From an uncultured Candidatus Saccharibacteria bacterium (lineage in GTDB: Bacteria > Patescibacteriota > Saccharimonadia > Saccharimonadales > Saccharimonadaceae): DNA of 64,000 bases. The stretch spans positions 43,752-107,751 of the forward strand of contig CAMJKD010000003.1 of NCBI GenBank assembly GCA_946406315.1, given 5' to 3'. The translations under genes and the position numbers were made by a program. Shown here piece by piece: positions 1 to 64,000 of the stretch (its first letter is position 1; each line of letters starts with the position of its first letter). A model generated the notes under the pieces. The model searched no databases. It saw only the letters and a program-made list of their open reading frames with translations, and was not told where the DNA came from.

Positions 1-270
1 TATGAATACGTCGGTACGAATCGTAAACTTATACTAATGACGATTTATCGCGGCGATCGTTTTAATGATGCGCAAGGGTGGAACGCACTAATCGCGGATT
101 TCGCTCAGAATCATGAAAATGTCTACTTGATGGATTGGTTTTCGGAAAACGTCAACAACGTCGACAAATACTTAATTTTCGACCATCTGCACCCTAATCG
201 AGCCGGTCGCGAACACTTCGCCCATATGGTCAGACGAACCGTTTTTAAAGCACTTGACTTAACTGAATAA
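1..270 (+). CDS. C-terminal part of SGNH-hydrolase/acyltransferase-like protein (5' truncated by window edge)
   Basis: Frame is open from base 1 (YEYVGTNRKLILMTIYRGDRF...); ends with DHLHPNRAGREHFA, which resembles the SGNH D-x-x-H block. Confidence 0.6.
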   Translation, partial: YEYVGTNRKLILMTIYRGDRFNDAQGWNALIADFAQNHENVYLMDWFSENVNNVDKYLIFDHLHPNRAGREHFAHMVRRTVFKALDLTE

Positions 271-356
271 TTTAAATATAGTACTAAGAACTTATTTACC
301 CAGCACGAGTAGTACATTTATATGTATGAACATTACGGCGAGAGGAGGTGTGTCGT

Positions 357-1019
357 ATGTATCAGTATGGATATGATGAGCATGAGTTTCGCTATGAGCT
401 CGAATGGTATTTTAAAGAGCATACGTTCCCCGAAGCTCAAAAAGCGCTCGACTATGCTTGGGAAAAGCATTCTGGACAGACCAGAATTAACGGACAACCA
501 TTCATCATTCATCCGCTCTTTGTTGCGAAATACGGCATTTGCATCGGTGCAAAAACCGAAGATCAAATTTGCATAGCGTTGTTGCATGACGTATGCGAAG
601 ATTGCGGCATCGAACCAGAGGAACTTCCGTTCAATAAAGAAGTTCAGGATGCAGTACGTCATTTAACCTTCAAGTACGAATACGAAGAAGGCGACAATGA
701 AGTTGAGAAGCGTAGGAAGAAGATGATCTCAAAGACGGTGACCTATGCTCGCTTGCTTGAAAACCCGCTTGCAGTAGTATGTAAGGGTGTGGATCGTTAT
801 CATAACCTGACTACAGCCGAAGAGCTGCCGCCTGGTAAAATAACGAAAAACGTCCTTGAGACACATCGTTTATTACTTCCAGTAATCTATAATGCCTTGT
901 CTCTGCAGGCTTATAGTCATTTCTATCATCAGCTTTATACGCTCTCAATCAACTTAAGGTCTTTAAATGATCTGCTCGCCATGAAGCATAGTATTAGGCT
1001 AGATACTATGACGCGATGA
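357..1019 (+). CDS. HD-domain protein resembling the RelA/SpoT hydrolase domain
   Basis: HSGQTRINGQPFIIHPLFVAKYG...IALLHDVCED is an HD-type motif; RBS gaggagg upstream; the track start at 348 is an upstream GTG. Confidence 0.75.
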   Translation: MYQYGYDEHEFRYELEWYFKEHTFPEAQKALDYAWEKHSGQTRINGQPFIIHPLFVAKYGICIGAKTEDQICIALLHDVCEDCGIEPEELPFNKEVQDAVRHLTFKYEYEEGDNEVEKRRKKMISKTVTYARLLENPLAVVCKGVDRYHNLTTAEELPPGKITKNVLETHRLLLPVIYNALSLQAYSHFYHQLYTLSINLRSLNDLLAMKHSIRLDTMTR

Positions 1020-1026
1020 CGAGTCT

Positions 1027-1050
1027 GCCCCGCAAATTGCGGGGCTTTTT
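1027..1050 (+). terminator. Rho-independent terminator
   Basis: gccccgcaaattgcggggc followed by ttttt. Confidence 0.85.
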
Positions 1051-1112
1051 AATTCCGGAAAACCGCGTTAAACTAAACATATATTTTTCGACTCTGAAAG
1101 GTGGTGGTATGA

Positions 1113-1505
1113 GTGGCAGAAAATGGCACCTTAGGCAAACATCGCAATAGGCATCACTTGCTGTATCCAGCTCGCGTATGGCGCTCCATTGGACCTAACT
1201 CATTAATGCTACGCGGGGCGTTCATAATTAAGATAGACGAACGGCTTCATGCGCAATTACATCGAGAGTTAGATAAATATTTAGGAGATAATATTACGCG
1301 AGAGAAGCTTCCGTATAGAAACACTATCAAGCACTTGAAGAGAGAATACAAAAAACACGAGCTACAGGTTCGCATGATGAATCCTATTCAAAAACTTGAA
1401 TGGCTCGAAAATGAGATTAATCCAGGCGAGAAACGTAATGTTTGGCTGTTTCGTATGTTGGATATGCAACGTAGATTTCTGATTGCACATATTGAGGAGA
1501 TGTAG
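1113..1505 (+). CDS. Hypothetical protein with His-rich N-terminal segment (NRHHLLYPARVWR...LHAQLHREL)
   Basis: GTG start 7 nt after aaaggtgg; ORF open to TAG. Confidence 0.55.
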   Translation: MAENGTLGKHRNRHHLLYPARVWRSIGPNSLMLRGAFIIKIDERLHAQLHRELDKYLGDNITREKLPYRNTIKHLKREYKKHELQVRMMNPIQKLEWLENEINPGEKRNVWLFRMLDMQRRFLIAHIEEM

Positions 1506-1638
1506 AGTCTCCTCTTTCTCTTGAATTATTAGGTAAAATCTGCTACAATACACATAAGAGTTTCGTGAGCTCTGTTTGTTAATGCTGGACAGCTGAGCTC
1601 TATTACAGCAATAAATTTAATGAGAGAAAAGGATTTTT

Positions 1639-2052
1639 GTGCCTACAATCAATCAATTAGTGCGTAAGCCACGCAAAAAAGCCACAAAGAAGAGCAAAGC
1701 TCCAGCTTTGGGCTCCATCGTGAATACGCTCAAGACTCGTTACTACAAACAGTCTGCTCCACTTAAGCGCGGTGTTTGTGTTAAGGTAACAACTAAAACC
1801 CCAAAGAAACCAAACTCCGCTTTACGTAAGGTTGCTCGTGTACGCCTTACCAATGGCCAGGAAGTATGGGCTTACATCGGCGGTGAAGGCCATAACCTTC
1901 AGGAGCACGCAGTTGTGCTTGTTCGCGGTGGTCGTGTGCCAGATCTTCCAGGCGTGCGTTATCATATTGTTCGCGGTACGCTTGACCTTCAAGGCGTCCA
2001 GGGTCGCAAGCAAGGCCGTTCTAAATACGGCGCAAAGAAGGAGGGTAATTAA
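1639..2052 (+). CDS. rpsL: 30S ribosomal protein S12
   Basis: [13 protein letters not shown]...[20 protein letters not shown] signature. Confidence 0.98.
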
Positions 2053-2054
2053 TT

Positions 2055-2534
2055 ATGCCACGTAAAGTAACTTCTAGCTTGCAGCGCAAGGTTATGCCTG
2101 ATCGCAAATATCAGAGCGTACTCGTTCAACGTTTAATCAACAAATCCATGCTTGATGGTAAAAAGCATGTCGCCGAGCGCGCCGTTTATTCTGCCATTGA
2201 GGGTGCTGCTAAGAAATTAAAGAGCGAAAACCCAGTCGAGGTCCTCGAGCAAGCCATTAAGAATATCAGCCCAGATTTCGAAGTTAAATCTCGTCGTGTT
2301 GGCGGCGCGAACTATCAGATTCCATTCCCAATCGCCGGCCATCGCCAACTTCATTTCGCAATGATGTGGCTCGTCCAAGCCGCTCGCGCTCGCTCTGGCA
2401 TGTCATATGCTAAGCGCCTCGAGGCAGAAATTGTTGATGCCTACAATGAAGCCGGTGCCGCCTTCAAGAAGAAGGAAGATTGTCACCGTATGGCCGAAGC
2501 AAACCGCGCCTTTGCGCACTTTGCTCGCGCTTAA
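2055..2534 (+). CDS. rpsG: 30S ribosomal protein S7
   Basis: S7 signature, immediately downstream of rpsL. Confidence 0.98.
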   Translation: MPRKVTSSLQRKVMPDRKYQSVLVQRLINKSMLDGKKHVAERAVYSAIEGAAKKLKSENPVEVLEQAIKNISPDFEVKSRRVGGANYQIPFPIAGHRQLHFAMMWLVQAARARSGMSYAKRLEAEIVDAYNEAGAAFKKKEDCHRMAEANRAFAHFARA

Positions 2535-2551
2535 TTCGTAATTACTTAAAA

Positions 2552-2585
2552 AAGACTCTCAGAGAAATCCGAGGGTCTTTTTGTG
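2552..2585 (+). terminator. Terminator after rpsG
   Basis: aagactctcagagaaatccgagggtctttttgt hairpin and T tract. Confidence 0.8.
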
Positions 2586-2698
2586 ACCAATCTTTGCGCA
2601 ACAAGATACTAATAATGCTTGACAATAAAATCAAAGTATGATATAATTAAACCGTTGTATAAAAAACAAAGCTCTTATCCGTAAAGGAGGTGTCAAAT

Positions 2699-2908
2699 AT
2701 GGCACATGAAGTTGTCAGTAATAGCAGACCCGATATCGACAAAATCGATCCTGCAATGCTGCAGGCGGCAGCCGATGAAATCAGCAGTGCGGAGCACGCC
2801 CGCTCGAGAAGAGAGCAGCTCGCTGAGGAATCTTTCTCTGAGACCGTCCTGCTTCCCATCCTTCGCCGCGCCAGAGCAGAATTCGGCAATGGTCTTGATA
2901 TCGGCTGA
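2699..2908 (+). CDS. Small hypothetical protein (about 69 aa)
   Basis: Strong RBS aaaggaggtgtc before ATG; hairpin plus T tract downstream near 2966-2995. Confidence 0.55.
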   Translation: MAHEVVSNSRPDIDKIDPAMLQAAADEISSAEHARSRREQLAEESFSETVLLPILRRARAEFGNGLDIG

Positions 2909-3074
2909 TTCCTGGCGAAGAAGTAAGAGTCGCAGTGCTTCTCGGCGATGCGAACTTCACTCTGTAGGCTCCGCTAATTGAGGCGGAGTCTTTTTAAATG
3001 TTACAAAATGCTCATATTGGGCTTAGATACTCTGGTGTTTATACGCTACGAAATGCTTGTGCTAAAATTAGATT

Positions 3075-4493
3075 ATGAAAAAGCGCAAGCTTATTTATCA
3101 AATCTATCCCACAGCTATCGGATCGTTACGTGATATAACGGAAAAAATTCCTTTGATTGCCAAGTTGCAGCCGGACTACATTTGGCTAAGTCCAATCTTT
3201 TTGAGCCCATGGGTAGATGGTGGCTATGACGTGTCGGATTATTGTAAAATTGACCCACGCTTTGGCAATATGGGCGACTTCAGAAAACTCGTCAGTGTCG
3301 CCAAGCAATACAATATTGGTATTTTGTTGGATTTAGTTCTCAATCATACATCTTCTGAGCATATCTGGTTTAAGAAGTCCGAGAGGCACGACCCGTGGTA
3401 TAAAGACTATTATGTCTGGTTAGATAAGCCGCTAAATTGGGGTTCGTTCTTCGGTGGTCCAGCCTTTGACTATAACGAAAATCGCGGTAAGTATTATTTA
3501 CACCTCTACGACCGCAGTCAACCAGATTTGAATTTCTGCAATCCCCGCGTAGTAAAAGAGTTCAAGAAAATTATCAAATTCTGGACTAATCATGGCGTAG
3601 CCGGCTTTAGAGTAGATTCCGCCAATGTGTTAGCGGAAGATGCGCTCAAATCCGGTGTTCTTCCGCGCATTTCGGGTTTCTTCAATTACTATCAGACTAA
3701 AGAAACGGTTGCTATCCTTGAAAAACTATTTTGCGATGAGAAAATCTTCACTATCGCCGAACCAGTTGGCGGCGAATTCATGAGTCGCGCGCGCTTTCGC
3801 GAATTGACCCGCCAAGCTTTTGACGCATCATTCAATGTTGGTACAATAGATATTGCTGACACTTTCTTCTCAATTAAAGACCGTCTTTATCCGGTCAATT
3901 ACCGCAAGTGGTTTCATACGTTGGCTAAGTGGTGCCAAGAAGATAAATTCTCGCTAGCAATCGAGTCGCACGACACGCCACGCGCGCCGTCTCGCTTTCA
4001 TGCTGACCCAAAGACTCTCGCGATGTTACAGTTTTTGTTGCCGTGCAATTTTCCATGTATCTACCAAGGGCAGGAGATTGGCACGAAAAATGCTAAACTT
4101 AGCAATAATATCGACGACTATCCGGGCGTACAATCGCGCATGATTTATCGTCGTCTGCGCAAAGAGGGCAAAACCAAAGCGCAGGCTATGAAACACGTCA
4201 GGCTTACCTCGCGCGATAATGCGCGGCAGCCAATCGATTGGGGTGAATACGTCTTGCAGGAGGCGAATGAAAAATCCATTCTCAACTTTTATCGTAAAAT
4301 TACGAAGCTTTGGCGGACCGATCCGGTGTTAATTAATGGCGATTTCCATGTTCGCAAAGAGACTAAGAAAGGTGTTTTCGATTTTGAACGTAGCTATCGG
4401 GGCGAAACTTATTACATCCACCTTGACCTAAGCGGAAAAACTAAATCGTATTGCAAGAATATCGATGGCGGAATTGTTATTGCAAATCACTAA
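3075..4493 (+). CDS. GH13 family alpha-amylase/alpha-glucosidase-like protein
   Basis: Reads as GH13: LIYQIYPTAIGSL...GILLDLVLNHTSSEHIWF...VAGFRVDSANVL...ESHDTPR. Confidence 0.92.
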   Translation: MKKRKLIYQIYPTAIGSLRDITEKIPLIAKLQPDYIWLSPIFLSPWVDGGYDVSDYCKIDPRFGNMGDFRKLVSVAKQYNIGILLDLVLNHTSSEHIWFKKSERHDPWYKDYYVWLDKPLNWGSFFGGPAFDYNENRGKYYLHLYDRSQPDLNFCNPRVVKEFKKIIKFWTNHGVAGFRVDSANVLAEDALKSGVLPRISGFFNYYQTKETVAILEKLFCDEKIFTIAEPVGGEFMSRARFRELTRQAFDASFNVGTIDIADTFFSIKDRLYPVNYRKWFHTLAKWCQEDKFSLAIESHDTPRAPSRFHADPKTLAMLQFLLPCNFPCIYQGQEIGTKNAKLSNNIDDYPGVQSRMIYRRLRKEGKTKAQAMKHVRLTSRDNARQPIDWGEYVLQEANEKSILNFYRKITKLWRTDPVLINGDFHVRKETKKGVFDFERSYRGETYYIHLDLSGKTKSYCKNIDGGIVIANH

Positions 4494-4600
4494 CAGAACG
4501 GATATTTATACCTTTTGCAACTGATAAAAATATGTTAATATAAATCCAAACGCTTGCAAGAGCTATTATTGCTATTGTCTAAAATAATTAAAGGAAATAT

Positions 4601-6697
4601 ATGGCAAACCAAAAAGTTACGGATTTATCTAAGTATCGAAACATCGGCATTATCGCCCATATCGATGCTGGTAAAACCACTACATCTGAGGCTATTCTTT
4701 ATCGTACTGGTCTCAAGCACAAAATCGACCTCGTTAAGGGCGATACCGGCGGTGCTACCACCGACTGGATGGAACAAGAAAAAGAGCGTGGTATTACAAT
4801 TACCTCCGCTGCTGTGACTGCTTACTGGAAAGGTCACAAAATCAACATTATCGATACACCAGGCCACATCGACTTTACAGCCGAGGTCGAGCGTTCGCTT
4901 CGCGTGCTCGACGGCGCTGTAGTTGTATTTGATGGTAAGATGGGCGTCGAGGCTCAGTCGGAAACCGTCTGGCGTCAAGCCGATAAATATGGCGTTCCGC
5001 GTATCTGTTTTGTCAATAAAATCAATCAGATTGGCGGCGATTTCTACAAGTCTCTTGAGTCTATTCATAAGCGCTTGAGTAAGAATGCTTTTGCAATTCA
5101 TCTCCCAATCGGCTTCGAAAAGGATATTTGCGGCGTTGTCGACCTTATTGATATGAAGGCATATACCTACAAAGATTATGCCGACCATGAGTTGACTGTC
5201 GGTGATATTCCTGAAGATATGGTCGAAAAAGCCAAGAACTATCGCTCCATGCTCGTCGAAGAGGCCGTCCAGGCTGACGAAGCCCTCATGGAAAAGTTCT
5301 TCGACCAAGGCGAAGAAGCTATTACTCCAGAAGAGCTCAAAACCGCACTTCGTAAGCGTGTAATTGACGGTCAATTCTTCCTTGTTACCGGCGGCGATGG
5401 TCGCGGCGTGGTTGTAGAGAAGGTTCTTGACCTCGTGACTGATTTCTTGCCAGCCCCAACCGATATCCCAGCCATTCTCGGCAAGTCGCCAAAAACTGGT
5501 GAAGACATTGTTCGCCATAGCGACGAAAAAGAACCCCTTACCGCTCTCGCATTTAAGATTGCAACCGATCCATTTGTTGGTAAACTCATCTTTATCCGCG
5601 TTTACTCTGGCAAGCTCGAATCTGGTTCTTACGTGTTAAATGCTACTACTGGCAATAAGGAGCGCGTTGGCCGTCTCGTCCGTATGTTTGCCGATAAGCG
5701 TGATGATATTGACGAAATCGGCGCTGGTGATATCGCAGCAGTCGTTGGACTCAAGGACACTACGACTGGTACTACGCTTTGCGATCCAGCTCATCCAATT
5801 CTACTTGAGTCAATTGAGTTTCCAGATCCACCTGTATCTATCGCCGTTGAGCCGAAGACTAAGGCTGACCAAGAGAAGATGGCTATTGGTCTCGGCAAGC
5901 TCGCCGAAGAAGATCCGACCTTCCGTGTTCATACCGATGAAGAATCTGGCCAAACCATTATTTCTGGCATGGGCGAGCTTCACCTCGATATCATTATCGA
6001 CCGCCTCAAGCGTGAATTTAATGTTGAAGCTAACACTGGCGAGCCACAAGTAGCCTATCGCGAAACCATCCGTGGTACTGCCGAAGCTCAAGGTAAACAC
6101 ATCAAGCAGTCTGGTGGTCGTGGTCAGTATGGTGACGTTTGGATCAAGTTTGAGCCAAATGAGCCAGGTAAAGGCTTCGAGTTTATTGATCAGATTAAAG
6201 GCGGCGTCGTTCCGCTCGAATATCGTAAACCGGTTATGGAAGGCATCAAAGAGACCCTCGAAGGCGGTGTTATCGCTGGCTATCCAGTGCTTGACGTCAA
6301 GGCGACTCTTTATGATGGCTCCTACCACGACGTCGACTCTTCCGAGCTCGCCTTCCATCTTGCTGGCGCACTTGCAACTCGTGAAGGTATTAAAAAAGCT
6401 CGTCCAGTCTTACTTGAGCCTGTAATGAAAATCGAAATTACCACTCCAGAAGATTTCATGGGCGATGTCATTGGCGACCTTAACTCTCGCCGTGGTCGCG
6501 TTGAAAGTATGGAAGATCGCGACAATGGCGTTAAGGTTATTACAGGTTTCGTACCACTTGCTAATATGTTTGGCTACACCTCGGATCTTCGCGGTATGTC
6601 TCAAGGTCGTGCTGCTTCTACTATGGAGCTCCATGGATACGAGGAAGTTCCACCGAACATTGCTCAAGAGATTATAGATAAGCGCAATTCGAAATAA
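4601..6697 (+). CDS. fusA: Elongation factor G
   Basis: [26 protein letters not shown]; full-length EF-G architecture. Confidence 0.98.
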
Positions 6698-6883
6698 GAT
6701 GGCTTCGGAAATGTCCGCATTTCCGAGGTATCGGTGAGAATGAGTATATATAGCGAAGCTATATAAGCGAAATTCAAAATAAGACAATGAAAAAACTGCC
6801 CCACCAAGGGTAGTTTTTGATAGGTGTAACAAAAAAGACATAAAAAAGCGCCCGTTCTGGGCGCTAGGTCTCATTTACTAGTA

Positions 6884-7678
6884 TTATTGTAAGTCGAAAG
6901 CGAAATCGTAGGAAATCGAACCCTCGGGAACATGCAGTTCCTTCCAAACTTTTAAGGAATCAGGTTCGATATATTTTGTAACTTTCTTATTATGTACGAC
7001 ATAGTGACCCTCGTAGGATCGTACTTTCGCGATGCTTGGCGATGCGCCGTTTTCATCAGTGCAGTCGTCGTAAAGCTTGTCGCCGTTAGCTGTGTCAATT
7101 TCACCCTGTTCAATAGCTCCATCTTCGGCGCGGTAGTAATACCGATAGCAGCCATTCGTGTCGATAACGAAAATACCAATAGAACCACTCCCACTCACGC
7201 CGTAGGTGTCATTGACTGATAGTACATCTCTAGTCTCAACTACCTCGCGGACAACCGAAAATTCTTTACCGTCATATTCTTTATATAACTCTGATGCGGC
7301 CGGAAGTGGAAGAATTGCACTAATTGGGATCATGAGACCCCCAATTAGCATAAAAAGTACAGTGAAAATAAACTGAAGTTTAGAGCTCTCTTTGTCGAGA
7401 AAACCGAGCACGCAAGCTAAGGCATACATCTCGGCATTGCAACATATTTGCAAATAGATATTTTCATGTGGATTATTAATAAACATTTCGACGCATAGTA
7501 TAACGGCGGTCGCAAGTGTTATGAGAAAAAACAATGAAGAAACTAGAACACCGGTATTATCGGGATTATCATCTTTTTCGCTTTTTAGCTTTCTGAGATG
7601 ATCCGACAAGTAATAGGACGTGACGAACAGCAGTATAAGAACAATCGCACCTAATACAACGCGCATAAAAGTAGACAC
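6884..7678 (-). CDS. Hypothetical multi-pass membrane protein with C-terminal soluble domain
   Basis: Several hydrophobic helices; RBS-like gaaaggaagggg (reverse complement) upstream; on the strand opposite to the ribosomal genes. Confidence 0.6.
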   Translation of the reverse strand: MSTFMRVVLGAIVLILLFVTSYYLSDHLRKLKSEKDDNPDNTGVLVSSLFFLITLATAVILCVEMFINNPHENIYLQICCNAEMYALACVLGFLDKESSKLQFIFTVLFMLIGGLMIPISAILPLPAASELYKEYDGKEFSVVREVVETRDVLSVNDTYGVSGSGSIGIFVIDTNGCYRYYYRAEDGAIEQGEIDTANGDKLYDDCTDENGASPSIAKVRSYEGHYVVHNKKVTKYIEPDSLKVWKELHVPEGSISYDFAFDLQ

Positions 7679-7801
7679 AGTATATTATCCCCCTTCCTTT
7701 CACTAGTAATGTACGAGACTAATATAACTATAACATATTGGCATGAATAGTCAAGGAAAATGAAAATGACGCCACTACCGTGGCGTCAGAAAAATGCGTT
7801 G

Positions 7802-8140
7802 TTAAGTATAAAGTATCAGCGGCGGCTCATCGTCATACTCGGATTCAGAGTGTGGATTCCTTATAAACGTGAGTACGACTATGTCGTCATCCCTACAGCG
7901 CTCGTAAACATCTCTAGAATACACGTCGAACTGACCAAAACGTCTTCGCATCGCTTCGTCTGTCGGTACGACTGTTACGATGAACTTTTGATCCTCCTTC
8001 ACCCGATATCCGCAGTAGAGACCGTGCATAAGGATTTTTACCTCTAAGTCGGTCGGCTTTTTAAAAAGATTTTTCTCCTTATCGGGAGAAAAACGTTCCG
8101 GAAAAAGAAGTTGCAGTAGAAGTTCTAGTGGGTTCTTCAT
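7802..8140 (-). CDS. Hypothetical protein
   Basis: 112-aa ORF between terminator-like gacgccactaccgtggcgtc (7769-7788) and tuf. Confidence 0.5.
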   Translation of the reverse strand: MKNPLELLLQLLFPERFSPDKEKNLFKKPTDLEVKILMHGLYCGYRVKEDQKFIVTVVPTDEAMRRRFGQFDVYSRDVYERCRDDDIVVLTFIRNPHSESEYDDEPPLILYT

Positions 8141-8357
8141 GATTTAGCGCCCCCTTTGCGTTCAAAAATGTAAAATAACAACTATCATATTATACAACAT
8201 ATACATTTAAAAATCAAGAATACAAAAAATCGTGGTTGTATTACTTTTTACACTTTACACTTGATTAAAAATCGTATAAAATAATCCCATATAGACTTTT
8301 TGGGCTGGTTAATATTAGTGCTCAAAAATTATTAAAAATAAAGGAGAATATTAAACT

Positions 8358-9539
<1,182 letters not shown>

Positions 9540-9559
9540 TTGATACATCTTATACGGAA

Positions 9560-9588
9560 AATCTCCTCAGCAATGGGGAGATTTTTTA
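9560..9588 (+). terminator. Terminator after tuf
   Basis: aatctcctcagcaatggggagatttttt. Confidence 0.85.
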
Positions 9589-9753
9589 TGGAAAATAAGT
9601 AAGATTCGCTGTGAGTCGGATATTATACACTTGTCATCGCGGTATCGCTTGACTATAGAAGAGATATGTGTTATACTACTCTCAGTAGTCGTTATGGCAT
9701 TTTTTGTGCCATAGCAAGTTTTTGTGCACATTTACAAAGGAGGATGGGTACGT

Positions 9754-10947
9754 ATGACGAAAAAGGGTACACCGAACGACAAACTCTGGGCTGTCATTTT
9801 GGCTGGCGGAAAGGGGCAGAGGCTGTTCCCGCTGAGCAACCCTACGAAGGAGAAACAGTTTGTCTGTATTAGTCCCGAAACTGGATCGTTACTGCAGAAT
9901 ACGATCAGGAGATTTATCTCTATCGGAGTAAAGCCGACAAATGTGGTCATCATAACGACATGCGATCGTCAGACGCGGCTCGCATCTGACGATGTGCTGA
10001 GTCTTGGGGTTTTATCTCAAAATATCCATGAGATCGCTCCGGATCTTGGATATACCGGAGCAATGAACGCTGGAACAGAGTTTATCTCCAGAATCGACAG
10101 TAGCGCAATCATAATTAATTCACCGTCGGACCAGCTGATCGAGAGAAACGCATCGTTCAAGGACTCTATGCAGACGGCAATTGAGTACGCAAACAATGGT
10201 TCCTTTGCGAACGTAGGCGTGAGAATCACGGATCTTGTCACTTACATGGGAACTGGCCATATGCAGTACGACAATAATGGTAGCATTACAAGATTCATCG
10301 AGAAGCCCAATCGGGAGCTTGCCGACAAGCTGATGCGGGAAGGAAATACAGCATGCAATACGGGCATAAACGTATGGCGTGCCGACAGATTCCTCGACGC
10401 AGTCAAGGGTGAAAACCTCAAGGGTATGCCCACGGATAAGTTCATGGGGATCCTCATGAGAAAGGACCTGCGCGCCGTTGTCGGCTCTTTTCCGTGGTAT
10501 GATTGCGGAACCCTGAACAGCCTGCATGGGGTAGGAATGGCGATGGGGAAAGGCACTCCCGATCACCGCAATGTAACGTATGGGAACGTAAAGAAGGGGG
10601 GCACTCGGGATACGTACTGTTATGAGTCCTACATAAGGGCAGAGCCCGGGCATCGTATCGAGGCATATAACATTCCGAAAGCAGCAGTAATTGCCACTTT
10701 CATCGATGGCAAGCCTGCATTTGTAGCTTGCGCAAAATCGGAAAGCCAGAGAATGCGCGAAGTCGCGGAAGAGTTTGAGCGAACCGGCACCTTGAAGGTC
10801 GGCCGCGAGAACGAAGTTCTGCTTACGGACGTATCAGTTGAATGCGCGATTTCGGTTATCGGATTACCTGGCGCCAAGGTAGTGGTCACAAAAGGAAAAA
10901 CGCCTGGCGTAAAATACGACTGGCTTATCACGATGCCTCACCGCTGA
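9754..10947 (+). CDS. Mannose-1-phosphate guanylyltransferase-like nucleotidyltransferase
   Basis: LWAVILAGGKGQRLFPLSNPTKEKQF; RBS aaaggagg before ATG 9754 (the track start 9724 is too early). Confidence 0.82.
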   Translation: MTKKGTPNDKLWAVILAGGKGQRLFPLSNPTKEKQFVCISPETGSLLQNTIRRFISIGVKPTNVVIITTCDRQTRLASDDVLSLGVLSQNIHEIAPDLGYTGAMNAGTEFISRIDSSAIIINSPSDQLIERNASFKDSMQTAIEYANNGSFANVGVRITDLVTYMGTGHMQYDNNGSITRFIEKPNRELADKLMREGNTACNTGINVWRADRFLDAVKGENLKGMPTDKFMGILMRKDLRAVVGSFPWYDCGTLNSLHGVGMAMGKGTPDHRNVTYGNVKKGGTRDTYCYESYIRAEPGHRIEAYNIPKAAVIATFIDGKPAFVACAKSESQRMREVAEEFERTGTLKVGRENEVLLTDVSVECAISVIGLPGAKVVVTKGKTPGVKYDWLITMPHR

Positions 10948-11042
10948 CTACGTAAAACTTGCGACTATCGTTAGGCCTCTTATATAAGGGGCCTTTTTCA
11001 TGTGCTAAAATATAACCAAAAGCATCAAAAAAGGAGTATTCC

Positions 11043-11477
11043 GTGAGCGTAGTCGAAATAATAGTATTAATCATCGGCATTATATTTGTGGTTGCCGGAT
11101 ACGCTTACGGTAAGATTTGCGACTCCAAGAAGAAAAAATCGATAATTCCCGCCGACTACATAGAGTGTATCGGTATTTGCAAGAAGCATATAGAAAAGAA
11201 TGGAGAATTTCATGAAGAATTCGAGATCGTCCATGGCGGAAAAACATTAAAGTACAGCTTCCCGCCACAGAGTTCAAATGATAAGCTCCACGAGATTGAT
11301 TCAATCGAAAGATTCTACATCAACGACGCTAACGAAAAAGAAATAAAAACCGCTGCCGACTTTGCCAAACAGGAAAAGTCTACCGATAAGAAAAGGCTAC
11401 GCATATGCTATACGGTAATGGGCGTGGGGCTACTTTGCATCATAAGCGTATTGGCAAAATTAGTTATATTTGACTAA
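11043..11477 (+). CDS. Small membrane protein, hypothetical
   Basis: Hydrophobic helix at each end; RBS aaaaggag, GTG start. Confidence 0.6.
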   Translation: MSVVEIIVLIIGIIFVVAGYAYGKICDSKKKKSIIPADYIECIGICKKHIEKNGEFHEEFEIVHGGKTLKYSFPPQSSNDKLHEIDSIERFYINDANEKEIKTAADFAKQEKSTDKKRLRICYTVMGVGLLCIISVLAKLVIFD

Positions 11478-11618
11478 AAGCCCGCAACAATCTATTGATT
11501 GACAAAAACACCCATCTTTGATATAATACACTCATTAACTAATTATTATTTCGCAACAACTCATAGACTACACGTCTAGATGTAATCTGAGGTTATACGA
11601 AAAGCAGAAAGGACAAAA

Positions 11619-11945
11619 ATGCCAGAGAAAGCAAAAGGCGAAGGTCTCAAGATTCGCATTCGCCTCAAAGCTTACGATCATCGCTTGATCGACCAAAGCG
11701 CCAAACAAATCGTTGACACCGCTATTCGTACCGGTGCTCAAGTTAGCGGCCCAGTGCCTCTTCCAACCAAGCGCTCAACCTTTACCGTCGTAAAGAGCCC
11801 ACACGTCTACAAGACCGGTGGCGAAGCTTTCGAAATGAAGGTTCATAAGCGGCTTATCGATGTTATCAACGCTACGCCGAAGACGATTGATGCATTGCAA
11901 AATCTCTCTTTGCCAGCCGGCGTCGATGCTGAAATTAAGATGTAA
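11619..11945 (+). CDS. rpsJ: 30S ribosomal protein S10
   Basis: [40 protein letters not shown]. Confidence 0.98.
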
Positions 11946-11949
11946 TCAC

Positions 11950-11987
11950 TACAAAAAATCCACTTCTGTTATAGGGGTGGATTTTTT
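11950..11987 (+). terminator. Terminator after rpsJ
   Basis: aaaaatccacttctgttataggggtggatttttt hairpin. Confidence 0.8.
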
Positions 11988-11988
11988 A

Positions 11989-12195
11989 TTATTCATATTC
12001 GATAATTTGCCACTCTGGCCAAATATAGCTTTTCAGACCATGTTCAACAGCGTGTGTAGAATTGGCATGTAGTTCCGCTAGGTCAACCTTATCTAGCGCG
12101 CCTTTAACCATAATCACATCATACGGTACGCACTCATTGTCTTGACAATACGAATAAGTATGATATTTTATATCTAATGCACCGTGCGCGGGGCA
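11989..12195 (-). pseudogene. Probable 5'-truncated gene remnant
   Basis: Frame reads CPAHGALDIKYHTYSYCQDNECVPYDVIMVKGALDKVDLAELHANSTHAVEHGLKSYIWPEWQIIEYE*; stop TAA just upstream and no start codon before an internal ATG. Confidence 0.4.
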
Positions 12196-12241
12196 TAGTT
12201 ATTTTATGTCTTGATTCTACTACGGAAAGGAAGTGATTAGG

Positions 12242-13039
12242 TTGAGAGTTAGGAATATAGAAGTGGGACCTCGCATTGGCGAAGCTTCGAAGTTCCGAAT
12301 TTACCTTGGCGCGATGGATGGCGGACAGTCTGTAATCTTGAAAGTGGCGAAGACATTTAAAGATGGCGACATTCTCGCTGGAGAAGCCAGCGAATTCAAT
12401 ATTCTGAGCTCTTTTGCGGAGCAGATAGCGAAGCTTGAAGCGAATCAAGGCGGAGGCAACTCCCACTACGACTGGCTTTTTGCGAAACTACTGTCTTCGT
12501 TTATGGAACCAACTCAGGGGGATCGTCGTATTAACGTCTTTATGGCGCCCGATACTGACATTGGTGAGTTATTCCCGTTAACGAAGCTACACGCCGAAGT
12601 CGAAATTGATACTCGTACAAGTATCTGGATTTTTGGACGTTTTCTTAAGTTTTATAGCTTTTTCGAGCTATTAGCAGCCTCGGGAGATAATCCTATTGCC
12701 AGATACCCAATCTTCTCGCCCGATGATTATCTTATTGGGCCAGAAAAGCACCGTTTAATCTACTACAACTTCTCTGGAGATATAGCAGATGTGGTGGCCG
12801 ACGACTTTGTCAGGGCTATCTCGAAGTTTATTCTCGACTGGGTTGTTGTTGGGGATAGTTCCTCCGAGCAGGAATATCTTGAACTGCTTGAGGATTTTTC
12901 GGAGTTTGGTCGCAATTCGTTTGAACAAGCCCATAGAGATCTCTATACACTTGTAAAAAGGTGTTGGGGGATTCAATATTATCCTTTTACTTATCGCAAA
13001 CACGATACTGGCATTTGGAAAAAAATTGAGGAGGATTAA
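12242..13039 (+). CDS. Protein-kinase-like (possibly pseudokinase) protein
   Basis: IGEASKFRIYLGAMDGGQSVILKVAKTF...GEASEFNIL resembles a Gly-rich loop, VAxK lysine and alphaC Glu; likely TTG start 12242 after ggaaaggaag (track start 12233 overlaps the RBS). Confidence 0.5.
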   Translation: MRVRNIEVGPRIGEASKFRIYLGAMDGGQSVILKVAKTFKDGDILAGEASEFNILSSFAEQIAKLEANQGGGNSHYDWLFAKLLSSFMEPTQGDRRINVFMAPDTDIGELFPLTKLHAEVEIDTRTSIWIFGRFLKFYSFFELLAASGDNPIARYPIFSPDDYLIGPEKHRLIYYNFSGDIADVVADDFVRAISKFILDWVVVGDSSSEQEYLELLEDFSEFGRNSFEQAHRDLYTLVKRCWGIQYYPFTYRKHDTGIWKKIEED

Positions 13040-13041
13040 GG

Positions 13042-14139
13042 ATGGGATATGGAACCTTTTCTGTAGACAGCTACCAGCAGGCACGCCGCGATTATGGCGT
13101 CACTCAGAGCACTAATGTAACCAGGCAGGCGGAAGAACGCGCTCGGCAGACCGGACATCTCAGCGAGATTGTAGACCCTGCCGTTAGCCCGATTCGACGT
13201 TCCAAGATTCGCCTGAACCCTCGCCGGAAGAAGTGGATTGCTACGCTTGGCTGCCCGATGGATATTGAAGTCAGTTGCGATACCACTGGATCTATGGGCG
13301 GCGAAGTTGACACGGAAATGAATGTTCTTCCTGAGCTATACGACGCTGTGGCTAAGGTTTTGCCAGGATATGACCCGCAACTTTGTCTAGGCATTTTCGG
13401 CGATTGCGGCGATGATTTCGTTATGTGTCGCCCTCAGTTTGAAATGGAGGCACCTAAGATTGTAAATTATCTTAAGGAAATGGCGCCTCAGCGCGGTGGA
13501 AACGGCAATCACGGAGAAGATCCTCAGTATGCCATGTTCGCGCGCGCCTATCTGACCGATGCTTACACTAATCGTATTGGTCTTAAAGGATATCACTTTA
13601 TCGTTACGGATGAGCCTTACCATAATCATTTGCGAAGGGAAGAAATTCGGCGCATTTTCGGAAGTGAAATCTTCGAAAACGAGTTAAAAGATATGCGAAG
13701 CGAGCTTCCTTCTGTCGATGATATGGTGAGCGAACTGAAACGGAAAACACATCAGTTTGTTCTGGTAATGAGCGACTACTACTATAATGATACAATCGAT
13801 CTTTGGAGTTGCCTCTGTGGCGAAAAATCCGTTATCATTATCGATTCCACCTCACAGTTGCCGGCGGTTATCTCCGCTATCATTGGATTGACCGAAGGCA
13901 CAATTGAGGTGGTCGAACTAGAGGAGCATCTCGGCTTGTTTGGTAATGACCGCCTGATTAGGCAGCTTTCCAGTATCGATATCGGCGCACAGGCGAAACT
14001 TCGTCATGCGTTGCCGCATCCGGTTCCTAAAGCGGGCGATATTTTCGCTAATAAGGGTGATATCTGGCCAATTCGACCAGGAGAGGCCTCCGATGATGAT
14101 AAATCCGTGGAACCTCCAGACCGTATTGAGTATTTATAA
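13042..14139 (+). CDS. von Willebrand factor A (vWA)-like domain protein
   Basis: MDIEVSCDTTGSMGG (MIDAS-like D-x-T-x-S), followed by alternating hydrophobic strands; RBS gaggagg; 2 nt after the previous stop. Confidence 0.7.
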   Translation: MGYGTFSVDSYQQARRDYGVTQSTNVTRQAEERARQTGHLSEIVDPAVSPIRRSKIRLNPRRKKWIATLGCPMDIEVSCDTTGSMGGEVDTEMNVLPELYDAVAKVLPGYDPQLCLGIFGDCGDDFVMCRPQFEMEAPKIVNYLKEMAPQRGGNGNHGEDPQYAMFARAYLTDAYTNRIGLKGYHFIVTDEPYHNHLRREEIRRIFGSEIFENELKDMRSELPSVDDMVSELKRKTHQFVLVMSDYYYNDTIDLWSCLCGEKSVIIIDSTSQLPAVISAIIGLTEGTIEVVELEEHLGLFGNDRLIRQLSSIDIGAQAKLRHALPHPVPKAGDIFANKGDIWPIRPGEASDDDKSVEPPDRIEYL

Positions 14140-14187
14140 TCAAGATCTATTAACAATCTGGTTCTAAAAGACTCTAGGAGGTGTATT

Positions 14188-15507
14188 ATGCTTGAGAAAA
14201 TTTACGTCGTTACCGACCTCGGTCCAGGTGACGGAGGTAAGGGTAGTATAGTACATACGCTTTCGTGCAATCTTGACGCTTCTGTCATTATTAAGCGCGG
14301 AGGCGCACAGGGCTCTCATGGCGTGCGTACCTCCTACGGAGAAAACTTCAATTTCTCACAATGGGGTTGCGGGACGCTAGAGGGGGTACCGACTTTTTTA
14401 TCTGAACAAATGGTAATTTCACCAGTTGGTCTCAGCAATGAGTCCGAAGCCTTGAAGCGACTTGGCATCTACGATCCATTCGTGCTTTTGTCCTGTGATC
14501 CGGCTTGCATATCAGCTACACCTTTTCATCGGATTTCATCTCAACTCGAAGAACTTCTGCTTGGAGATAATCCGCGCGGCACAATCGGAACTGGCGTTGG
14601 CCAAGCTTATCGTATGTCCAAAACACTTGGAGAAGCGGCAACGATTCGGGCTTTCGAACTAAAGAATCGTGAAATTGTCCGCACCAAACTTCAAAAGCAA
14701 CTTGATTATTACAGAGAAAGGTATGCCAAAATCTCTCGAAAAGATGGCTTGCCTAACGATGCTGAATTAATCGACGAGAATCTTAGCTTACTTTATGACG
14801 ACGGATTTTTACCGTATTGTCTTGATTTATTTGAGGACATAGGCAAGAAGCTTCGTTTAGAAAGTTTAGACGAGGTTCTAAAAGGCGATGGTTTAGGTAT
14901 AGTCGAATGTTCGCATGGAGTTCTTACTGACGCAGAAACGGGGCTAAAGCCTCACGTAAGCGCAATTAGGACTCTCCCGAAGTTCACTACAGAAATGTTA
15001 AGAACGGCAGGTTATGATGGCGAAATCGTCAATTATGCCGTTCATCGTGCCTATGAAATCCGTCATGGGGCCGGCCCGATGCCGACTTATGATCCAGAGT
15101 TCACGTCACGGATGCTTCCGGGCAGTCACAAAGATGAAAATCGCTGGCAAGGCATCGTCCGTGCCGGAGCACTTGATCTGAATCTTATGCGGTATGCCCT
15201 TGACACAAGTGGCGACGTGACGTTTGACGGGCTTTGCCTTACCTGGTTTGATCAAGTTTTGGCATGCAATCGCATTTGGTCGCTCTGTATTAATTATAAA
15301 AATGCACCAGCGACCGGCGAATCATATGTCGATTTTCTCAAAAGGGCTGAGCCTAACATAATTGAATATTTCATCGAGAAACCTATTCTAAAGCGGGAGC
15401 TTTTCGAATTCATCGGCGACACGCTCGATAAGTTCTTAAATATTCCGCTTAAGTTACTCTCAATTGGGCCAACCGAGCTAGACAAAGTCAGCTCGAATAA
15501 AGAATAA
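14188..15507 (+). CDS. Divergent adenylosuccinate synthetase (PurA)-like protein
   Basis: IYVVTDLGPGDGGKGSIVHTL...IIKRGGAQGSHGV...GTIGTGVGQAYR aligns by eye with PurA GDEGKGK...GGHNAGH...GTTGRGIGPAY; RBS aggagg. Confidence 0.75.
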   Translation: MLEKIYVVTDLGPGDGGKGSIVHTLSCNLDASVIIKRGGAQGSHGVRTSYGENFNFSQWGCGTLEGVPTFLSEQMVISPVGLSNESEALKRLGIYDPFVLLSCDPACISATPFHRISSQLEELLLGDNPRGTIGTGVGQAYRMSKTLGEAATIRAFELKNREIVRTKLQKQLDYYRERYAKISRKDGLPNDAELIDENLSLLYDDGFLPYCLDLFEDIGKKLRLESLDEVLKGDGLGIVECSHGVLTDAETGLKPHVSAIRTLPKFTTEMLRTAGYDGEIVNYAVHRAYEIRHGAGPMPTYDPEFTSRMLPGSHKDENRWQGIVRAGALDLNLMRYALDTSGDVTFDGLCLTWFDQVLACNRIWSLCINYKNAPATGESYVDFLKRAEPNIIEYFIEKPILKRELFEFIGDTLDKFLNIPLKLLSIGPTELDKVSSNKE

Positions 15508-15520
15508 AGGAGGAAAACCC

Positions 15521-16708
15521 ATGAGTGAAGAAATTAAGAATGTTGTTTCTGAGTCCGAAACTGAGCCCGCAGCTACTACTGTTGCGGATGATGTTTACGC
15601 TAAGCTTGTCGAATATGGCGCCGATAAAGCTATAATCGATAAGATTGTCAATGATCTCGGCGTTGAGACGCTCGAGGATCTGGCGATGCTGGATGAGGGA
15701 GAACTTACTGGCGCCGGCATTAAGCTGGTAAAAGCGAGGAAGCTTCTGGCCGAACTGAGCAATGCTACGGAATCGACTCCGACCGAGAAAGTTGCTGCTT
15801 CTGCGATGGCATTTTCGACCGATTTCAATTCCATCCTGCCGACCGTACCCGACGGGGGTTCTTGGCTGAACTCCCTGCGTCTGGGTGGCGTCCTGAAGGT
15901 GGATCCGAATACTAATATCGCAGCAATCCGTGCCGCACTGGCAGATCACTGCGGTCTCTATCGAATCCCGGACAAACTCGTCAATCTGATGGAGGCGTAC
16001 GCCGATGAAAGCGATGAGCCCGTAAATGATTTGTTCTTCCAGCTGCGCGATCAGATTACAAAACGTGATTATGCTGAGCTGTTCTCGGCCACGAAGGGTC
16101 TGACAGGAGCTTTCGCCACCAAGAAGCGTCGCGAAATGTTCCTGAACAGAGTCGGCGATGATCTCTGGAATGCAATCCGTGAGGCATATCTTCAGCTCGA
16201 CGCTTGGTATAACGCGATGATGGCCGCACAGAACAACCCCAACGTACTGTTTTCTGCCATTACCGGCGTACTGAACGGTGGCGGCATTGGTGTCGGTCTG
16301 AATATTCCGCCGACTGACGGTGTACGCGATGCTGGCGATACTCTGAAAAATGCAATCAACCACGTATTCCGCGGCACCGGCGCACCAGTTGCGGCCGCTC
16401 TCGCACTTGATGCGATGGAGATCGTAAAGGTACTCGATAACCGCGACCTTCCGGCGATGATTGGCGTAGCCAACCGTGATCAGATGCTGCGCAAGCTCGG
16501 GGTTAATATTTCCCCGAATTACGCCCGTCTGGAGCAGAACCTGGTTCGCTTCGTACTCAGCTATATCGAATTCAGCGATAATGGCGCCGCGAATGAAGTG
16601 CAGTACCTGTCCTCGCTGTGGCAGCTGGGCGCGCAGATCAACTGGGACAGCCTGATCGGCAAGACCAGCACTGGTGTCAGCAGCATCGGAGGCAAGCGCG
16701 AGCTGTAA
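15521..16708 (+). CDS. Hypothetical protein with N-terminal SAM-like helical domain
   Basis: KLVEYGADKAIIDKIVNDLGVETLEDLAMLDEGELTGAGIKLVKARKLLAEL resembles SAM/HhH domains; RBS aaaggagg. Confidence 0.6.
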   Translation: MSEEIKNVVSESETEPAATTVADDVYAKLVEYGADKAIIDKIVNDLGVETLEDLAMLDEGELTGAGIKLVKARKLLAELSNATESTPTEKVAASAMAFSTDFNSILPTVPDGGSWLNSLRLGGVLKVDPNTNIAAIRAALADHCGLYRIPDKLVNLMEAYADESDEPVNDLFFQLRDQITKRDYAELFSATKGLTGAFATKKRREMFLNRVGDDLWNAIREAYLQLDAWYNAMMAAQNNPNVLFSAITGVLNGGGIGVGLNIPPTDGVRDAGDTLKNAINHVFRGTGAPVAAALALDAMEIVKVLDNRDLPAMIGVANRDQMLRKLGVNISPNYARLEQNLVRFVLSYIEFSDNGAANEVQYLSSLWQLGAQINWDSLIGKTSTGVSSIGGKREL

Positions 16709-16743
16709 TTATCTTCGTCTTTAGAATCTGAAACTATCAAAAA

Positions 16744-16766
16744 GGGACCCTCTCGTAGGGTCCCAT
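16744..16766. terminator. Terminator hairpin between convergent genes
   Basis: gggaccctctcgtagggtccc, A-rich before and T-rich after. Confidence 0.75.
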
Positions 16767-16776
16767 TTTCATGACC

Positions 16777-17961
16777 TTAAAGCCAAACATACTTTGCATA
16801 AAGCATAGTTGCTATTCGACGATACTCGTCGATATAGAACGGGCAATCGCCATCCATTTCTGGCGGAATATAGAATTCGTCTATCCCGGTAAACCTAGAG
16901 AAACCTTTATGAAGTAGGCGACATTGGAGCAAATCGCTTTCAAGACGCTCAATCGCCTGGCGCCTAATCTCGGGATATGAAATATAGTATACCGAATCGG
17001 TATAGATGCCCGTTATCTGATTTGCTATCTGTTCCAGCTCATCTGTAACAGCATAGCCACCAAGCCATATGGTATTGAAATAGACATGTGTAGCGTGGGG
17101 GCTTCCGGGTCTAAATTCAGGATCTAGCTCTAATTGTTGCAATGTCCAGATGTCTAAATCCGAGTATATAGTTCCATATCCTTTGAGTTGAGATCCGCCA
17201 ACAAGAACGATTTCGGACGGTTCTAATCGCGACGATATTTCTTCAAGTTGATGCTCAATCACAGGAATGTTATCAGAGAACGGACCTTCGAGCTTAGCTG
17301 TCGGAGTTAAAGGCGTCGAAGACTTATTGCGCTCATTGAGCCATTCTAGCCGTTTTTTTGAGATATAAAGCGGCTCGGGTTTCTTCCTTGCGGGCAAATG
17401 AGCGGTTTTCGAAGTTAGTTTGTACAAATCTTCGTACCTCAGGATTTTATTCAGACGAATGTATTCCCAGGTATCTTTAAAGCTCTGGAGTAATACTCCA
17501 TCGTTGCTATTATCTCTCAGGATTTTTAAGATTTGTCGGTCATTTATATATCCGTATTTAAGTAGCCACGGCGTAAGATGGGCGCATTTTACAACACGCT
17601 CAAGTCCACCGCGCGGCCTAGCGTCAGGCTCGAGCCAATCACCGACGTGAAAATTCTCGCGCACATCTCTTACATTGAGAAGTCTGTACCACGCATCGAC
17701 ATATGCTCTTTTGAATGTCTCTGGGGCGTCTTCGAGGAATCTTAACGGAAGATATAGTAAAATTCTTTCAGAGTCCCTGTTCCAAAGCAAATCTTCACAG
17801 GCACTATAATAGCATTCACGTTCAAGCGGTATATCGCGAGCGTTTCTCGGATTAGCCTCAAGGAAACGACAAATGTCTTCGGCCGCCCTCTTTCGCGTCC
17901 CTAAGCCATTATTTGCGGCATTATATCTTCGCTCAATTGCTGGTATCAATAATTTAATCAC
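16777..17961 (-). CDS. Nucleotidyltransferase-fold protein
   Basis: EIVLVGGSQLKGYGTIYSDLDIWTLQ matches the polymerase-beta-type NTase pattern hG[GS]x(9-13)DhD. Confidence 0.65.
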   Translation of the reverse strand: MIKLLIPAIERRYNAANNGLGTRKRAAEDICRFLEANPRNARDIPLERECYYSACEDLLWNRDSERILLYLPLRFLEDAPETFKRAYVDAWYRLLNVRDVRENFHVGDWLEPDARPRGGLERVVKCAHLTPWLLKYGYINDRQILKILRDNSNDGVLLQSFKDTWEYIRLNKILRYEDLYKLTSKTAHLPARKKPEPLYISKKRLEWLNERNKSSTPLTPTAKLEGPFSDNIPVIEHQLEEISSRLEPSEIVLVGGSQLKGYGTIYSDLDIWTLQQLELDPEFRPGSPHATHVYFNTIWLGGYAVTDELEQIANQITGIYTDSVYYISYPEIRRQAIERLESDLLQCRLLHKGFSRFTGIDEFYIPPEMDGDCPFYIDEYRRIATMLYAKYVWL

Positions 17962-18139
17962 AGAATACCCCCCTTTCGGTCATTTTAATGTGCTAGAACA
18001 TATATTATATAATAATTATAGCAATATATCCATAGTTAATATTGACAAAATAAGCAAATGTACTATTATATACACAACAAAGGGGTGTTCCTTTAGAGCT
18101 TAATTCAATCTAGTAGAATAAAAAACGGGGGTGAAATAA

Positions 18140-18322
18140 ATGAATAAAAAAGAATTTATAGTCGATATTGTGGGGGTCATTCTTAACGCATTTGCTGCCG
18201 GATTAGGTGTCGCAAATGCTCTTATAAATGACGCGTCATACTGGATTCTTTTTGGATTTAATATTGCATTTGCGATTATTTGTGCACTTCGCGCATATGC
18301 ACTTTATGTCTCCGACAATTAA
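18140..18322 (+). CDS. Small two-helix membrane protein (60 aa)
   Basis: RBS gggggtg before ATG; hydrophobic; terminator-like gagcccataagggctcttttt follows. Confidence 0.6.
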   Translation: MNKKEFIVDIVGVILNAFAAGLGVANALINDASYWILFGFNIAFAIICALRAYALYVSDN

Positions 18323-18509
18323 GCCACACCGAGCCCATAAGGGCTCTTTTTATCTCTTAAATTTGTTTGACAAAATACGTTCATCTATGCTATAATCCGT
18401 CTCGTATATTATCAACGTAACGGTCGCATTGGCGCAAGAGGTACTGGTCCGTCAATTGACGGAGACCACTCATAAGCCAATCGATTTTAATGGGAAAGGA
18501 CGCCCACAG

Positions 18510-19130
18510 ATGAAAATCATCCTCGGCACCAAGATTGGTATGACCCAGATCATCGGCGATGACGGTGTAGTTACTCCTGTAACTATCCTTCAAGCCGGCC
18601 CATGCACAGTGACTCAGACTAAGTCGGTCGAAAAAGACGGCTATAGCGCTGTGCAATTGGCATTTGGTCAGGGTAAGAATCTGAGCAAGGCCGTGTCCGG
18701 ACACGTCAAAAAATCCGGAAAAGATATCAACCCTAAACACATCCGTGAATTCCGCGTCGAGAATATCCCAGAAGATGTCACGCTTGGTAGCGAAATAACC
18801 GTCGCCAGCTTTACGCTTGGTGATAAGGTCCAAGTTACAGGTACGAGCAAAGGTAAGGGCTTTGCCGGTACCGTTAAGCGCCACAACTTCATGGAATCTC
18901 GTAACACGCACGGTTTCAAAGGTGACATTCGCAAGGTCGGTTCCATTGGTTCCATGTATCCCCAGAAGGTCTTCAAGGGCAAGAAGATGGCTGGTCGGAT
19001 GGGTCATGACCGTGTAACCGTCAAGAACCTCGTTGTCTCCTATATCGACACCGATCACAACCTTATTGGTCTCAAAGGCGCTGTGCCTGGTCCAAACAAA
19101 GGTCTCGTAATGGTGGAGGGAAAGGACTAA
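18510..19130 (+). CDS. rplC: 50S ribosomal protein L3
   Basis: MKIILGTKIGMTQI; start moved from track 18429 to ATG 18510 after gggaaagga. Confidence 0.97.
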   Translation: MKIILGTKIGMTQIIGDDGVVTPVTILQAGPCTVTQTKSVEKDGYSAVQLAFGQGKNLSKAVSGHVKKSGKDINPKHIREFRVENIPEDVTLGSEITVASFTLGDKVQVTGTSKGKGFAGTVKRHNFMESRNTHGFKGDIRKVGSIGSMYPQKVFKGKKMAGRMGHDRVTVKNLVVSYIDTDHNLIGLKGAVPGPNKGLVMVEGKD

Positions 19131-19131
19131 T

Positions 19132-19734
19132 ATGGCAGAAGCAAAATTGAATAAAGACGTATTTGGTCTTTCCGTCGATAATCATGAGCTCGTCAAACTA
19201 GCTTATGATACCTATCTCGCCAACTCTCGTAGTTCTCACGCTAAGACTCTTAAGCGTGGCGAAGTTCGTGGTGGTGGTAAGAAGCCATGGAAGCAGAAAG
19301 GTACCGGTCGTGCTCGTTTTGGTAGCACCCGTAACCCAATTTGGCGCCATGGTGGTGTAGCTTTTGGTCGCACTGGCGAAGAAAACTTCACCAAGAAAAT
19401 CAGCAAGAGCAGCAAGCTTCTCGCTGTACGCCAAGCTCTCAGTATGCAGAATGCTGACAAAGCTGTCGTAACGATTGCAAAGTTTGACGCCAAAAGCGGC
19501 AAAACTAAAGATGCAGTCAAAGAACTAAAATTAGAAGCTGGTAAGAACTACCTCCTCGTAGTTCCTGAGAAAACCGACGAGATTCTTCGCGCTACTAACA
19601 ATATCGCAAATCTCAAGGTCGTCCGCCCAACTTATCTAAATGTCTTCGATATCCTCAACGCAGATCAAATCATCATCGTTGAGGCTGCTCTCGAGCAAAT
19701 CGAAAACTGGCTTATCGGAAAGGAGAACGCATAA
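19132..19734 (+). CDS. rplD: 50S ribosomal protein L4
   Basis: Motif and synteny (GGGKKPWKQKGTGRAR). Confidence 0.97.
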   Translation: MAEAKLNKDVFGLSVDNHELVKLAYDTYLANSRSSHAKTLKRGEVRGGGKKPWKQKGTGRARFGSTRNPIWRHGGVAFGRTGEENFTKKISKSSKLLAVRQALSMQNADKAVVTIAKFDAKSGKTKDAVKELKLEAGKNYLLVVPEKTDEILRATNNIANLKVVRPTYLNVFDILNADQIIIVEAALEQIENWLIGKENA

Positions 19735-20069
19735 TGTTAATTCGTCCTATCGCAACCGAAAAAGCCTATCATGAGCAAACCAAGCGCGGTTATATGTTTG
19801 TCGTCCCAAACAACGCTAGCAAACAAGCCGTCGCAAAACAGGTTTCCGAACAATTTAACGTAACAGTCACTTCCGTTCGTATCAGCGTGCGCAAAGGTAA
19901 AGCAACTCGCTTCAGCCGTGGTAAGCATGCATATCCTGGTACAGCTTATCGTCAAGATAAGAAAATCGCTTTCGTCACTTTGAAGGAAGGCGATAAGATT
20001 AAAATCTTTGACGAGGAGCCAGTAGCAGAAGCTGACGATAAGAAATCCGACAAGAAAGGGGATAAATAA
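19734..20069 (+). CDS. rplW: 50S ribosomal protein L23
   Basis: LIRPIATEKAY; synteny. Confidence 0.96.
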   Translation: MLIRPIATEKAYHEQTKRGYMFVVPNNASKQAVAKQVSEQFNVTVTSVRISVRKGKATRFSRGKHAYPGTAYRQDKKIAFVTLKEGDKIKIFDEEPVAEADDKKSDKKGDK

Positions 20070-20905
20070 TGGCTATTAAAGCATATCGCCCAACTACGCC
20101 GGCTCAACGTCAGAAAACAACCCAAGATTTTGATCAGATTACTACTCGTAAGCCACTCAAAAGCTTGGTAAAGAGCAAAAAGCAACAAGCCGGTAAGAAT
20201 AACTCCGGTCGCATTACGGTTCGCCATCGTGGTGGCGGCGTCAAGCGTCATTATCGTATCTTGACTCACAATCTTCCAGCAGGTCTTACCCTCAAGATTG
20301 AAGAGATCGAATACGATCCAAACCGCAGTGCACGCATTGCTCGCGTCAAAGACCAGAACGGTGTATATTACTATATTCTCGCCGATACCAACATGTCTAA
20401 AGGTGCCGAGATTCAAACTGGCGACGAAGCTCCAATTGAGACTTCTAACCGTATGACTCTCGAGCAAATCCCAGTTGGTACTCAGGTTTACGCAATTGAA
20501 TTAACCCCAGGTAGAGGTGCCCAAATGGTACGTGCCGCTGGTGCTTCCGCCCAACTTATGGCCAAAGAAGATGGCTATGCCACTCTTCGTATGCCATCCG
20601 GCGAAGTTCGCAAGGTTCTAACCACTTGCACGGCAAGTATTGGCACCGTCGGCAACGTTCAGCATCAAAACATCAAGATTGGTTCTGCTGGCCGCAAACG
20701 ACGTAAAGGTATTCGTCCAACTGTCCGTGGTGTTGTAATGAACGCCGCCGATCACCCTCATGGTGGTGGTGACGGTGGTCGCCACGGTTCCGGTAAGGCT
20801 CCGCGTACTCCATGGGGTCAACTTACCTTGGGTTATCGTACTCGTCATAATAAGAAAACTAACAAGATGATTGTTCGCAGTCGTCATGAAGGAAAGAGGA
20901 GATAG
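20069..20905 (+). CDS. rplB: 50S ribosomal protein L2
   Basis: GRITVRHRGGGVKRHYR...NAADHPHGGGDGGRHGSGKAPRTPWG. Confidence 0.98.
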   Translation: MAIKAYRPTTPAQRQKTTQDFDQITTRKPLKSLVKSKKQQAGKNNSGRITVRHRGGGVKRHYRILTHNLPAGLTLKIEEIEYDPNRSARIARVKDQNGVYYYILADTNMSKGAEIQTGDEAPIETSNRMTLEQIPVGTQVYAIELTPGRGAQMVRAAGASAQLMAKEDGYATLRMPSGEVRKVLTTCTASIGTVGNVQHQNIKIGSAGRKRRKGIRPTVRGVVMNAADHPHGGGDGGRHGSGKAPRTPWGQLTLGYRTRHNKKTNKMIVRSRHEGKRR

Positions 20906-20908
20906 TCT

Positions 20909-21202
20909 ATGTCTAGATCTCTTAAGAAGGGCCTTTATGTGGACGCCAAGCTTCAGAAGAAAATTGAAGCGCTTTCCGCTGAAGACCGCACTATTATCAA
21001 GACCTGGGCCCGTGAATCTACTATCAGCCCAGAAATGGTTAGCCGCACAATAGCTGTCCATAATGGCCGCGTTCATGTTCCAGTATTTATTACAGAAAAC
21101 ATGGTTGGTCATAAGCTCGGCGAATTTGCTCCAACTCGTAAGTTTAAGCGCCACGGCGGCAAGAAAGCCGCTGAAGCCGCAGCTGCAAAGAAGGGGGCAT
21201 AA
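20909..21202 (+). CDS. rpsS: 30S ribosomal protein S19
   Basis: [11 protein letters not shown]...synteny. Confidence 0.97.
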
Positions 21203-21205
21203 TCT

Positions 21206-21619
21206 ATGGCTACTAAAACTGCACATGCATATATCAAAGGCGTTGACAGCCAACCGCGCAAGGTCAGCATTGTCGCCAGCCTCGTGCGCGATCGTTATGT
21301 CGCCGATGCGGTAGTTATTCTTGAAAATACTCCACGTCGCGCAGCTAAAGCTGTCCGCAAGGCAATCGAATCCGCCACTGCTAACTTACTACAAAGTGGT
21401 AGCATCGACTCGAAAACCATCGCAATCAACCGTATTTCGGTGACTGCCGGTACTCGTATGCGCCGCTATGTTCCAGCTAGCCGCGGTCGCGCATTGCCAT
21501 ATGAAAAGATTTCATCCAACATCTTCGTTGAGGTCGTAGGCGAAGAAAAGCAAAAGAAGACTGCTGAGAAAAAAGCTGATTCAAAGGCAGACAAGAAAGA
21601 AGAAAAGGAGAAAAAGTAA
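21206..21619 (+). CDS. rplV: 50S ribosomal protein L22
   Basis: Synteny and L22 motif. Confidence 0.96.
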   Translation: MATKTAHAYIKGVDSQPRKVSIVASLVRDRYVADAVVILENTPRRAAKAVRKAIESATANLLQSGSIDSKTIAINRISVTAGTRMRRYVPASRGRALPYEKISSNIFVEVVGEEKQKKTAEKKADSKADKKEEKEKK

Positions 21620-22246
21620 ATGGGTCAAAAGGTAAACCCAGTAAGCTACCGTCTCCAGGTAAACAAGAACTGGAGCAGCAAGTGGTTCTCCCGCAAGGCT
21701 GACTTCAAGAATTGGCTCATCGAAGATGTCAAAATCCGCGAAGTTATTGAGAATCGCTTCAAGAGTCGCCCAACTATCGATCGCATCGGTATTGAGCGCA
21801 GCCCAAACCTTACTACTATTACTATCCGTACCGCTAAGGCTGGTGCCGTAATCGGTAAGCAAGGTGCTGGTATCAACGAACTCAAAAAAGAACTCGAAAA
21901 AGTTACTAGCGCTCCTCTTCGTATTAACGTTGAGGAAGTAAAGAAACCAGAACTCAGTGCTAAGCTTGTTGCTGAAAACATCGGCTTCCAACTTGGCAAG
22001 CGTATGAATTTCCGCCGCGCCGTTAAGATGGCTTGTGCCTCTACGATGAATGCTGGCGCTAAGGGTATCCGCGTTGAGGTCGCTGGTCGTTTGAATGGTG
22101 CAGAAATGTCTCGCCGCGAAAAGTTTATTGAAGGCTCCGTACCTCTACATACTCTTCGTGCCGATATTGATTTCTACGTCGAGCACGCTCAAACTATTGC
22201 TGGTATCGTTGGCGTTAAAGTTTGGATCTATAAGGGGGAGAAATAA
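21620..22246 (+). CDS. rpsC: 30S ribosomal protein S3
   Basis: MGQKVNPVSYRL...KH-type core. Confidence 0.98.
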   Translation: MGQKVNPVSYRLQVNKNWSSKWFSRKADFKNWLIEDVKIREVIENRFKSRPTIDRIGIERSPNLTTITIRTAKAGAVIGKQGAGINELKKELEKVTSAPLRINVEEVKKPELSAKLVAENIGFQLGKRMNFRRAVKMACASTMNAGAKGIRVEVAGRLNGAEMSRREKFIEGSVPLHTLRADIDFYVEHAQTIAGIVGVKVWIYKGEK

Positions 22247-22249
22247 ATT

Positions 22250-22669
22250 ATGGCACTTACTCAACCACGCAAGGAAGCGCACCGCAAGGTTCGCAAAGGA
22301 AAGAATGAAGGTACCGCTAGCCGCTGCAATTATGTAGCATTTGGCGACTTCGGTCTAATGAGTCTAGATAATGAACGCATCAATGGTCGTCAAATCGAGG
22401 CCGCACGTCAGGCAATCACCCGCTACGTCAAACGTGGTGGTAAAATCTGGATTCGCATCTTCCCACACATCCCAGTCACCAAGAAGCCTCTTGATGTCAA
22501 GATGGGTAGCGGTAAAGGTGAACCACAATTCCACGTTGCTAAGGTCAAGGCTGGCACCGTAATGTTCGAAATTGCAGATGTTACTGAAGCGCAGGCTCGC
22601 GAAGCTCTTCGCCTCGCCTCACACAAGCTTCCAGTTCGCTGCAAGATCGTAGAGAAGGGAGAGCTCTAA
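22250..22669 (+). CDS. rplP: 50S ribosomal protein L16
   Basis: RKGKNEGTASRCNYVAFGDFGL; synteny. Confidence 0.97.
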   Translation: MALTQPRKEAHRKVRKGKNEGTASRCNYVAFGDFGLMSLDNERINGRQIEAARQAITRYVKRGGKIWIRIFPHIPVTKKPLDVKMGSGKGEPQFHVAKVKAGTVMFEIADVTEAQAREALRLASHKLPVRCKIVEKGEL

Positions 22670-22670
22670 T

Positions 22671-22886
22671 ATGGCAGAGAAGAAAACCGACAAGAAAGCT
22701 GTCAAAGAAGCTAAAACTATCAGCAAACTTCCGCTTGATGAGCAACTCAAAGCAAAACGCGAAGAACTTCTGATTGCTCAGCAAGGTCTCGGTTCGACAC
22801 TTCAGAATCCGCACCGTATCAAGGCTCTCAAGAGGGAAATTGCCCGTATTTTAACGCAAATTAACGCCACGAAAGGAGATAAGTAA
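22671..22886 (+). CDS. rpmC: 50S ribosomal protein L29
   Basis: Size and synteny; LGSTLQNPHRIKALKREIARILT. Confidence 0.93.
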   Translation: MAEKKTDKKAVKEAKTISKLPLDEQLKAKREELLIAQQGLGSTLQNPHRIKALKREIARILTQINATKGDK

Positions 22887-23191
22887 TGGCACGCACACTT
22901 ACAGGAGTAGTGTCCTCCGACAAGCGTGACAAGACGATTACCGTCGAAATCACCTCTCGTGAGACGCATCCAATTTACAAGAAGCAGTACTCCAAAACCC
23001 GTAAGTATACCGCTCACGATGAAAAGAATGCTGCTCATGAAGGCGATATCGTCATGATTGCCGAAGGTCGCCCAATCAGCAAGACTAAGACTTGGTCTCT
23101 CGTTAAAATCATCGAGAAGAGTCATGGCAAAGTTGAGCTTAAAGAAGAAGTCACTCAGGTCGAAAGTGACGAGAAAGAGGAGAAAGAATAA
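22886..23191 (+). CDS. rpsQ: 30S ribosomal protein S17
   Basis: GVVSSDKRDKTITVEI. Confidence 0.96.
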   Translation: MARTLTGVVSSDKRDKTITVEITSRETHPIYKKQYSKTRKYTAHDEKNAAHEGDIVMIAEGRPISKTKTWSLVKIIEKSHGKVELKEEVTQVESDEKEEKE

Positions 23192-23560
23192 ATGATTCAA
23201 CAAGAAACACGTTTGAAGGTCGCCGACAATAGTGGCGCTAAGGAACTTGGCGTTATTCGTGTACTCGGTGGCACTCGCGCTCGTTATGCGCACATCGGTG
23301 ATATCGTGACTTGCTCAGTGAAGGATGCATCCCCAACTGGCAACGTTAAGAAAAAAGCCGTTGTTCGCGCCGTCATCGTACGCACACGCGCTACCATTCG
23401 CCGTCCTGATGGATCAACGATTCGCTTTGATGATAATGCGGCCGTTCTCGTCAACGACGACAAGACTCCAAAAGGTACCCGTGTCTTTGGTCCAGTTCCA
23501 CGCGAACTCCGTGACCTCGGATACTCTAAGATTATTAGCTTAGCTCCGGAGGTACTATAA
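23192..23560 (+). CDS. rplN: 50S ribosomal protein L14
   Basis: [27 protein letters not shown]. Confidence 0.98.
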
Positions 23561-23880
23561 TGGGTGTACGTATTAAAATTGGCGATACCGTGAAAGTTAT
23601 TTCTGGTAGCAATAAAGGCGCAACTGGCAAGGTTACCAAAGTTGCTCCATCCGAAAACAAAGTATTTATTGAAGGTATTGGCAATCGCACGCGCCATATA
23701 CGCCGCAGTGCTTATCGCCAAGCCGGTAAGAAAGATATTCAAGTCGGCATCGATGCAAGCAATGTCGCACTCGTAATTGATACTAAGGCTGGCACTACTA
23801 GTCGTGTTGGTTACGGTAAGGACAAAGACGGCAAAACCGTTCGCATCGCCCGCCAAGCAAATAACCGGGAGATTAAATAA
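23560..23880 (+). CDS. rplX: 50S ribosomal protein L24
   Basis: KIGDTVKVISGSNKGATGKVTKV. Confidence 0.97.
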   Translation: MGVRIKIGDTVKVISGSNKGATGKVTKVAPSENKVFIEGIGNRTRHIRRSAYRQAGKKDIQVGIDASNVALVIDTKAGTTSRVGYGKDKDGKTVRIARQANNREIK

Positions 23881-24452
23881 TGGCCGAAACTAAATATGAA
23901 GCACGTCTCAAAACTCTTTACAAGAAAGAGATTGCAGAGGCTCTCAAGAAAGAACTTAAACTTGACAATATCAACCAAGTACCAAAGCTCGAGAAAGTCA
24001 TCGTTTCCTCTGGTGTTGGTAAGAAACGCGAAGATAAGCGCTTTACTGAAACTGTCGAGCTCACCTTGGCCAAAGTTACTGGTCAAGCAACCGTTAGCCG
24101 TTTGGCTAAGAAGTCAATCGCTCAATTCAAAATTCGTAAAGGTATGGGTGCGCCAGTTGGTTATATGACCACACTCCGCAACGATAAGATGTACGAATTT
24201 GTTGATCGTTTAATAAATATCACATTACCACACGTACGTGATTTTCACGGCGTTAGCCGCAAGGCCTTTGATGGCGCGGGCAACTATAGCTTGGGTCTCA
24301 AGGAACAAACCGTCTTCCCAGAAATTTCTTTCGAAGACGCCGCTGTTCTACATGGTCTTGAAATCACATTTGTAATTAAAAACGGTTCACGCGAAGGGAG
24401 CATGAAATTGTTAGAAAAATTCGGCATGCCGTTTGAGAAGGAGGAGAAGTAA
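23880..24452 (+). CDS. rplE: 50S ribosomal protein L5
   Basis: L5 motif and synteny. Confidence 0.97.
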
Positions 24453-24453
24453 T

Positions 24454-24723
24454 ATGGCTAAGAAATCAGCTGTTCTCCGTGACGAAAAACGCCGCAAAAT
24501 GTATGAAAAATACGCTGAAAAGCGTGCAGAACTTAAGGCTGCAGGCGACCTCGAAGGTCTCCAGAAGTTGCCACGCAACTCTAGCCCAACCCGTCTTAAG
24601 AATCGCGATATGCTTGATGGTCGTCCACGTGGCTATATGCGCCGCTTCGGCCTCAGCCGTATTAATTTCCGCGAAAAAGCAAGCAAGGGCGAAATCCCTG
24701 GCGTAACAAAGAGTAGTTGGTAG
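24454..24723 (+). CDS. rpsN: 30S ribosomal protein S14 (form lacking the CxxC zinc motif)
   Basis: [14 protein letters not shown]...RCGLS-equivalent [11 protein letters not shown]; contains no Cys. Confidence 0.96.
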
Positions 24724-24737
24724 GAAAGGAGAAGTAT

Positions 24738-25139
24738 ATGTCTATTCAAACAACCGATCCTGTAGCTGACATGCTTACCCGCATTCGTAACGCAATTGCA
24801 GTCGGCAAGACCGAAATTCGTGTCCCTACTAGCAAACTCAAATTTGCTGTCGCCGACAAGCTACAGAAAATTAATTATCTCGAAAAAGTCGAAATCGAAG
24901 AAGCTCAGCCGCGTGGCATTCTTCACGTCGTAATTAATAAAGACAATGAAGCAGCTCGTATCAATGAGATTTCAAAAGTTTCTACTCCAGGTCGCCGTGT
25001 CTATGCTGGCGTCAATGAGATTCCAAAAGTCAAATCTGGTCGCGGTACTGTTTTGATTTCAACCAGCAAGGGCATCATGACTGGCCAAGAAGCCGTCAAG
25101 AACAAACTTGGTGGTGAGATCCTCGTTAAGGTTTGGTAA
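24738..25139 (+). CDS. rpsH: 30S ribosomal protein S8
   Basis: TDPVADMLTRIRNAI; RBS aaaggag. Confidence 0.97.
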   Translation: MSIQTTDPVADMLTRIRNAIAVGKTEIRVPTSKLKFAVADKLQKINYLEKVEIEEAQPRGILHVVINKDNEAARINEISKVSTPGRRVYAGVNEIPKVKSGRGTVLISTSKGIMTGQEAVKNKLGGEILVKVW

Positions 25140-25155
25140 ATTATCAAAAAGACGC

Positions 25156-25187
25156 AAAAGATATCCTCTTCGGGGGATATTTTTTGA
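25156..25187 (+). terminator. Terminator after rpsH
   Basis: agatatcctcttcgggggatattttttg. Confidence 0.8.
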
Positions 25188-25294
25188 TGTCGCACAATTT
25201 GCAAGAATGATAGCCATAATGTGAAAATAACAACGACACACTACAGATTCTTAATATATAATGATAACAATACTCAAAGGTCAAAGGAGGAATC

Positions 25295-26260
25295 GTGAGC
25301 AAGTTCGACGATCAATATATTGATCTCTGCCGGAGAATATTGTCTAGTGGCGAAAAAATTACTAATTATAAGAAACAGGACCGTCGTAGCATAGCGGCTA
25401 CGAATGCAATTCCTGATCACGTCGCACAGGGGTCGTCTGCAGCTCAGACTATCCGTTTGCCACACCAAATTCTACAATTCGACCTTGAAGAAGAATTTCC
25501 CATCCTGACGTCCAAAAAAGTTGCCTTTAAATCTGCTGTAATTGAAATCCTTTGGATTTATCAAGAAGCTTCCAACGACGTCAATTGGCTCCAAGAACGC
25601 GGTGTCAAGATTTGGAACGAATGGCAAATCGCTAAAGATGGCACATATCAGGGACGCAATATTAACAAAATTTACGCTAAAGAGCATCCAGGCGAACCAA
25701 AAGAAGATTTCACTGGTACGATCGGTACGACCTATGGTTGGATAGTAAAACGCTATAATCTAATCGGCAATCTCCTCGAAACACTTAAGAATAATCCAGG
25801 CAACCGTCGCATGGTTCTCAGCCTCTGGCAAAACGAATGGCTCTCAACTGCCGCTTTGCCAAGCTGCGTCTGGAATTCACAATGGAACCTCATTGATGGT
25901 CGTCTTAACCTCCTCGTCACCTCGCGCTCGTCCGACGTACCACTTGGCTTACCATTTAATATTGTTCAATACGCCACACTGTGCTACCTGATAGCCCAAT
26001 CAATCGGCGCCAAACCAGGTCAGTTCACTTTTATCACGAACGACGCCCATATTTATGAAAACCAAATTGACGGCATCAAAGAACAGATAAAAAAATACGA
26101 CAAAGCCACGGCCGACGGGGCGTTACCGCCAGCGCCAAAACTCTGGCTCAACCCAAAAATTAAGGATTTCTACAAATTCGACAATTCCAAAGACCTTAAA
26201 GATATTAAACTCGAAAATTATGAAAACCTCGGCGCTATTAGAATGCCAGTTACGGAGTAA
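25295..26260 (+). CDS. thyA: Thymidylate synthase (ThyA type)
   Basis: FPILTSKKVAFKSAVIEILWIYQ...LPSCVWNSQW...SSDVPLGLPFNIVQYA; GTG start after aaaggagg. Confidence 0.95.
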   Translation: MSKFDDQYIDLCRRILSSGEKITNYKKQDRRSIAATNAIPDHVAQGSSAAQTIRLPHQILQFDLEEEFPILTSKKVAFKSAVIEILWIYQEASNDVNWLQERGVKIWNEWQIAKDGTYQGRNINKIYAKEHPGEPKEDFTGTIGTTYGWIVKRYNLIGNLLETLKNNPGNRRMVLSLWQNEWLSTAALPSCVWNSQWNLIDGRLNLLVTSRSSDVPLGLPFNIVQYATLCYLIAQSIGAKPGQFTFITNDAHIYENQIDGIKEQIKKYDKATADGALPPAPKLWLNPKIKDFYKFDNSKDLKDIKLENYENLGAIRMPVTE

Positions 26261-26262
26261 TT

Positions 26263-26730
26263 ATGTTTAGCATTATTGCTGCTATCGGTAAAAATAACGC
26301 TCTCGGCAAGAACAATGACCTTATCTTCCATATTAAAGAAGATATGAAATTCTTTCGCGCAACTACAGTGGGACACAAGGTCGTTATGGGGCGCAATACC
26401 TGGCAAAGTCTGCCTAAAAAGCTTAAAGGACGTGAAAATATCGTTGTATCGAGCAATAAAATTAAAGGTGCCGACAAGACTATCTCTAATCTTGAAGCTT
26501 TCATTAAGGATAACTTAGATACTCCAGAAGAAATCTTTATTATAGGTGGCGGCTCTATCTACGAACAGTTTCTGCCTTATGCGAAAAACCTCTATTTAAC
26601 AGAGGTCAACGCCAGCCCCGAAGCCGACATTTTTTTCCCGCGCTTCGATAAAAAACACTATCACCGCAAGACGCTCCAAACCGGCGAGCAATACGATTTG
26701 ACTTACAAAATCATCAAATACAGCAAATAA
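26263..26730 (+). CDS. folA: Dihydrofolate reductase
   Basis: FSIIAAIGKNNALGKNNDLIFHIKEDMKFFRATTVGHKVVMGRNTWQSLPKKL. Confidence 0.95.
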   Translation: MFSIIAAIGKNNALGKNNDLIFHIKEDMKFFRATTVGHKVVMGRNTWQSLPKKLKGRENIVVSSNKIKGADKTISNLEAFIKDNLDTPEEIFIIGGGSIYEQFLPYAKNLYLTEVNASPEADIFFPRFDKKHYHRKTLQTGEQYDLTYKIIKYSK

Positions 26731-26732
26731 CA

Positions 26733-26765
26733 AAAGGCCACCGGCGCAAAACCGGTGGCTTTTTA
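26733..26765. terminator. Bidirectional-type terminator hairpin
   Basis: aaaggccaccggcgcaaaaccggtggctttttaa. Confidence 0.85.
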
Positions 26766-26791
26766 ATGAAATCATTGACTATAGGGTTACT

Positions 26792-27970
26792 TTAGATCAA
26801 GCGGTCGAATGCATGCGCAGGACCCAAAGGGCAAGGTCGATCGCAGACGTAATAGCCTAACTGGCACTTGGTTTTGCCGCTCAACTCCATGAGCTGCATA
26901 TAGACGTCGACATTACCGCTCAGGATAGTACCCGTTATGTAGCGTTCGAGATTTTTCTCTGTCTGCATACAAATCTCGCGTTGAGCTGCGCCGCAAAGTC
27001 GCTCTTGACACTTACCGATAAACTTCTCAACAATACTGCGCTCATTGATATGGATCAACATACCTTGCGGATAATTGTCTTTCAGACTCTCCATGTCTTT
27101 AAGATATTCTTCGCGCAGCGCCTCGTCCTCGATAATGGGCGGAACATAGAACTCGCAGCTATCCAGTTGCGGGATCAGCATCTCGTAGTAGATCGAACGG
27201 TGCCTATGTGCCTGTGCAAGTTGCGAAAAAGTTCCGACATAGTTCATGCTGTAACTCTCGTCGAATAATTCACGTCGCACACGCGTGCCAAACAGGGAGA
27301 ATCGGCGACCCTTGTTGTCGCGCAAGCCATCGACATTACAGACGCTACGCAGAAGTTTAGCCAGCTCTAAAACCCACGGTTTGAGCTTTATTAAAAAGGG
27401 GTCAACCGTCGGCGTCTCACAAAGCTGTTCGGCGAAACCGATCAGGTAGTTGATCTGGCGCAAATCGGCCGTATAGCCCATAGTGGTTGCAGGTGTAAAG
27501 ACAGAAATAAAGTAACGGGCATTTTCGAGTGCAAGTTTTTTGCGCGTCTTTGCCGGGATTTCGGGATACTTTTTGGCGATCAAGTTGTCAAAGATGACAG
27601 TCCACTTCTCATAGATCGTCTTTTCGTCACCATCCGGCGTAGGCTGCTCGCTGTACAGAGCATTCATGATGGTGTAGCGGGCGGATTTCTCACTGGTATT
27701 ATAATCTTGCTCATTATTAAGCAGCATTGCGATAATCTTCGGCAAGCCCTCGAGAATTAAACAGTAAGAAGGATGTCCAGCCACACTGTGGCGCCCTGAG
27801 CCAATCGTACCACGTACGCGACGCATCGTGCGAGCCTCGGGCTCGGCTAGTAATGCGTCAAAATCGTCCGACATATAGCAAATCCCGGCCTCGATACCAG
27901 CCATCTTCAGGGCTTCATCGGTCGGGAGAGTATAGCCCGGTTTAGTTGATGCGTAAACACGTAATTTCAT
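26792..27970 (-). CDS. ThyX-like (flavin-dependent thymidylate synthase family) protein, divergent
   Basis: GRHSVAGHPSYCLILEG...DYNTSEKSARYT and C-terminal LCGAAQREI resemble ThyX; the canonical RHR position reads NEQ; 392 aa is longer than typical ThyX. Confidence 0.6.
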   Translation of the reverse strand: MKLRVYASTKPGYTLPTDEALKMAGIEAGICYMSDDFDALLAEPEARTMRRVRGTIGSGRHSVAGHPSYCLILEGLPKIIAMLLNNEQDYNTSEKSARYTIMNALYSEQPTPDGDEKTIYEKWTVIFDNLIAKKYPEIPAKTRKKLALENARYFISVFTPATTMGYTADLRQINYLIGFAEQLCETPTVDPFLIKLKPWVLELAKLLRSVCNVDGLRDNKGRRFSLFGTRVRRELFDESYSMNYVGTFSQLAQAHRHRSIYYEMLIPQLDSCEFYVPPIIEDEALREEYLKDMESLKDNYPQGMLIHINERSIVEKFIGKCQERLCGAAQREICMQTEKNLERYITGTILSGNVDVYMQLMELSGKTKCQLGYYVCDRPCPLGPAHAFDRLI

Positions 27971-28175
27971 ACTATCAACCTCCTAAAAAGTCAAAGATAT
28001 TAATGTTCCACAGCAAAACTGCTGTTATCTGATAACAGTATCTACTAATTCGAGGTTAAATGCAAACATATCCAAGATGGCAAAAACAGCTTTTGCTTGA
28101 CAAAAATACCGAAATTTGATATAATAGAACTATAGCTCTGCCGTACAATGTTCCTTTCAAAGCGAGGTGAAAAAA

Positions 28176-28718
28176 ATGCGTTTAGTTACTATTCAACCTT
28201 ACGAGGTGTTGGAAATTCTCCAGTCTCGCGGGCGTTTCGTCTGTGATATTTCTAAATCTGGCATGATCGTTGATGGAGACTGCGGTTTTCTGGCGGCCTA
28301 TGATTGGTTGGTATCTCAAATGGAAAAACGCGTCGGAACCGCTCCTATCGGAGTAGAATATCCCATCTGGGCCTGGTATCGCAACGACGATGATTACTCG
28401 GACTGGAACGAGGATGGTCGTAAATATGCCAAAATTACCGTCGATATCGATCCTTCTCGCGTTCTGTTAAGCGATTTCGACGAATGGTATTGCGTATTAT
28501 ATAACTGTCCGTTAGTCTCTTTGCCGGTAGCGGATTTTGATGCGGAATGGGACCGCTGCGTAGCGGCTGGCCCCGAAGCAGTGCGCGCCACTTGGGAACG
28601 CATCTTCCACGACGATGGTTACTGTGTGCAGGCTACCTTCTGGGAACTGTATCTGTCTGACATTGTCAAAGTCGAAGTATTTACATCTCGCAAAAGAGAT
28701 GAAGCTGAGCTGGATTAA
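28176..28718 (+). CDS. DUF3841-like protein
   Basis: MRLVTIQPYEVLEILQSRGRFVCD...AYDWLVSQMEKRVG...YPIWAWYR; RBS gcgaggtg; terminator gagctggattaatccagctctttttt follows. Confidence 0.65.
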   Translation: MRLVTIQPYEVLEILQSRGRFVCDISKSGMIVDGDCGFLAAYDWLVSQMEKRVGTAPIGVEYPIWAWYRNDDDYSDWNEDGRKYAKITVDIDPSRVLLSDFDEWYCVLYNCPLVSLPVADFDAEWDRCVAAGPEAVRATWERIFHDDGYCVQATFWELYLSDIVKVEVFTSRKRDEAELD

Positions 28719-28793
28719 TCCAGCTCTTTTTTCTTGCAAAAAAGCCTTAGTTATGATAAAATAACCGAGATAATATTAACAAAGAGGAACGCA

Positions 28794-29330
28794 ATGAGTC
28801 GTATCGGAAAACTACCTGTAGAGATTCCTGCAGGCGTGACAATTACGGTCGGCGACAAAGAAATCACCGTCGCTGGTCCAAAAGGCACGCTTCAGGTTCC
28901 TGTTCAGGAAAATACCACGACAAAAGTCGAGGGTAACCAAATCATCGTGACGCGTAGCGACGATGAGCCAAAGTCTCGCGCTTGGCACGGTTTGCAACGC
29001 GCACTACTTAACAACGCCGTAACTGGCGTTACCAAAGGTTTCGAAAAGAAACTCGAAATTAATGGTGTAGGTTTCCGCCTAAGTGGTGGTCCGAAAGAAA
29101 TCGAAATGGCGCTTGGTTTTTCTCATCCAGTCAAGTACGCAGCACCAGAGGGTGTCGAGCTTAAGACTGATAAGATGATCATTACCGTATCTGGCATCGA
29201 CAAACAAAAAGTTGGCCAGGTCGCAGCCGAAATTCGTGCACTTAAGAAGCCAGAACCTTACAAGGGTAAAGGCATTAAATATGTGGACGAGCATATTATT
29301 CGTAAAGCCGGTAAGGCAGGGAAGAAATAA
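28794..29330 (+). CDS. rplF: 50S ribosomal protein L6
   Basis: MSRIGKLPVEIPAGVTITV; start moved from 28734 to 28794. Confidence 0.97.
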   Translation: MSRIGKLPVEIPAGVTITVGDKEITVAGPKGTLQVPVQENTTTKVEGNQIIVTRSDDEPKSRAWHGLQRALLNNAVTGVTKGFEKKLEINGVGFRLSGGPKEIEMALGFSHPVKYAAPEGVELKTDKMIITVSGIDKQKVGQVAAEIRALKKPEPYKGKGIKYVDEHIIRKAGKAGKK

Positions 29331-29332
29331 TC

Positions 29333-29662
29333 ATGAAGGCAGAATATAGAGCGAATCGCACTCGTGCAAAGATTCATGGCACTGCTGAACGCCCACGCCT
29401 TAGCGTAAATATCAGCAATATGCACGTTATTGCCCAAATCATCGATGACGATAAGGGCGTAACACTCGCATACGCAACGACTGTCGGATCCAAGCAGAAA
29501 GGCAGCAAGACCGAACTCGCCGCCTATGTCGGTACCGAAATCGCCAAGAAAGCAAAGAAAGCCAAGATTTCAAAGGTCGTCTTTGATCGTGGTTCACGCC
29601 TTTATGCAGGTCGCATGAAAGCTCTCGCTGATGCCGCCCGCAAGGAAGGATTGGAGTTCTAA
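29333..29662 (+). CDS. rplR: 50S ribosomal protein L18
   Basis: ERPRLSVNISNMHVIAQIIDDDKG. Confidence 0.96.
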   Translation: MKAEYRANRTRAKIHGTAERPRLSVNISNMHVIAQIIDDDKGVTLAYATTVGSKQKGSKTELAAYVGTEIAKKAKKAKISKVVFDRGSRLYAGRMKALADAARKEGLEF

Positions 29663-29663
29663 T

Positions 29664-30323
29664 ATGGAAAAGAAGCAACCAAAGGTAGTCAACCAATCTG
29701 GTACCACTAAGCTTACTAACGAAGCTGTGGCCGCTCGCGAAGCAAAAGCCGAGCGCGAATTTCGTGGTCGCCGCCGCGACAATCGTCGCAACCGCCGCGC
29801 CGCCGAAGAAACTAAGAAAGAGTTTGATACCGTTAATATTTCAATCAACCGTATTTCCCGCACCGTAGCCGGTGGTCGCCGCATGCGCTTCCAGGCTCTC
29901 GTTGCAATGGGTAACCATAAGAATAAAATCGGTGTTGGTATGGCAAAAGGTAATGATGTTACTTCTGCTGTTCAAAAAGCCGAACGCCGTGCTAAGAAAA
30001 ATATGATTACCATCAACATGAATGGTGACACTATCTGCCACGAAGTTGAAACTAAGGTAACTGGCGCCCATGTTCTCATGAAGCCAGCCGCTCCTGGTAC
30101 TGGTATTATCGCTGGCGGTGTTGTCCGTTCTATTATCGGCTTGACTGGTATCAAGAACTTGATTTCCAAGTCTCTCGGTTCCACCAACAAGGCAAACATT
30201 GCCTACGCCGTTATGGATGGTCTCAAACAGCAAGTTCCAAAATCCGAATGGAACGGTGCAAAGAAAGCTGCTCCAAAAGCAGAAAAGGCTGAAAAGCCAG
30301 CTGCCAAAAAGGAGGATAAGTAA
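29664..30323 (+). CDS. rpsE: 30S ribosomal protein S5 with extended basic N-terminus
   Basis: VNISINRISRTVAGGRRMRFQALVAMGN; start moved to ATG 29664. Confidence 0.96.
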   Translation: MEKKQPKVVNQSGTTKLTNEAVAAREAKAEREFRGRRRDNRRNRRAAEETKKEFDTVNISINRISRTVAGGRRMRFQALVAMGNHKNKIGVGMAKGNDVTSAVQKAERRAKKNMITINMNGDTICHEVETKVTGAHVLMKPAAPGTGIIAGGVVRSIIGLTGIKNLISKSLGSTNKANIAYAVMDGLKQQVPKSEWNGAKKAAPKAEKAEKPAAKKEDK

Positions 30324-30793
30324 TGAAATACAATAATCTCGTAGTCAGCAAAAACGCCGACCACAAGCGCGTCGGCCGCGGTATTTCCGCCGGTCAAGGT
30401 AAAACTGCTGGTCGCGGTACTAAAGGTCAAAAATCCCGTACCGGTCACCACAAACTACCCGTAGGCTTCATGGGCGGTCAGCGCGCAATTATGCAGGCTA
30501 TTCCAAAAATGAAAGGCTTCAAGTCTATTCATGCTAAGGCTCAAGTTGTTTACACTGACGCCCTTAATGCCGTTAAAGGAAAAGTCGACAACTTTACACT
30601 CGCTGAAGCAAACCTTATTGCCGATCCATTTGCTAAGGTTAAGGTCATTAGCCGTGGCGAAATCACTAGCAAGGTTGAACTTGAAACTCAATTTGCTAGC
30701 AAAACTGCCATCGAGGCAATCAAAAAAGCTGGCGGCAGCTTCAAGAAAGTAGACATTCCTGCTCGCAAGAAGCAAGAAAAAGAAGATAAATAA
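30323..30793 (+). CDS. rplO: 50S ribosomal protein L15
   Basis: KRVGRGISAGQGKTAGRGTKGQKSR. Confidence 0.97.
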   Translation: MKYNNLVVSKNADHKRVGRGISAGQGKTAGRGTKGQKSRTGHHKLPVGFMGGQRAIMQAIPKMKGFKSIHAKAQVVYTDALNAVKGKVDNFTLAEANLIADPFAKVKVISRGEITSKVELETQFASKTAIEAIKKAGGSFKKVDIPARKKQEKEDK

Positions 30794-30812
30794 TCAATCA
30801 AGATTACAAATT

Positions 30813-30838
30813 GAGCCCCCTTCGCGGGCTCTTTTTGT
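30813..30838 (+). terminator. Terminator after rplO
   Basis: gagcccccttcgcgggctctttttg. Confidence 0.85.
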
Positions 30839-31138
30839 TATATTTAAACCAATCTCGCCATAACTCACGTCTAATTTAAGGAATCAAGTATAATTTAAGG
30901 ATGCCTTTCAGTGGGCAATTCCAAACGAGTGTACCATTTTTGAAGCAAAGAAGACGAATCAATTATCCGCGCACTCTTCGTTTTAAAATCTAGTACGTAT
31001 TAAAGAAGAAAACGTGAGCTTTTATGATCATTATTATAAAAAGATTATGCTAAAATAGTATTAGTACCATTTGGGAGGTACCGGTATGCATATAAAGCAT
31101 TTGCCGTATTAACTAATGCAATATATAGGAGTTAATTA

Positions 31139-34100
31139 GTGTCTGGTGGAATATTTTCCAGAAAACGCTTAACGCAGGTAGATAGGATTCGGAAAAATAT
31201 TCGTATTTTTGCAGTGCTCATTTTGGGCGCTATTTTAAGTTGTATTGTTTTTAAGTCCTTTGCTGAAATTATCGATGATGTCCGTGTTGATGTCGATGCA
31301 GATCTTACCTATTACTTAAACGTCAAAGAAGACGGTATTGATGCTACTGGCATAGAATCTAGTGATGCCCAAATTGCCAATGTACTTGGTGGTAGGGTAA
31401 ATGTGACAGACAAAATCCCAGAAGGTCTAGTATTCCAAGGTTTCGTTACTACTTCTGATGGTACAATCGGTGCCGTATCCCGTGCAGATAACTCTATCCA
31501 ATGTCCAGGTAAAGTCATTGACGATACTAATGAAGAAACTGTAGATACTGGTACTTGGAATAATGACCATACAGAATACTACTACCATGGTCTTCACTAC
31601 AATGCTAATACTCGTACCGTTAGCTTTTCCGCTGAGAAGATTAAAGCTGGCTGCCAATTAACAGTAGGCATTATTACTAAAACCCCAGCCACCATAGATG
31701 ATCCAAATACTACTCCCATTGAAACTCGTCGAGACTTCTACAACACTGCTTTTGCTGCCGAACGAGGACTAACTGCTACTTCCAATACTGTTCATGCCTT
31801 TATTGGTAATTCTAGCGCTACGCTATATGACGTTACTTACGCATATGAAGGAAACATCCCAGCTGGTGCGCCAACTACTCCTAGTGAAGAATCTTACGCC
31901 CAAAACTCCACGGTGCCAGTTAACGCTAGTCCAGTACTTGAAGGCTATACTTTCTCTGGTTGGACTACGACTGATGCTACCGTTACGAATGGCGTCTTTC
32001 CAATGCCGGGTCAAAACGTCCATCTAATTGGTTCCTGGACAAAGAATCCGGAAGGTACTAAATACAATGTTACCTATGTCATTAATGGCGAAAAACCAGC
32101 AGACTTTATGCCACCAGTTCAGAAGCAATATGAAGCTGGCGTTAGCGTGCCATTAGATTCTACGGAAAAAGATGCTAATATAGATGGCTATAGATTCTCT
32201 GGTTGGAGCACATCTGATGCTACATTATCTGAAACTGGCTTCATTATGCCAAGTCAAGACGTAACTATTGTTGGTAGCTTTGAAAGAATCTCATATAAAG
32301 TCTGCTATGCCTTTGAGGGCGCTATTATCCCAGCAGGTGCAAGCGTTCCACCATGCGAAGATCATTATCCAGGTGATACGGTTACAACAGCCGCTAATCC
32401 AGTAGCAGCAGGTTATGACTTCCTAGGCTGGTATAAGAATGCAACCTTCACCATGCCAGAAGAAAACGTTACTATCTATGGTGAATGGGCAGAAACTCTT
32501 GGCACTTTCATACCACAGATAAGCAAAAGTCTTGTTGATGCTCAGACGGAATACGTCTATGGCGAAACCGTAAAGTTCAAGATTACTGTTCATAACCCAG
32601 AATCCTTTGCTATTAAAGATGTCTATCTACAAGAAGAACTAGACGGTGCGGTCTTTACGACTTCAGCTAATAACAGTTATGAGCTGAAGACTAATACAAT
32701 CGCGGTAATTCCAAGTATCCCAGCTAATTCTAGTGTAGATGTCTATGCCGAATATAAGGTAACAGAGAATAGAGCTCAAACACTCACTAACATTGTAGAG
32801 CTAACTAGCGCTCTAGCAGATAGCCATACCTTAGATACTAGCCAAGAATACAAAGCAACCATAGATTTCAACACTGTTCCTGAACCAGTACCACTTACGG
32901 GTATTATCTTTAATGCTTTACCATATATTGGTCTAATTGTGCTGGGAATTTGTATTATCTTCGTTATTGTTATCTCATCACGCAAATTTGACCTATTAGG
33001 AAAGCTAAGCCTAGCCTCAAGTAGTATCAACCCACGCAAAATCTTCAAATACTCACTTCCATGTTTTGCTATTATTGGTATTCTAATTGGCGCTACAGTA
33101 GTTAAGAATGTTGCAGCAGGGCATTATACCGAAGTTATTAAATCCATTGAGCTTACTTCACAGCATACTAGTTACGCAAACAATGAACCAGGTTCCTGGC
33201 ACATTACTAAAAGTGCCAAATGGATCGAGCAGAATAAAGCAAGAATTACCTTTGATGTAGATACTATAGCCAAAGTAGCAGAAGGCACACATACAGACAT
33301 TGTAATGGTGCTAGATAACTCCAGCTCAATGAGTGGAGATAAAATAACACAAGTTAAGCATGATGCAACCGAGCTTATTGAGAGTGTTCTCTCCGATTCT
33401 AATAACCGTATTGGTTTAGTAAGCTTTAATACTGCTGCCGAGAAGCTTAGCAATCTCACTTCAGATAAGACTACGCTCATAGATTTAGTAAATGGATTAG
33501 ACACTCCGGGTCGTACCAATTACTACGGTAGTTTTCTAAAAGTAGAGGAGATACTTGAAGGTTACCAAAAGCAAGCCGACCGCGAACTCATTATGTTATT
33601 CTTAACTGACGGTTATCCGAATGAACAAACCCCAGATGAAATCCCAGAATACCGAGTCCTAAAAGCCAAATATCCATATATGACCATTAATGGTATCCAG
33701 TATGAAATGGGCGATGAAGTCCTAGACCCTATTAAACAAATCTCAGATAACCAGTTCATTGCAAATATGGACTCATTAAATAATGTACTCTTTGAAGCCT
33801 CCATTGTGCCATATACCTATGAGAACTTTACCCTAACGGATTACATCGATGACGAATACTGGGGTGTAGATAGTGTAGATGAAATTGAGGCATCCATTGG
33901 CGAAGCAAACCTAACTCATAATGGCACAGTGCCAGTTGTAACCTGGACGATGAATGGAGTGTTAAGATCTGGTCGTTCAGCTAGGTTAACCATAGATGTT
34001 ACATTAAAGAATGCAGGCGCAATTGAAGAGGGAACCCTCCTGCCGACCAATGATCACGAAACGGCACAAAGCCAACTTCCAGAAGTTCAAGACGAAAACA

Positions 34101-35620
34101 TCACAAGTGAACTCACCCCAGTCCTAAAAACTAGCTACGAAGTAACATATGAGCCGAATTTGCCAAGTGGCTGTAGCTCATACGAAGGCACTCTCCCAGC
34201 GGTGCAGAACTATTTACCGCTTTCAATAGTACAAAAGTCTAGTAATGTACTGTCCTGCAATGGCTATAACTTTGTAGGCTGGGGCGTAGCCGAAGGTGAC
34301 CCAAAACCAATTAATGACGATTACTTTAAGATTATTAGTGACGATGTAGTTTTACGCGCCATTTGGTCTAAAGTCTCCATCTCCAAGAGTATGGATGGAG
34401 AAGTAAAGGAAGAAGTAGTAGCGATTCTAAACACTGGATCGAGAATAAATGTGGCACTGAAAAAACTTTCTGGTCAAACCAGTGCAAGTTATAATACTAA
34501 TAACACTACTATTACGGCCGTAAAGCCTGCCTCTACTATGTCTTCTGCGCAACAAGCAAGCGCTTCCATAATCTCTTCATCTAATTCTCCCGTACCAATT
34601 TATGCCTGGTTTGATGATAGTGACGGTACGATTTATATCTACTCCGAGGCAGATAAGATTAAGGCGAGCACTGACCTGAGTAGATTATTCTATAATTTTA
34701 AGAGCCTGAACGATATCTCTGCGCTTTCTGCTTGGGATACTTCTAGCGTTACTAATATGAGCTATATGTTCAGTGGCACCTCTAGCCTCACAAATATAGA
34801 CGTTCTTACCGATTGGGATACTTCGAAAGTTACAGATATGAGCTCTATGTTCTACGGCGCCTCCAGCCTTACGAATATAGACGCCTTTTCTGCTTGGAAT
34901 ACTTCAAGTGTTACTAATATGAGTTATATGTTCTACAACACCTATCGTCTAGTCGATATAGATGGAGTATCTGGTTGGGATACTTCGAGTGTTACTAGTA
35001 TGAGCTCTATGTTCGGTGGCACTACAATTACTAATATAGACACACTTTCAGATTGGGATACCTCAAGTGTTACTAATATGTACAATATGTTCCAAGGCGC
35101 CACCAGCCTCACAAACATCGATGGCGCAGCCGACTGGGATACCTCAAGTGTTACCAATATATCTTATATGTTCCGAAACGCCTCCAGCCTCACAAATATA
35201 GATGGCGCCTCTAACTGGGATACTTCGAGTGTTACTAATATGAGCTATATGTTCTATGGCGCCTACAGCCTTACAAATATAGATGGCGCGGCTGGCTGGG
35301 ATACTTCGAGTGTTACCAATATGAACTCTATGTTCAGTGGCGCTTCTACCCTTACAAATATAGATGCTCTTAGTGATTGGGATACTTCAAAAGTCACCAC
35401 TATGTCTGGTATGTTCGGTGGTACATCTAACCTTGCAAATATAAATGGTGCGACTAATTGGAATACTTCGAAAGTTACTAATATGTCTTATATGTTTAAT
35501 GGTTGCAGTAATATTTCCTCATTAAATCCGATCTTTAATTGGGACACATCGAGCCTTACGAATAAAACCAATATGTTTAACGGTGTTCCATCATCCGTAA
35601 CGCGCCCAGGGTGGTATTAG
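31139..35620 (+). CDS. Giant surface protein: InlB-type/Flg_new-like repeats, internal VPLTG plus TM segment, vWA domain, C-terminal BspA/DUF285-type repeats
   Basis: N-terminal TM; (Y)FSGWTTTDA-type repeats; VPLTGIIFNALPYIGLIVLGICIIFVIVISSRKF; MVLDNSSSMSGDK MIDAS; tandem WDTSSVTNMSYMF repeats; GTG start after ataggag. Confidence 0.85.
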   Translation: MSGGIFSRKRLTQVDRIRKNIRIFAVLILGAILSCIVFKSFAEIIDDVRVDVDADLTYYLNVKEDGIDATGIESSDAQIANVLGGRVNVTDKIPEGLVFQGFVTTSDGTIGAVSRADNSIQCPGKVIDDTNEETVDTGTWNNDHTEYYYHGLHYNANTRTVSFSAEKIKAGCQLTVGIITKTPATIDDPNTTPIETRRDFYNTAFAAERGLTATSNTVHAFIGNSSATLYDVTYAYEGNIPAGAPTTPSEESYAQNSTVPVNASPVLEGYTFSGWTTTDATVTNGVFPMPGQNVHLIGSWTKNPEGTKYNVTYVINGEKPADFMPPVQKQYEAGVSVPLDSTEKDANIDGYRFSGWSTSDATLSETGFIMPSQDVTIVGSFERISYKVCYAFEGAIIPAGASVPPCEDHYPGDTVTTAANPVAAGYDFLGWYKNATFTMPEENVTIYGEWAETLGTFIPQISKSLVDAQTEYVYGETVKFKITVHNPESFAIKDVYLQEELDGAVFTTSANNSYELKTNTIAVIPSIPANSSVDVYAEYKVTENRAQTLTNIVELTSALADSHTLDTSQEYKATIDFNTVPEPVPLTGIIFNALPYIGLIVLGICIIFVIVISSRKFDLLGKLSLASSSINPRKIFKYSLPCFAIIGILIGATVVKNVAAGHYTEVIKSIELTSQHTSYANNEPGSWHITKSAKWIEQNKARITFDVDTIAKVAEGTHTDIVMVLDNSSSMSGDKITQVKHDATELIESVLSDSNNRIGLVSFNTAAEKLSNLTSDKTTLIDLVNGLDTPGRTNYYGSFLKVEEILEGYQKQADRELIMLFLTDGYPNEQTPDEIPEYRVLKAKYPYMTINGIQYEMGDEVLDPIKQISDNQFIANMDSLNNVLFEASIVPYTYENFTLTDYIDDEYWGVDSVDEIEASIGEANLTHNGTVPVVTWTMNGVLRSGRSARLTIDVTLKNAGAIEEGTLLPTNDHETAQSQLPEVQDENITSELTPVLKTSYEVTYEPNLPSGCSSYEGTLPAVQNYLPLSIVQKSSNVLSCNGYNFVGWGVAEGDPKPINDDYFKIISDDVVLRAIWSKVSISKSMDGEVKEEVVAILNTGSRINVALKKLSGQTSASYNTNNTTITAVKPASTMSSAQQASASIISSSNSPVPIYAWFDDSDGTIYIYSEADKIKASTDLSRLFYNFKSLNDISALSAWDTSSVTNMSYMFSGTSSLTNIDVLTDWDTSKVTDMSSMFYGASSLTNIDAFSAWNTSSVTNMSYMFYNTYRLVDIDGVSGWDTSSVTSMSSMFGGTTITNIDTLSDWDTSSVTNMYNMFQGATSLTNIDGAADWDTSSVTNISYMFRNASSLTNIDGASNWDTSSVTNMSYMFYGAYSLTNIDGAAGWDTSSVTNMNSMFSGASTLTNIDALSDWDTSKVTTMSGMFGGTSNLANINGATNWNTSKVTNMSYMFNGCSNISSLNPIFNWDTSSLTNKTNMFNGVPSSVTRPGWY
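34727..35590 (+). repeat. Tandem about 75-bp (25 aa) DUF285/26-residue-type surface repeats
   Basis: About 11 iterations of W[DN]TS[SK]VTxMxxMFxGxxxLxNID within the ORF. Confidence 0.85.
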
Positions 35621-35870
35621 CGCCATTAAACTACAGTAGTAATTGCTAGGCTACATTTGGCTGTTTAGACATTTATGATATAACATATACGCTCAGATTA
35701 TTCTCATAACGCCGATATCCGAGAAACATACTTGCGATTCCATGTTGTATGAGATAATGTATTTGTCTCTGGCATGATTTTTCCTTAAGTTAAAGTTAGT
35801 GTCACAAATGACAGTTCAATTCTAATTTTAGCCAGTCATGACAGAGACTTAAATGTGTAACTTAACTGAA

Positions 35871-35895
35871 CCCCCGGCCTAGCCGGGGGTTTTCA
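35871..35895 (+). terminator. Terminator hairpin
   Basis: cccccggcctagccgggggtttt. Confidence 0.75.
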
Positions 35896-35974
35896 AGTAA
35901 CAAAAAATGGCGCCCACAAAGCAGGGCGCCGTGAAAAATTGAGTTCTCGATAGAAAAATATTTAGTTTACAAAA

Positions 35975-36286
35975 TTAGAAATGGCTGAGAGTTTCGACTT
36001 CTCTCTCGTATGCCTGACTTCTGTAATAGTCATCCATAAGGCTATCTTGCCGTTTTTCTTGCCATCTTCTCATTTGCTCCTTATATTCAGGAGAATTACG
36101 CCAAGCTTCCTCTCTATTCCTTGCGTCAAGCACACCTTCACATCTTTTACAGACTTTCATCTTATGGTAGTTACCGCTACGGCATTTCAGGCCATATCGA
36201 CTACCATATCCGGGCATAATTGCACAGCCGCACACGTCACAAGTTTCAATATCTTTTGATTTTAAAGAACCAAAATACTCGTACAT
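35975..36286 (-). CDS. Hypothetical Cys-rich (zinc-finger-like) protein
   Basis: CDVCGCAIMPGYGSRYGLKCRSGNYHKMKVCKRCEGV. Confidence 0.6.
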   Translation of the reverse strand: MYEYFGSLKSKDIETCDVCGCAIMPGYGSRYGLKCRSGNYHKMKVCKRCEGVLDARNREEAWRNSPEYKEQMRRWQEKRQDSLMDDYYRSQAYEREVETLSHF

Positions 36287-36490
36287 TAATTAATACCTCT
36301 AAATGGTGAGAACCGAAATACAATAACTACGTTTTCTACCGAGAACCTTAAGTTGCAAAAAGCATCTACAGGTAGACGCTTTACATGAATATATTAGCAT
36401 ATCATTAAGTAAAAAATCAACGCTGTTGACATCTTGCCATTCACAGGCAATATCTTTTGTGTTACTATAAAAAAGTAAATAAGAGGTAAC

Positions 36491-37903
36491 ATGAATTTTA
36501 AGACCATTTTTAAGTCTCTGAAGAACAAGGATATGCGCAAGCGTATTTTTGCGGTCGTCGGTATTCTGATTGTCTATCGCTTCCTCGCTCATATTCCAGT
36601 TCCACTCGGAGATCAAGCCACATTCAAACAAGCAATCGATAATTTTATCAACGGTTCTGATTTTGGCGGATTCATCAACCTGATTTCTGGTGGCGGTCTT
36701 ACGAATTTTTCAATTCTACTTGTCGGTCTTTCGCCATACATTACCGCCTCTATCGTCATGCAACTTCTTACGAAAGCAATTCCGCGCATGGAGGAGCTCA
36801 ATAAAGATGGCGAAGCTGGTCGCCGTAAAATTAGCCAGTGGACACGTATGCTCACTGTGCCACTAGCCGTACTGCAAAGTGTTGCCTATATTTTCATCCT
36901 ATTCCAAGAGCTTATCGCTTCTAACACTGGCGGATCAGTGGAAATCAGCTTCCAAAGTTGGGCATTAGCCGTTACGTCTATGACCGCCGGCTCGGTAATC
37001 CTGATGTGGCTCGGTGAACTTATTACAGAGCAAGGTATCGGTAATGGCATTTCTACGGTAATTCTATGTAGTATCGCGTCATCTTTACCGGTTACAGCCG
37101 CACAATTCGGTCAAGCTCTCTTCGATACGAGTGCCGGCACCCTTAGTCTTTTCGGCTGGTTTAATCTTCCCGTCAATCCGACAATGTTTTGGACAATATT
37201 AGGTATCATAGTCGGCATGTTGATAGTGTTATACATTCTAGTCAAAATAAATGAAGCGCAGCGCATAATAACAATCAACTATGCCAAACGCGTCCATGGC
37301 AATAGTGCCTATGGGGGCATTAAATCCATCATACCAATTAAGCTGATTGCTGCTGGCGTCGTTCCAGTCATCTTCGCAGTCGCGTTTCTATCTGTTCCAG
37401 CCTTTATCGGCCAGATTATTCTCCGCGCCGATAGTGGCAGCCAAATCGCGCAAAACATGGTCAGCTGGTTCTCCGCACCAAGCGCAAAAACCTTCGATTC
37501 GAATGTAGGATTACAGGCAAAAGACTTTATTTATCCAACCTTATACTTCTTACTAGTAGTTATGTTCACTTACTTCTATACCAGCATCGTCTTTAATTCA
37601 CAGGAGATTGCCGAAAATCTACAAAAACAAGGCGGCTTCATTGAAGGAGTACGACCTGGAAAGCAGACAGAAATTTACTTCAGTAAAGTAGTTAACCGTC
37701 TCAATCTCTTTGGCGCACTTGCGCTCGGTCTCATAGCACTATTACCATATATTGTTGACTATATCTTCATCGTCACAACTGGCGCGCCGCTCGGTCTCTC
37801 AATATCCGGTACTGGACTTCTCATTGTTGTAACTGTCGCACTTGAAAATATGCGACAAGTCAACTCGCGCGCATTAATGGTAACATACGACGACTATCAA
37901 TAA
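36491..37903 (+). CDS. secY: Preprotein translocase subunit SecY
   Basis: IVYRFLAHIPVPLGD...GEAGRRKISQWTRMLTV; multi-pass. Confidence 0.97.
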   Translation: MNFKTIFKSLKNKDMRKRIFAVVGILIVYRFLAHIPVPLGDQATFKQAIDNFINGSDFGGFINLISGGGLTNFSILLVGLSPYITASIVMQLLTKAIPRMEELNKDGEAGRRKISQWTRMLTVPLAVLQSVAYIFILFQELIASNTGGSVEISFQSWALAVTSMTAGSVILMWLGELITEQGIGNGISTVILCSIASSLPVTAAQFGQALFDTSAGTLSLFGWFNLPVNPTMFWTILGIIVGMLIVLYILVKINEAQRIITINYAKRVHGNSAYGGIKSIIPIKLIAAGVVPVIFAVAFLSVPAFIGQIILRADSGSQIAQNMVSWFSAPSAKTFDSNVGLQAKDFIYPTLYFLLVVMFTYFYTSIVFNSQEIAENLQKQGGFIEGVRPGKQTEIYFSKVVNRLNLFGALALGLIALLPYIVDYIFIVTTGAPLGLSISGTGLLIVVTVALENMRQVNSRALMVTYDDYQ

Positions 37904-37904
37904 T

Positions 37905-38591
37905 ATGGCACTAAAAATCAATCGTACTACACAAAGGGTAATAAAAGGCATCGGAATAGTACTACTGATAGCAATTATTGCCGTTATATTAAAGATTCTC
38001 GCCTGGGAAGATAATTATTATAAAACCAAAACCGGAGAAGAGCGCGCCATCGCAGATGTACCGATTACGCAGATCGTTAGCGCTATTAATCCGTCCGAAA
38101 AGCAGCCCAGCAAAGACGACGTCGATAAATATCAGGTACAAAAAGAAGAACCACGCTATCTTGATATCAAGCGCTTAGATATTCATGCGCGCGCGCTAAT
38201 ATCTGAGGTAGACACAAACGGCATCTTGGCCGTACCAGATAATATTTATGACGTAAACTGGTATTCCGGCTCAAGCGAACCCGGTCACAATGGATATATT
38301 ATCTTTAGTGGGATACATTCCAGCAATGACAAAAAGGGAGTCTTCGCCGATCTAGATAGTCTTGAACAGGGCGATGAAATTACGGTCGAAAACGGTTCAG
38401 GAGAGAAGTTCACTTATCAAGTGAAGGAAGTAAATATTATCTCAGATCAAAAAGATTCCGATACGGTTCTAGCAAAAATGCAAACTCGCCTAGACGATAA
38501 GGAAACCCTCTCTTTGGTAACCGTAAAAACCAACGACGACAATCGACAATTTGAATCACTCGTGATGCTACGCGCTACGCTTAAAAAATAA
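37905..38591 (+). CDS. Sortase-family-like protein, probably without catalytic Cys
   Basis: N-terminal TM; GIHSSNDKKGVFADLDSLEQGDEI (His region) and LSLVTVKTNDDNRQFESLVMLRA (usually LTLxTC...R). Confidence 0.7.
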   Translation: MALKINRTTQRVIKGIGIVLLIAIIAVILKILAWEDNYYKTKTGEERAIADVPITQIVSAINPSEKQPSKDDVDKYQVQKEEPRYLDIKRLDIHARALISEVDTNGILAVPDNIYDVNWYSGSSEPGHNGYIIFSGIHSSNDKKGVFADLDSLEQGDEITVENGSGEKFTYQVKEVNIISDQKDSDTVLAKMQTRLDDKETLSLVTVKTNDDNRQFESLVMLRATLKK

Positions 38592-38656
38592 GTCAAAATA
38601 TCGCATTTTTCCTCTTTACATCTAGTAAAATTTTTGCTATACTACCAAGGTAATTT

Positions 38657-38941
38657 ATGGCTAGTCGAAAGAAAACCGCTAAGGTCGCCAAGAGAGACGC
38701 GGATAACTCCGCAGGCGCCAAAAACAAGAAGGAAGTTATCAAACTTACCGGAAAAGTCGTTGAAGCCCTCCCGGGGACTAAATTTCGCGTGGAGCTGGAG
38801 AACGGCCATATTATTGTTGCTCATATGTCGGGTAAAATGCGCAAGAATTATATCCGTCTCGTGCCGGGCGACAAGGTGGATGTTGAATTGACCCCATACG
38901 ATCTCACGAAGGGGCGCATCAGCTACCGCCAAAAAGATTAA
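38657..38941 (+). CDS. infA: Translation initiation factor IF-1 with N-terminal extension
   Basis: [61 protein letters not shown]. Confidence 0.96.
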
Positions 38942-39033
38942 TTTTAAGAGAAAGCGAGATAACTCCACATCCCGCAGATTTTAACATCTGTACGTTGTAG
39001 AGACGATGCTTTCAGAAAGGTAATTTTCAATAC

Positions 39034-39150
39034 ATGAAAGTTCGTGCTAGTGTAAAGAAAATCAGCCCTGATGATATCATTGTGCGCCGTAAAGGTGTGC
39101 TTCGTATCATTAACAAGAAGAAACCTAAAAATAAGCAAAGGCAGGGTTAA
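39034..39150 (+). CDS. rpmJ: 50S ribosomal protein L36 (zinc-ligand-free form)
   Basis: [38 protein letters not shown] read directly (missing from ORF track because it is short). Confidence 0.95.
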
Positions 39151-39152
39151 GC

Positions 39153-39539
39153 ATGGCAAGAATCGCCGGTGTTACCATTCCTAGCGAGAAGCAAGTCTGG
39201 ATTGGCTTGACTTACGTTTATGGTATCGGTCGCACCACTAGCAAAGCCATCCTTGCGGCGGCTAAAATAGAGCCGACCACTCGGGTGAAAGATCTCACCG
39301 AGGCTCAGGAACAGAAACTTAACGACATTATTTCTAGTAAATATTCCGTTGAGGGTGACCTAAAGCGCCTCGTGACAAATAATATTAAACGCATTAAGGA
39401 TATCAATTCCTATAAAGGGCTTCGCCACAAGGCAGGTTTACCAGTCAACGGTCAGCGCACCCGCACGAATGCGCGCACTCGCAAAGGTAAAGCTATCGCA
39501 GTAGGCGGCGCTCAGCCAAAGGCAGCAAGTAAAACTTAA
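39153..39539 (+). CDS. rpsM: 30S ribosomal protein S13
   Basis: [25 protein letters not shown]. Confidence 0.97.
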
Positions 39540-39548
39540 GGAGTTAAT

Positions 39549-39983
39549 ATGGCAGAAAATACAACAGTCAAGACAGCTCCTGAAGTGGAGCAAAAAGCCC
39601 CTACTAAGGCTAAAGGTAAAAAAGGTAAGCGCATCGTCCAAGCTGGCGAAGTGCATATTCAAGCAACCTTCAATAACACTATTGTTAGTGTAACCGACAA
39701 GAAGGGTGAAATTATCGCCGCTTCTTCCGCTGGCGCTAATGGTTTCCGCGGTTCTAAGAAAGGTACCGCCTATGCAGCACAAATCGCCGCAGAAAAGGTT
39801 GCCGAAATCGCCAAGCGTGATCATGGCATGAATAGCGTTGACGTATTCGTCAAAGGCATCGGTCTTGGTCGCGATAGCGCAATTCGCGCCTTCAGCACTG
39901 TAGGTATTTCAATCAACAGCATCACGGACAAAACCCCAATTCCACACGGTGGTTGCCGTCCTAAAGGAGAAAGGAAACCATAA
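39549..39983 (+). CDS. rpsK: 30S ribosomal protein S11
   Basis: HIQATFNNTIVSVTDKKG...TPIPHGGCRP. Confidence 0.97.
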   Translation: MAENTTVKTAPEVEQKAPTKAKGKKGKRIVQAGEVHIQATFNNTIVSVTDKKGEIIAASSAGANGFRGSKKGTAYAAQIAAEKVAEIAKRDHGMNSVDVFVKGIGLGRDSAIRAFSTVGISINSITDKTPIPHGGCRPKGERKP

Positions 39984-40600
39984 TGGCACGCGATATTTCA
40001 CCAATCGGTAAACAATCTCGCCGTGAGGGTTATGCACTTGCTCCAAAAGCGCAAAAAATCATGGCAAAGAAGTCCGGTATTCCAGGCCAACACGCAGATA
40101 TGCGCATTCGTGGCGGTAGTCTTTATTTGACTCAGCTCCGCGAAAAGCAGAAAGTTCGCCGCATCTACGGCTTACTCGAAGCGCAATTCGCTAAACTCAT
40201 GCGCGAAGCGCAACGCACCGAGGGCATGACCGGCGAGAAACTTCTTGAATATCTCGAACGCCGCGCCGATAACGTAGTTTATCGTGCCGGATTCGCATCA
40301 ACTCGTCGCGCCGCACGCCAGCTCGTATCACATGGTCATTTCACCTTAAATGGCAAGCGTATCGATATTCCATCAATCCGCCTGAGTGCCGGTGATGTTC
40401 TTGAAGTACGTCCAAAATCTAAGAAAAACACTTACTTTAATAACATCGAAAACGTCGTTGGCGCCGCTAGCCAAGCTCCACTTTCCTGGATGAAGGCTGA
40501 CGCCAAGAAAATGAAAATTGAAATTACTGGTACACCAAAGCGTGAAGAAGCAGAGGTGGGCATCAACGAACAATTAATCGTCGAGTATTACTCACGTTAA
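39983..40600 (+). CDS. rpsD: 30S ribosomal protein S4
   Basis: S4 RNA-binding motif RRADNVVYRAGFASTRRAARQLVSHGHFTLNG. Confidence 0.97.
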   Translation: MARDISPIGKQSRREGYALAPKAQKIMAKKSGIPGQHADMRIRGGSLYLTQLREKQKVRRIYGLLEAQFAKLMREAQRTEGMTGEKLLEYLERRADNVVYRAGFASTRRAARQLVSHGHFTLNGKRIDIPSIRLSAGDVLEVRPKSKKNTYFNNIENVVGAASQAPLSWMKADAKKMKIEITGTPKREEAEVGINEQLIVEYYSR

Positions 40601-40609
40601 AGGAGAACT

Positions 40610-41533
40610 ATGACAAAAGTTATTCACGAAGCAGAACTAGCAGAAATCAAGGACCTTGGTGAGAACAGTTCCAGCTTTGTTATCAAGCCACTATACTATG
40701 GCTATGGTAACACTCTTGGTAACTCCCTCCGTCGTGTTCTTCTATCTAGTATTAAGGGTGCAGCCATCACTGCTTTTCGCATTGAAGGTACCACCCATGA
40801 GTTTTCGGCTATTCCTGGCATCGTCGAGGATACAGTTGATATCATGCTCAACTTAAAGAACATCCATATCAAGTCTCATTCCGACGCTCCAGTTGAAATC
40901 CACCTCGAAAAGAAAGGTACAGGTACCGTTCTCGCTGGCGACATTAAACTCCCAGCCGAGCTAGAAATCGCCAATCCGCAACAAGTTATTTGTAATATCG
41001 ATGATCCAAAATTCACCCTCAAAATGGATATGGTCGTCGATACTGGTCGCGGCTACTTAAGTATTGAGCAGTCCAGTGAAGATCGCATTCATAGCGATAT
41101 GATTGCCCTCGACGCCGTATTTACCCCAGTACTTCGCGTCCGCTACAACGCCGAAAACACCCGTGTTGGTCAAGACACTAATTTGCAACAGCTTACTTTA
41201 ACTATCGATACTGACGGTACAATGACTCCACGTGAGGCATTCGAAGAAGCTGCTGCTATCTTAGTTAACCAATACAAGGCTCTCGCCGGCAGCACAACCG
41301 TCGAATCCGCCCCAGCTCCAACCGCGAGCAAAACCGAAGACGAATCTGGCCTCATGCTTCCAATCGAAGATCTCGGCCTTTCCGCACGTACCGCAAATGC
41401 ACTGCTCAACAATGACATTCATACCGTGCGCGATCTCGTCGTATTATCAGAAAGCGACCTCAAAGAGCTTAAAGGCTTTGGTGCAAAAGCGCTCGATGAA
41501 GTTCGTGAGAAATTAACGGAGTTAAAAGTTTAA
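40610..41533 (+). CDS. rpoA: DNA-directed RNA polymerase subunit alpha
   Basis: PLYYGYGNTLGNSLRRVLLSSIKGAAITAFRIEG; C-terminal alphaCTD. Confidence 0.98.
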   Translation: MTKVIHEAELAEIKDLGENSSSFVIKPLYYGYGNTLGNSLRRVLLSSIKGAAITAFRIEGTTHEFSAIPGIVEDTVDIMLNLKNIHIKSHSDAPVEIHLEKKGTGTVLAGDIKLPAELEIANPQQVICNIDDPKFTLKMDMVVDTGRGYLSIEQSSEDRIHSDMIALDAVFTPVLRVRYNAENTRVGQDTNLQQLTLTIDTDGTMTPREAFEEAAAILVNQYKALAGSTTVESAPAPTASKTEDESGLMLPIEDLGLSARTANALLNNDIHTVRDLVVLSESDLKELKGFGAKALDEVREKLTELKV

Positions 41534-41534
41534 A

Positions 41535-41966
41535 ATGCATCGCCATGGATATAAAGGGCGCAAGTTCGGTCGCGAAAACGACCAACGCACTGCACTAACA
41601 CGCGGTTTGATGCGCTCCTTGTTTAAATATAAGGCAATCAATACGACTCTCGCTAAGGCTAAGGAAATCCGCCGCCCAGCAGAGAAGTTGATTACCCTCG
41701 CGAAAAAAGGCGACTTAGCTTCTCGCCGTCTCGTTATTGCTCGTTTGGGCGACCAAGAGATAGGCAATGCACTCGTTGACATTATTGCGCCACAAATTAA
41801 GCGCAATAGCGGTTACCTCAAGATTGAACGCACTGGCTATCGCCGTGGCGACAATTCTGAAATGGCAACTATTTCTTTCGTCGACGAAATCAAAGACGAG
41901 CTAAAGGAAGCTCCAAAAGCTGAGAAAGCCGAAAAGAAACCAACCGCTAAGAAGGAGGAGAAATAA
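41535..41966 (+). CDS. rplQ: 50S ribosomal protein L17
   Basis: MHRHGYKGRKFGRENDQRTALTRGLMRSL. Confidence 0.97.
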   Translation: MHRHGYKGRKFGRENDQRTALTRGLMRSLFKYKAINTTLAKAKEIRRPAEKLITLAKKGDLASRRLVIARLGDQEIGNALVDIIAPQIKRNSGYLKIERTGYRRGDNSEMATISFVDEIKDELKEAPKAEKAEKKPTAKKEEK

Positions 41967-41968
41967 CC

Positions 41969-42394
41969 ATGAAGACTTATAGTCAAAAGACCTCCGAAAT
42001 TAGTCGCGAATGGTGGTTAATCGACGCCAGCACTTTGCCACTCGGTAAGCTCGCCGTCGTAATCGCCGACAAACTAATGGGCAAATCGAAAGTTACTTAT
42101 ACGCCACATACCGATAACGGCGACTATGTCGTTGTAATCAACGCTAAAAATCTCAAAGTTACTGGCGATAAGATGACCGATAAGCATTACTACAGCCATT
42201 CTGGCTTCCCAGGTGGCCTCAAAGATCTCACTTTAGCTGAAATCATTGAGAAGGATCCAGCTCTTGCTATTCAGCAAGCGGTTAAGGGTATGCTTCCAAA
42301 GAATAAACTACAAGCCGATCGCTTAGCTCGCCTCCGCATCTTTGAGGGTACAGAGCATGCCCACGCGGCACAACAGCCAAAGGAGATTAAGTAA
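41969..42394 (+). CDS. rplM: 50S ribosomal protein L13
   Basis: REWWLIDASTLPLGKLAVVIADKLMGK. Confidence 0.97.
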   Translation: MKTYSQKTSEISREWWLIDASTLPLGKLAVVIADKLMGKSKVTYTPHTDNGDYVVVINAKNLKVTGDKMTDKHYYSHSGFPGGLKDLTLAEIIEKDPALAIQQAVKGMLPKNKLQADRLARLRIFEGTEHAHAAQQPKEIK

Positions 42395-42798
42395 TGCCAG
42401 CTAAGAACGCAAAATATACGCACGGTTACGGTAGCCGCAAAGCGGCTGCTGCCACTGCGCGTCTTTACAAGGGTAAAGGCAACATCACCATCAATGGTAA
42501 ACCGGCTTTGGAATTCCTTAGCGGCAACAAAACCTTGATGGCCGAAGTTACTGACCCACTTGCAATGACTCAGAAGCAAAAAGAATACGACATCACTATC
42601 CTCGTAAAAGGCGGTGGTGTTGCCGGTCAAGTCGACGCCATTAAGCTAGCCATCTCTCGTGCACTCGTCACGGAATTCCCAGAATTCCGCCCAGTACTCA
42701 AGAAGGCCGGTCTCATGAAGCGCGATCCACGCGAAAAAGAACGCAAACACTACGGTCTCCGCAGTGCCCGCAAACGCGAACAGTTCTCCAAGCGTTAA
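42394..42798 (+). CDS. rpsI: 30S ribosomal protein S9
   Basis: YGSRKAAAATARLYKGKGNITING...KKAGLMKRDPREKERKHYGLRSARKREQFSKR. Confidence 0.97.
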   Translation: MPAKNAKYTHGYGSRKAAAATARLYKGKGNITINGKPALEFLSGNKTLMAEVTDPLAMTQKQKEYDITILVKGGGVAGQVDAIKLAISRALVTEFPEFRPVLKKAGLMKRDPREKERKHYGLRSARKREQFSKR

Positions 42799-42813
42799 TT
42801 TGCCTGAAAGCAC

Positions 42814-42846
42814 AAAAAAATCTCTCCAAATTGGAGAGATTTTTTG
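42814..42846 (+). terminator. Terminator closing the ribosomal cluster
   Basis: aaaaaaatctctccaaattggagagatttttt. Confidence 0.9.
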
Positions 42847-42879
42847 GTAACCACAATACTTATGCTAAAATAAAGATAA

Positions 42880-43368
42880 ATGAAAAAGAATAAAAGAATT
42901 TTGGGAATAGTAATGCTAATTGTAGCAATACTGATCCTAGCGGCTACAACAGTCGTATTACTAATAAATCTTCAGAATGCGAACAAAAATAAACAAAACG
43001 ATAATATAGTCTCATTTAAGTACGAATATGGCAGTTTTTCTGAAGGGGACTATCTCTTTAATATAGAAACCAAAGATAATGAGGTCACATTTACGGCAAG
43101 CGGAGAGAATGGCGTTAAATTAAACATACAAAAACAGTTAAGCAAAGAAGAACTACAAAAACTATCGAAAATCATCAATGAAAACAATATCCGAAACTGG
43201 GATAATTTTAACGGCACAAATAATAGCATCATGGACGGCTACAGTTTTGACTTACATATCGTTTATGAGGACGGCGCAACAGTCAACGCTCACGGCTATC
43301 ATACGTATCCGCGTAATTATGAAAAAGGTCATCAGGCACTTTCAGACTATTTGCTGTCAATTAAATAG
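42880..43368 (+). CDS. Membrane-anchored hypothetical protein
   Basis: N-terminal TM; extended -10-like TGCTAAAAT 8 nt before ATG. Confidence 0.65.
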   Translation: MKKNKRILGIVMLIVAILILAATTVVLLINLQNANKNKQNDNIVSFKYEYGSFSEGDYLFNIETKDNEVTFTASGENGVKLNIQKQLSKEELQKLSKIINENNIRNWDNFNGTNNSIMDGYSFDLHIVYEDGATVNAHGYHTYPRNYEKGHQALSDYLLSIK

Positions 43369-43401
43369 GGGCCGCACTAAAAGAGTATAAGGAGGAAAGT
43401 A

Positions 43402-44454
43402 ATGGACGAAAGCATAAACGACAATCAAACAAAGAACACTGTAGATGCTAATTCTGCCTCTCCTAATATCAAAAGCTCCACAGACGAGTCAATAGCAACA
43501 GAGCAAGAAGCTAAACCAGACTCCCCAAATCCGACAGAAAAAGTCGAAGTCGACCACATACCAATCGCCGAAAAAGATATCGAATTTCGCTCAAAAGACA
43601 TCAAGATAAAAGATTCTAGCAATCTATTTGTCAATGTATCTGACGCTAAAAAAGTTGCTAAAGCCAAAGAACACGAACGTATACTCGCCGAAAAGCAAAA
43701 AGCCAAAGAAGATGAAGAAAAAAGGCGCATCATAGAGCGCGAAAAAGCCGAAAAAGAAAAAGCCGAGACAGCAGCTAAAGAGATAAAAAAACGCGAAGAA
43801 GAGCAGAAAATAGAAACTGCAAAAGCTAAGCTGCGCAAAGACGAACGTGACCGCAAACGCCAGCAACGCAAAGAAATCAAAACGACAAAACGCGCTAAAA
43901 GACGCCAATTCCTCAAAAAATACCGCTTCTTAATACTTGCAATAGTCGTCCTTTTGATTGCGGCAGGAATAGCCGTTACCTGGACGCAATATTACAAAGA
44001 AAATCGAATCGCCATAACCGGCATCCAAAACGAAGAAGATTTTGATGCAGTTCGAGTAAAAATGTTTCAACTATACTACGGCAATAACGAAACGGATATT
44101 CGCGAAATCGTTGCTAGGACAGACATAAGCTATTCAGACAGCGAAAGCGAACAATACAAAAAAACCGCCAAGTATCTAGACGACGTCATAAACTCCACAA
44201 AAGACACACGCTTAAGACTAGAAGCAGTATTTCTAAAAATCAATATGCTATTAGATTCGAAACAGTTCGATAAAGCTAAAAAAATGCTAAATGAAATAGA
44301 CGAAAAAGAATTGGACAAAGACCAAAGTGGAAAATATTACAGCACAAAAATGCGCTACGCCATTTTAACTAACGATAATGAAGAGGAAGTCAAAATACGA
44401 GAAAAAATTAAAGAGCTAAACGGAGACCAGAATGAAGAAGAGTTTGCAGACTAA
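43402..44454 (+). CDS. Highly charged coiled-coil protein with one TM and C-terminal helical region
   Basis: RBS aaggagg; KAKEDEEKRRIIEREKAEKEK coiled coil; FLILAIVVLLIAAGIAV TM. Confidence 0.75.
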   Translation: MDESINDNQTKNTVDANSASPNIKSSTDESIATEQEAKPDSPNPTEKVEVDHIPIAEKDIEFRSKDIKIKDSSNLFVNVSDAKKVAKAKEHERILAEKQKAKEDEEKRRIIEREKAEKEKAETAAKEIKKREEEQKIETAKAKLRKDERDRKRQQRKEIKTTKRAKRRQFLKKYRFLILAIVVLLIAAGIAVTWTQYYKENRIAITGIQNEEDFDAVRVKMFQLYYGNNETDIREIVARTDISYSDSESEQYKKTAKYLDDVINSTKDTRLRLEAVFLKINMLLDSKQFDKAKKMLNEIDEKELDKDQSGKYYSTKMRYAILTNDNEEEVKIREKIKELNGDQNEEEFAD

Positions 44455-47400
44455 ACAAGCGATAAATAAACTATTCAGATATTCTTTAGCTGTATCTATA
44501 CTAGGATTAGTTATCGTTGCGGCCTCATACTATGCACCAAGAGCAAAAGCAATCGATATGCCGACCGGAGGTACTTGCGGCTCGCATAGTGGTTTTCATC
44601 TCATAAATGGTGGCAGTGTTGCTGATCCTAACCAATACGTTTGCAAAAGCAATGGTACGACATGGCGCTTCTATCGTTTAGCTAACATTAAAAATCAAAC
44701 AGCGGCAGTTGTTTTCGACTACGACAATGGAAGATTGATAAACCAAGCCAATGGACGTTACCTTACGATTGGCGGGTCTGAATGCGAAAATGCCGACGGC
44801 CTTTGGCTGTTCGGACAAGAAGGTATATCTATAAATGGATACTACGTAAACTACCAAAATAATCTCTGGAGTTGGCAGCAAGTAAAGGAAGGGTATGAGT
44901 CATATACGCCGCACGATGCTAATCGAATTACGGGTTATGATTTAGTTCACGAGTACGAAGCAGGAAGGGTAGGAATACCTAATGCTATGAAAAACAAAAT
45001 CATACATTCAAAAAACGAATTCGCAAATCTAGTAAGCTCTAACTGGAACAACATTGACGGCACCATTATTTCGTGGGAAGGAGCAAAACAGTTATACGAT
45101 TTAGCAGTTAGCCAAGGTCGCTATAGCGCAAGTAGCTGGACGACAAGTCACCAATGGACAGGATCAAGCGCAGCCGGTCTTGCAGGCTTCTGTGTTGATA
45201 CGTCATCCTTACAAGCAACGCACTTCGTTGGAACTACGCAAGTCTATAATAATGGAACATACGTGGAAAGCGGCGGCAGCGTCAAAGTTTCAGACAATTC
45301 TATTAATACAATTAAATTCGTACATCATCTAAGTCGCAATAACGACGGACCAGACGGCTACGCGGATGTTACATACTACATCAACGCCAAACTTGATGAC
45401 GACAAGGTCACGACTACGAGAAAGAGCCTCCCCAAGAACTCCAACTGGCGGCTAGTTCGCGAGCGAATTATTGATAGAGGCAACAAAATTACACTAAATC
45501 CAGGTCAAGAAGAAATACGTTGGCAGACAATACACTACACCTATACGAATACAACAACTACCCCCGATACTATATCGCCTTTTGTAAGCTGCAATATACC
45601 TGGCTATCAAGCGGCAGGACGCTACTGCATAAGAGTATGGCGCCCTACGGCAATGTTTTCCGGTAACGTTGCGGCAAAAATACAAGACGGTAACGACCTC
45701 GCCGTTGACGCGCCAAACAATTCCGATACTAACGCAATTACTATAAAATCATCGGACGGCTCATTTAAAGTAAAGTTCCAGCATACCGTTAAGCGCGAGG
45801 TTGACGACGCTGGAGGAACAGCATCAACACCATGGTATACAAACATAACAGTAAACTCAATAGCTGAAACTTCAAAAAACGCTAACGGCGCCTCGAATAG
45901 CTTAGCGACCAACGAAAGCCAAATAATTAAAAAATATGATGACTACGTATATAGCGGTAACCTAAAATACGGCGAAACGAAGTATATCTGCAGCACGCTC
46001 AATTACGCCAGAATCGTTAATCAAAAAGACGGCAACACCAATGACACTAAAACAAAATGCGTCAAATTATATCGAGAAAAAGCAGAGTGCGGCATAGACC
46101 AATCGTATCGCTATGGCGTTTCTGATGGGCGCAATATTGGACGCATCGGTGTTGTAAATCGCACGCTTGCCGGCAGCGATTCCTTCCAATTCACAAACTA
46201 TGCGCCATCCTCCTTTAGTCCTAGCAACAACTACACTAATACTGTCAGCATTTGGGCGCGTCCTGGCGACTCCATTCGCTTTAGATATGAGGCTTGTGCG
46301 GGCGCATCGTATGCTGTTCATAATACTAGCACCCTAAATAACGACACGTATAAGACGACATATACCGCAAACGGTAGTAGCAGTATTGGCGGCAGAACGG
46401 GCTACCTCTTTGGGGATTCCGTACCGACTACCATATCCACTTCACCTCTAAAATACAGCGACAGTCGTACTTGGAATAGCTTCACGGCAACTAGTGGATT
46501 CCTCCATCAGGATAACGCCGAATTAACCGCGCAATCACCATCTAATACCAGCAAATCCACTTACGAGCAAGACACATATAATAAAAATTCCTACAAGTGC
46601 GTTAACTTACCAAACGGTCCAAGCTATACGGATCAACATTACCAAATCGCCGGTCGCAATAATACGTCAAGCTGTAACTCGTCAAGCAAAACAACCAACG
46701 ATGGCAACGATGTAGGGTCCACCATCACGCAGAGCTTCACTTGGAACGATCTCAATATCGTAAATGGTACAGTAGCCAATACGCCCCATGACCTCACAGG
46801 CAAGGCAATGGTGCATATTCCGTATAATTACATTCTCAAACCTTACGCAAAACGCGGCACCTCAACGACGACCAATGTCGTTTACGGCGGCTCAGAATTC
46901 ACAGTCAAAACTGGCATCTATATTCAACCACGCACAAATACATCAATCTCCGATGACGCCACGCAGAATAAATATGCAACTATTACTAAACCTACAAGAG
47001 TAAAAGTTGAGCGCTACTATACAACCTTTGATGGGTCCGGCAACATAAGCAACGTCGAAACTGATCTTACTACTATATCTGACACTAGCAATGTATTATT
47101 CAATGCAACTGGCGATTACCGTGGCAACACGAGCGGTGATGGTGAAGTATATCCAAATTCCAATGGCACTACTGTATATGTTCCAGACAACCGCCCAACC
47201 GGTAGCTTAGTCTGCCTCAAACTATCCGTCTGGCCAAGCGATAGCCATAACAATATTAGCCTAACTAGTGGAGCTGGTAGTCAAAATATCGCCTTAACTA
47301 GCGCCGCAGAAGTTCCTGGCGGAACTACCGCAAACTGGGCAGTTGCTCGCGCTTGCTATACCGTAGCAAAACGTCCAACAACAAGCTTCGAGGGCTCCAA

Positions 47401-48484
47401 TGCTCTCGCCGGTAGTGTGAGCGGAGGTTTCAAGACTTCACGCTACACCAAAGCATTCTCAGCCGGATCCGCAAAATACGTCTTTGGATCATGGTCAGAA
47501 TATGCTCTAATCGGACGTAATGATGTTAGCGGCGTACACGGTACAGCTTCAGGCGCGACTTTCGGTTATAAAGTAGGCACCTCCAACGTCGCTATCAATG
47601 ATACTCGCGCAAATGACGACACCAGCAAAGCGGCAACCGTGTCAAATTCAGATAGCGTTTGTGTATTTGGCAGTCAAATGTTTGCAAATAACTACAATTG
47701 CGGTTCTACGGGTGTCTTAGGCGGTCAAATTACAAGCGCATCTGATATAGCAAAGAATTTTGCCAATAATCTGCGCAGTCACTTTACGACCAACGAGCCA
47801 AATAAGACCATCAATGTAGGAACACTTAGCGCTTGCAACTACGTCGACAATGCTGGCGACGCAAAGTGCGTGAAAAACAATAATGGCACAAAATATGCAC
47901 GCATCACCAGCGATAATGACGCAATCGCATATACGACCGACAGTGATACCGTATATAACAGAATTAACGGTAATGCCTATATAGATGGTGATTTAGTCGC
48001 TAAAGAACAAACAAACGTATATGAAGTGCAGGGCACTTTAGTCATCGGCGGAAATATACTTACGACTGATAGCGGCACGGATCCAACCTACTCTAATGCT
48101 GGCGGTATTAAACAAAACATAATCCTCGCCAATAATGTACTGATTATGCCAAACGTAACAAAAATAGATGCGGTAATCGTAGCGAATGATCTCGTAGATA
48201 CCTGCGCATACGAAAACACCTCGAAATGGAGAAATGGTACTAGAGTAAAAATAGACAACCTAAATTCAGAAATCTGTACAGAACAGCTAATCTTTGAAGC
48301 ACCAGTCATCACAAAAGCAATCAACCTCCATCGTACCTACGGCGCAACATCAGAAACAAACTCCATACGCCGAGCCGAAATCTTCAACTTCAATATGGCA
48401 AATTATCTATGGGCCTTCAAGCAATCAGGCAAATACAGCCAAGCAAATACAACCCACACAAGAGAATTGCCACCAAGATACTAA
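44432..48484 (+). CDS. Very large secreted/surface protein (1350 aa)
   Basis: N-terminal signal (FRYSLAVSILGLVIVAASYYAPRAKA); low Cys, Ser/Thr/Asn-rich; C-terminus TRELPPRY; 23 bp overlap with preceding CDS. Confidence 0.85.
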   Translation: MKKSLQTKQAINKLFRYSLAVSILGLVIVAASYYAPRAKAIDMPTGGTCGSHSGFHLINGGSVADPNQYVCKSNGTTWRFYRLANIKNQTAAVVFDYDNGRLINQANGRYLTIGGSECENADGLWLFGQEGISINGYYVNYQNNLWSWQQVKEGYESYTPHDANRITGYDLVHEYEAGRVGIPNAMKNKIIHSKNEFANLVSSNWNNIDGTIISWEGAKQLYDLAVSQGRYSASSWTTSHQWTGSSAAGLAGFCVDTSSLQATHFVGTTQVYNNGTYVESGGSVKVSDNSINTIKFVHHLSRNNDGPDGYADVTYYINAKLDDDKVTTTRKSLPKNSNWRLVRERIIDRGNKITLNPGQEEIRWQTIHYTYTNTTTTPDTISPFVSCNIPGYQAAGRYCIRVWRPTAMFSGNVAAKIQDGNDLAVDAPNNSDTNAITIKSSDGSFKVKFQHTVKREVDDAGGTASTPWYTNITVNSIAETSKNANGASNSLATNESQIIKKYDDYVYSGNLKYGETKYICSTLNYARIVNQKDGNTNDTKTKCVKLYREKAECGIDQSYRYGVSDGRNIGRIGVVNRTLAGSDSFQFTNYAPSSFSPSNNYTNTVSIWARPGDSIRFRYEACAGASYAVHNTSTLNNDTYKTTYTANGSSSIGGRTGYLFGDSVPTTISTSPLKYSDSRTWNSFTATSGFLHQDNAELTAQSPSNTSKSTYEQDTYNKNSYKCVNLPNGPSYTDQHYQIAGRNNTSSCNSSSKTTNDGNDVGSTITQSFTWNDLNIVNGTVANTPHDLTGKAMVHIPYNYILKPYAKRGTSTTTNVVYGGSEFTVKTGIYIQPRTNTSISDDATQNKYATITKPTRVKVERYYTTFDGSGNISNVETDLTTISDTSNVLFNATGDYRGNTSGDGEVYPNSNGTTVYVPDNRPTGSLVCLKLSVWPSDSHNNISLTSGAGSQNIALTSAAEVPGGTTANWAVARACYTVAKRPTTSFEGSNALAGSVSGGFKTSRYTKAFSAGSAKYVFGSWSEYALIGRNDVSGVHGTASGATFGYKVGTSNVAINDTRANDDTSKAATVSNSDSVCVFGSQMFANNYNCGSTGVLGGQITSASDIAKNFANNLRSHFTTNEPNKTINVGTLSACNYVDNAGDAKCVKNNNGTKYARITSDNDAIAYTTDSDTVYNRINGNAYIDGDLVAKEQTNVYEVQGTLVIGGNILTTDSGTDPTYSNAGGIKQNIILANNVLIMPNVTKIDAVIVANDLVDTCAYENTSKWRNGTRVKIDNLNSEICTEQLIFEAPVITKAINLHRTYGATSETNSIRRAEIFNFNMANYLWAFKQSGKYSQANTTHTRELPPRY

Positions 48485-48679
48485 AATATAGCACTAGCCA
48501 TCAGGAGGTCGGCGGAACTTTTGACATCAGTAGGAATTCATGTTAAAATAATAAACAGTATTTAGTTGTATGTATCGAAACCTCATGTATTTTGACGGTT
48601 TAACACATCAACACAAATATGTAAATTAAAAGGAGCATAAACTATTAGTCAAAACAGTCCAAACAGGAGGTGAGTAATC

Positions 48680-49156
48680 ATGGACGAAAGACTATTGCTA
48701 CTGAAGCCTATACGCTACTTTTGCCCCATGTGCGGCGAATGGCACGATTGGGAATCGTCGCAAAACTTACTCCACCACGCTAAACTGGAGTGCGAAAGAT
48801 ACAAAGACATCTTACATATCCATTATTTAAATGACAGTCTCTACGTGATGACCGAAACTGTCTGTGGATATTCGAACATAGAAGCGGTAGGGTTATTGTT
48901 CATGGGCAGTATTAAAATAGAGGATATTTACAAAAGCCCCAACGAACAAAAAATATCATTTATACTCCCAATTAACGAAGAGGAAAACCAAAAACCAAAA
49001 GAATGTAGCGATTGTAGCGATACGAATAAATGTTTCATATATAGAGTAGCCAAAGATAGCAATAAACTCCTTTACGTTATGCTTGGATTTGAGTTTAAGC
49101 GATCAGACTACGAAGAAATTATAGGATGGAAACTTTTTACAGACACAAAAAGATAG
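48680..49156 (+). CDS. Hypothetical protein with N-terminal CxxC...H zinc-finger-like motif
   Basis: YFCPMCGEWHDWES; RBS caggaggtg. Confidence 0.6.
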   Translation: MDERLLLLKPIRYFCPMCGEWHDWESSQNLLHHAKLECERYKDILHIHYLNDSLYVMTETVCGYSNIEAVGLLFMGSIKIEDIYKSPNEQKISFILPINEEENQKPKECSDCSDTNKCFIYRVAKDSNKLLYVMLGFEFKRSDYEEIIGWKLFTDTKR

Positions 49157-49175
49157 AGACGAGGAGGAAACCGCG

Positions 49176-49604
49176 ATGACGAACAATAGCCTTTTCAACA
49201 TGAGTCCCGAAATTAGTCCAAATTATGACAAAAATTTCGCAAGGACATTTGCAGGCGCCGCAATAAGAGTAGATGGTCGCTGGCGTTTTTATAGCAACAA
49301 GGAGCAGGCAATCACCTATACCGGCGACATACAGCCCGGCAACATACCTTCTTACATTGTACCCGCCACTAAGCTTAATAAGGGCGATTTTATCAAAGAC
49401 GCAAACAAGTACTATGTCGTAACTAAAGTTAACGCAGGAAGCGTTCGAGCTTTATGCTTAAGTACAGATGAAGTCAAGACGATTGTGCCCGTCAAGAATA
49501 TCCAAGGCTTCTCTCATTACTCGCGTATTATCACATTTAGCGATCTATTAAATATAGACGGCGAAAAACTGGTGATTTTGACGGCACTATTCGAGAAAAA
49601 ATAA
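49176..49604 (+). CDS. Hypothetical protein
   Basis: RBS cgaggagg; 142 aa. Confidence 0.6.
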   Translation: MTNNSLFNMSPEISPNYDKNFARTFAGAAIRVDGRWRFYSNKEQAITYTGDIQPGNIPSYIVPATKLNKGDFIKDANKYYVVTKVNAGSVRALCLSTDEVKTIVPVKNIQGFSHYSRIITFSDLLNIDGEKLVILTALFEKK

Positions 49605-49629
49605 CAGTAGTAATGGCAACAACGATCAA

Positions 49630-49833
49630 TTACATCGGCTGCTTCTGTTTATATACCTCAAGGACATGTTTGGCACGGATGATACCATAATAAATCAGAT
49701 GCTCATGCAGCCTACGACAGCCGCCGCAATAAACGATGAGCAAAATAGCGATGATAGCGACCAGAAAAACCAGCTGTTCCCAACGACCGGTATCAGTAAC
49801 GACGACATAAAGATAACACTTATATTGTCTATG
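49630..49833 (-). pseudogene. Possible remnant of a small membrane protein gene (no start codon)
   Basis: Reads HRQYKCYLYVVVTDTGRWEQLVFLVAIIAILLIVYCGGCRRLHEHLIYYGIIRAKHVLEVYKQKQPM*; plausible TM then basic tail, but no ATG/GTG/TTG after the upstream TAG. Confidence 0.3.
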
Positions 49834-49995
49834 CTAGACAAAAACGCACCGACATCGACAAATGGCAAAAACTGCAGCGACAAATAATAGTTTAATCTCC
49901 AACCACGAAAAACCATCGGTATAGCCGGTGGTTTTTTATTGTAGCGTAAAACCACTGGCTAGGCCAGTGGTTCCGTATAGGTTTACCGATGAACG

Positions 49996-50070
49996 CATAA
50001 AAACTCCTTTTTGTTATGCTAGTTTTGTAGCCCGTCAGCTATTCACATAAACAAAAAAGGAGTTTTTATG
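49996..50070 (+). promoter_or_regulatory. Inverted repeat sequestering tnpA RBS and start codon
   Basis: cataaaaactcctttttgtt (49996-50015) pairs with aacaaaaaaggagtttttatg (50050-50070), one unpaired A. Confidence 0.8.
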
Positions 50071-50526
50071 CCTATCAATGACATCAATAGTTTAAGTCAC
50101 ACGAAATGGAATTGCAAATATCATATAGTATTCGCTCCAAAATACAGAAGAAGAGTATTCTTCCATAAGAAAAAAGTAGTAATAGGCAAAATATTAAGAC
50201 AGCTTTGCGAATGGAAAGGTGTAACTATTCTTGAGGCTGAGACTTGTCCTGACCATGTACATATGTTGGTAGAGATACCGCCAAAGTTGTCTGTGTCTAG
50301 TTTCATGGGCTACCTGAAAGGTAAAAGTAGTACAATGCTGTACGAGCAATTCGGCGAATTAAAATACAAATATCGCAATAGGGAGTTTTGGTGCAGAGGA
50401 TATTATGTAGATACTGTAGGAAAGAATACGAGCCGAATTGCTGAATATATTCAGAATCAATTGAAAGAAGATATGCTCGGCGAACAGTTAGTTCTCGGTA
50501 ACGATTTAGTTTTCAAGAAAAAATAA
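50068..50526 (+). CDS. tnpA: IS200/IS605-family Y1 transposase TnpA
   Basis: KYHIVFAPKYRRRVF...CPDHVHMLVEIPPKLSVSSFMGYLKGKSS; HxH and downstream Tyr. Confidence 0.93.
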   Translation: MPINDINSLSHTKWNCKYHIVFAPKYRRRVFFHKKKVVIGKILRQLCEWKGVTILEAETCPDHVHMLVEIPPKLSVSSFMGYLKGKSSTMLYEQFGELKYKYRNREFWCRGYYVDTVGKNTSRIAEYIQNQLKEDMLGEQLVLGNDLVFKKK

Positions 50527-50802
50527 CATAACAGCTAGCAATTGACGGGCTAACTTACGCGTTCTACGCGTTGCTAAGAATAGAGGGCTATGCCCGCACA
50601 AGAAAAACCACCGGCTAGGCCGGTGGATGTTTATTATGTAGAATTGGCATAAAATGTGCATACTAGAACTTCGAAGGTGATTAACAGAAATTCACCACTA
50701 AAAAATCAGCCAAAATGCCGAATTATATAAAATCTGGTGGGTCTCGATTAACCAGGTTTTAATAGTATATCAAAAATGGTATAATTTATTGGAAGGAGCT
50801 AT

Positions 50803-51708
50803 GTGAAACTATATATTTATTGCCGGCAAAATGATTTAACCGCTGAACAAAAAGATCTTTTAAAAGAAAAATTTGAGGATGTCGTTATTCTAGAAAAACC
50901 AGAGTATGAACTTCTTTTTAATGACGAGAGCGAGAAAGTAATCGCTATAGATCCAGATATCGTTGGCTGGGAATTTAAAAACGAAATCATAGATAAAACA
51001 CCGAACATAAGAGCCATTTGCTTAGAAACGACTGGCTACGAATGGATGGACTGTGCTTATTGTTCTGAAAAAGACATTGCTGTCACTAACGTGCCGCACT
51101 ATGCAACAAATTCTGTTGCAGAAAAATGTGTAATGATGGCTTTAGCCCTTGCGAAGAAGCTCCCTCTTTTTGAAAAAGAAGGCAAGATGAACTGGGATAA
51201 AGAGTTTATTGGCGAAGACATGTGCGGCAAGCCAACAGACATAATTGGTTTCGGGGCAATTGGTCATGCCCTTGCAAAAAAGTTGGATGGTATTATTGGC
51301 CGTGATGAAATCTGCTATTATTCACATAATCAGAATGATCCAGAATATCATTATTTAGATTTCGATAAAATGCTCGATAAAAGCGAGTATATGTTTATTA
51401 CAATTTCAAAAAATCCAGAGAGTCTCGCTCTGTTTAATGATTTGTCAAAGTTTAGCCCTCAAACGAAAGTAATCATTGTAGCGAATGGTTTTGAAGATAT
51501 AGCGTTAAGAATGGCGCAAATGGTAGAAGATGGTAAACTCGGCGGTGTTGCCTTCGAAAGCGATGATTTGAGCAAGGAATATAAAGGTAATGTTTTCGTT
51601 ACCCCGCATAATGCCTACTATACTCAAGAATCTCTTGAAAAAATGTTCGAAATTTGGGTACAGTCGATGCTCTCCGTGGTAGACGACCCAATTAACAAAG
51701 TCAATTAG
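50803..51708 (+). CDS. D-isomer-specific 2-hydroxyacid dehydrogenase family protein
   Basis: VPHYATNSVAEKCVMMALALAKKL...DIIGFGAIGHALAKKL; RBS ggaagg; GTG start. Confidence 0.8.
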   Translation: MKLYIYCRQNDLTAEQKDLLKEKFEDVVILEKPEYELLFNDESEKVIAIDPDIVGWEFKNEIIDKTPNIRAICLETTGYEWMDCAYCSEKDIAVTNVPHYATNSVAEKCVMMALALAKKLPLFEKEGKMNWDKEFIGEDMCGKPTDIIGFGAIGHALAKKLDGIIGRDEICYYSHNQNDPEYHYLDFDKMLDKSEYMFITISKNPESLALFNDLSKFSPQTKVIIVANGFEDIALRMAQMVEDGKLGGVAFESDDLSKEYKGNVFVTPHNAYYTQESLEKMFEIWVQSMLSVVDDPINKVN

Positions 51709-51803
51709 TCTTCAGCCATATTGTTGGGGATTTAACAACCAAAATTATAGAGGTAAATTATGATTTTGGGCTTGTTTCTGCCACAAAAATGGCATAAAAA
51801 TAG

Positions 51804-51998
51804 CCCTCTATTTTCGCAAGGGATTTAACAGGCATCTATAGATTACGTAATAGAAAAAAATTTACAAATCGTTTGGTGGACAATACGACTAAGAGTTCTA
51901 CATTTAATAAAGAGTCAGAAGCAATAAAAAACGAATTGCTAAGGTGGTTTTCTATTTTAGAATCCGAGTATAATATGTGGAAAGCGAAAAATACTTAA
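51804..51998 (+). pseudogene. Possible gene fragment
   Basis: Open frame PSIFARDLTGIYRLRNRKKFTNRLVDNTTKSSTFNKESEAIKNELLRWFSILESEYNMWKAKNT* without a good start. Confidence 0.25.
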
Positions 51999-52033
51999 AT
52001 ACTTATTTATACTAGTATCTCGTTTGCTACTTT

Positions 52034-52414
52034 TTACTTATATTCTTCAATTTTTTGCATTTTTACCAAAATCGCACCTTTTGGTTTTGTGGCTCCAAAA
52101 GGGGTTATCTGTCCATCGGAAAAGAAAGTTTTTAAGCAAAAATCATAATATTCGCCATCAGAGTAATACTTCGCCATACCGAACATCCTTAATCCAGTCC
52201 ATTTTTCGTCAAAAACGGTTATCACTACATTTGGATTATTTTCTATGTTTTCTTGCGTGTTTACCATTTCATTTACGGAAATGATAATTTCTTTCTCTCC
52301 TAAAACTTTTACATCAGATGCGACTGCCAAATTAGGATTATTAAATTTGTCTACCGTAGCAATATGTATCGGTTTATCATCAATTAGTTTTTTATAATCT
52401 AATAGGTTTATCAT
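52034..52414 (-). CDS. Pyridoxamine 5'-phosphate oxidase-like (FMN-binding split barrel) protein
   Basis: KPIHIATVDKFNNPNLAVASDVKVL...NVVITVFDEKWTGLRMFGMAKYY. Confidence 0.75.
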   Translation of the reverse strand: MINLLDYKKLIDDKPIHIATVDKFNNPNLAVASDVKVLGEKEIIISVNEMVNTQENIENNPNVVITVFDEKWTGLRMFGMAKYYSDGEYYDFCLKTFFSDGQITPFGATKPKGAILVKMQKIEEYK

Positions 52415-52589
52415 GATGAGACAATTATATAATTTTTTTCATATATTACCAATAAAAAATGTGAACTTCTGATATCCCTAAGTAAAATTACCTCTGTTAG
52501 CTTCAAAAGAGTTTAAATACTGGGAATCTACTGGATTTATAGGAACCAGAGTAACAAAAAAGAGTCTTCCGACTCTAATTTACCTAGTA

Positions 52590-52665
52590 TGGTGGAGTGT
52601 GCGAGACTCGAACTCGCCACCTCAGCTATGCCATAGCTGCGCTCTACCGGATGAGCTAACACCCC
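52590..52665 (-). tRNA. tRNA-Ala (anticodon GGC), CCA encoded
   Basis: GGGGTGT...ACACTCC acceptor, CAGCT-ATGGCAT-AGCTG anticodon arm, GTTCGAGTC T-loop; hairpin agagtcttccgactct downstream on its strand. Confidence 0.9.
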
Positions 52666-52889
52666 AAATGTATAAAAACATTATAGCACTAAAAGCGAAA
52701 AAGACCAAAAAATACAGAGCTCGCCACAAAGACTCTTGCCTTTATTGGATTGCCACTCCGACTCATGGTATAATTAAAATATGTTTTATCTTTCAGCATT
52801 AATTCCATACTGGCCTTGCGCCTGCTAAAAGTGCTTATACTTGATTTTTAATGCAAAACATGATATAATAGAAGGATATTATCTTACTT

Positions 52890-53912
52890 ATGGAAACAAT
52901 TTTAACGGGGGTCAGAGTTAATGAAGAGCCGACGATTGGCAATTTCTTGGGTGCCTACGCCCCAATGATCAATCTATCACGCGAACACTCCGAAGATCGA
53001 ATTAACTTTTTCGTGCCCGACCTTCATTCCTTTACTACGCCAATCGACCACAGCAAGCTATATGAGCAAACCATAAAAGGTATTAAATATTACCTCGCTG
53101 CTGGTCTCGACGTAAACAATCCAAACATTCATATCTATCGCCAATCTCGCATACCAGCACACGCTGAGCTTTGCTGGATTCTCGATTGCTTCACGCCATT
53201 CGGCGAAGCTAGTCGCATGACGCAGTTCAAAGAAAAAGGCGCCGAACATCCCGATGCTGTTACGGTAGGCTTATTCAACTATCCAATCCTGATGGCGGCC
53301 GATATTCTGCTCTATGACGCCAAATACGTACCACTCGGCGAAGATCAATTTCAGCACCTAGAATTAGCCCGCAATATTGCTATACGCATGAATAACAAAT
53401 TCGGACAAGAACTATTTACCTTGCCAGCATCAGAAAAGGAACAGGTCAAATTCATGCATCTTGAAAAAGGCCTCCGCATACGCTCGCTTACTGAGCCGAA
53501 CAAAAAGATGTCCAAATCTTCAGAGAACGAACGTTCCAAAATTCTCCTTTGCGACGATCCGAAACATGCAGCGAAGAAAATTATGTCCGCTACAACCGAC
53601 AGCGAAGGCGTAATTCGTTTTGATATGGTCAATCAACCAGGTATCAGTAATTTACTTACCATGGAAAGCCTCCTCACTAACCGCGACATCCAAGACGTAA
53701 TTTCCGATTGGGCAGGGCAAACTAGCTACGGCGACCTCAAGCGTAAAGTCGCCGATACGGTCATGCATTTTCTCGCAGATTTCCAAGAACGCGTAAAAAA
53801 TATTTCAAACTCCGACGTCGAAGCAATTTTAGAAAGAGGCGAACAATACGCCAATACGGCTGCAAACAAAAAATTACGACAAGTCCAAAAAGCCATCGGT
53901 CTATATAAATAG
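52890..53912 (+). CDS. trpS: Tryptophanyl-tRNA synthetase
   Basis: TGVRVNEEPTIGNFLGA, KKMSKSSENERSKI; TrpRS-like architecture. Confidence 0.92.
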   Translation: METILTGVRVNEEPTIGNFLGAYAPMINLSREHSEDRINFFVPDLHSFTTPIDHSKLYEQTIKGIKYYLAAGLDVNNPNIHIYRQSRIPAHAELCWILDCFTPFGEASRMTQFKEKGAEHPDAVTVGLFNYPILMAADILLYDAKYVPLGEDQFQHLELARNIAIRMNNKFGQELFTLPASEKEQVKFMHLEKGLRIRSLTEPNKKMSKSSENERSKILLCDDPKHAAKKIMSATTDSEGVIRFDMVNQPGISNLLTMESLLTNRDIQDVISDWAGQTSYGDLKRKVADTVMHFLADFQERVKNISNSDVEAILERGEQYANTAANKKLRQVQKAIGLYK

Positions 53913-53913
53913 T

Positions 53914-54426
53914 ATGCTTGAAAATCGTCAGAGAATATCAAAAAAAACTAGCAATCAAAGCGCCGTCGCGCACTACGGCGCAGATGTTCTTGACTCTAAA
54001 GGCCATAAGCGTTGTAAAAAGTTTATCCAACATGGCAACACTAACGTCCGTCAACATACTACTTCCGTAGCATATATGGCGGTTGCTATTGCGCGCAAAA
54101 CCCATCTAAAATACGACTATTCCGCATTAGTGCGTGGCGCATTATTACACGATTACTTCCTCTACGATTGGCACGAGCCTCACCATGGCTTGCACGGCTA
54201 CACGCACGCCAGTAAGGCCCTCGAAAACGCCGCCGCCGATTTTGCAATTTCTCCCATCGAAGCCGATATCATCAAAAAGCATATGTGGCCATTAAACATA
54301 AAACCACCACGTTATCGCGAAGCTATTATCGTAACGATTGCGGACAAAATTTGTTCCACCAAAGAAGTTTTCGGCAAGCCAATTTACGATAAAAAAATCG
54401 AGGAGATTCTTAATGAACATAAGTAA
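53914..54426 (+). CDS. HD-domain phosphohydrolase-like protein
   Basis: HTTSVAYMAVAIARKT...LLHDYFLYDWH...IIKKHMWPL. Confidence 0.8.
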   Translation: MLENRQRISKKTSNQSAVAHYGADVLDSKGHKRCKKFIQHGNTNVRQHTTSVAYMAVAIARKTHLKYDYSALVRGALLHDYFLYDWHEPHHGLHGYTHASKALENAAADFAISPIEADIIKKHMWPLNIKPPRYREAIIVTIADKICSTKEVFGKPIYDKKIEEILNEHK

Positions 54427-55291
54427 TGCCCCCGAAATATTTCTATGGTTCATTATTTACGCCTTCTTTGGTTGGCTATGGGAATCAATCATCACTTCCA
54501 TTCCGCAAAAACGTTTCGTGAACCGCGGTTTCCTAAACGGACCATATTGCCCAATCTATGGGTGCGGCGCCTTGTTATTTATTTTCGGCACTAATCCTAT
54601 CAAAGATCCAGTATTACGCTTTCTAGCCGGAGGCATATTAGCGTGCGCGCTTGAGTATATCACATCTTGGACACTCGAAAAAATCTTCCACGCCCGTTGG
54701 TGGGACTACGCTCCACGCCGCTTCAATTTGAACGGACGCATATGCCTTGAAGGATTCATATTATTCGGTATTGGCGCAATAGCAACGCCATATATTCATC
54801 AACACATTGCACAATTAACGGCGCATCTATCTCCTGCTCTACTAAATTCAGCCTTTTCGATTATCTTAATTATCTTCATTGCAGACATCATTATTACCAA
54901 CCGCGCACTCACCAAGTTTAACCGCATGCTTCGTGAATATCAACGCGCAATCGATAAACACCGCCTCGGCCTACTCGAGTTTATTCGTCGTGGCAAACGT
55001 GCTTTTGAAATACGCATCGGAAAATACAAACGCATCCGCAATGTCTTAAACTACCAACAACGCCGTATTTTAGCTGCATTTCCGCGCTTCGATTCTACGC
55101 TTTATGAAGACGCCTTAGCGCGCATTCGCAAACTCAATGCTGATTCGCGTCGCAATATCATTATTGAACAAGACAAAAGAAAGACCGAAAAACGCACTAA
55201 CAAAAAAGCAAATAAAACTTCTAAAGCTACGCGCAAGAAAGCGCGCAAGAAAACCAACACCAAGCAAAAATCTCAAAATATGTTAAAATAA
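54413..55291 (+). CDS. Putative ABC-transporter type IV family membrane protein with basic C-terminal tail
   Basis: FFGWLWESIITSIPQKRFVNRGFLNGPYCPIYGCGALL is typical of that family; start moved to ATG 54413. Confidence 0.75.
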   Translation: MNISNAPEIFLWFIIYAFFGWLWESIITSIPQKRFVNRGFLNGPYCPIYGCGALLFIFGTNPIKDPVLRFLAGGILACALEYITSWTLEKIFHARWWDYAPRRFNLNGRICLEGFILFGIGAIATPYIHQHIAQLTAHLSPALLNSAFSIILIIFIADIIITNRALTKFNRMLREYQRAIDKHRLGLLEFIRRGKRAFEIRIGKYKRIRNVLNYQQRRILAAFPRFDSTLYEDALARIRKLNADSRRNIIIEQDKRKTEKRTNKKANKTSKATRKKARKKTNTKQKSQNMLK

Positions 55292-55296
55292 CAGAT

Positions 55297-56190
55297 ATGG
55301 GAAAGAAATTCAGTAAGCCAGAATTATCACGCATGATTAACGGCGATATCCCTTTTGATAACCAAAATAATCCCCAAAATGATACCGCCTCGCAAATTAG
55401 ACTCGACATTATCACGCTCGAGCATTATCCACGCTACAGTCGCACTACAATCCAGAAGTTTATTAAAGACGGCTGCGTTACTGTAAATAGTAAAGTCATC
55501 AACAAACCAAACACGCTCGTGGACGAAAATAGTCAAATTGAATTAACCTTACCAGAAACGCCAAGCTCTCAAAAACCACCCGTTATTTACGAAGACGAAA
55601 ATGTCATAGTTTTCAATAAACCACACGGTATGCTTTCAATTAAAAAAGGCGACTATTCGCCCGAACCCGCCATCGAAGATTGGGGCGAAATCGTACATCG
55701 ACTCGACCGCGACACTTCTGGCGTAATCATTGTTGCGAAAAACTTTGCCACAAAATCGAAATTACAAAAACAATTCCAACAACGCAAAACACATAAAACC
55801 TATTATGCCGTCGTAGAAGGCGCTCCAAAACAACCACACGCAATTATAAATGTTCCGCTCACGCGCAATCTTAAAAAACCAACCACTTTCATGCCAAATA
55901 CGGATGGTCGTGAAGCAATTACTGAATATGAAGTCGTCAAACAAGGCGAAAAAACTGCACTAGTCAAATTAGAACCTCAAACTGGGCGCACGCATCAATT
56001 ACGTATCCATATGGCACATATTGGCACACCAATCCTCGGCGATGTCATTTATAACCCTAAAGGCACTAAGGCTGACCGTATGTATCTTCACGCCCAATCG
56101 CTAGAAATTACTATTCCAGGCAAAGAGCACGGCGAACGCAAAATCTTTACCGCAGAGTTACCGAAAGATTTCGAAAATGCAATTAAATAA
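55297..56190 (+). CDS. RluA-family pseudouridine synthase
   Basis: S4-like N-terminus, IVHRLDRDTSGVIIVAKN, PQTGRTHQLRIHMAHIGTPILGD. Confidence 0.93.
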   Translation: MGKKFSKPELSRMINGDIPFDNQNNPQNDTASQIRLDIITLEHYPRYSRTTIQKFIKDGCVTVNSKVINKPNTLVDENSQIELTLPETPSSQKPPVIYEDENVIVFNKPHGMLSIKKGDYSPEPAIEDWGEIVHRLDRDTSGVIIVAKNFATKSKLQKQFQQRKTHKTYYAVVEGAPKQPHAIINVPLTRNLKKPTTFMPNTDGREAITEYEVVKQGEKTALVKLEPQTGRTHQLRIHMAHIGTPILGDVIYNPKGTKADRMYLHAQSLEITIPGKEHGERKIFTAELPKDFENAIK

Positions 56191-56842
56191 AAATTCAGAC
56201 ATATCTAGCATTAGCCAAAAAACTGGTTTTGCTATTTTTGAATTTCCAGAAGAGGACTTTGCGCAAATCCTTACCTCTGCGCACCATTTCCATCCAAACG
56301 AAAAAGGCATTTATGCTAAAGATGATATTGATTCTATTGCAAAGATCACACACGACAAGCAAACCGAAAATCTCACCCTAGTGCTGGAAGATGCCGAAAA
56401 AATGAACGAAGCGGCTGCCAATACTTTTCTAAAAACGCTCGAAGAGCCAAGCGAATATGTTCATTTCGTTTTTCTCGTCCGCAATACCAGCAAAATCCTG
56501 CCAACTATCAAGTCGCGCGCACATATCTACTATTTATCGCCAGAAGCTAAAACCAGTACGGCGCCGCAAATTGACCCAGAAATAATGAAATTGGCAAAAC
56601 AATACATCGCTTGCACACCAAAGGAACTGGGACCATTCTGCGACAAAATCGCAAAGGATAAGAAGAATGGCCGCACCAACGCCATCAAAATCGTCGATGC
56701 CGCCATTCAAATTCTCTACAAATCTTATTTTATTACTGGCAAAAGTAATTACCTAAATAAGCTCGACAGCCTACTAGGCGCCGCCGAGGCTCTTAATGCA
56801 AGCGGCAATATCAGATTACAGCTTGCCTCCGGCATACTCTAA
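56177..56842 (+). CDS. DNA polymerase III delta'-like (AAA+ clamp loader) protein
   Basis: EKMNEAAANTFLKTLEEPSEYVHFVFLVRNTSKILPTIKSRAHIY. Confidence 0.8.
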   Translation: MQLNKNSDISSISQKTGFAIFEFPEEDFAQILTSAHHFHPNEKGIYAKDDIDSIAKITHDKQTENLTLVLEDAEKMNEAAANTFLKTLEEPSEYVHFVFLVRNTSKILPTIKSRAHIYYLSPEAKTSTAPQIDPEIMKLAKQYIACTPKELGPFCDKIAKDKKNGRTNAIKIVDAAIQILYKSYFITGKSNYLNKLDSLLGAAEALNASGNIRLQLASGIL

Positions 56843-56866
56843 GCCTAAGTGTGATATAATACGAAT

Positions 56867-57619
56867 ATGCTTGCAGCAATACTAATTTTATTCTTTGTCT
56901 TCTTTACAGTATTTTTCATTCCAAACTATAGTACCGAACCCGAAACAACACAAGAAGACCAAAACAAAAAACCCCAAATGAAAAAACTCTGGAGTTTAGC
57001 GCAATCTGCTATGCGTGAGCGCAAACCACTCAAGGCTGAAAAGGCTTTATTGACAATTCTGAAATTCGACGAAAAAAACGCCGCCGCCTATAACCGACTC
57101 GGTATTCTTTATGCCAAAGAAAAACACTACAAAGAAGCCGTAGAATGTTTCGAAATTGCACAGTCACTAGACAATAATGCCTCTAGTTTACATAACGTCG
57201 GCTTAATCTACCTCGAAACCGGCAAGTACGAAAAAGCCGCCATGGCATTCTCGCAAGCAATCGAACTAGAGGGCGATCAGCCCGGTCGTTACATCGCCTA
57301 CGCTAAAGCTCTCGAAAAAATTGGCCAACGCCACAAAGCAATCGAAGCACTCGAAACCGCATATAGCCTCAATCCGACAACCGTCATCCTGCGCCATCTC
57401 TTAGAGCTCTACGAAAATGCCGGCGATGTCGCAAATATCGAGTTAACCCGTCAACGTATCGACGAACTTCAGCATATGCGCACAAAAGTAAACGAAAAGG
57501 CAAATAAGCCAAAACGTCATCTTATCCACCGCACGCCAAAAACTCCAAAAGCACTAAAACCAGCCAAAGCAGCCCCGAAGACTAGCAAAAAAGTTGCGAA
57601 AAAGCGCAAAATCATCTAA
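56867..57619 (+). CDS. TPR-repeat protein with N-terminal TM
   Basis: AAAYNRLGILYAKEKHYKEAVECFEIAQSLD repeats. Confidence 0.85.
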   Translation: MLAAILILFFVFFTVFFIPNYSTEPETTQEDQNKKPQMKKLWSLAQSAMRERKPLKAEKALLTILKFDEKNAAAYNRLGILYAKEKHYKEAVECFEIAQSLDNNASSLHNVGLIYLETGKYEKAAMAFSQAIELEGDQPGRYIAYAKALEKIGQRHKAIEALETAYSLNPTTVILRHLLELYENAGDVANIELTRQRIDELQHMRTKVNEKANKPKRHLIHRTPKTPKALKPAKAAPKTSKKVAKKRKII

Positions 57620-57633
57620 AATACAAGCATTGC

Positions 57634-57709
57634 GCCGCAATAGCTCAGTTGGCAGAGCAGCCGCCTTGTAAGCGGCAGGTCATCAGTTCAAGTCTGATTT
57701 GCGGCTCCA
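57634..57709 (+). tRNA. tRNA-Thr (anticodon TGT), CCA encoded
   Basis: GCCGCAA...TTGCGGC acceptor; GCCGC-CTTGTAA-GCGGC anticodon arm. Confidence 0.9.
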
Positions 57710-57852
57710 CGAGTACATAGCAAGTAAAAAAGAACTTGCTATTTTTTGATACCTACCCAATGACATAGAACTACGTTTGACAAATATGGCAAAAAATAGT
57801 ATCATACGACAGCAGCTAATCGCCCATTATTGAAACAGAAAGGGGGAATCAA

Positions 57853-58320
57853 ATGGTCAGGAAAAGCTTGAACATTACAGTTAACGGCAAAGTGCAATCT
57901 GTCGTTATCCGCTTCCAGTACGCAGATTGGTCCAGTAGTAAACAATGCAGGGTACAGGGAACTGAAGAGAAGATGTGGTACACAAGTTGTGACAGCAATG
58001 GTTCGTATCACTATGCAGTCGTCAGCCAACTGGCGCCAATGTGGTATATTAAGCTTGCCAGCCTATTCGAAATGATCAACAATTGTGACGAATATCAGAA
58101 TCTTGTCCCTGGCCTAAGCAATGACGTTTTTCGCCTAAGCACCATCGAAGAGTTCATCGTCGTCAATGCCGACAAGCAACATCGCATAGATTATATCAAC
58201 GCCAGAATCGCTATGTATAGCGATATCATCATGAATAGATCATATACCGATGAGGAAGATCAAAAAGCAATTATCAATGCCTACAATTTATTAACTGGAC
58301 TACTTACAACTCTTAAATGA
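57853..58320 (+). CDS. Hypothetical protein
   Basis: RBS aaaggggg; terminator tgcccgcgcctatgcgcgggcta follows. Confidence 0.55.
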   Translation: MVRKSLNITVNGKVQSVVIRFQYADWSSSKQCRVQGTEEKMWYTSCDSNGSYHYAVVSQLAPMWYIKLASLFEMINNCDEYQNLVPGLSNDVFRLSTIEEFIVVNADKQHRIDYINARIAMYSDIIMNRSYTDEEDQKAIINAYNLLTGLLTTLK

Positions 58321-58503
58321 GCAAATACAATGCCCGCGCCTATGCGCGGGCTATTTCTATTGGTTCCGAGCATTATAACGCAATAAAACTATCACAATAA
58401 TGCAACATACGATGCTTGTGTTTATCTTCTAAATACACTATAATCATAAGTAGTACAAAGAGTGCTGTGTAGGAACTTCGATTATAGTAATGGGAGGCAT
58501 AAA

Positions 58504-61500
58504 ATGTTTGCTACCAGAAAGCGCTTAACGCAGGTAGATAGGATTCAGAAAAATATTCGTATTTTTGCAGTGCTCATTTTGGGCGCTATTTTAAGTTGTA
58601 TTGTTTTTAAGTCCTTTGCTGAAATTATCGATGATGTCCGTGTTGATGTCGATGCAGATCTTACCTATTACTTAAACGTCAAAGAAGACGGTATTGATGC
58701 TACTGGCATAGAATCTAGTGATGCCCAAATTGCCAATGTACTTGGTGGTAGGGTAAATGTGACAGACAAAATCCCAGAAGGTCTAGTATTCCAAGGTTTC
58801 GTTACTACTTCTGATGGTACAATCGGTGCCGTATCCCGTGCAGATAACTCTATCCAATGTCCAGGTAAAGTCATTGACGATACTAATGAAGAAACTGTAG
58901 ATACTGGTACTTGGAATAATGACCATACAGAATACTACTACCATGGTCTTCACTACAATGCTAATACTCGTACCGTTAGCTTTTCCGCTGAGAAGATTAA
59001 AGCTGGCTGCCAATTAACAGTAGGCATTATTACTAAAACCCCAGCCACCATAGATGATCCAAATACTACTCCCATTGAAACTCGTCGAGACTTCTACAAC
59101 ACTGCTTTTGCTGCCGAACGAGGACTAACTGCTACTTCCAATACTGTTCATGCCTTTATTGGCAACTCTAGCGCTACGCTATATGACGTTACTTACGCAT
59201 ATGAAGGAGATATTCCAACTGGCGCACCAGCAACTCCTAGTGAAGAATCTTACGCCCAAGACTCCACAGTACCAGTTAATGCCAACCCAATACTTGAAGG
59301 CTATACGTTCTCTGGTTGGACCACTACTGATGCTACCGTAACGGACGGAACTTTCCCAATGCCAAATCGCAATGTCCGTCTAGTAGGTCTTTGGACGAAA
59401 AACCCAGAAGGTACTAAATATAACGTTACCTATGTCATTAATGGCGAAAAACCAACAGATTTCATGCCACCAGTTCAGAAGCAATATGAAGCAGGCGTTA
59501 GTGTGCCATTAGATTCTACGGAAGCTAATGCTAATATTGATGGTTATAGATTCTCTGGTTGGAGTACTACCGATGCTACATTATCTGAAACTGGCTTCAT
59601 TATGCCAGACCATGATGTAACTATTGTAGGTTCATTCCAACGTATTTCGTACAGAGTCTGCTATGCCTTTGAGGGTGCTATTATGCCACAAAATGCTAGT
59701 TCACTTTTGCCTCAATGCGAAGATCATTATCCAGGCGATACGGTTACAACAGCTGCTAATCCAGTAGCAGCAGGTTACGACTTCCTAGGTTGGTATAAGA
59801 ATGCAACCTTCACCATGCCAGAAGAAAACGTTACTATCTATGGTGAATGGGCAGAAACTCTTGGCACTTTCATACCACAGATAAGCAAAAGTCTTGTTGA
59901 TGCTCAGACGGAATACGTCTATGGCGAAACCGTAAAGTTCAAGATTACTGTTCATAACCCAGAATCCTTTGCTATTAAAGATGTCTATTTGCAAGAAGAA
60001 TTAGACGGCGCAGTTTTTGTAGTTCCTGCCGATGACTCCTATACAGTCAAGACTAATACAATCGCGGTAATTCCAAGCATCCCAGCTAATTCTAGCGTAG
60101 ATGTCTATGCCGAATACAAGGTAACAGAAAACCGAACTCAAACACTCACTAACATTGTAGAGCTAACTGGTGCTCTAGCAGATAACCATACCTTAGATAC
60201 TAGCCAAGAATACAAAGCAACCGTAAACTTCAATACCGTTCCAGAACCAGTACCGCTAACGGGTATTATCTTTAATGCTTTACCATATATTGGTTTAATT
60301 GCGCTGGGAATTTGTATTATCTTCGTTATTGTTATTTCGTCACGCAAATTTGACCTATTAGGAAAGCTAAGTCTAGCCTCAAGTAGTATTAATCCACATA
60401 AAATCTTCAAATACTCACTCCCATGCTTCGCCATTATTGGTGCCCTAATTGGTGTTACATTGGTTAAGAATGTTGCAGCAGGGCATTATACTGAAGTCAT
60501 TAAGTCTGTAGAATTAACATCGCAACATACTAACTACTCCAATAGCGAACCGGGCTCTTGGAATGTAACGAAGAGTGCGAAATGGATTGAGCCAGACAAA
60601 GCTAGGATAACATTTGACGTAGATACAGTAGCTAAGTTTGCGGACGGCATTCATACAGACATTGTAATGGTGCTAGATAACTCCAGCTCAATGAGTGGAG
60701 ATAAAATAACACAAGTTAAGCATGATGCAACCGAGCTTATTGAGAGTGTTCTCTCCGATTCTAATAACCGTATTGGTTTAGTAAGCTTTAATACTACCGC
60801 GACTAAACTCAGTAATCTCACTTCAGATAAGACTACACTCATAGATTTAGTAAATGGATTAGGCACGCCAGGCTGCACTAACTATTATGATGGCTTTCTG
60901 AAAGCCGAAGAAGTACTTGAAGGTTACCAAAAGCAAGATAGCCGCGAACTCATCATGTTATTCTTAACTGACGGTTATCCAAATGAACAAACTCCAAATG
61001 AAATCCCTGAATACCAGGCCTTAAAAGCCAAATATCCATATATGACCATTAATGGTATCCAGTACGAAATGGGCGACGAAGTTCTAGACCCTATCAAGCA
61101 GATCTCAGATAAGCAATTCATTGCAAATATGGACTCATTGAATAATGTACTCTTTGAAGCTTCAGTTACGCCATATGCCTATGAGAACTTTACTCTAACC
61201 GACTACATCGATGACGAATACTGGGATGTAGATAGTGTAGACATGATCGAAGCCTCCATTGGCGAAGCAAACCACACCCATGAAGGCACAGTGCCAGTTG
61301 TAGCCTGGACGATGAATGGAGTGTTAATATCTGGTCGTTCAGCTAGGTTAACGATAGACGTGACATTAAAGAACGCAAGCGCAATTGAAGAGGGAACCTT
61401 CCTACCAACCAATGACCATGAAACTGTACAAAGTAGCTTACCGGAAACGCCAGACGAAAACATCTCTAGCGAACTTACGCCAGTCCTAAAATCCAGCTAC

Positions 61501-62904
61501 GAAGTAACCTATGAGCCGAATTTGCCAAGTGGCTGCAGCTCATACAAAGGCACTCTACCGGCAACACAGAGCTATCTACCAATGACTATAGTGCAAAAGT
61601 CTAGCAGTACACTTACTTGCGACGGCTACAACTTTGTTAGGTGGGATGTGGCCGAAGGCGATCCGAAGCCGATTAATGACGACTATTTCAAGATAATTGA
61701 CGACAACGTAATCTTGCGTGCCATCTGGTCCAAAGTTTCTATCTCTAAGAGCATGGATGGGGAGGTAAAGGAAGAAGTAGTAGCAATCCTAAATACTGGA
61801 CAGAACATAAACGTGGCATTGAAAAAGCTGTCTGGTCAAACCAGTGCAAGCTATTCGACTAGTAATACTGCTATTACAGCCATAAAGCCTGCCTCTGCTA
61901 TGTCTTCTGCGCAACAAGCAAGCGCTTCCGTGATTTCTGCAGCTGGTTCTCCCGTACCAATTTATGCCTGGTTCGATAATACCGATGGCACTATCTATAT
62001 CTACTCCGAGGCAGATAAGATTAAGGCGGGCACTTCCTTGAGTTTTTTATTCTACAACTTTAAGAACCTGAACGATATCTCCGCACTTTCTAGTTGGGAT
62101 ACTTCGAGTGTTACTAATATGAGCTCTATGTTCTATGGCGCCTCTAGTCTTACGGATATTGATGCGCTTTCTGACTGGGATACTTCTAAAGTTACTAATA
62201 TGAACTCTATGCTCTATAGCGCCTCCAGCCTCACGAATATAGACGGCGTCGCCGATTGGGATACTTCGAGTGTTACCATTATGAGCTATATGTTCTATGG
62301 CGCCTCCAGCCTTGCAGATATAGACGCTCTTACCGATTGGGATACTTCGAAAGTTACTACTATGAGCTCTATGTTCCGTGGCGCCTCCAGTCTGACGGAT
62401 ATAGACGGCGCTTCTAATTGGGATACTTCAAGTGTTACTGCTATGAGTTATATGTTCTATGGCGCCTCCAGTCTGACGGATATTGATGCGCTTAGCGATT
62501 GGAATACTTCAAAAGTTACTACTATGCAGTCTATGTTCTCTAGTGCCTCCAGTCTCACAAATATAGACGCGCTCAGTAATTGGAATACTTCAAAAGTTAC
62601 TACTATGCAGTCTATGTTCTCTAGTGCGTACAGCCTTGCAAATATAGACGGCGCAACCGGTTGGGATACTTCGAGTGTTGTAAATATGAGCTATATGTTC
62701 TACAACGTTTCCAGTCTTGTCAATATAGACGGTGCATCTGATTGGGACACTTCGCAAGTTGCCGATATGTCCTACATGTTCTTCAATTGCTCTCATATAA
62801 CGTCCCTCCAACCGATTTTTGATTGGGATGTCTCAAGCTTGACGAATAAGAATAGTATCTTTAATGGTATTCCAGCAACCGTACAGCGTCCAGCATGGTT
62901 ATAG
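58504..62904 (+). CDS. Giant surface protein, paralogue of 31139..35620
   Basis: Start moved to ATG 58504 after gggagg; same domain order, including VPLTG plus TM, vWA and DUF285 repeats. Confidence 0.87.
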   Translation: MFATRKRLTQVDRIQKNIRIFAVLILGAILSCIVFKSFAEIIDDVRVDVDADLTYYLNVKEDGIDATGIESSDAQIANVLGGRVNVTDKIPEGLVFQGFVTTSDGTIGAVSRADNSIQCPGKVIDDTNEETVDTGTWNNDHTEYYYHGLHYNANTRTVSFSAEKIKAGCQLTVGIITKTPATIDDPNTTPIETRRDFYNTAFAAERGLTATSNTVHAFIGNSSATLYDVTYAYEGDIPTGAPATPSEESYAQDSTVPVNANPILEGYTFSGWTTTDATVTDGTFPMPNRNVRLVGLWTKNPEGTKYNVTYVINGEKPTDFMPPVQKQYEAGVSVPLDSTEANANIDGYRFSGWSTTDATLSETGFIMPDHDVTIVGSFQRISYRVCYAFEGAIMPQNASSLLPQCEDHYPGDTVTTAANPVAAGYDFLGWYKNATFTMPEENVTIYGEWAETLGTFIPQISKSLVDAQTEYVYGETVKFKITVHNPESFAIKDVYLQEELDGAVFVVPADDSYTVKTNTIAVIPSIPANSSVDVYAEYKVTENRTQTLTNIVELTGALADNHTLDTSQEYKATVNFNTVPEPVPLTGIIFNALPYIGLIALGICIIFVIVISSRKFDLLGKLSLASSSINPHKIFKYSLPCFAIIGALIGVTLVKNVAAGHYTEVIKSVELTSQHTNYSNSEPGSWNVTKSAKWIEPDKARITFDVDTVAKFADGIHTDIVMVLDNSSSMSGDKITQVKHDATELIESVLSDSNNRIGLVSFNTTATKLSNLTSDKTTLIDLVNGLGTPGCTNYYDGFLKAEEVLEGYQKQDSRELIMLFLTDGYPNEQTPNEIPEYQALKAKYPYMTINGIQYEMGDEVLDPIKQISDKQFIANMDSLNNVLFEASVTPYAYENFTLTDYIDDEYWDVDSVDMIEASIGEANHTHEGTVPVVAWTMNGVLISGRSARLTIDVTLKNASAIEEGTFLPTNDHETVQSSLPETPDENISSELTPVLKSSYEVTYEPNLPSGCSSYKGTLPATQSYLPMTIVQKSSSTLTCDGYNFVRWDVAEGDPKPINDDYFKIIDDNVILRAIWSKVSISKSMDGEVKEEVVAILNTGQNINVALKKLSGQTSASYSTSNTAITAIKPASAMSSAQQASASVISAAGSPVPIYAWFDNTDGTIYIYSEADKIKAGTSLSFLFYNFKNLNDISALSSWDTSSVTNMSSMFYGASSLTDIDALSDWDTSKVTNMNSMLYSASSLTNIDGVADWDTSSVTIMSYMFYGASSLADIDALTDWDTSKVTTMSSMFRGASSLTDIDGASNWDTSSVTAMSYMFYGASSLTDIDALSDWNTSKVTTMQSMFSSASSLTNIDALSNWNTSKVTTMQSMFSSAYSLANIDGATGWDTSSVVNMSYMFYNVSSLVNIDGASDWDTSQVADMSYMFFNCSHITSLQPIFDWDVSSLTNKNSIFNGIPATVQRPAWL
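62083..62880 (+). repeat. Tandem about 75-bp DUF285-type repeats
   Basis: About 10 iterations of W[DN]TS..VT.M..MF. Confidence 0.85.
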
Positions 62905-62954
62905 AGATTTTCAATTTGCATATTATACTTAAAAATGCTAACATATACAGTATC

Positions 62955-63040
62955 GCTGGGATAGCGAAGTGGTCAAACGCATCAGACTGTAAATCTGCCG
63001 GCTTCGGCCTTCGTAGGTTCGACTCCTACTCCCAGCACCA
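62955..63040 (+). tRNA. tRNA-Tyr (anticodon GTA), CCA encoded
   Basis: GCTGGGA...TCCCAGC, ACTGTAAAT anticodon loop, class II variable arm. Confidence 0.92.
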
Positions 63041-63135
63041 AGCAAACACCCCGAGCTCTACTCGGGATTTTTGCTTGTAAAATATCATGAAAACTGCCAA
63101 AAATTCATGTATAATCATAAGCATAGGACAATTAT

Positions 63136-63654
63136 ATGCAAAAACAATCGATAAGTAGCAGCACTAAAAAAGCCATTGTCATTACAACTATCATCATAGC
63201 CGCTATGGCTGTTGCTGCAATCCTAACCGTTTTAATCATCACTAAAAAAACCAGCACAGAAGGCCAAGGTCAAACCCAGCAAAATAATGTTTTCGAAAAA
63301 AGCTACAGCGAAGCAATGAAGCTTTACAAAGAACTAAACGACAAAGAAATACCAGTCGACGAGCTTGAAAACGAAGCCAAAAAACTCAATATCAATATTA
63401 CAGTTCGCCAAAGCAAAGATACCGGCACAATTCTCCTCAAGGACACAAACGAAACCATCAACTTCCAGATTATTAAAGAAGATGATTCCTCAAATACCGC
63501 GATAGACTTCGTCTATCATGAAAACATTAGTGGCAAAGACACCTTTGTTCTCCAATCTGGCGAAAAAACATTTCAACATTTTAACGGCACCGCCACAAAC
63601 GAATTCAAATCTATCGAAGAAGCCCTCAATGATCATTTATTGATACATAAATAA
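63136..63654 (+). CDS. Membrane-anchored hypothetical protein
   Basis: N-terminal TM (AIVITTIIIAAMAVAAILTVLII). Confidence 0.65.
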   Translation: MQKQSISSSTKKAIVITTIIIAAMAVAAILTVLIITKKTSTEGQGQTQQNNVFEKSYSEAMKLYKELNDKEIPVDELENEAKKLNINITVRQSKDTGTILLKDTNETINFQIIKEDDSSNTAIDFVYHENISGKDTFVLQSGEKTFQHFNGTATNEFKSIEEALNDHLLIHK

Positions 63655-63811
63655 CCACTCTGCGCCTTCATGCGCGAGCTCGAGACAACATAATTATTTT
63701 TAAACTATAATAATTTTAGTAAAGATTATTTAACAACATCATCAGCATTAGCGCAATCATGTAACCATCTAACGCTCAAACAACTTACGGCCGAATCTAC
63801 AAAAAAAGAAG

Positions 63812-63892
63812 CGGCCGGCCTGTCCCATACGGAACTGGCTCCGCCCCTTCACATGCACACGGCCGGCCTGTCCCATACGGAACTGGCTCCGC
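63812..63892. repeat. 33-bp direct repeat, two copies, 48-bp period
   Basis: cggccggcctgtcccatacggaactggctccgc at 63812-63844 and 63860-63892. Confidence 0.95.
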
Positions 63893-64000
63893 GTACATAA
63901 AAATTATAGCAACCTTACCTTTTTAAATCAATCAAAGGGCAAATACTTGTTGTTGTTTCGTAATAATGTCATAGTAGATTGTTTTATTAAAATGTCACCC

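Follow-up and report, generated by a model that had tools for sequence, protein, structure and literature searches.

The described systems that come closest to the gene cassette analysed here share parts of it. The TerY-type triads (vWA, kinase and PP2C) likewise encode a vWA protein together with a kinase-like protein, but PP2C and a competent kinase are theirs, and the present cassette has a PurA-like ligase instead. vWA-centred conflict systems also feature dead kinases and J-domains (PMC7159879), and vWA proteins co-occur with NrtR in ADP-ribosylglycohydrolase systems that counter ADP-ribose (PMC9503650). The latter resemble our loci in combining a NUDIX-winged-helix regulator with a vWA protein in bacteria, whereas the ADP-ribosylglycohydrolase and the phosphatase belong to them, and PURA and a pseudokinase to the cassette. 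A PurA paralogue on phages is familiar from PurZ of the Z-genome phages (S-2L, Bhz20, Nubia), whose partners are DatZ, MazZ and DpoZ, unlike the VWA and KIN proteins that accompany PURA. The earlier note on this DNA knew of no named system with this composition, and none was found: PADLOC 2.0.0 gave no match at E<=1 for any of the five cassette proteins, the literature searched held no description of this gene combination, and surveys of vWA conflict systems, NAD-ADPr and jumbo phages do not mention adenylosuccinate synthetase.

The window, the whole stretch of 64,000 nucleotides that was analysed, carries the cassette between the ribosomal protein genes rpsJ and rplC (Table 1). The packed plus-strand operon of four ORFs, with gaps of 2, 48 and 13 nt and a terminator behind it, was confirmed as described before. 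The earlier count of four genes overlooked a fifth, convergent gene (NT), which shares the hairpin with SAM; the full set here is five genes, and the conserved core is three (KIN-VWA-PURA, the triad). KIN may in fact start at TTG 12242, because its relatives begin with M-(K/R)-(I/V)-R-(N/G)-I-E-V. The promoter-like site comes from a consensus scan in which the number of sites was close to that in shuffles. The cassette had been regarded as an insertion between two usually adjacent genes. The two genes do flank it, with a minimum rpsJ-rplC spacing of about 155 bp in a relative (genome G022), but in relatives the gap is an insertion hotspot of variable size, up to 9.3 kb, containing uncharacterised proteins. 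The cassette lies outside any recognised defence island.

Table 1. Features of the cassette and its flanks, in window positions
Feature	Position	Strand	Length	Remarks
rpsJ	11619-11945			flanks the block
promoter-like site 5' of KIN	12142..12169	+		TTGACA-16-TATTTT, TG before -10; consensus scan only
KIN, pseudokinase-like protein	12233..13039	+	268 aa	
VWA, von Willebrand A/MIDAS protein	13042..14139	+	365 aa	
PURA, adenylosuccinate-synthetase-fold ligase	14188..15507	+	439 aa	separate clade
SAM, N-terminal SAM/HhH-like domain	15521..16708	+	395 aa	all-helical C-terminal domain without fold match
terminator-like hairpin	stem 16744..16764	detected on both strands		T/A tails; common to convergent SAM and NT
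NT, nucleotidyltransferase-like protein, pol-beta type	16777..17961	-	394 aa	GGSxLKGY...SDxD; convergent to the operon
rplC	18429-19130			flanks the block

Three sets of loci (50 from non-CPR bacteria, 30 from CPR and 80 viral) were collected via VWA alone, and PURA was counted when it was encoded on the VWA strand at a distance of at most 4 kb. PURA adjoined VWA in 125 of the 128 loci with room (22/23 in CPR, 45/46 in other bacteria and 58/59 on viral contigs), an arrangement far above chance, and KIN was present beside VWA in 103 of them; the kinase-like partner was undetected in about a third of the viral loci. The set thus recurs well outside this window: the triad genes are neighbours in hundreds of unrelated bacteria and phages, spread over CPR phyla, Actinomycetota, Myxococcota, Bacillota and large phages. 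The same gene order is found in Bixzunavirus mycobacteriophages and on plasmids of Tsukamurella, Rhodococcus and Agrobacterium. Beyond the module, no neighbour was shared by more than 10 of the roughly 160 loci. In the source genus the distribution is patchy: 14 genomes carry VWA, PURA and SAM, and the place of the genes in the chromosome varies.

Direct look-ups in Pfam, NCBIfam and PADLOC gave nothing usable for the KIN, VWA and SAM proteins of the window, and sequence searches of solved structures were without match for VWA and NT. KIN matched a PHROG kinase family (8.4e-5) and, weakly, the solved structures of protein kinases (0.0066). Among 41 members of its family, Pfam Pkinase was matched in 13 and DnaJ in 5, the J-domain being often carried by the pseudokinase outside CPR. 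The catalytic Asp of the HRD motif is missing in nearly all members, so that the kinase likeness noticed earlier holds but an active kinase does not; to judge from its residues, KIN is a degenerate pseudokinase. In VWA, the MIDAS residues D80-x-T82-G-S84 and D190 are conserved, and its confidently predicted structure (pLDDT 93.5) matched integrin beta-I and vWF A3 domains in Foldseek (prob 1.00); the model agrees with the first assignment and shows a true vWA/MIDAS fold. PP2C, MoxR and ternary-complex genes were not recurrent beside the triad, and no phosphatase lies in the operon of the window. The former analogy to TerY-type triads had to be abandoned, and a TerY triad is ruled out by the missing PP2C and the dead kinase.

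The PurA likeness of PURA is clear, with a match to Pfam Adenylsucc_synt (PF00709) at 1.2e-29 and with PurA structures in the PDB matched by the family profile down to 3e-56. PURA shares with PurA the fold, the P-loop GDxGKG, Lys16 and, outside CPR, Gln224, as well as the catalytic Asp13 and His41, which are retained in the window protein and in all aligned cassette and phage members. Residue roles follow from an alignment with E. coli PurA, in which identity is about 25-30%. In that enzyme we take N38, T129, R143 and T239 to be the contacts of the IMP 5'-phosphate and T300/T301/R303/R305 to be the aspartate loop; T239 (as T/S) is the sole one of these kept in PURA. N38 is replaced by Q, V273 by H and T300/T301 by (W/Y)Q, while R143, R303, R305 and K331 are not conserved, and both pockets have other, family-specific residues instead. 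Since the aspartate loop and most of the 5'-phosphate contacts are missing, PURA is probably not a PurA, and not a PurZ either. A nucleotide-ligating enzyme, as first proposed, is plausible, but neither IMP nor aspartate, the usual substrates, is likely to be used. In the tree, PURA of cells and phages forms one clade (support 100/99), apart from housekeeping PurA and from the PurZ clade (also 100/99).

Ordinary purine metabolism, in which PURA would supply AMP from IMP by salvage and the other genes would be regulators, is compatible with the fold, with the kept catalytic Asp and His and with the fact that PURA is the sole PurA homologue in the Saccharibacteria source genome. We nevertheless regard it as highly improbable. 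Adenylosuccinate lyase (PurB) is absent from the source genome, which makes a housekeeping role in purine metabolism unlikely, and also from the cassette-bearing genus genomes and from 19/22 cassette-bearing CPR genomes. It is present in 4/4 other bacterial hosts tested, and all nine non-CPR hosts examined have a separate housekeeping PurA. Housekeeping purine synthesis was rejected on the missing PurB and the pocket residues, and a patchy, mobile and phage-borne distribution also speaks against it. PURA further differs from PurA in its separate clade and its linkage to VWA and a pseudokinase. The earlier view that the cassette is not housekeeping is supported.

PurZ has Ser13 and retains N38, R143, V273, T300 and R305, and replacement of Asp13 by Ser (or Gly) serves as its criterion (PMC12884076). 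Ser13 was present in 4/4 PurZ sequences checked, versus Asp in the enzymes of the system; a solo homologue in genome G023, without VWA, has Ser13. Asp13 and the tree position rule out membership of PURA in the PurZ/Z-DNA systems. A Z-genome-like modification, by which PURA would make an unusual purine deoxynucleotide for phage or cell DNA, has a precedent in PurZ, where the PurA fold was recruited for such a role, and would fit the many large phages with the triad and the PurZ-like labels given to phage homologues by PHROG and GenBank annotation. We consider it very unlikely, because the clades are separate, PURA is carried by cells without PurB, and no DatZ, MazZ, dutZ-type or dedicated DNA polymerase genes recur among the triad neighbours, unlike in S-2L and Acinetobacter phage Bhz20.

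Regulators of the NrtR family sense ADP-ribose or NAD-derived nucleotides. Of the 46 loci from non-CPR bacteria, 42 have a NUDIX gene next to the triad, which, where checked, is of the NrtR type (NUDIX and NrtR_WHD winged helix); such a regulator also occurs in a Wildermuthbacteria locus (L060) and was not found in the cassette of the window. This neighbour would fit a response to NAD/ADP-ribose or RNA damage, in which NrtR would sense nucleotides of the ADP-ribose type, and PURA with a vWA/pseudokinase chaperone unit would process or re-ligate damaged purine nucleotides or RNA ends instead of attacking an invader. Polynucleotide kinase, NADAR and TROVE, and an NMNAT/NUDIX protein among the phage neighbours speak for it, as does the pairing of vWA and NrtR in the ADP-ribose-countering systems mentioned above. 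However, ADP-ribosylglycohydrolase, Macro and NADAR do not recur beside the triad, and the NAD and RNA-repair genes are unconserved neighbours in single phages, so that we think this response unlikely.

The triad is also found on contigs classed as viral (4-512 kb), and lytic phages are among its carriers. All five cassette genes (VWA 86% identical) are present on an IMG/VR contig that also encodes integrase, holin, endolysin, terminase, portal and tape-measure proteins; this copy thus lies next to the lysis genes of a temperate phage of Saccharibacteria. Moreover, PURA sequences from cells and phages interleave in the tree. All this would also be expected of a phage moron or selfish cargo that benefits the mobile element only (e.g. 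by lysogeny control or host takeover) and was later domesticated. Such cargo seems quite unlikely to us, since in many Actinomycetota the chromosomal copies are of long standing and come with an NrtR regulator, and the actinobacterial PURA forms a clade of its own.

The reading we favour, at somewhat less than an even chance, is a horizontally moving module of phage-bacteria conflict with a PurA-derived ligase as effector. Against it speak the absence of PADLOC matches, the location outside recognised defence islands, the viral loci in which KIN went undetected and the NT genes that occur alone. More tentatively, it may be a widespread, previously undescribed system of immunity or counter-immunity: a PurA ligase that has taken on a new function would, under the control of vWA and a J-domain pseudokinase, make a novel amine-purine conjugate in the conflict between phage and host. 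PURA retains the catalytic core by which a 6-oxopurine is phosphorylated with an NTP and the phosphate is then displaced by an amine, and it may link an amine other than aspartate to a purine-bearing substrate other than IMP, such as a larger nucleotide or conjugate. The product might be an antimetabolite, a signal (alarm nucleotide) or a modified macromolecule. VWA (Mg2+/MIDAS) and the pseudokinase would act together, without catalysis, as a unit for docking and control, presenting clients or switching PURA on, and in most bacteria the operon would be controlled by the NrtR repressor. Cellular copies may act against phages or plasmids, and phage copies in superinfection exclusion, counter-defence or host takeover. 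Presence on temperate and lytic phages fits conflict, with counter-defence or host takeover fitting equally well; because lytic phages also carry the triad, defence is not the sole reading.

Actinobacteria commonly carry the triad, and so do large phages, among them the widely used mycobacteriophages of cluster C1; the phage ligase is annotated '2-aminooxy adenylosuccinate synthetase', a PurZ-type label, though it is without the PurZ diagnostic residue. If PURA does make a new purine conjugate, a further nucleotide chemistry would be added to phage-host conflict, and the cassette would be an early clue to mobile cargo passed between CPR bacteria and their phages. The triad is accessible in tractable hosts, through Bixzunavirus in M. 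smegmatis and through operons of Rhodococcus or Streptomyces.

CPR copies have SAM and NT in addition to the triad, possibly a SAM-type multimeriser and a nucleotidyltransferase that acts as accessory effector or processing enzyme. The SAM-like domain proposed before was recovered at the N-terminus of SAM: residues ~22-83 of the model match SAM/NusA HhH folds in Foldseek, Pfam SAM_TNK/HHH_5 are matched weakly, and the search of solved structures gave a weak match to HhH (0.15). Its C-terminal helical domain had no Foldseek match in PDB or viral models. For NT, a CPR relative passes the Pfam NTP_transf_2 cut-off with a weak Polbeta match besides, and alignments support the assignment. Wherever a neighbourhood from the genus reaches far enough, NT adjoins the cassette, as it does in 23/23 CPR loci with room. 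It also occurs without the rest of the cassette in 4 genomes of the same genus; an NT-SAM-only subsystem read from these orphan genes was dropped, as NT alone is present there, and NT is therefore not strictly a member of the module.

The four tightly packed plus-strand genes described in the earlier note between rpsJ and rplC are present, with gaps of 2, 48 and 13 nt, and the hairpin behind them reads as the terminator it had been called. They encode a pseudokinase-like protein (KIN), a von Willebrand A/MIDAS protein (VWA), an adenylosuccinate-synthetase-fold ligase (PURA) and a SAM/HhH-like protein (SAM). The earlier note omitted a fifth gene, for a nucleotidyltransferase-like protein (NT), which adjoins the SAM gene in all neighbourhoods of the window's genus that reach that far and in 23/23 CPR loci with enough flank. 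Because of this constant adjacency, we assign NT to the set (the cassette; KIN-VWA-PURA is the triad), though as an accessory and not a strict member, since four genus genomes carry NT alone without the cassette. These orphan NT homologues, at L293-L296 of our collected loci (genomes G017, G019, G004 and G020), are possible cassette remnants; they too have ribosomal-protein genes nearby, in the rpsG region or in the spc operon next to rplF.

Features of the cassette in the window
Feature	Position	Strand	Remark
KIN gene	12233-13039	+	
VWA gene	13042-14139	+	
PURA gene	14188-15507	+	
SAM gene	15521-16708	+	
Hairpin	16744-16764		terminator-like read from either strand
NT gene	16777-17961	-	convergent on operon

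The distance between rpsJ and rplC varies among relatives, from about 155 bp up to 9.3 kb, and what fills it is unrelated, so the gap is regarded as an insertion hotspot; the remaining cassette-bearing genomes examined carry the cassette at other sites. Within the window's Saccharibacteria genus, this cargo hotspot (window 11945-18429; L270-L282) is elsewhere filled by single giant ORFs of unassigned function, of 2375 aa (L279:4241-11368), 1470 aa (L274:5505-9917) and 1537 aa (L281:1839-6452). A perfect sigma-70-like promoter (TTGACA-18-TATAAT with TG) is predicted just upstream of rplC at window 18367-18396. The S10 operon genes beyond the insertion may therefore have a transcription start of their own that does not depend on rpsJ.

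A VWA profile search found at least 393 relatives on genome contigs and 165 on viral contigs, of which 80 each were retained and searched with profiles of the other cassette proteins. Where 3.5 kb or more was available to each side, PURA was on the same strand as VWA in 22/23 CPR loci, 45/46 loci of other bacteria and 58/59 viral ones, the viral status of most IMG/VR contigs being that database's assignment (one contig was verified here). Thus, the co-occurrence of PurA-like and vWA genes raised in the earlier note holds well beyond the window. KIN was present in 22/23, 41/46 and 40/59 of these loci, respectively. A NUDIX gene stood beside 42/46 non-CPR bacterial loci; of the copies compared with Pfam, one from Actinoplanes and the Wildermuthbacteria one showed an NrtR winged helix plus NUDIX, and one from Lentzea only a weak NUDIX match. 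SAM and NT occurred outside CPR on one viral contig only, and no further neighbour was shared by more than 10 loci out of about 160. The Wildermuthbacteria locus L060 ties the CPR and other bacterial forms together, as all six genes are there: NrtR, KIN, VWA, PURA and SAM in this order, then NT in convergent orientation. KIN-VWA-PURA with CPR or NrtR additions is thus a crisp module.

The AlphaFold2 model of VWA (50 homologues; pLDDT 93.5, pTM 0.91) is confident and had structural matches of probability 1.00 to integrin beta-I and vWF A3 domains. The MIDAS is conserved at D80-x-T82-G-S84 and D190. Both results are in line with the original vWA assignment, although Pfam gave no usable match. 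The "kinase-like sensor" proved only half right. KIN is kinase-related (PHROG kinase family, 8.4e-5; Pkinase match in 13 of 41 relatives, DnaJ match in 5), but the catalytic Asp of HRD is replaced, mostly by Ala, outside CPR (kept in 2/49), and CPR sequences show no recognisable HRD motif, which points to a pseudokinase family. The VAIK Lys is retained in 43/49 non-CPR sequences, and an HPD J-domain motif is found in 30/49 of them versus 0/24 from CPR. The N-terminal helical domain of SAM, in a model of moderate quality (pLDDT 72), resembles SAM/HhH domains as had been proposed (ASK3 SAM, TM 0.69 by target; NusA HhH), and its helical C-terminal part found no match in structure comparison. NT bears the motif GGSxLKGY...SDxD, and a Wildermuthbacteria relative barely exceeds the Pfam NTP_transf_2 cut-off.

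PURA is PurA-like, as first read (Pfam Adenylsucc_synt, 1.2e-29; PHROG 1211, 6.8e-36), but in a maximum-likelihood tree all cassette and phage PURA sequences form one clade (100/99) separate from those of housekeeping adenylosuccinate synthetase (PurA) and of PurZ, its paralogue in Z-genome phages. In E. coli PurA numbering, with an alignment at 25-30% identity, PURA retains Asp13, Lys16, His41 and Gln224 (His in CPR), while Asn38 is Gln in nearly all members, Val273 is His, Thr300-Thr301 is an aromatic-Gln pair in most, and Arg143, Arg303, Arg305 and Lys331 are not conserved. In E. coli PurA, the altered positions belong to the contacts with the 5'-phosphate of IMP, to the aspartate loop and to the contact with the GTP guanine. 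Judged by these residues, the ligase has kept its catalytic centre intact, whereas its substrate pockets have changed. In contrast, four PurZ sequences have Ser13, in agreement with PMC12884076, but keep Asn38, Arg143, Val273, Thr300 and Arg305. The name "2-aminooxy adenylosuccinate synthetase" (PHROG 1211; GenBank Bixzunavirus records) sits on cassette-clade proteins with PurA-type Asp13, and such PurZ-type names are probably wrong given the tree and these residue differences. Genome context agrees with this reading. The window's genome (99.5% complete) has a single PurA homologue and no PF00206 lyase, which is absent from every cassette-bearing genus genome; adenylosuccinate lyase (PurB) is missing in 19/22 cassette-bearing CPR genomes, mostly metagenome-assembled, where gene absences are statistical; and in 9/9 of the non-CPR hosts tested, PURA is present in addition to a normal PurA.

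The triad is conserved and mobile. Fourteen genomes of the window's genus carry VWA, PURA and SAM jointly. The only near-identical viral contig, IMGVR_UViG_3300028454_000294, holds all five genes of the cassette (VWA 86% identical), flanked by an integrase and a holin-endolysin pair, and also encodes a DNA methyltransferase, large terminase, portal, minor head and tape-measure proteins; the cassette thus travels on a temperate Saccharibacteria phage. The triad is also carried by mycobacteriophages of genus Bixzunavirus and plasmids of Tsukamurella, Rhodococcus and Agrobacterium, and VWA-PURA occurs in Vibrio and Rhizobium phages. Cellular and phage copies are intermixed in the PURA tree, where the two Saccharibacteria copies L059 and L069 cluster with copies from other CPR phyla, not with the rumen Saccharibacteria clade.

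PURA is thus accompanied by a non-catalytic kinase-like protein and a MIDAS protein, with an NrtR-type regulator in most bacteria. We propose that PURA would activate a 6-oxopurine and couple it to some amine that is not free aspartate, and that VWA and KIN would dock a client and gate PURA. NrtR may free the operon when NAD/ADP-ribose-type nucleotides rise, a response of the NrtR family discussed in PMC9503650, and in CPR, SAM and NT could have accessory roles, in assembly and in nucleotidyl transfer. Mobility, phage-borne copies, patchiness and a likeness to conflict systems built around vWA, among which dead kinases are likewise found in some (PMC7159879), suggest that the cassette may act in conflict. 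No named system of such composition was known to the earlier note, and likewise PADLOC gave no match for the cassette proteins and the searched literature no paper combining these parts; subscription papers lay outside the search, and an earlier comparative-genomics mention is possible. We therefore rate the composition and, from its sequence, the PURA subfamily as apparently new, and do not claim the mechanism as proven new.

Several variant loci were also seen. In Myxococcaceae (L085, L088, L089, L104), two VWA genes flank PURA, one on each side, and a NUDIX regulator was not detected. L047:6761-9073 has VWA and NT adjacent without KIN, PURA and SAM and looks like a decayed cassette. In G010, another KIN homologue in addition to that of the cassette (L034:14836-15681) lies some 4 kb past the NT end. 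In G023, a PURA homologue stands alone, with no VWA (L040:7778-9220); this protein has Ser for both Asp13 and Lys16 and is therefore probably inactive or repurposed; it adjoins a 547-aa protein whose family is also found near other cassettes. On Agrobacterium vitis plasmid pAvCG78a (L020:4803-12627), KIN-VWA-PURA is followed directly by AAA ATPase, DUF5682 and DUF4132 genes, with a T6SS VgrG gene nearby, possibly representing two linked conflict modules.
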